Notes under the pieces: generated by a model | The model's input: only the letters and a program-made list of their open reading frames with translations | Databases searched by the model: none | Told to the model about the DNA's origin: nothing | Shown here: one piece after another, positions 1 through 20,664 of the stretch | Layout: every line of letters starts with the position of its first letter | How positions within the stretch are numbered: the first letter of the stretch is position 1 | IMG/VR virus record: IMGVR_UViG_3300037502_000645 | Coordinates: 1 to 20,664 of that record | Direction: 5' to 3' (one strand) | Origin: a virus | Length of the DNA stretch: 20,664 bases | Position numbers and translations under genes: made by a program

Positions 1-1
1 A

Positions 2-127
2 ATTTTTAGGGCAAAAGATGGTTTTAAGTTGGTAAAGGTCGGAAGCAGGACTAAGCCTGTTTCTAGATGGAAATGTAAATTTTGTTTAGACCGAGAGTCT
101 AGGAGGAAATATGAATCAAGAAAATGA
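2..127 (+). CDS. C-terminal end of a truncated small basic protein with a CxxC knuckle
   Basis: An open frame enters from the left edge and stops at TGA 125-127, giving 41 visible residues. It is rich in Lys/Arg and carries WKCKFC, a CxxC pair that could be half of a zinc knuckle (the other half would lie outside the window). No usable start exists inside the window, so the gene must begin upstream. Its last 17 bases overlap the next gene, and the AGGAGG at 101-106 that serves the next gene lies inside it, which fits the tight packing seen throughout. Nucleic-acid binding would fit the composition but is inference; the frame could also be fortuitously open. Confidence 0.45.
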   Translation: MFRAKDGFKLVKVGSRTKPVSRWKCKFCLDRESRRKYESRK

Positions 128-374
128 ATTTTTTGACAAAGCAAGAAAGGTTGCACAGATGCTTGATAACCAGAGTTATATCTACACTCCAAGCTCTACG
201 GACATTACAATCCGATGGAGAAAACTTTACAATTATGTGCCAGCAAGCGAGCAGCCAAGATATATCAAGAAATGGGCTGACTTTAGGGAGATGATGAATC
301 GAACCTTGCACGATGTAGAAGTGCCTAAACCAGAAGGTGTTTTGATATGGAAAAAGCAATCAAAGTCCTTGTAG
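111..374 (+). CDS. Small phage protein of unknown function (87 aa)
   Basis: ATG 111 follows a perfect AGGAGG (101-106) with a 4-nt gap, the best ribosome binding site at the left end, so the start is secure. The protein is hydrophilic and probably helical, with an Arg/Trp/Tyr-rich middle (IRWRKLYNYVPAS around residues 40-52) and no signal peptide or membrane segment. I do not recognise a family. It is the first complete gene of the rightward module that leads to an exonuclease and an SSB-like protein, so an early accessory role is the simplest guess. Its 3' end overlaps the start of the next small ORF by 28 nt. Confidence 0.7.
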   Translation: MNQENEFFDKARKVAQMLDNQSYIYTPSSTDITIRWRKLYNYVPASEQPRYIKKWADFREMMNRTLHDVEVPKPEGVLIWKKQSKSL

Positions 375-463
375 AAATAGGTATTTACATTTTGTTGCCT
401 TTTGCGATAATTAAGCAATCTTGGGATTTAGCGAATACCTGGATTGAGGAAATTATTAAATGA
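347..463 (+). CDS. 38-aa single-pass membrane micropeptide
   Basis: ATG 347 to TGA 463 encodes 38 residues: a short MEKAIKV head, a hydrophobic stretch of about 15 residues (roughly 8-22, with LVEIGIYILLPFAII), then a polar, Trp-containing tail. GAAGGTG (333-339) lies 7 nt upstream as a plausible Shine-Dalgarno site. The stop TGA (461-463) overlaps the ATG of the next gene as ATGA, the signature of translational coupling, and this makes chance unlikely. Without this ORF, the stretch between the 111 and 460 genes would be the only unexplained gap in the module. One membrane segment suggests insertion in the host inner membrane. The function is unknown; interference with a host membrane protein or an auxiliary lysis role would be guesses. 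Confidence 0.6.
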   Translation: MEKAIKVLVEIGIYILLPFAIIKQSWDLANTWIEEIIK

Positions 464-684
464 GAAACAAGCATTGTATGGAGGCTTTCTATAGAACCCT
501 AAAGGAGGTTGATATTCCTACAGGGCAATCTATGATCTGTGAGCATTTTTTTGCAGCAGGATGGGATGCAGCCATAGATGCTTTGTCTCTTGCATATCAG
601 AGGCAATTTGAAAATGATGGAGTTGATACTCAGCTTATTAGGAGAGAACCGCAAGAGCCACCATCAGACGATGACCAAGAATGA
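460..684 (+). CDS. Small acidic-tailed phage protein of unknown function (74 aa)
   Basis: The ATG at 460 is coupled to the previous stop (ATGA) and has GAGGAAAT (446-453) as ribosome binding site. The protein is soluble, with a helical core (MEAFYRTLKEV, AAGWDAAIDALSLAYQRQF) and a strongly acidic, proline-containing tail (REPQEPPSDDDQE). The motif FFAAGWDAA followed by a helix recurs, in my memory, in small phage proteins of unknown function encoded near recombination genes. No catalytic motif is visible. It overlaps the following Cys-rich gene by 14 nt. Confidence 0.7.
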   Translation: MRNKHCMEAFYRTLKEVDIPTGQSMICEHFFAAGWDAAIDALSLAYQRQFENDGVDTQLIRREPQEPPSDDDQE

Positions 685-877
685 TTGGTATCCTGTTTGC
701 TTCCATAATCGGCAAGATTACGCAGCTTGGAAGTATTATCAAAGATGGGGAGATGAGGTTTGTAGTGTGTGCGATGACTGCACCGATGAGTACCAACAAC
801 AAATGAAACGGCAGAATAGATGTTTTATGGCAGAAGCGATGGAAAGGTCTAGCAATAGCAAACGATATGCAAAATGA
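671..877 (+). CDS. Small cysteine-rich protein, possible zinc-binding (68 aa)
   Basis: I chose ATG 671, giving MTKNDWYPVC at the N-terminus; the frame is open back to an ATG at 578, but that extension is low-complexity and lies inside the preceding gene. The protein has C10, then C31-x2-C34-x2-C37 and C51, an arrangement suited to a small zinc site, set among many aromatic residues (WKYYQRW at 20-26). No obvious ribosome binding site lies at the right distance, so translation is probably coupled to the upstream gene, whose stop is at 684. I recognise the general sequence as a recurrent phage hypothetical, with no known function. Protein-DNA or protein-protein binding would fit the fold but is inference. 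Confidence 0.65.
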   Translation: MTKNDWYPVCFHNRQDYAAWKYYQRWGDEVCSVCDDCTDEYQQQMKRQNRCFMAEAMERSSNSKRYAK

Positions 878-1037
878 ACCAGTATCTCAGGCAGTAATGA
901 TTGTGAGGGAAGTCGAACCCTATAAGTTTACAGTAGATATAGAGGGGTCAGATTTGTCGTTAGAGGTGTCGCAAATTATGGTAAAGTTTTTGAATGACTG
1001 CTTACAGCAGATCCATCAAGATACAAAATTGCATTAA
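867..1037 (+). CDS. 56-aa hypothetical protein
   Basis: ATG 867 to TAA 1035-1037 gives 56 residues with no stop, filling the stretch between the Cys-rich gene and the exonuclease gene and overlapping the former by 11 nt. An internal ATG at 897 would give a 46-aa version. The sequence alternates hydrophobic and charged residues (VREVEPYKFTVDIEGSDLS, then SQIMVKFLNDCLQQI), which looks like a small strand-strand-helix fold rather than random translation. No ribosome binding site better than GGAAAGG (841-847) is present. Function unknown. Confidence 0.5.
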   Translation: MQNEPVSQAVMIVREVEPYKFTVDIEGSDLSLEVSQIMVKFLNDCLQQIHQDTKLH

Positions 1038-1056
1038 GTGAATAGGGGTATGGGGA

Positions 1057-1662
1057 ATGGAACAAAGAACCGAGGAATGGTTTCGGGCTAGGGTTGGCAA
1101 GGCTACCGCAAGCAGAATTGCAGATGTCTTAGCTAAAGTTAAAACTGGCGAAGCTGCGACACGCAAGAACTATAAAATGGAGCTAGTGGTTCAGCGATTG
1201 ACAGGACAGCCAGGCGAATCGTTTACCAATGCTGCGATGGAATGGGGAACTGCCACAGAGCCACAGGCTAGGATGGCATACGAGGCTCATACAGGCAATT
1301 TTGTGGAGGAGGTAGGGTTCATAGATCACCCCACGATTGAAGGCTTTGGGTGCTCTCCTGATGGGGTTGTAGGCGATGGGCTTATTGAATGTAAATGCCC
1401 GAATACTGCAACGCACATAGAGACAGTCTTGGAAAATAAAGCTCCAAGTAAATACATCCCACAAATGCAATGCCAAATGGCAGTTACAGGAGCAAAATGG
1501 TGTGATTTTGTATCGTTTGACCCTAGAGTGCCAGAGGACTTGCAGTTGCTAGTAGTAAGGGTCGAAAGGGATCAGGAGTATATCGACCAAATGGAAGTAG
1601 AAGTAAAGCAGTTTCTAAGCGAGGTCAATGACCTATTTAATCAATTGAAAGCGAGGCTATAA
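1057..1662 (+). CDS. YqaJ/lambda-type phage exonuclease
   Basis: A 201-aa YqaJ-like viral recombinase nuclease of the PD-(D/E)XK superfamily. This family digests the 5' strand of double-stranded DNA ends to expose 3' single strands for annealing. The motifs are in order: RTEEWFRARVGKATAS (residues 4-19, the conserved W-x-x-x-R and G-x-x-T-A-S start), E68 in the ATEPQAR helix, SPDG with D102, and ECK with E111 and K113, which are the expected metal ligands and catalytic lysine. Length is typical of the family. A GGGGTATGGGGA purine tract precedes ATG 1057. It is followed with no gap by the SSB-like gene. No single-strand annealing protein is recognisable in the window, so the annealing partner must be elsewhere or be one of the unknown small proteins. 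Confidence 0.92.
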   Translation: MEQRTEEWFRARVGKATASRIADVLAKVKTGEAATRKNYKMELVVQRLTGQPGESFTNAAMEWGTATEPQARMAYEAHTGNFVEEVGFIDHPTIEGFGCSPDGVVGDGLIECKCPNTATHIETVLENKAPSKYIPQMQCQMAVTGAKWCDFVSFDPRVPEDLQLLVVRVERDQEYIDQMEVEVKQFLSEVNDLFNQLKARL

Positions 1663-1926
1663 ATGGCTTATGAAATGAAAGATGGCAGCTTTAGTCTGTT
1701 TAAGAACGACAAGAAGCTTACAGAGAAACACCCTGATTACAAGGGGTCAATCAAGATCAACGGAGTTGAGCATTGGTTTGATGCTTGGTTAAAGGAAGGC
1801 AAGAAGGGAAAGTTTTTATCTGGTCGGATTGGAGATCCTAAGAAACAAGGATTTACTCCAAAGGGCGATGATGAAATGCCAAGAAGTAGTGGCATCCAAG
1901 ATGACGATATGTCTATACCTTTTTGA
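1663..1926 (+). CDS. Small protein with SSB-type acidic C-terminal tip
   Basis: This 87-aa protein starts on the base after the exonuclease stop (TAAATG). Residues 1-60 look like a compact beta domain (MKDGSFSLFKNDKK..., then KINGVEHWFDAWLKEGKKGKF), with regularly placed aromatic and basic residues as in DUF736-like or OB-like phage proteins. The last residues are DDDMSIPF, preceded by a flexible acidic/Ser stretch. Bacterial SSBs end in an almost identical acid-rich tip with terminal Pro-Phe that recruits exonucleases, helicases and primase. Together with its coupling to an exonuclease, this supports a single-stranded-DNA-binding or SSB-mimicking role. The tail is directly visible; DNA binding is inferred. 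Confidence 0.7.
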   Translation: MAYEMKDGSFSLFKNDKKLTEKHPDYKGSIKINGVEHWFDAWLKEGKKGKFLSGRIGDPKKQGFTPKGDDEMPRSSGIQDDDMSIPF

Positions 1927-1936
1927 GGATAAAATT

Positions 1937-2074
1937 ATGAAAAAGACGATTATTGTTGTATTAACAAATTTGTTATTAGTTGGTAGTGCTTTTGCTTGCC
2001 AGACTCAGACTCTAGTGGTCGGAGGAAAGCTGCAAGTCTGCACTATCTGTGGATCAGTAGTAAGCTGTATGTAA
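1937..2074 (+). CDS. Exported cysteine-rich micropeptide (45 aa)
   Basis: ATG 1937 is preceded by GAGGAT at 1925-1930. Residues 1-20 form a textbook signal peptide: two lysines, a hydrophobic core (TIIVVLTNLLLVG) and an AFA cleavage site before C21. The mature peptide would be about 25 residues with C21, C35, C38 and C44 (CTICGSVVSC), enough for two disulfides or a metal site. The -3/-2/-1 residues (A, F, A) fit signal peptidase I better than a lipobox, although C21 at +1 leaves a lipoprotein possible. It stands between replication-type genes, where secreted peptides are unexpected. The function is unknown; periplasmic action such as superinfection exclusion would be a guess. Confidence 0.65.
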   Translation: MKKTIIVVLTNLLLVGSAFACQTQTLVVGGKLQVCTICGSVVSCM

Positions 2075-2122
2075 CCCCCAGATGAAATCGGCATCAGTAG
2101 GCGCAATGCCTACACCCTTCAC

Positions 2123-2161
2123 AAGGAGCGCCACCACCCTACCGATTATGGTGGCATTATG
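2123..2161 (+). promoter_or_regulatory. Shine-Dalgarno / hairpin / start codon arrangement
   Basis: AAGGAG lies at 2123-2128, about 30 nt before ATG 2159, too far for normal initiation. Between them GCCACCA (2130-2136) and TGGTGGC (2149-2155) can form a 7-bp stem with a 12-nt loop. Folding it would leave only a few bases between the AAGGAG and the ATG, similar in principle to the structured spacer described for phage T4 gene 38. The pairing is seen in the sequence; its role in initiation is inferred. Confidence 0.4.
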
Positions 2162-2578
2162 ACTTTCCAAAAAGACCTACAGAGAGGCTTGGAAGTTGAG
2201 GAAATAGTGTTGGGTATTCTGCGGAAGAAATATCCTTCTGCAAGCCTTATAAATGCGTTTAAAGGCTATGATATTTGGATTCCTGAGATAGACAAAGCAG
2301 TAGAGGTCAAGTATGACCCGATGAGCCAAGAGACAGGCAATATTGTCATTGAGATTGAGATGTACGATAAACCCTCTGGGCTTATGGCAACACAAGCTGA
2401 TTTTTGGGTTTTCTACGATGGGGAGATGTTTGTAATCATGCCAGTCAAGCACATATTTAAGTGCATATTTGACTGCAAGTTACAGTATGTAGAGTTTGTT
2501 GGAAAGGGAGACACCCGATCCAAGAAGGCATTTTTAGTAGATAAAAACACCTTGTTTAAGTATGGCAAGATACTATGA
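2159..2578 (+). CDS. PD-(D/E)XK nuclease-like phage protein
   Basis: A 139-aa protein with a probable restriction-endonuclease-like core: an N-terminal helix with glutamates (LEVEEIVLGIL, residues 11-21), then GYDIWIP with D38 and AVEVKYD with E49-V50-K51, spaced as in the D-x(n)-E-x-K signature. Such small nucleases in phages cut branched or damaged DNA or finish recombination intermediates. No other domain is visible. The next in-phase stop upstream is the TAA of the Cys-rich peptide gene (2072-2074), so 28 open codons precede ATG 2159. The gene ends at TGA 2576-2578, overlapping the convergent endolysin stop. The family assignment rests on motif and length, not on a search. Confidence 0.65.
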   Translation: MTFQKDLQRGLEVEEIVLGILRKKYPSASLINAFKGYDIWIPEIDKAVEVKYDPMSQETGNIVIEIEMYDKPSGLMATQADFWVFYDGEMFVIMPVKHIFKCIFDCKLQYVEFVGKGDTRSKKAFLVDKNTLFKYGKIL

Positions 2579-3016
2579 GAGGTAAAGAGCTTTTTCTGCT
2601 TCTCTGCGCCTGGTTAGTCCTCTTAGGACTTTCCCACCTGCTTTATTCCATTTTGGGAATTCTTGCGCTGCACCAACCACATCACCTCTGTTGTGTTTCT
2701 TTCGGAGTGTAGAGATTTGTAGATTGCCTAGCCCAAGATTAAAGGCAAAGCTGACGAGTGCATCAAAGCGAGACTGAGTAAGACCAGTAGGACATAATCG
2801 TAATACCCCTCTTTCAAAGCGTATAAGATCCTTTTTAAGTAACTCATCTGCTTCATCCTGTGTAAGCTCTCTAAACCACTCTATAGGCAGAGTTTTGCCA
2901 TCGCCTATAAGATGACCCCATCCAACAGTCCAAAGCCCTATAGGGTCTTGGTAGGGCTTTAAATGGCATCCTTCAAACCGCTTAATAAGGTTTAGCCCTT
3001 TTTCGCTAGTTCTCAT
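2573..3016 (-). CDS. T4-lysozyme-type endolysin (GH24)
   Basis: A 147-aa muramidase that hydrolyses the MurNAc-GlcNAc bond of peptidoglycan at lysis. The GH24 catalytic triad is spaced exactly as in T4 lysozyme: E15 in KRFEG, D24 in PYQDPIG and T30 in WTVGWGH. The C-terminal GLTRRREAEKALYL is also characteristic. There is no signal peptide or signal-anchor, so export should depend on the holin encoded just upstream, whose stop overlaps this start by 4 nt. Length is normal for a single-domain enzyme with no cell-wall-binding module. It is the last gene of the late operon. Confidence 0.95.
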   Translation of the reverse strand: MRTSEKGLNLIKRFEGCHLKPYQDPIGLWTVGWGHLIGDGKTLPIEWFRELTQDEADELLKKDLIRFERGVLRLCPTGLTQSRFDALVSFAFNLGLGNLQISTLRKKHNRGDVVGAAQEFPKWNKAGGKVLRGLTRRREAEKALYLS

Positions 3017-3501
3017 CTCCGAGCATTAAAGGCTTGTGATCCGAACCAAAAGGCAATAATGGATGACCAGATGGTAATTGTCTCCTCCGACCATAGAATC
3101 TTGAGGGCTTGGTCAAATGGAACGGCATGATGCCAGGCATACCAGAATCCAGCAATCTCTACAAATAGGAATATACCGAACATTCCGTAGGTAACCGCAG
3201 GGCGAACCATAGCCCTAGCGTTAATCACCCAATGGGATGCGCCTTTAGCCAAGTCTGTATCGTGCTGATACATGGCTATCTTTTCGTCTTTTAATGCGTT
3301 AATCTCGATCTGGTCTGTGCGGATTTCTTCTACACGAGCCTGCGCCAAGAATCCTTCTTTGGCTAGTGTTAGTTCCCTCTCTGTCTGTAGCCGAGCCATT
3401 TCTAGCTCATGCTTCTTGTCTGACCGATCTTGGAAGAAGTCTAAGAACTTAGGCAAACCACCAGCAAGAAAAGATAAAAGTGTAGAGACTAAAGTAATCA
3501 T
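3013..3501 (-). CDS. Holin of the three-TM (gene-transfer-release) type
   Basis: This 162-aa protein has an N-terminal hydrophobic segment (residues 1-23), a long charged coiled-coil-like helix (about 25-80) and two clear membrane spans near 101-123 and 140-156, ending in FWFGSQAFNARR. This layout, with a soluble helix between the first segment and the RPAVTYGMF span, matches the GTA/3TM holin family that permeabilises the inner membrane to release the endolysin. It lies directly upstream of the endolysin gene with a 4-nt overlap and overlaps the small membrane protein gene on its other side by 4 nt. The assignment rests on topology and context plus remembered C-terminal sequence. Confidence 0.85.
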   Translation of the reverse strand: MITLVSTLLSFLAGGLPKFLDFFQDRSDKKHELEMARLQTERELTLAKEGFLAQARVEEIRTDQIEINALKDEKIAMYQHDTDLAKGASHWVINARAMVRPAVTYGMFGIFLFVEIAGFWYAWHHAVPFDQALKILWSEETITIWSSIIAFWFGSQAFNARR

Positions 3502-3713
3502 TTTTTAAAGAATAAATCGGCTAACCAAGTTACAAAACCACCAAATACCGATGCAGCTCCCATAATTGCCCAAAGAGATCCTTTAGACCTCTCTGCCATG
3601 GCAACTAATTTCTTAATGTCTGCCTCCATCCCATCTACTTTTTCTTGCAAATGCTCGACCTGAGCTACTAGACCACCAAATTTGAATGGGTCAAATTCAA
3701 ACTTATCGTTCAT
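3498..3713 (-). CDS. Small coiled-coil/TM lysis-associated protein (XhlA-like)
   Basis: A 71-aa protein with an amphipathic heptad-like helix (LVAQVEHLQEKVDGMEADIKK, roughly 15-35) followed by one membrane segment (LWAIMGAASVFGGFVTWLADLFF) and a double-Lys end. This helix-then-TM plan resembles hemolysin XhlA-type proteins, which sit beside holins. It is translated just before the holin with a 4-nt overlap. AGGAGG at 3718-3723 precedes ATG 3713 and lies inside the upstream small ORF. It could be a second holin, a holin partner or an antiholin; the sequence does not decide. Confidence 0.75.
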   Translation of the reverse strand: MNDKFEFDPFKFGGLVAQVEHLQEKVDGMEADIKKLVAMAERSKGSLWAIMGAASVFGGFVTWLADLFFKK

Positions 3714-3856
3714 CCTAGCCTCCTCTTACTTTGCGACTTTTTTGCAGGACTTTTCCGTTTAGTCGCAACTTTTTTGCAAGGTTTGGATATAGAAAATGCT
3801 ATTGTGGCTTTATTTACATAGCCAAATTTGTCTAGCACCCAGTCGATAATAAACAT
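3710..3856 (-). CDS. 48-aa basic-tailed small protein
   Basis: ATG 3856 begins immediately after the stop of the preceding gene and the ORF ends in an ATGA overlap with the next one. It therefore exactly fills what would otherwise be a 143-nt gap in a gapless operon. The N-terminus (MFIIDWVLDKFGYVNKA) looks like a short amphipathic or membrane-associated helix. From residue 25 on it is almost all Lys/Arg/Ser/Ala (KKVATKRKSPAKKSQSKRR), like a histone-H1-type tail. GAGGA at 3862-3866 is the ribosome binding site. Its place in the lysis cluster suggests membrane or nucleic-acid interaction, but no family is recognised. Confidence 0.6.
   Translation of the reverse strand: MFIIDWVLDKFGYVNKATIAFSISKPCKKVATKRKSPAKKSQSKRRLG
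3733..3781. repeat. Imperfect direct repeat, about 16 nt, two copies 32 nt apart
   Basis: GCGACTTTTTTGCAGG (3733-3748) and GCAACTTTTTTGCAAGG (3765-3781) differ by one substitution and one extra base. They encode the two PxKK segments of the basic tail of the 48-aa protein, so a small tandem duplication inside that gene is the simplest origin. Confidence 0.6.
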
Positions 3857-4066
3857 TTAATCCTCTTTTTTCTCTAGACTTGCTTTTAGCATACCAAAGA
3901 AAGCATCCTTTCCTACTTTCAATTGGTCTAAAGCAAATGCAGTATTGTTAATCTTGCGATCCAAATCTACACAATGTTGAAATAGGACTTGTTGTTCTGG
4001 TGTTAGATCAGCAAAGTCATACTCTACATTGTCAATGGTAATGGGGTTTTTTTGTTTATCGCCCAT
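3857..4066 (-). CDS. Small phage protein with DUF6447-like layout (69 aa)
   Basis: ATG 4066 has AGGAG just upstream (about 4072-4076). The protein starts with a short beta-hairpin-like element (ITIDNVEYDFADLTPEQQ) and continues as a helical pair with DLDRKINNTAFALDQL. This is the same order, T-I-x-x-x-x-Y followed by an L-x-x-E/Q segment and helices, that I associate with DUF6447-type proteins of marine and cyanophages, whose role is unknown. It sits between the tail fibre and the lysis genes. No membrane segment or catalytic motif is visible. The family link is weak. Confidence 0.65.
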   Translation of the reverse strand: MGDKQKNPITIDNVEYDFADLTPEQQVLFQHCVDLDRKINNTAFALDQLKVGKDAFFGMLKASLEKKED

Positions 4067-4089
4067 GTCATTCTCCTAGTGGTTAAAAA

Positions 4090-4311
4090 TTACTTACTGG
4101 CATCCTCTAAAGGCTTTAGATCTTCTGTAGTCCAAAAGTCTTTAGCCAGCATAATCTTGAGATGCTCTTTATTACGAGCAACAGTATCAGCCCATTCATC
4201 ATCAGCCATTTCTTCGGGCTTACCAGCATTGATAAGGTTTACTGAATCCATTGCTGCTTTGTAGTGCTGTGCAATTTCTTCTGCGGTTGGTTTTTCAATA
4301 ATTTCAGTCAT
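4090..4311 (-). CDS. Small acidic helical protein downstream of the tail fibre (73 aa)
   Basis: ATG 4311 directly follows the tail fibre stop (TAAATG) and is preceded by AAAGGAG, a strong ribosome binding site. The protein is acidic and predicted all-helical (TAEEIAQHYKAAMDSVNLI; DDEWADTVARNKEHLKIML), with no signal peptide or membrane segment. Immediate placement after a fibre gene is typical of fibre-assembly chaperones, but the fibre already carries an intramolecular chaperone, so that role is not required here. Many tailed phages have an unknown protein of this size at this spot. Confidence 0.7.
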   Translation of the reverse strand: MTEIIEKPTAEEIAQHYKAAMDSVNLINAGKPEEMADDEWADTVARNKEHLKIMLAKDFWTTEDLKPLEDASK

Positions 4312-6363
4312 TTATTTAACTCCTTTAAGTTGATTGATTTCTGCTTGTAAAGTTTTAACTTGCTCAGAAAGTTCTTGAACTGCTTTAATTAGCGGACTTA
4401 TAAACATTTCTCGGCTAATTGCTTGAATTGTATCTTCGCCCATATCCCAGCCAGCGAAAGTCGTTACGCCTTCAGCATCTAAAGCCGCCTTAACTTCTTG
4501 CGCCACTAAACCGTGCATGACGGTATCAATATCCCGTTTGTTTTCCTCGTTATAGTAAGGTAGGCTTGGGTCAATCTCGTTGCTGGGTTTCCATTGATAC
4601 TTGACTGGACGTAAACGGTTGATAAAAGAAAGACCAAGTGTGTCATCTTGAATGTTTCTCTTTAGTCTTTCGTCTGAGGTTTGTGTCCAAGTTGCGTTGA
4701 CTGTGTAGGCGTTGTAAATTTTTCCTGCGCCATTACCAATAGTGACATTAGTATTGGCTTGCCCTTGTACCGTATTACCAATAACAATCTGGTCTGTTGC
4801 ACCCGCTGCTGATGTGGTAGCACCACGACCTATGCAAACATTTCCTGTTCCTGTGGTTATGTTCCATCCAGCAGATGCGCCCACTCCAGTGTTGTATGAA
4901 CCTGTCGTTAAGCCAGAAAGAGCGCCTTGATAATTTGCTGTGTCTTGACTGCAACCAACAGCAGTATTGTAATTTCCAGTAGTGCATACATCCAATGATG
5001 AACGACCGAAAGCAGCATTTTCTGTACCTGTTGTATTGAGTCGCAATGCGTTGTAACCAGTGGCGGTATTGTACGCTCCAGTGGTATTTGAATATAAGGA
5101 TTGATAACCAACAGCGGTATTTTGAGATGCGGTAGTGTTAAAAAATAAAGCTATATCTCCAAAAGCGGTATTGGCAGTTCCAGTTGTATTGTTTTCAAGA
5201 GAACTCATACCTACTGCGGTATTGCTTGTTCCTGTTGTGTTGTCATATAAAGCGTATGTTCCGACACCAACTAAACGATTCCCAGTAGTGTTAAATGAAG
5301 CAGCTTGATAACCTATTACTGTGTTGTTAGATGCGGTGGTGTTATTTACAAGAACATCTTTACCAACGGCAACATTATAATTACCCGTGGTGTTGTTATA
5401 TAAACTATCCACACCAATAGCGGTATTTTCTACACCTGTCGTGTTATACCTCATTGCCCTCCAGCCAAGAGCGATGTTGTAATTACCAGTAGTGTTTTTT
5501 TCCAGTGAATAATAGCCAAAAGCACCATTACCCGTTCCAGTGGTATTTGATTGAAGTGTTTGCCTACCAAAAGCCGAGTTAAAGCCAGCCGTAGTATTAG
5601 ACTCTAGTGCTTGAAAACCAAATGCTGTGTTATCTTCACCAGTGGTGTTTGAACCAAGGGCATTTGCACCACCCGCAGTATTGTTAGAGCCAGTTGTATT
5701 TGCGTCTAGTGAATTCCGACCAATAGCCGTGTTGTTTTGACCTGTGGTGTTGGCATATAAGGATTGATAACCTACTGCTGTGTTGTTAGATGCGGTGGTG
5801 TTGAGGCGAAGTGCATCACGACCTACTGCGGTGTTATTAGAGCCTGTTGTATTAGTATAAAGAGAACGAAACCCTAAAGAAGTATTTTCTGCTCCTGTTG
5901 TGTTTGCTATCAATGCTCCAGAACCAAACGCACTATTTTGAGCGCCACTCGTATTAACATTTAACGCACCAGCACCAACGGCAGTATTATTTGCTACAGC
6001 ACCAGCACCTTTACCAACAGTAAGACCTGAGATTGTTGCGTCAGAAGTAGCAGATAGAGTAGTAAATGCACCTGTATTAGCTGTAGATGCACCGATAGGT
6101 GTATTGTTGATTGATCCACCAGAGATAACAGGGCTTGTAAAGGTATTTCCTGTAAATGCAACACCAGTAATCGTTCCACCAGTAATCTTGGCAGCAGTCA
6201 TGGTATATGTGCCATCTCTAATACCATCTCCGCAATCTCGGATCTGCGCCATCATGTCTCGCATGGTGTCGTTTACTGCCGATGGGAGCATCCCCTCTGG
6301 TGCGCCATCTGGAGGAGTTGCTGTGTTATTAGCAGGGGTTAGAGAATACTTTGTATATGCCAT
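4312..6363 (-). CDS. Tail fibre with YadA-like 17-residue repeats and S74 self-cleaving chaperone
   Basis: A 683-aa receptor-binding fibre. Residues 1-60 (MAYTKYSLTPANNTA, MLPSAVNDTMRDMMAQIRD) form the conserved tail-attachment end of many podoviral fibres. Residues 61-124 are strand-rich linker. Residues 125-464 are 20 uninterrupted 17-residue repeats of the form xNTAxGxxxLxxNTTGx, followed by two or three degenerate ones, and should fold as a trimeric beta-roll shaft. The C-terminus is a peptidase S74 intramolecular chaperone: TSDERLKRNI carries S563 and K568, the Ser-Lys dyad with the five-residue spacing of endosialidase chaperones. Cleavage before S563 would release about 121 residues after trimerisation. 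The end is a coiled coil (VQELSEQVKTLQAEINQL). AAGGAAA precedes ATG 6363. Confidence 0.93.
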   Translation of the reverse strand: MAYTKYSLTPANNTATPPDGAPEGMLPSAVNDTMRDMMAQIRDCGDGIRDGTYTMTAAKITGGTITGVAFTGNTFTSPVISGGSINNTPIGASTANTGAFTTLSATSDATISGLTVGKGAGAVANNTAVGAGALNVNTSGAQNSAFGSGALIANTTGAENTSLGFRSLYTNTTGSNNTAVGRDALRLNTTASNNTAVGYQSLYANTTGQNNTAIGRNSLDANTTGSNNTAGGANALGSNTTGEDNTAFGFQALESNTTAGFNSAFGRQTLQSNTTGTGNGAFGYYSLEKNTTGNYNIALGWRAMRYNTTGVENTAIGVDSLYNNTTGNYNVAVGKDVLVNNTTASNNTVIGYQAASFNTTGNRLVGVGTYALYDNTTGTSNTAVGMSSLENNTTGTANTAFGDIALFFNTTASQNTAVGYQSLYSNTTGAYNTATGYNALRLNTTGTENAAFGRSSLDVCTTGNYNTAVGCSQDTANYQGALSGLTTGSYNTGVGASAGWNITTGTGNVCIGRGATTSAAGATDQIVIGNTVQGQANTNVTIGNGAGKIYNAYTVNATWTQTSDERLKRNIQDDTLGLSFINRLRPVKYQWKPSNEIDPSLPYYNEENKRDIDTVMHGLVAQEVKAALDAEGVTTFAGWDMGEDTIQAISREMFISPLIKAVQELSEQVKTLQAEINQLKGVK
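4972..5991 (-). repeat. 20 tandem 51-bp coding repeats
   Basis: Each unit encodes 17 residues ending in NTTG or NTTA, with no insertion or deletion over 20 copies. Most copies differ at the DNA level, but the segments at 5305-5343 and 5764-5802 match at 37 of 39 positions and lie exactly nine units (459 bp) apart. Confidence 0.9.
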
Positions 6364-6371
6364 GATTTTCC

Positions 6372-7922
6372 TTACTGTTGTTCTGTTTGAAATTCACCAG
6401 ATAATAAGCCACGCAGTCCTGTAACTGGTACATTATAAGTTCTTGGTTGGAGTTCTGGCATCCTTCCAAGGCGCATCTGTGCTGCTAGATTTTCGATTGC
6501 TGTTCTGCGCATTGCTTCTGCACCCATACGAGAGGCTGCTGCACCTGCTGCAAATGGTGTGCCTAATGTTGGCTCGTATGCAATTGCACCGCCTGAGAAG
6601 ATGCCTGATACAACACCTGTAGGAGCAAAGCGACCATAAAACTTTAATAAGTTTTGGGTTGTGCCACCTTTAGCTGCCTTCTCAATAGCATCTTGCTCTT
6701 GCTTGGTAAACAAGCGCATTTTCTTGTCGTTCTTAGCCAACTGTCGTAATTGTTGAGCCATTGAGTTTTCTGCGCCTGATGCTGTAAATTTAGACTGATC
6801 TAACTGAGCATTGTTTAGCATATCCTCAAAAATCTCTGATTTTTTAAGTCTGCCATAAGATGTTCTAGCATCTTTCCACATTTGAATAGAATCTTTACTG
6901 CCACCAATAATGGCTGAATCAGGAGCATTTAGGATAGTGTTATCAAACTCATCTACAAGAATAGATGCTAATCTGCGCTCTTGTGGATCTGTGCTTGCTT
7001 GTGCGCCCTTGATAATCTTGCGTAAAGACTGTAATTCTGTAAAATCTTTTGGTGTAGCAGTATTTGTTGCTTCTTCTAAAGCTGATGCAATCTTTGGATA
7101 GGATTTTGCTGTGTATCCTTCTGATCTTAAATCTTTGCCTACTTTGTCCATTCTGTTAATAAACGCATCAGAATCAAACAAAACACCAGATTCTTTTGCT
7201 TTAGTAAATAGATTTTGAGACTCTTGCGCTAATTGTTCTGATGTTGGTGCGCCAACTGCTTTGCGACTAGATGTCATACCAAACGGAGCAGCAGTTGTAA
7301 CTCCAGCAATCATACCTGCTAGTGGGCTACCTGTAGCTTCTGTTACATATTGAGCAGCAGCAGCCGATGGTGCAGACGCAGCAACTTGCGCTTTTGGTGC
7401 TTCTGCCAAACGCTTAGATACTTCTCTTGTAACAGGGCTAACTGCTTGTTGTCCTAATCTTACTAAAGCAGGTAATTGTGCCAATGTAGAACTAATGCCA
7501 CCAGCACCAGCCTCAATCATTCTTTCGCCACGACTTTGTGGCTCGGCAAGACCCATCTGTGTCATGGCTTGGCTTGCTACTTGGCTAGGCATCTGTAGGC
7601 TAGGAATATTTGTGCCAGCAACCTTGTTTACACCGCCTGAAATCATGTTTACAAGCGTGTTTAAGGCATCGCCAATAGGTAGAGCCATTGATCCAATCAA
7701 TGCGCCTGGTGCGCCTGCTACAGCACCTCCAGCAAGTGCGCCTGGAATTGTCTGAGCCATGCCTCTGGTGGCAATCTCTGCTGTGCGCTCTAAAGTGCCT
7801 TTTTCTTTTTTTGGCTCTACATTAGCTTCATCGTATAGTTTCTTAGCAGCTTTATTGATCTCTGCCTCAGACATAGAGTCTGGAAACTCGACTTGCCCTA
7901 CTTTTGGGATGTCAATAATCAT
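6372..7922 (-). CDS. Probable internal virion / DNA ejection protein (516 aa)
   Basis: The N-terminus (IPKVGQVEFPDSMSEAEINKAAKKLYDEA) is a short beta-hairpin plus helix that I recognise at the start of many large internal virion proteins of podoviruses. A glycine-zipper membrane-type segment follows at about 59-87 (GALAGGAVAGAPGALIGS), then long Ala/Gln-rich helices and a second Gly/Ala-rich stretch near 430-460. Such proteins are packaged in the capsid and form a channel through the host envelope during ejection. Residues around 225-380 (AKESGVLFDSDAFINRMDKV and on) form an amphipathic helical domain without enzymatic motif. The start overlaps the stop of the 7919 gene by 4 nt. Confidence 0.75.
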   Translation of the reverse strand: MIIDIPKVGQVEFPDSMSEAEINKAAKKLYDEANVEPKKEKGTLERTAEIATRGMAQTIPGALAGGAVAGAPGALIGSMALPIGDALNTLVNMISGGVNKVAGTNIPSLQMPSQVASQAMTQMGLAEPQSRGERMIEAGAGGISSTLAQLPALVRLGQQAVSPVTREVSKRLAEAPKAQVAASAPSAAAAQYVTEATGSPLAGMIAGVTTAAPFGMTSSRKAVGAPTSEQLAQESQNLFTKAKESGVLFDSDAFINRMDKVGKDLRSEGYTAKSYPKIASALEEATNTATPKDFTELQSLRKIIKGAQASTDPQERRLASILVDEFDNTILNAPDSAIIGGSKDSIQMWKDARTSYGRLKKSEIFEDMLNNAQLDQSKFTASGAENSMAQQLRQLAKNDKKMRLFTKQEQDAIEKAAKGGTTQNLLKFYGRFAPTGVVSGIFSGGAIAYEPTLGTPFAAGAAASRMGAEAMRRTAIENLAAQMRLGRMPELQPRTYNVPVTGLRGLLSGEFQTEQQ

Positions 7923-9121
7923 TCTACTTTTCCTGTAGCTGGATTAAATCTTTTAACTTTACCTTGTGGAGCAACTGGCGAAATAGGTGCAATTCTGTAG
8001 AAATCAACAATATTAGCCATATCAGGGTTTTTACCTAGAATGTCTAATCGTCTGTTGTATTCACCGACTGTATATTGTGCAACTCGTTTAGAGGCATTGG
8101 CAATCTGCTTAATCTCAGCAGGTGTCAGACTGTCAATATCACCCGAAAATGCTCGTTCAGCCAATTTACCTTCGGCTTCTGTAATTTGACCTTCGCCACG
8201 CATTGACTTACGACCTTGTAATGTAAGCTCTGCGAATCCACGAATTGCTTGACGAGTATTAGCAATGGTTTCTTCTGTATCACGACCAGTAACACCCAAT
8301 GTAGAACCTAACTGAGCAAGTCTCATTCTTGGTGTTGCCATCGTTCCAGAGATGATCTTATTGCTGTCTACTGCACTAATGACTCGATCCGCAGCATCAA
8401 TTTGTAATACAGAACCTTGAGCTTGTGCTTGAGCATCTTTGAGAACAGGCGCAATCTGAGCCAACCCTTTGCCCGTGTCCACAGAAATATTTGTGGAGGG
8501 AGTTTTTCGTGCAAGGAAATCTGTAAATGATCCCTTGAATCCGTTTTGGACTGCAAATTCATATTCCTTTACCGATGATGGTGCTTTATCTTCTTTGGTT
8601 AATAATTGTGCTGCTTTCATTGGATCTTCTAATGCTGCTGCTGCAATCAGCTTATCCATATCAACTGTTGTTCTTGTTGGCAAATTGCCACGCAATGCTG
8701 CTGCTGTTTCCTGAACAGCCATATCGCCACCAAACTCAGGGCGAGATAACATTTCTAATTGTGATCCTTCACCTGTAGCCATAGGAATTTGAACAGGAGT
8801 CTGTCTAATTGCACCTCTAGCCATCTCTTGTGCTTGACGCTTGCGCTTAAAGTCCTCTAACTGCATCCCTGTAACCATCTGCTTTAGAGTGCGATCAAAC
8901 GATTGGTTATAGCCTTCTGATCCTGCTGCCAAAGCACCTGCTAATGCTTGTCCTGTGCTTACAGGATAACGCTGAGTGCCTGATTGACCAAGTAAAGCAA
9001 TGGCTGCGTTTAGCAAAGCCTGTTGCGATGCGTTGGACTGCATCCGTTGTTGGTCTGCTGCACTTGTAAATGCTGTGTAGTCTGGTTGCTGACCAAATAA
9101 AGCTGATAGATCAATTGCCAT
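7919..9121 (-). CDS. Probable internal virion protein (400 aa), helical
   Basis: A 400-aa protein with an N-terminal MAIDLSALFGQQPDYTAFTSA that recurs in podoviral structural clusters, then Ala/Gln-rich helices (NASQQALLNAAIALLGQSG; ALAGALAAGSEGYNQSFDRT). No signal peptide, transmembrane span or catalytic motif is visible. It lies between two glycine-rich probable ejection proteins, with a 4-nt overlap to the downstream one and a 3-nt gap to the upstream one, so it is probably co-assembled with them inside the head or at the portal. A role as a lytic transglycosylase is not supported: no E-S-x-F type motif is seen. Confidence 0.65.
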   Translation of the reverse strand: MAIDLSALFGQQPDYTAFTSAADQQRMQSNASQQALLNAAIALLGQSGTQRYPVSTGQALAGALAAGSEGYNQSFDRTLKQMVTGMQLEDFKRKRQAQEMARGAIRQTPVQIPMATGEGSQLEMLSRPEFGGDMAVQETAAALRGNLPTRTTVDMDKLIAAAALEDPMKAAQLLTKEDKAPSSVKEYEFAVQNGFKGSFTDFLARKTPSTNISVDTGKGLAQIAPVLKDAQAQAQGSVLQIDAADRVISAVDSNKIISGTMATPRMRLAQLGSTLGVTGRDTEETIANTRQAIRGFAELTLQGRKSMRGEGQITEAEGKLAERAFSGDIDSLTPAEIKQIANASKRVAQYTVGEYNRRLDILGKNPDMANIVDFYRIAPISPVAPQGKVKRFNPATGKVE

Positions 9122-9124
9122 AAT

Positions 9125-10123
9125 TTATCCTAGTAAAGAATTTGGATTTCTTTGTGCCATTCTTGGCGATAACAGGTTTAATAATCCTGTGTAATCTACT
9201 GCACCAGCAGGGCGAACCTGTGGCATTTGTAATTGTTGTTGTTGCATTTGTGGCATCTGTGGTCTTGCCAATAACCCACTTGCCAATCTTGCTCCCTGTA
9301 AAGCCTGACCAGCTGTTAATCCTTTAGAGGGCAATCCAAGAGCTTTAGATTCAATATTTAATCCTGCCAACTCAGAAGGACTGTAGGAATAAGATAGAGT
9401 TTGAACAATTTGATCTGGACTCAATCCTTGTGCAGCCAACCTAGCCATATCTGTTGCTAAAAATTGATCTACACCAGCAGACATATTTAATGTTTGTGCA
9501 ATCTGTGCTTCGCTTAAACCTTGTTTAGCAAGATTAACTGCATCAAATGCCTCTGAATATGGCAATGCTGTTGCTGCTTCTGCTGTCGCTGTTGCCAAAG
9601 CGTCTGTTGCTACAGGTGCTATATCAGATAAGCCTGCTAATCCAGCCAATACATCACCTGATGCTCCTGCTGCGCTTAATCCGCTACCGCCAGATAGTCC
9701 AAGTTCTGCTGCTGTGGCTGCATCTAAACCAACAAATCCTGCTTCTGCGCCTGTTAATGCAGGAGCTACATAAGGAGCAATAAATGGCAATGATGCTGCA
9801 CCAACTGTAGCCCATCCACCAGGTATTTCGTTGCCTACAAATTTATCTACATCTGCAAGAACATCGCCAACTGGCTGAGTAACCGCTTTATCAATAGATA
9901 CACCAACATCACCAATAGTTTGACCAACATCCTCTACAGCGCCTAAAATTCCACCGCCATCACCAGATGTTCCTAGAACATCAGATATAGGATCTGTAAT
10001 AGCAGAAACAATACCGCCTCCACCTCCTTGAGGCTTTATCTTTCCATCTCCACAATGCTCAAAAGCTCCTTGTGGCAAATCAGGAATGTCCATTAAGGCA
10101 CAAGCTCTGTTGTTGAATCTCAT
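9125..10123 (-). CDS. Gly/Ala-rich structural protein, probable ejection component (332 aa)
   Basis: ATG 10123 is coupled to the acetyltransferase stop (ATGA). An alternative start at ATG 10093 (MDIPDLPQGAFEHCGDGKIK) is possible, and the conserved-looking part begins there. The protein is a run of low-complexity helical segments (IGDVGVSIDKAVTQPVGDVLADVDKF), a hydrophobic Gly/Ala middle (SLPFIAPYVAPALTGAEAG) and a Gln/Met-rich stretch (PQMPQMQQQQLQMPQ). Two copies of an LSEAQIAQTL / LSPDQIVQTL helix motif stand about 40 residues apart (near 205 and 245), which suggests a small internal helical repeat. Membrane-active composition and position point to an internal virion protein; there is no direct functional motif. 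Confidence 0.65.
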   Translation of the reverse strand: MRFNNRACALMDIPDLPQGAFEHCGDGKIKPQGGGGGIVSAITDPISDVLGTSGDGGGILGAVEDVGQTIGDVGVSIDKAVTQPVGDVLADVDKFVGNEIPGGWATVGAASLPFIAPYVAPALTGAEAGFVGLDAATAAELGLSGGSGLSAAGASGDVLAGLAGLSDIAPVATDALATATAEAATALPYSEAFDAVNLAKQGLSEAQIAQTLNMSAGVDQFLATDMARLAAQGLSPDQIVQTLSYSYSPSELAGLNIESKALGLPSKGLTAGQALQGARLASGLLARPQMPQMQQQQLQMPQVRPAGAVDYTGLLNLLSPRMAQRNPNSLLG

Positions 10124-10527
10124 AGTTTATGTTCCACTAATGTTTGTTTTTTTACAAATCCAAGTCGTTTTGTTAGTCTTGCAACAGAGTTTCTGACATA
10201 GCCCTGAACTTTTGTTGCTCCAAATGCTTTAAACAATGCACACAATTGCTTATATGCTTCTTGATTAGTTACAAACTTACCGCCATAAGCGCATATAAAA
10301 GCTACTTTTTGTTTCGGATATTGAACAAAAGATATAACTATGACACCTTGTATTTTATCTTGCTCTACACCAACAAATAAGTGCATATGCCCATTGTTTA
10401 AAAAACTTTTTACATCGTTTACATCATATTCATCACACTCACTTTTGATAAGTGCATCAGCAATATAGCCCTCTATTACAGACCATTCAGCCTGTATTTG
10501 TTGAGGGCTATATTTTCTTACTAGCAA
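10120..10527 (-). CDS. GNAT-like acetyltransferase in the virion operon
   Basis: This 135-aa protein starts with TTG 10527, placed immediately after the preceding TAA, with GGTGGA 9 nt upstream; no in-frame ATG fits. The fold reads as GNAT: MHLFVGVEQDKIQGVIVISFV (two strands of the acceptor half), then AYGGKFVTNQEAYKQLCALFKAFG (strand and helix bordering acetyl-CoA) and RNSVARLTKRLGFVKKQTL (the closing alpha4-beta7 element). The Q/R-x-x-G-x-G/A pyrophosphate loop is degenerate, so activity is uncertain. GNAT-like genes within structural clusters are known in several podovirus groups with unknown targets. It may modify a virion protein or a host factor. Confidence 0.7.
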   Translation of the reverse strand: MLVRKYSPQQIQAEWSVIEGYIADALIKSECDEYDVNDVKSFLNNGHMHLFVGVEQDKIQGVIVISFVQYPKQKVAFICAYGGKFVTNQEAYKQLCALFKAFGATKVQGYVRNSVARLTKRLGFVKKQTLVEHKL

Positions 10528-12177
10528 TTAGAAAAATCCACCGCCTAATAGACCGCCACCAATTGCACCCAAAGCAGGTAAACCAAAACCGCCACCAAAT
10601 CCTAGGTTAGGAAACGCTTGACCTAAAGCATAACCGCCTAGACCGCCTGCTAAAGCACCTCCTAATGCACCTACAGTTCTGTTTCCTGCAAACTGAGGTT
10701 GTGCAGCAGGTGTGCCAAATGATCCAAGAGGCGATCCATAAACAGACGATAGATAGCCAGAAAGCTGCTGATAAGGCAATTGTTGCTCAAAAGCATAACG
10801 AGCCATTCTTTCCTGTAGAGGTTGCGCTGCAATAGCCTCCCTTTGTGCGCCAACTTGAGCCAATGTTTGCGATGGCAAGAACTGTTGAGCATATATTTGT
10901 GGAGCTGCTTGAGATGCTGCCAACTGTCTTGACAACTCTTGATATTGACCTGTGCCAACACCACCTGCTGCTTGCAATTGTGTTCCGAGTGCAGCTTGTT
11001 GAGCTTGCTGTAGACCTTGTGCGCCAAGCAAACGATTCTGAATATCTTGTGCGGATACACCTGCCAATTGACCCAAAGCCTGCTGTTGTAATGCTCTCTC
11101 TTGTTGGAATTGTGATCCAGCTAGATTTGCTGTTACATCGCCTAAAGACCTTCCAAAAGCCTCTGTAGCAGTTCCTAATGCTCTTTCCATAGAGCCTGAT
11201 CCTAATCGACCAGAACGGCTATAAAGGCTAGAAATGCCAGGCAAAACGGATTGACTAAACTGCTGAGTTAGTGGTCGAGTAGCAGCTTCCATCATGGCTT
11301 GCTGATAAGGGTTGCTACCTAGAAAACTACCAGAAGCAATATTGGCTAATTGACCTGTAGCAATGTTTTGGAATCCACCGCCTGCTGCTTGACTATAAAC
11401 ATCTGCACCTGGCTGGAATCCTGCTGCGCCATAGATGTTTTCATATAAAGGTGTTGCTGCTGATGGTGCTGTTAAGCCTCTTAAAAATGCACCTTGAGCC
11501 TGTCCCAAAATGGGACTTGATTGTCTAGCTAAATTTTCTTGGGCTTGTAATGCTTGTAATGTTTGCTCTGATGGACTTACAAATGTTTGTCCAGGATACA
11601 TAGAAGGTTGTTGGCGCAAAAAGATTTCTTGTGCTTGACGCAATCCTTCTGTAAGAAATGGGCGAATAGAAGCATCAATCTGTGATGCTTTAGCATCTGG
11701 CTCGCCTGGTGTTATTGGTGGGCTAGAAAGAAAATTTATAGGATTGGAATAATTAGGTAATGTATTGAAATCAGGAGTCATTAAAGGTCTATTGTTAAGA
11801 GCAATTTGATTAAGATCAGACTGTCTATTGATAGCGTCAATTTGCTCTGGAGTCATTGTTCCACTTAAATCTGCAAATGCTCCACCTGATGTTCCACCTG
11901 TAGTAGCACTAGGAGCAGTTCCTTGTATGCGTTTTAAATAATCTTGATATGACTTATCTTGTCTTTGCCCACGAGAAGTTGATAATCCAGCACCAAAATA
12001 AGGAGAACTATATGCCAAATCTGCTGTTTCCATTCTAGGCATACCATCTTCTGTCATGCCAGAATTTTGAAACGCTTGATATTCTGGTGAACTAAAGTAA
12101 CCAATATCACCCTTAAAATTACTAGGAATGACAATTCGATTTCGATTTTGCAAATAAAATTGTAATGGTGATGCCAT
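10528..12177 (-). CDS. Large glycine-zipper virion protein, probable ejection protein (549 aa)
   Basis: ATG 12177 starts MASPLQFYLQNRN. The first 130 residues are polar and Tyr/Phe/Ser-rich; residues about 170-480 are long Gln/Ala-rich helices (QASQIDASIRPFLTEGLRQAQ is typical in style) with a Ser/Gly-rich centre. The last 45 residues are a Gly zipper (GGALAGGLGGYALG, then GGGFGLPALGAIGGGLLGGG), which in other phages inserts into membranes. There is no enzymatic motif. It lies between the jelly-roll tail protein and the acetyltransferase, at the tail-to-ejection boundary of the operon. The role is inferred from composition and position; a structural scaffold-like role in the head is possible. 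Confidence 0.65.
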   Translation of the reverse strand: MASPLQFYLQNRNRIVIPSNFKGDIGYFSSPEYQAFQNSGMTEDGMPRMETADLAYSSPYFGAGLSTSRGQRQDKSYQDYLKRIQGTAPSATTGGTSGGAFADLSGTMTPEQIDAINRQSDLNQIALNNRPLMTPDFNTLPNYSNPINFLSSPPITPGEPDAKASQIDASIRPFLTEGLRQAQEIFLRQQPSMYPGQTFVSPSEQTLQALQAQENLARQSSPILGQAQGAFLRGLTAPSAATPLYENIYGAAGFQPGADVYSQAAGGGFQNIATGQLANIASGSFLGSNPYQQAMMEAATRPLTQQFSQSVLPGISSLYSRSGRLGSGSMERALGTATEAFGRSLGDVTANLAGSQFQQERALQQQALGQLAGVSAQDIQNRLLGAQGLQQAQQAALGTQLQAAGGVGTGQYQELSRQLAASQAAPQIYAQQFLPSQTLAQVGAQREAIAAQPLQERMARYAFEQQLPYQQLSGYLSSVYGSPLGSFGTPAAQPQFAGNRTVGALGGALAGGLGGYALGQAFPNLGFGGGFGLPALGAIGGGLLGGGFF

Positions 12178-12187
12178 AATTATTCCT

Positions 12188-12985
12188 TTATCCTACGATA
12201 ATATATTTATAAGTCATGCCTGATACTGTATTAGCTGGATGGCTAATAGTGGCACTTCCGTTGGTTACTGCTGATATATAAGGTCTTGTAAATAAATTGC
12301 TTGTGTATCCGTTTGATGACAAATAACTAACTGTTGCTATAACACTAGGTGTTGATGGTCTAGTTGGTGTGCTTTGTGTTGCAAAATGTTCTAGACTGAC
12401 ACCAATATCGCTAGGTCTCCATGCTAACTGCACATAATCATCTTTTTGCAATGCAATAAAGAAGTTTATGGCTGCAATCACTCGGCTTGATGTGCCTGTC
12501 GATTTTCTTTGTGGAACACCAAATTCGCTATTACTACCTGCTACATTTGATCCATTCTTTTTAAACCAAATGCTGACCTCTTGCACATCGTTAGTCGTAT
12601 TGATTAACTGTGTTGAGAACTGAATGTTATATAGCCCTGAGTAATCTACTTTTAACTTTGTATTATCTACAAGACTAGCACCAAGGTTATAGTCTGTTGT
12701 AGAGAAAGACATAATGTTTTCTGCTGTTGTTGTTGTCGCTGCTTGATCTGTATCATCTTGAACTGCTAAATATGGGTAATACGCTGTAGCCGATACATCG
12801 TCTGTAGCCATCAACAAAATGACTGAATCTGCACCAATCCGAGCGTCTGTAATCGTTGTGGTGGATGCACCGCCTGTCGCTAGAGTTACCGACCCTGTAT
12901 TGTTGGTTTTGCCGTTCATAATCCCATTGACTACTTCGGCAACACCTCGCTGATCTGCTCCAAATGGAGGCAAAACTCGAAACAT
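12188..12985 (-). CDS. Tail-associated jelly-roll protein (C1q/TNF-like)
   Basis: A 265-aa protein. Residues 1-60 (FRVLPPFGADQRGVAEVVNGIMNGKTNNTG) form the conserved lead-in of a phage structural family. The remainder is beta-rich with the order of a C1q/TNF-like jelly roll: DYSGLYNIQFSTQL, VSIWFKKNGSNV, AINFFIALQKDDYVQLAW, SVIATVSYL. In these folds the final strand runs into a conserved hydrophobic end, as here (YKYIIVG). Such domains trimerise and bind host surfaces. It shares 1 nt with the nozzle gene (TAATG), consistent with equal production. A tail decoration or receptor-binding role is the likely one. Confidence 0.7.
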   Translation of the reverse strand: MFRVLPPFGADQRGVAEVVNGIMNGKTNNTGSVTLATGGASTTTITDARIGADSVILLMATDDVSATAYYPYLAVQDDTDQAATTTTAENIMSFSTTDYNLGASLVDNTKLKVDYSGLYNIQFSTQLINTTNDVQEVSIWFKKNGSNVAGSNSEFGVPQRKSTGTSSRVIAAINFFIALQKDDYVQLAWRPSDIGVSLEHFATQSTPTRPSTPSVIATVSYLSSNGYTSNLFTRPYISAVTNGSATISHPANTVSGMTYKYIIVG

Positions 12986-14655
12986 TATCGGCTTCCTAAC
13001 GGATTCATATCTACATCAATCCCTACTGTGTTAGTCCATTGTCCTGTAGGTGTTAATTGTAGACGATGATACCTTCCAATACCACGAATTGAGACCCTAT
13101 TTTCGCTATCTGCGACTGTCTGAGTCCCGAATACTACTTGCTCGGATAAAAGCCTTCTAGACACCAATGCGACATTCCCAGAGCCACCATCAACGATGGG
13201 CTTGGCTAAGGTAATTGCAGAAGTTACTCCAGGCATTTCAATATCGCCTGTCTCAATAATCGCTGTGTTTCCATTACCTGTAAAAGTAACGATTTTTGTA
13301 TTCTTTACACCAGCAAACTGCATCTTTCCACCTAACCATACTCGATCATCAAAGCTAGACAGAATTTGCTCTAGGTTGCCAAATACATCCATACCTTCTA
13401 AGTCAAAGGATGGTGTAGAAGAAGAAGCCACTCGGCTTGCGTCTGTAGTTCCGCTTGTCCACTTGCCTGTCTGATAATTGTAGATAAGCAATTTATCTAC
13501 AGTTGCAGAGGACTGAGAAGCATAAGCCCAAACTACTAGCTTTCTAAATGGATCTACAGCAGCCGACATTAGGCTTAACGAGCCTTCGTCTACATCACCA
13601 AAAAAGTAGCGATTAACCTTTTCGTTACCGATTGGAATTAACTGTTGCCCATCACAGGCATAAAATCCATCGTCTGATAGAAAGAATGATGTGCCACCAT
13701 ACTGAACAATAGAGTTAGCCTCATAGCATCCTAAATTACGGCTGATATTGTCGAATTGGAATACCAATGGGCTTCCAACATAAGTCATGCGATGGATAGA
13801 ACGATCCATAAATACTAGACCAAACTCACCACCTGTAAGCCCTACAATTGAGCCACCATCAGGAATATCTTGGAAATCAGCCTGTGTAGTGGCTGAGTTA
13901 GCCCAATTAGACTCATCGCCTAATGCTGACCATTGAACCCTATATGGATATACTGTAGAACTATTTACATAGCCAGAAACCACAAAATCTCGCACAACTG
14001 TTACATATCTTGACTGTGGAGCATCGGCTGCCAAGTCTTGAAATGTTGTAGAACTATTTAAGTTATATCCCTGTAAGCGATTGCCACCATTGGCTGCGAT
14101 CAATACATTACCAAATTGGGTAAATCTCCATCGTTGATTTGATGGTGTTGTGTATTGAAAACTTACTGTGCCTGTATCTGCTGTAGATCCAATGTTTCCA
14201 CCTGCCTGTGGATATGTAAATGTTGTAGTTGTTGGAACTGTATCAATAGTAAATGTGCCATTTATTGCTGTTGTAGAAGTGGCTGCTACTGTTACAGAAT
14301 CACCAATAGAAAAACCATGAGCTGCTGATGTTGTTACTGTTACAACACCGCTAGTTTTTGCCACATTGGTAATTGTTCTGCTTGCTTTAACTACAGAATC
14401 TAAAGATAGATCACTGGTATCTAACTTAAATAGTTTTGTTGCTCCTCCAGCAAAAACAATCGTAGCTCCTGCTGCGGTTTTGCCTGCCACTACATTGTTT
14501 AGGTTCTCGGATGCTGCGCCAGAGTATTCCTCGGCTGCATTGATAGCACCATAACCAATAGCTTTAGAAAAGACATTCTCTGCCTTTTGTAAGCCATTAG
14601 CTAGACCTGGCTGATCTGGAGTCCACTCTCCGAATGTGATTCGACTTATTGCCAT
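12985..14655 (-). CDS. Tail nozzle / stabilisation protein (P22 gp10-like) with an Ig-like insertion
   Basis: A 556-aa tail tube protein. GEWTPDQPGLANGLQKAENVFS (residues 9-30 region) and the following AEEYSGAASENLNN match the start of the P22 gp10 / T7 gp12 nozzle family, and the Trp/Gly-rich repeated segments after 175 (RWRFTQFGNVLIAANG, GLVFMDRSIHRMTYVG, FFLSDDGFYACDGQQLI) suit a beta-propeller platform. Between strands, residues 94-166 contain a separate Ig-like domain with the TVTTSAAHGFSIGD and INGTFTI hallmarks. Residues 422-440 carry a motif shared with the neighbouring repeat protein. The protein seals the portal-adaptor tube at the tip. The start overlaps the repeat protein's stop by 10 nt. 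Confidence 0.88.
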   Translation of the reverse strand: MAISRITFGEWTPDQPGLANGLQKAENVFSKAIGYGAINAAEEYSGAASENLNNVVAGKTAAGATIVFAGGATKLFKLDTSDLSLDSVVKASRTITNVAKTSGVVTVTTSAAHGFSIGDSVTVAATSTTAINGTFTIDTVPTTTTFTYPQAGGNIGSTADTGTVSFQYTTPSNQRWRFTQFGNVLIAANGGNRLQGYNLNSSTTFQDLAADAPQSRYVTVVRDFVVSGYVNSSTVYPYRVQWSALGDESNWANSATTQADFQDIPDGGSIVGLTGGEFGLVFMDRSIHRMTYVGSPLVFQFDNISRNLGCYEANSIVQYGGTSFFLSDDGFYACDGQQLIPIGNEKVNRYFFGDVDEGSLSLMSAAVDPFRKLVVWAYASQSSATVDKLLIYNYQTGKWTSGTTDASRVASSSTPSFDLEGMDVFGNLEQILSSFDDRVWLGGKMQFAGVKNTKIVTFTGNGNTAIIETGDIEMPGVTSAITLAKPIVDGGSGNVALVSRRLLSEQVVFGTQTVADSENRVSIRGIGRYHRLQLTPTGQWTNTVGIDVDMNPLGSR

Positions 14656-15530
14656 GTAGAAGTTCCAATATTCTTATCTGTCCAAGTGTCTGAGCTAATG
14701 CTCGTAGGTGTCCATGTTGTAGAACCGCTTGCTTCTATTACCCAAGTATCTGTAGCACTAGGTGTGGCAGTCCATGATTCTGTGCCAATGGCTTCTTCTG
14801 ACCACTCATCGCCTAATACACGACCAAAGCAATTTACTAAAACTATGCCATTTACTGTAGCGACTGCGCCATAAATAGCGACAGGATTAGCTGTAACTGT
14901 TGCTTGGCAAAATACTGAGCCATCACCACTATATTGAACACCGCCTAATGCGGTTACTGTTGCTGTTCCTGTAATGCTTCCACTTGATGTCCTAATGCGA
15001 ACACCATCTGCGCTAACTGTGCCACTTGCAGTAATTTCGCCTGTGCTTGTTCTAATTCGAATAGCATCTGCCGAGACTGAACCTTGAGCAGAGACAGACC
15101 CCACTCCTGCAAATATCCCATATCCATTAGCATCGACTGTAGCTGTTGCTGATACTGATCCAGAAGATGTTCTAACTCTGATTGCTTCTGCATTGACAGT
15201 TCCTTGTGCTGTTACTGCGCCAGATCCAAATCGAATTAGGTATGCACTACCTGTTACTGTGGCATCTGCTGTGATAGAGCCAGACGATGTTCTGATTCTA
15301 AAGGCATCAGCAATTACTGTGCCTGTGCCTGTTACAGAGGCAGATGCGCCACGAATAGCATAGGCTGTAGCACTTGCCGTTGCGTTAGCTGTAACACTAG
15401 CATCTCCGTAGTAAATACAGGTGCTTGTAGAATTCCACGCAGGGTCATCAAATGAAACAAGGATCTGCTCAAGCGTTCCAAACTGGTCAATGTTGTCAAT
15501 TGTGAACGCACCACAGTAATCTGCTGGCAT
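14646..15530 (-). CDS. Tail protein with 20-residue beta repeats and a 10-residue Trp repeat
   Basis: A 294-aa protein made of three parts. Residues 14-32 (IDQFGTLEQILVSFDDPAW) repeat a motif of the nozzle. Residues about 43-232 are nine to ten head-to-tail 20-residue repeats of the form SGSVTAxxTVxAdaxRIRTS with no indels, most likely a beta-solenoid or stacked beta-hairpin fibre. Residues 243-293 carry six tryptophans at an exact 10-residue period (W243, 253, 263, 273, 283, 293). The stop lies inside the start of the nozzle gene; its own ATG follows the previous TAA by one base and lacks a clear Shine-Dalgarno site, so it is probably coupled. A nozzle-attached fibre or spike is the best reading; composition is Ala/Thr/Ser-rich. 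Confidence 0.75.
   Translation of the reverse strand: MPADYCGAFTIDNIDQFGTLEQILVSFDDPAWNSTSTCIYYGDASVTANATASATAYAIRGASASVTGTGTVIADAFRIRTSSGSITADATVTGSAYLIRFGSGAVTAQGTVNAEAIRVRTSSGSVSATATVDANGYGIFAGVGSVSAQGSVSADAIRIRTSTGEITASGTVSADGVRIRTSSGSITGTATVTALGGVQYSGDGSVFCQATVTANPVAIYGAVATVNGIVLVNCFGRVLGDEWSEEAIGTESWTATPSATDTWVIEASGSTTWTPTSISSDTWTDKNIGTSTWQ
14652..14804 (-). repeat. Five 10-residue Trp-led repeats (30-bp units)
   Basis: Six Trp codons occur every 30 bp with no exception. The residue before each later Trp is Ser or Thr, and unit position 7 is Gly, Ala or Ser. The last Trp codon is embedded in the start of the nozzle gene. Confidence 0.85.
14835..15404 (-). repeat. Tandem 60-bp coding repeats (20-residue units)
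   Basis: About 9.5 units in perfect register, each with the Val/Ile-Thr-Ala core followed by an Arg-x-Arg-Thr-Ser turn in units 2, 4, 6 and 7. Units 3 and 5 replace the turn by LIRFG and GIFAG. The DNA copies are diverged, so the repeat is old or held by selection on structure. Confidence 0.85.
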
Positions 15531-15531
15531 A

Positions 15532-15918
15532 TTAAGCCAATGTTACTGTAAGGCTTCCTGATGCGATCTTGAAAATATCGCCTGTGTCAATTGTTTTGGA
15601 AGCATCTAACTGAGTGTGATAATACATATTGCCACCAGAAGAATTATCCCAAATACCAATATGGCTTACTGTTCCCCATGAGCCTGTAGCCTGTGGGAAT
15701 GTAATGTCTGCGCTAGTTGTGCTTGCACCGTTAGATGGTGAGCCAAAAGTAGCGGATTGGCGAGCATACGATCCACCGCTTACTTCTGTGCCTGTGCCTG
15801 CATCTGTCGGATCTGCTGTGTGCAAACTGACATAGACTGTAGCAGGGGAAGTAAAGGTTGTTGCTCGTAGAGTCGCATTGATTAGTGCGTTCTCTAGGTA
15901 GTTCGACATTTCAGCCAT
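15532..15918 (-). CDS. Small tail-associated virion protein (128 aa)
   Basis: ATG 15918 follows AAGGAAACAAA, so the first Met is preferred over Met4 (MSNYLENALINATLRATT). The sequence YLENALxNATLR, then PATVYVSLHTADPTDAGTGTEVSGGSYARQ and ITFPQATGSWGTVSHIGIWD, is one I recognise as a recurrent compact beta-sandwich protein of phage tails, usually called hypothetical or tail fibre protein. It is entirely beta-rich with no catalytic residues. It stands between the adaptor and the nozzle-linked repeat protein and may cap or decorate the tail tube. Its stop is one base before the next start (TAATATG). Confidence 0.75.
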   Translation of the reverse strand: MAEMSNYLENALINATLRATTFTSPATVYVSLHTADPTDAGTGTEVSGGSYARQSATFGSPSNGASTTSADITFPQATGSWGTVSHIGIWDNSSGGNMYYHTQLDASKTIDTGDIFKIASGSLTVTLA

Positions 15919-15927
15919 TTTGTTTCC

Positions 15928-16548
15928 TTATCGAGAAGTAATACGCATTTGAAGTGGAATCCCTGAATACTCGCCACCTTGGTCTGCATCGGAGATGTTT
16001 TTGATTGCTCGGTCGTACAAGGCTGCCCATGTCTGACTACGAGCATCGTTAATTAAATAAGGCTCTGCTTCCAACAAAGATGCGTATAAAAGTGCATCTG
16101 GATAGTTTGCCAAGAATACATTACTTGCATTTGTGTTCGACAGAATCGTTGGTTTAGCGTAGTAAAGAATCTCTAAAACATACGCTGTATCTGGAATCGG
16201 TGCGAACTCAAACTCGGAAGCCAAGATTGTGTAATACATTGGCTTACCATTCTCGTCTGCATAAGCATCTCTTGTAAATGCGCTAGGAGACATATAGGTT
16301 ACTGGCATCCTTGGATTGCCTTGGATGTGTAAATCACGAATCTCTAAGAAGTCAGTAGGTAGTGCCACCTTTGGGTCTGCACCGACCATCGTAGCAGTAG
16401 CCGACTTTAGCATTTGGCGAGTGCGCAGCTCTCTCTGGAGGCGCAATTCTGCCATGTAGATAAAGTCAGGTATTGTCGTAGTTAGATCAGACCGACCCAA
16501 GTAGCTTGCTACTGTAGTCTTTAGATCGCTGTAATTGGTAAATGGCAT
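15928..16548 (-). CDS. Head-tail adaptor (SU10-type)
   Basis: A 206-aa connector protein. The order LKTTVASYLGRSDLTTTIPDFIYMAELRLQREL (residues 9-41), LPTDFLEIRDLHIQGNP, YYTILASEFEFAPIPD and the C-terminal LEAEPYLINDARSQTWAALYDRAI is that of adaptor proteins binding below the portal in SU10-like and related short-tailed phages. It is mainly helical with a beta insertion. AAGGGTT precedes ATG 16548. It pairs logically with the SU10/DUF5309-type capsid and the P22-like portal in the same operon. Length is normal. Confidence 0.85.
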   Translation of the reverse strand: MPFTNYSDLKTTVASYLGRSDLTTTIPDFIYMAELRLQRELRTRQMLKSATATMVGADPKVALPTDFLEIRDLHIQGNPRMPVTYMSPSAFTRDAYADENGKPMYYTILASEFEFAPIPDTAYVLEILYYAKPTILSNTNASNVFLANYPDALLYASLLEAEPYLINDARSQTWAALYDRAIKNISDADQGGEYSGIPLQMRITSR

Positions 16549-16556
16549 ATTAACCC

Positions 16557-17195
16557 TTATTCTTTAGGCAGTTCAATGTTCTGCCATCCGTAAACATATT
16601 GCCCGATGTGCTTAATGTGCTTTGATAGATCGTGGTCTACCCAAGTGTCAAATCCTGCATCCTTTGCTTTAACGCAAAAGTAAATATCCTCACCTAATAT
16701 GTGGTTATTTTTTAATTGCTCAAAGTAAAAATAAGGCTTTTCTATTGCTTCTAATACTCTGCGCTTGATTAGCATTACACCACATCCAATGCCATCTGCT
16801 CTTTCAATTCCTGACAAAGCATTTGAGTAGATTGGCATCCAGTCAATTGAGCCATCTTCATTCAATCTAATGTTCTTGGCTGTTGGTTTAACTGGCTCAG
16901 ATCTTGTTGTCGCATTGACACCGATAATGTCTTTGTCGTGCGCCATCAGGATCTTTAATGTGTCCTTTGGAAACCGCATATCTGCATCTATAAACATCGC
17001 ATAGTCAGCACCAATCTCTAATGCTGTTTTTACTAAGTTATTGCGCTGGTCAAATATTAGCGTTCCTGCGCTTGTAAAGAGATCTATATCGTGTTTTGTG
17101 GTCTTGATGGTATATGCACACATCGCCACTAAATCAAACGCTGTAGCGACCTCCATTTGCCCTCTAGCGGGTATTAAAATTGCAATCCTACTCAT
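16557..17195 (-). CDS. GT-A family glycosyltransferase embedded in the structural operon
   Basis: A 212-aa family-2-type glycosyltransferase with a single nucleotide-sugar-binding fold. Visible motifs are IAILIPARGQ (residues 4-13, first strand), MFIDADMRFP with the metal-binding D70-A71-D72, GCGVMLIKR (137-145) and GEDIYFC with E169-D170 as the likely catalytic-base region, followed by a His-rich HDLSKHIKHIG (H188, H193, H196). No membrane segment is present, so the acceptor is soluble or peripheral. It lies between head genes with a 4-nt overlap upstream and an 8-nt gap downstream. Virion protein glycosylation, glycosylation of modified DNA bases or host surface modification are all possible; the sugar is not predictable. 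Confidence 0.85.
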   Translation of the reverse strand: MSRIAILIPARGQMEVATAFDLVAMCAYTIKTTKHDIDLFTSAGTLIFDQRNNLVKTALEIGADYAMFIDADMRFPKDTLKILMAHDKDIIGVNATTRSEPVKPTAKNIRLNEDGSIDWMPIYSNALSGIERADGIGCGVMLIKRRVLEAIEKPYFYFEQLKNNHILGEDIYFCVKAKDAGFDTWVDHDLSKHIKHIGQYVYGWQNIELPKE

Positions 17196-17521
17196 ACTTC
17201 GCCTCCCCTTGTACGAAATACTTGATTTTCAGGGTCATTAAGCCATTTCTTCATGGCTGCATGATCCACAATAAAGTAGCCTCTCATAATGCCCTTTTGG
17301 TTAAGGTCATTGATGATTGCTAGGGGTAGGGATGCAATCTTGTTCTTTTGGTCAAAAGGCTTGTCTGACCAGCCTGTTTTACCAGGATTCTGATTAAACT
17401 GCGCTTTTGTATGGTCTATAAAATCTGTAAGGTCTGTCTTGCTATGGATAACAATTCCACCTTCGCCATCTGCTATGGCTGTTCTGACCTCACCATCTAC
17501 TGTTTCTAAGTATTTTTTCAA
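17192..17521 (-). CDS. Conserved phage hypothetical protein near the capsid gene (109 aa)
   Basis: The start is TTG 17521 preceded by AAAGGTG, since no in-frame ATG fits. The N-terminus is short and charged; residues 52-109 (SDKPFDQKNKIASLPLAIINDLNQKGIMRGYFIVDHAAMKKWLND) form a compact alpha/beta unit that I recall as a recurrent uncharacterised protein in podovirus head regions, with the Asp-His (VDHAAM) and Arg-rich end conserved. No catalytic signature is certain. It is the first gene after the hairpin that follows the capsid gene, and its stop overlaps the glycosyltransferase start, so both are translated together. Confidence 0.7.
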   Translation of the reverse strand: MKKYLETVDGEVRTAIADGEGGIVIHSKTDLTDFIDHTKAQFNQNPGKTGWSDKPFDQKNKIASLPLAIINDLNQKGIMRGYFIVDHAAMKKWLNDPENQVFRTRGGEV

Positions 17522-17534
17522 ATTTACACCTTTA

Positions 17535-17570
17535 TAGAATGGGGATGGATTTTGTCCACCCCCTATTCTA
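17535..17570 (-). terminator. Strong hairpin after the major capsid gene (attenuator or processing site)
   Basis: On the minus strand TAGAAT-A-GGGGG-TGGA pairs with TCCA-T-CCCC-ATTCTA: 14 Watson-Crick pairs plus one G-U, one bulged A and a 5-nt CAAAA loop. The stem begins about 18 nt after the capsid stop and ends just before the ribosome binding site of the next gene. No U-run follows (the next bases are TAAAGG), so it is not a classic intrinsic terminator; partial attenuation or 3'-end protection of capsid mRNA is more likely. This is the only sizeable untranslated gap in the late operon. Confidence 0.6.
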
Positions 17571-17588
17571 CATATTATCTAACTTTTA

Positions 17589-18539
17589 TCAAGCAGATAA
17601 GTCAAAAGCTCCACCATGAGCAGCTTCGTTACGAACTTCTAAGGTCAATTCAGCCAAGATCTGTTTCTTCTCAGCATCACCAACTTTAGCGATGTCGTTC
17701 GTTTGGAATGGGCGCAGGTAAGCCAATGCTGCATACTCAGGATCTAGAACCAATGCATCTCGAGTCCGCATAAAGCGATTTGGAACGATCTGCAATACAC
17801 CAAAGTCGGACTGATAGAGATCAGCACCAGCTAGGATTGTTGCCTGACCGCTTGTTGGAACTTGATATCGCTGTGCAGACAAACCTGTAAAGCCTGATAC
17901 TGTCTGCTTGAGAGCAGGAGATACCATCAATACAGAAGGTGTGCCACCGCTTGTAAATACCTTACTGACTACATCCTTGAGGATGGTCTCGGTAAATGTG
18001 CGAGTCGTTCCATCTGTGCGAGTCGATACACCCAAGGTTGTAGGATCAGCACCTGCTGTTGTTCCAGAACCTTTATTGGTGTTGGTCTTGATGTAAGACA
18101 AGAGTGAACCCATCTTACGAGCTGACGAACCAGACGAACCTGCTGTCTGACCTTGGTTAGCTGTGATGATGGTCTCAATGTCTCGCTTGATCTCGGCAGA
18201 AGCCTTAGCCAATTGGTAAGCCATCTCAGACTTACGACCAGCAAGGTCAGAAGCCAAGAGAGTGCCAGAAACCATAACAGTCTTACCAACGATCTGTGTG
18301 AGGTTACCAAGGCGAGTTGTTGGGGTGATGGAGGCTTCTGTAGCCGATGCACCTTCTACTAAAGCGTTAGCTGTAGTAGCTGCTGCAAGGCTGTCAGTTT
18401 GCCATTCGTGGTTGATAGAAGTCGCTTTTGTTTTACCAATAGACGACATGATTGGGGTGTCGGTAGGGCTGATGTCATAGATAACATCGGTTAAGTCCTC
18501 ACGAGCGCCAATTGCTGTATAGCGATCATATGCTGCCAT
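17589..18539 (-). CDS. Major capsid protein, HK97 fold, SU10/DUF5309 type
   Basis: A 316-aa capsid subunit. The N-arm MAAYDRYTAIGAREDLTDVIYDISPTDTPIMSSIGK, then HEWQTDSLAA (44-53 region) and the long RKSEMAYQLAKASAEIKRDIE spine helix (about 102-122) are the standard course of DUF5309 capsids, which adopt the HK97 fold. The P-domain and A-loop (LMVSPALKQTVSGF, FMRTRDALVLDPEYAALAYLRPFQ) are intact. It is downstream of the scaffold, as expected, with AAAAGGAATT before ATG 18539. No decoration protein or Ig-like extension is fused to it. Confidence 0.95.
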   Translation of the reverse strand: MAAYDRYTAIGAREDLTDVIYDISPTDTPIMSSIGKTKATSINHEWQTDSLAAATTANALVEGASATEASITPTTRLGNLTQIVGKTVMVSGTLLASDLAGRKSEMAYQLAKASAEIKRDIETIITANQGQTAGSSGSSARKMGSLLSYIKTNTNKGSGTTAGADPTTLGVSTRTDGTTRTFTETILKDVVSKVFTSGGTPSVLMVSPALKQTVSGFTGLSAQRYQVPTSGQATILAGADLYQSDFGVLQIVPNRFMRTRDALVLDPEYAALAYLRPFQTNDIAKVGDAEKKQILAELTLEVRNEAAHGGAFDLSA

Positions 18540-18551
18540 TTTTTAATTCCT

Positions 18552-19535
18552 TTATAAAAATCGTTCAAATAATCGAACCGCATCCTTTTTATTGCCAGAT
18601 TGGCGGAGTTTGGCTCGTTCCTTTTTAATTGCTTCATTCTCAGAACTCTGCGGATTAGATGTTCCTGGTCGGATAGTCTTTGGAGCAGTAGCTACTTTTT
18701 TAGTCGTAGCCCCCTTGTTTGCCATTAACTTCTCGTACTGCATTGCTTTGTAAAGTGTTTGCACAGCACGACTGTCGTAAACCTGAGACAACTCTTGGTC
18801 AGTAAATCCGATGGACTTTGCATAACTGCGAATATCCCTACGGATTATTTCGCCCTTAACATCATCCTTAAATTCAGGAATAGCTTCAACCAATTTCTGT
18901 TGCTCTTGTTGGATATGCTTTTGTAGAAGTGCTTGCTGATGAGACATTTGTTCTTGTTGAACACGCTGTCTCTCCATCTGCACCGCTTGCAACTGCTTCT
19001 CTCGCTCTACACGCTCTGCCATTGCAACTGCGTAAGCAATAGGATCTTCTGTCTTTAATGCAGACAGATCTTCTCCTTGGTTTTGCTGTTGTAGCAATTG
19101 CTCGATGACTTGGAGTCGTTGAGCATAGGTTTCTCTAGTTCTTGCTGCTTCGTCAATCTTTATACGCTCGGCTTCTACAGCTTTGCGTTGTTCCGCTAAA
19201 GATTGAGTCTTTTTCTGATAGTCGGCAGTCCTACTGTAGCCATTCAAAAGCTCATCGAGGGTTACTTCCACTTCTTCACCAGAGACTTTAACTCGGTAGC
19301 GTGGCAGCTCCTCTACTTCTTCCTCTTGGCTCTCAGCTTCTTCCGCACTTACATCTTGCTCCTCGTACTCAGAGTCCTCGGCAGCAGAAACTTCTTCTAC
19401 TTGCTCTGGCTCTTGCACAGCTTCGGGTTGGGCTTTCGCCTCCTCGGACTGCGGTTCAAGAAAAGACATAAATGCGTTAGCTGCACCTCTTACAGATGTA
19501 TCTACACTCCCTTGTGGGTTGGTGTTTTCACTCAT
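18552..19535 (-). CDS. Capsid scaffolding protein
   Basis: A 327-aa scaffold. Residues 30-76 are extremely acidic (EEAESQEEEVEELP at the end). Next comes a small conserved beta element (YRVKVSGEEVEVTLDELLNGYSRTADYQKKTQ, 79-110), then a long Gln/Glu-rich coiled coil to about 225, a helical segment (EFKDDVKGEIIRRDIRSYAKSIGF) and a basic C-terminal helix (IKKERAKLRQSG, RLFERFL) of the type that docks on capsid subunits. AAGGTGAGAAA precedes ATG 19535. Position between portal and capsid is diagnostic. No protease motif is seen, so its removal must be by exit or by a protease outside the window. Confidence 0.92.
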   Translation of the reverse strand: MSENTNPQGSVDTSVRGAANAFMSFLEPQSEEAKAQPEAVQEPEQVEEVSAAEDSEYEEQDVSAEEAESQEEEVEELPRYRVKVSGEEVEVTLDELLNGYSRTADYQKKTQSLAEQRKAVEAERIKIDEAARTRETYAQRLQVIEQLLQQQNQGEDLSALKTEDPIAYAVAMAERVEREKQLQAVQMERQRVQQEQMSHQQALLQKHIQQEQQKLVEAIPEFKDDVKGEIIRRDIRSYAKSIGFTDQELSQVYDSRAVQTLYKAMQYEKLMANKGATTKKVATAPKTIRPGTSNPQSSENEAIKKERAKLRQSGNKKDAVRLFERFL

Positions 19536-19555
19536 TTTCTCACCTTACAGGTTGT

Positions 19556-19786
19556 TTAAAAAAACTTAATCCTCTTTTTCTCGATTTCGCCATCTTGTGC
19601 GATTGATCGGATTGAGGCTTCAAAATCTTCTATGGCTCGGAGTTTGACTAAGGCTTTTTCTCTGCCTTCTACATCATCCTCGTTAGAGCCAAAAATATAT
19701 GACTTATAGACCTCTTTCTGAGCCTCTAAAAGCTCAACAAAGAAGTCATCTTGTAAAAACTGTTTTGCTCGGTCTACTTTGTTCAT
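19556..19786 (-). CDS. Small helical protein between portal and scaffold (76 aa)
   Basis: The ATG at 19786 overlaps the portal stop by 4 nt. The protein is a charged two-helix unit (VDRAKQFLQDDFFVELLEAQKEV, then EGREKALVKLRAIEDFEASIRSI) with no signal or membrane segment. A small helical ORF at this position is common in P22-like and SU10-like head clusters, where it may assist portal or scaffold assembly, but I know no proven function. Its ending IEKKRIKFF is basic-aromatic. Confidence 0.75.
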   Translation of the reverse strand: MNKVDRAKQFLQDDFFVELLEAQKEVYKSYIFGSNEDDVEGREKALVKLRAIEDFEASIRSIAQDGEIEKKRIKFF

Positions 19787-20664
19787 CCAGGGATTCTCAC
19801 ATCTCCTGTGATTTTAGCTCCGACCTGAGCTGCTTTCAACTGTGCCTCAGCTTGGAACTCTGCTGTCTTGAGTTCTAAGTTAGCTGCTGCTTTCTCTCTT
19901 TCGAGTTGGATCTGCGCTTGTGCTTTTGCTCTTGCAATCTCGATGTCGTTTAAGGCTTTGGCACGATCTGTTTCAATCTGTGCCTGTGCCTGTTGCATCA
20001 TCATATCGAGTGCAGGGTTAGGCATTTGCTGTTGTGGTTGTGGTGTCGAAAGCATCTGGTCAAGCTCTGGAGGAATTTCTTTGAAGAACTCGGCTGAGTC
20101 CTTAAATCCTGCTGCCTCGATAAATCTACCCAAAGTATTGCGATACTGACCCACAGATACTAACGGATTAGCAAAGCCTTGGGATGACAAGATTTGCTCT
20201 TGTTTTTGCAGAACCATTGCTGCCATTGCCATCTGTTGATCTTTGCCACCAGTTCCTAGACCTACATTGGTCATTAGGTCGTAGTTATTCTTCCACTCTC
20301 TTGGGTCAATCGAGACATATTTGCCACGAATCCGCACAACCCTTGGTTTGTCTTGATACTTCAACAAGAGATGGAAAATGCCATTAAACAGCTCTTTTAC
20401 CCCTGTCTCAGCAAAGATACGAGCAATCATCTCAATCTTACCTGCGCCAGCTTGTTGCATAGATGCAATTGCTGTGGCTGTGGTATTTTGTAGAATGTTC
20501 GGGTCTAAACCTTGGCTTGTTTGTGTAACACCTGACCGCTTTTGTAGAACCTGATCCATGTAATCCAACATGGGGAACGACTGAGCTGCGGTAGGAGGAA
20601 CAGTCAATGCTTGGACTGCGCCTTGCGACTTCATCCGCACCACTCCATTCGGAGCGACTGTCAG
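19783..20664 (-). CDS. Portal protein (P22-like), C-terminal part, cut at the window edge
   Basis: The frame is open to the edge of the window, so the true start is beyond 20664; GTG and ATG codons near 20640 are internal. The 293 visible residues contain the crown-side part of a P22-type portal: LDYMDQVLQKRSGVTQTSQGLD, NTTATAIASMQQAGAGKIEMIARIFAETGVKELF, and WKNNYDLMTNVGLGTGGKDQQMAMAAM, followed by a Gln/Pro linker and a long Ala/Glu/Lys coiled coil (about 210-285), the barrel-like tail of this family. The portal nucleates the head and passes DNA. It is the first late gene visible here and is coupled to the next gene by ATGA. Confidence 0.9.
   Translation of the reverse strand: MTVAPNGVVRMKSQGAVQALTVPPTAAQSFPMLDYMDQVLQKRSGVTQTSQGLDPNILQNTTATAIASMQQAGAGKIEMIARIFAETGVKELFNGIFHLLLKYQDKPRVVRIRGKYVSIDPREWKNNYDLMTNVGLGTGGKDQQMAMAAMVLQKQEQILSSQGFANPLVSVGQYRNTLGRFIEAAGFKDSAEFFKEIPPELDQMLSTPQPQQQMPNPALDMMMQQAQAQIETDRAKALNDIEIARAKAQAQIQLEREKAAANLELKTAEFQAEAQLKAAQVGAKITGDVRIPG

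Follow-up and report, generated by a model that had tools for sequence, protein, structure and literature searches.

In the virus record IMGVR_UViG_3300037502_000645 of IMG/VR, two adjacent genes, one for a tail nozzle protein and one for a protein built largely of repeats, encode the same short motif. The question raised by this locus is whether the motif is a contact by which the two proteins hold each other, or a surface with which both bind a common partner. The whole stretch of DNA that was analysed, here called the window, is 20,664 bases long. Its minus-strand genes include those for a capsid protein, a head-tail adaptor, a protein similar to gp80 of the podophage GP4, the repeat protein, the nozzle, an S74 fibre and ejection-type proteins. 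Also on this strand, and named by reading their translations, are a portal fragment, a scaffold-like protein, a C1q-like protein and some of the ejection proteins. A glycosyltransferase-like gene, likewise recognized from its translation, lies at 16557-17195 (minus strand) between the capsid and adaptor genes, inside the structural module.

The Motif Shared by the Nozzle and the Repeat Protein

The nozzle (tail hub) protein of 556 aa is encoded at 12985-14655 and the repeat protein of 294 aa at 14646-15530, both on the minus strand. The stop of the repeat-protein gene and the start of the nozzle gene overlap by 10 bases (14646-14655, minus strand; ATGGCAATAA), which suggests translational coupling. 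Nozzle residues 422-440 (MDVFGNLEQILSSFDDRVW) and repeat-protein residues 14-32 (IDQFGTLEQILVSFDDPAW) are identical at 13 of 19 positions, as an earlier note on this DNA had reported from the sequence alone, and its statement that the DNA behind them is diverged also holds (35 of 57 bases identical). Both copies are encoded on the minus strand, and the plus strand at the same coordinates is without the motif.

The shared stretch is longer than first noted. It starts at nozzle residue 419 and repeat-protein residue 11 and consists of three units, in each of which Asp or Glu follows a hydrophobic residue; the last unit ends in an aromatic residue. Sequence comparison and this pattern delimit the units LEGM, LEQI and FDDRVW in the nozzle (residues 419-440; 13336-13401, minus strand) and IDNI, LEQI and FDDPAW in the repeat protein (residues 11-32; 15435-15500, minus strand), where the copy was also recognized by a nozzle-only HMM.

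The likeness of the two motifs is not due to chance. The best 19-residue segment pair has 13 identities, against a maximum of 11 with the shuffled repeat protein (2000 shuffles, none of which reached 12), and the N-terminal 45 residues of the repeat protein align to the nozzle with a Smith-Waterman score of 78, against a shuffled maximum of 62 (5000 shuffles). When the repeat protein was searched against the record from which the window comes, it also matched the nozzle, at 13330-13413 with the E-value 5.6e-5. The Smith-Waterman score of the two whole proteins was not significant (52 of 1000 shuffles were as high), an effect of the high content of S, T and A in both proteins.

Position of the Motif in the Nozzle

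The larger of the two proteins is, as judged from its predicted structure, a podophage nozzle of the SU10 / Pa223 / P22 gp10 fold. It matches phrog_3287 with the E-value 6.7e-71, and a head-tail adaptor is encoded upstream (15928-16548, minus strand), with similarity to PF24175, the SU10 adaptor family (E-value 7.1e-36), and to 9nwi_A and 7z47_A. The best fold match of the nozzle model was Pa223 9nwi_Y (Z 31.0, rmsd 2.8, 452 residues); SU10 7z4b (Z 28.3, rmsd 4.8, 473 residues) and the VP1 nozzle (Z 27.3, rmsd 3.6, 449 residues) were also matched. The mean pLDDT of the model is 79.7, and the stretches under 50 are residues 13-19, 153-155 and 412-445. The last of these is the single long low-confidence stretch and contains the motif; its mean pLDDT is 23-36 per block versus 70-94 in most other blocks, values that may reflect the 32-row alignment. 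This loop (13321-13422, minus strand) is flanked by the strands 398-403 and 448-451 and is located at the outer edge of the propeller, between the '..WNY...W' strand and the last strands. There the motif aligns with the SU10 gp17 loop carrying W839, W847 and W857, which lies between homologous strands, and LUZ24 gp56 could also be aligned.

According to the available passages of the SU10 report (PMC9509320), this SU10 loop is where the trimeric short tail fibre is held, with each Trp meeting Ile24 of one chain, and one loop fills one fibre trimer. The nozzle of T7 also has a fibre dock, which the accessible part of PMC6702177 describes as a domain between propeller and platform. The window nozzle is similar to that of SU10 (gp17, PDB 7z4b) in family, in fold, in the place of the loop at the propeller edge before the C-terminal platform strands, and in having three quasi-equivalent hydrophobic anchors. 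The SU10 anchors are three Trp residues spaced 8 and 10, whereas those of the window are Leu/Ile/Phe-Asp/Glu units with one terminal aromatic residue, spaced 9 or 10 and 7. The pseudo-threefold star of three Trp residues was not found in the window nozzle, in which only the last unit has Trp. Thus, the loop is better said to work like an SU10-type dock than to be one. A second copy of the dock on another SU10 protein was not seen in the available passages of PMC9509320.

The LUZ24-like nozzle (Pa223, PDB 9nwi) is the closest in fold, and the LUZ24 loop at the same place has Trp residues spaced 7 and 7. However, that loop is of the Trp-Asp type, the LUZ24 fibre has another type of N-terminus and is encoded directly upstream of the nozzle, and no repeat-protein copy of the loop was present among the LUZ24 genes examined.

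Distribution of the Motif among Related Loci

The related loci are divided into four groups, named by the query: A (window-like), B (like phage record MW202462), C (like pelagiphage HTVC106P) and D (like phage C72C1). The units are spaced (9,7) in 36, (10,7) in 53 and (7,7) in 3 of 92 distinct nozzle motifs, and (9,7) in 20 and (10,7) in 15 of 35 distinct repeat-protein motifs. At all 83 loci where the three-unit pattern finds both motifs, to which this comparison is confined, the spacing and the aromatic class agree between the nozzle and the repeat protein: 47 have 9 and W in both, and 36 have 10, with an aromatic residue that is Y in the repeat protein and either F or Y in the nozzle.

A generic spread of the motif among unrelated proteins, which the earlier note had named as evidence against docking, was not found. 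The pattern gave no match in shuffled ORFs, and among 23569 non-nozzle ORFs it gave 108 matches, all within the first 130 residues, and was absent from the other ORF classes examined. A profile built only from nozzles (119 distinct segments) matched non-nozzle proteins among 23919 ORFs with a best E-value of 9.5e-7, and its matches listed below the E-value 0.02 were N-termini of the product encoded just before the nozzle. In the opposite direction, a phmmer search that used repeat-protein residues 1-40 as the query and the stop-to-stop ORFs of the window and 115 loci as the target returned many nozzles, the window's own with the E-value 9.2e-5. An HMM built without groups A and B recognized 29 group-B ORFs at E < 1e-3, and group A weakly, with 7 ORFs at E < 0.1 and none below 1e-3; these counts include both copies of nine contigs that two group-A locus sets have in common.

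The nozzle motif is highly conserved with or without a repeat protein in the locus; of the two copies, that of the nozzle is therefore the older or the more general. It is kept at 43 group-B and 76 group-C loci that have neither a preceding dock-bearing protein nor a gp80-like gene. Copies in the neighbouring protein persist in groups A, B and, in more degenerate form, D. The group-A repeat-protein copies are most similar to group-A nozzles (20/20). Co-evolution of the two copies within their own genome failed in part as an expectation: 14 of 15 group-B repeat-protein copies are nearer to the group-D nozzle loops than to those of their own group.

The Repeat Protein and Its gp80-Like Neighbour

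In the repeat protein, the motif precedes a repeat body (residues 43-234; 14829-15404, minus strand) in which regular beta strands are predicted with low confidence, and the protein ends in a stretch in which Trp recurs about every 10 residues (14649-14828, minus strand). The model of the whole protein is poor (mean pLDDT 45.9). No PHROG family was matched, and the PDB sequences gave weak matches only. DUF4097 'Toastrack' was considered for the repeat body and rejected at 19.3 bits, below the Pfam cut-off of 22.9.

Some relatives carry the motif twice. Proteins of the L086 type have two copies in tandem, and in the sister group two copies are present in 75 of 77 non-nozzle ORFs with a match, a count checked for duplicates as far as L378 and L432, which repeat contigs of L092 and L095. 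At the same position, the group-D proteins have triple Leu-Asp stretches of a more degenerate kind, two of them in some proteins. A search of annotated phages with the double-copy N-terminus gave two matches, both with E-values of 1 or more.

The gene at 15532-15918 (minus strand), next to the repeat-protein gene, encodes a close relative of gp80, the fibre I protein of GP4 (PF23140, PDB 8jou; PMC13243795, available in part). The E-value is 1.6e-52 for PF23140, which spans residues 4-126 of 128 and thus the full length of the protein, and 2.6e-17 for 8jou_a. Such a gene, located between the adaptor and the nozzle, accompanies the dock-bearing protein at 131 of 131 loci, 93 of them recognized by the HMM or equal evidence (54 in group A, 35 in B, 3 in D and 1 among annotated phages) and 38, in group D and C72C1, by a less strict triple pattern. 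Of loci without a dock, 13 of 141 have the gp80-like gene; some of these may have a degenerate dock missed by the pattern, and other gp80-like loci without a recognized dock carry different proteins in the slot. These numbers refer to 272 loci with an adaptor, after 68 loci without an adaptor and one without a nozzle were dropped and nine shared contigs de-duplicated. The association is also seen within group B alone, in which 35 loci have both the dock and the gp80-like gene and 43 have neither. It is probable that the gp80-like protein ties the repeat protein to the collar and leaves its N-terminus free to hold something.

A Candidate Fibre Partner

The candidate for the docked partner in the window is the S74-type tail fibre encoded at 4312-6363 (minus strand; PF13884, phrog_4636). 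Its N-terminal segment (6199-6363, minus strand) is of the 'NNT...EG..PS.vN..R..MAQI' type, here called the EG type. The fibre also contains a long run of NTTG..NTA.G repeats, which we take to resemble the head repeats of trimeric autotransporters.

The fibre N-terminus NNT..EG..PS.vN..R..MAQI was found once per record in 25 of 29 viral records, which represent groups A to D; the four records without a match are 15 to 20 kb in length. Eight bacterial bins were left uncounted because their contigs are fragmented. Four of them (G030, G033, G035 and G036) have a strong match, G034 a weak one (E-value 0.0056), G032 and G037 a match only at 0.1 and 0.64, and G031 none.

Among 23 hand-chosen annotated phages, with loop classes assigned by eye and with Rhizobium phage N3_2 and Bradyrhizobium phage ppBeUSDA76-2 as loose members, the EG-type fibre is carried by 13/13 phages with a Leu-Asp loop and by 0/10 phages with a related nozzle without that loop. 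Twenty-one of the 23 were taken from the 141 matches of one search, JB8 from another search and SU10 by accession; MW202544 was left out, as its record length and scores were the same as those of MW202462, and most of the other matches were Pseudomonas phages. In the five annotated phages with Trp-type loops (5/5), the fibre has a different N-terminus and is encoded directly upstream of the nozzle. The association of loop and fibre type is confounded by kinship: on the nozzle tree the Leu-Asp-loop phages form almost one clade, in which ctDrO704 stands without the loop and without the fibre type, so that few independent changes are represented. Fisher's p of 8.7e-7 ignores this kinship and is not usable as a test. 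With hhalign, no homology was found between the profile of the fibre N-terminus and the N-termini of SU10 gp16 and LUZ24 gp57; thus, co-occurrence is the only basis for assigning the partner. Nothing usable was returned when the PDB was searched with this profile.

A Proposed Second Fibre Dock and Its Alternatives

In the reading preferred here, to which we give a probability of about 0.5, the nozzle motif serves as a loop for docking a fibre, and the repeat protein carries a copy that holds the same fibre, as an accessory arm. The nozzle loop, at the outer edge of the propeller, would offer a trimeric fibre one quasi-equivalent hydrophobic-acidic unit for each of its three chains, and the fibre gripped in these phages would be the one with the 'EG..PS.vN' N-terminus. 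The N-terminus of the repeat protein, with one copy of the dock or two in the sister group, could hold the same fibre. The GP4-fibre-I-like protein would tether the repeat protein to the tail collar, and the repeat protein, as a putative part of the virion, would act as an arm that multiplies or branches the fibres. One fibre gene served by two or three docks would raise the number or the reach of the fibres. The weakest steps are that this fibre is the partner and that the repeat protein is part of the virion.

The proposal of a duplicated docking module in the earlier note is supported: a nozzle loop that is not confidently folded in the model aligns with the SU10 fibre dock, and one or two copies appear to be carried by the neighbouring protein. 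Between the two uses that the note had offered for it, the common partner is favoured, because within each phage both copies have the same units, the same spacing and the same class of terminal aromatic residue, a likeness expected of two ligands that share one receptor. Attachment of the repeat protein to the nozzle fits less well. A homotypic contact, in which the N-terminal motif packs against the nozzle loop or replaces it, would suit the adjacent, overlapping genes, the match of both copies at all 83 loci, and the position of the SU10 short tail fibre gene just before the nozzle. However, partners need not look alike, two copies per chain are difficult to explain, and the loop conserved in the 43 group-B and 76 group-C nozzles without the neighbour has another job; direct attachment is considered unlikely. 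It is less likely still that the N-terminal dock is a decoy or chaperone that keeps free fibre trimers capped until they pass to the nozzle, rather than an appendage anchor. Such a role would agree with the optional presence of the repeat-protein gene and, because one SU10 loop fills one trimer (PMC9509320, as available in part), with the inability of a fibre held by the repeat protein to hold the nozzle as well. What points instead to a structural part is that the repeat protein strictly accompanies a relative of GP4 gp80, a virion protein, and has a long repetitive body.

Two further explanations dispense with docking by the repeat protein. That its copy is a relic of duplication, or a product of gene conversion between neighbours, is improbable. 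The genes are adjacent, and the resemblance of group-A copies to group-A nozzles would follow from such an origin, but the DNA has diverged while the residues and their spacing are kept, and copies persist in groups A, B and D and are doubled in one lineage. Very little weight is given to convergence on a structural element buried in each protein. The strong conservation of the hydrophobic positions speaks for it; on the other hand, the nozzle model shows this stretch between edge strands and without a confident fold, the motif of the repeat protein stands ahead of the repeat body, and the pattern is absent from the other ORF classes examined.

A broader form of the accessory-arm reading, which is held tentatively and at somewhat less than even odds, is that of a portable single-chain quasi-threefold dock: the nozzle loop would have been copied, once or twice, onto a collar-tethered protein, and one fibre gene would fill the docks of both tail and arm. 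If so, the fibre number could change through the gain or loss of a small cassette of a gp80-like gene and a dock-bearing repeat protein, without a new fibre gene, and a phage could gain fibre attachment points by copying a 22-residue loop. The accessory-arm reading would also provide a short readable sequence code for the attachment sites of trimeric fibres on short-tailed phages, connect the type of nozzle loop with the type of fibre in uncultivated phages of freshwater and the sea, and give candidate functions to the repeat protein, which has no PHROG family, and to its gp80-like neighbour.

A functional precedent, compared only as such, is found in phage CBA120. According to the accessible part of PMC8825819, the docking module of T4 gp10 is reused on TSP4 (XD2/XD3) to hold further fibres, giving a branched complex. 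Those modules are folded trimeric domains in another kind of phage, whereas the present case would concern podophages and a loop of one chain, about 22 residues long. A description of a second fibre dock of the present type was not recognized in the literature searched, which was covered in part through listings and passages, and no claim is made that it is unpublished.

Variation in the Repeat-Protein Slot

Relatives of the repeat protein without the dock are gp51 of Methylophilales phage Venkman and ctXG6705, and some group-A upstream proteins likewise are without it. The Trp-repeat C-terminal tail varies in copy number by phage and is kept in Venkman gp51 and ctXG6705 despite the replacement of their N-terminal dock, and it perhaps serves as a second element for binding. 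At L104:3482-4198 and L105:2630-3406, relatives of the repeat protein have another N-terminus of the MFGICSFSQAPFSSL type, and another gene is located beside the nozzle; the N-terminal module thus seems exchangeable. In L063, L067 and L068, other large proteins of the MADRYWVGGSGSWD type occupy the slot between the gp80-like gene and the nozzle, which may therefore hold exchangeable appendages. In L025 and L074, an extra ORF (MAISIKTL.QE.LKEWL), HNH-like as read from its translation, is inserted between the repeat protein and the nozzle.
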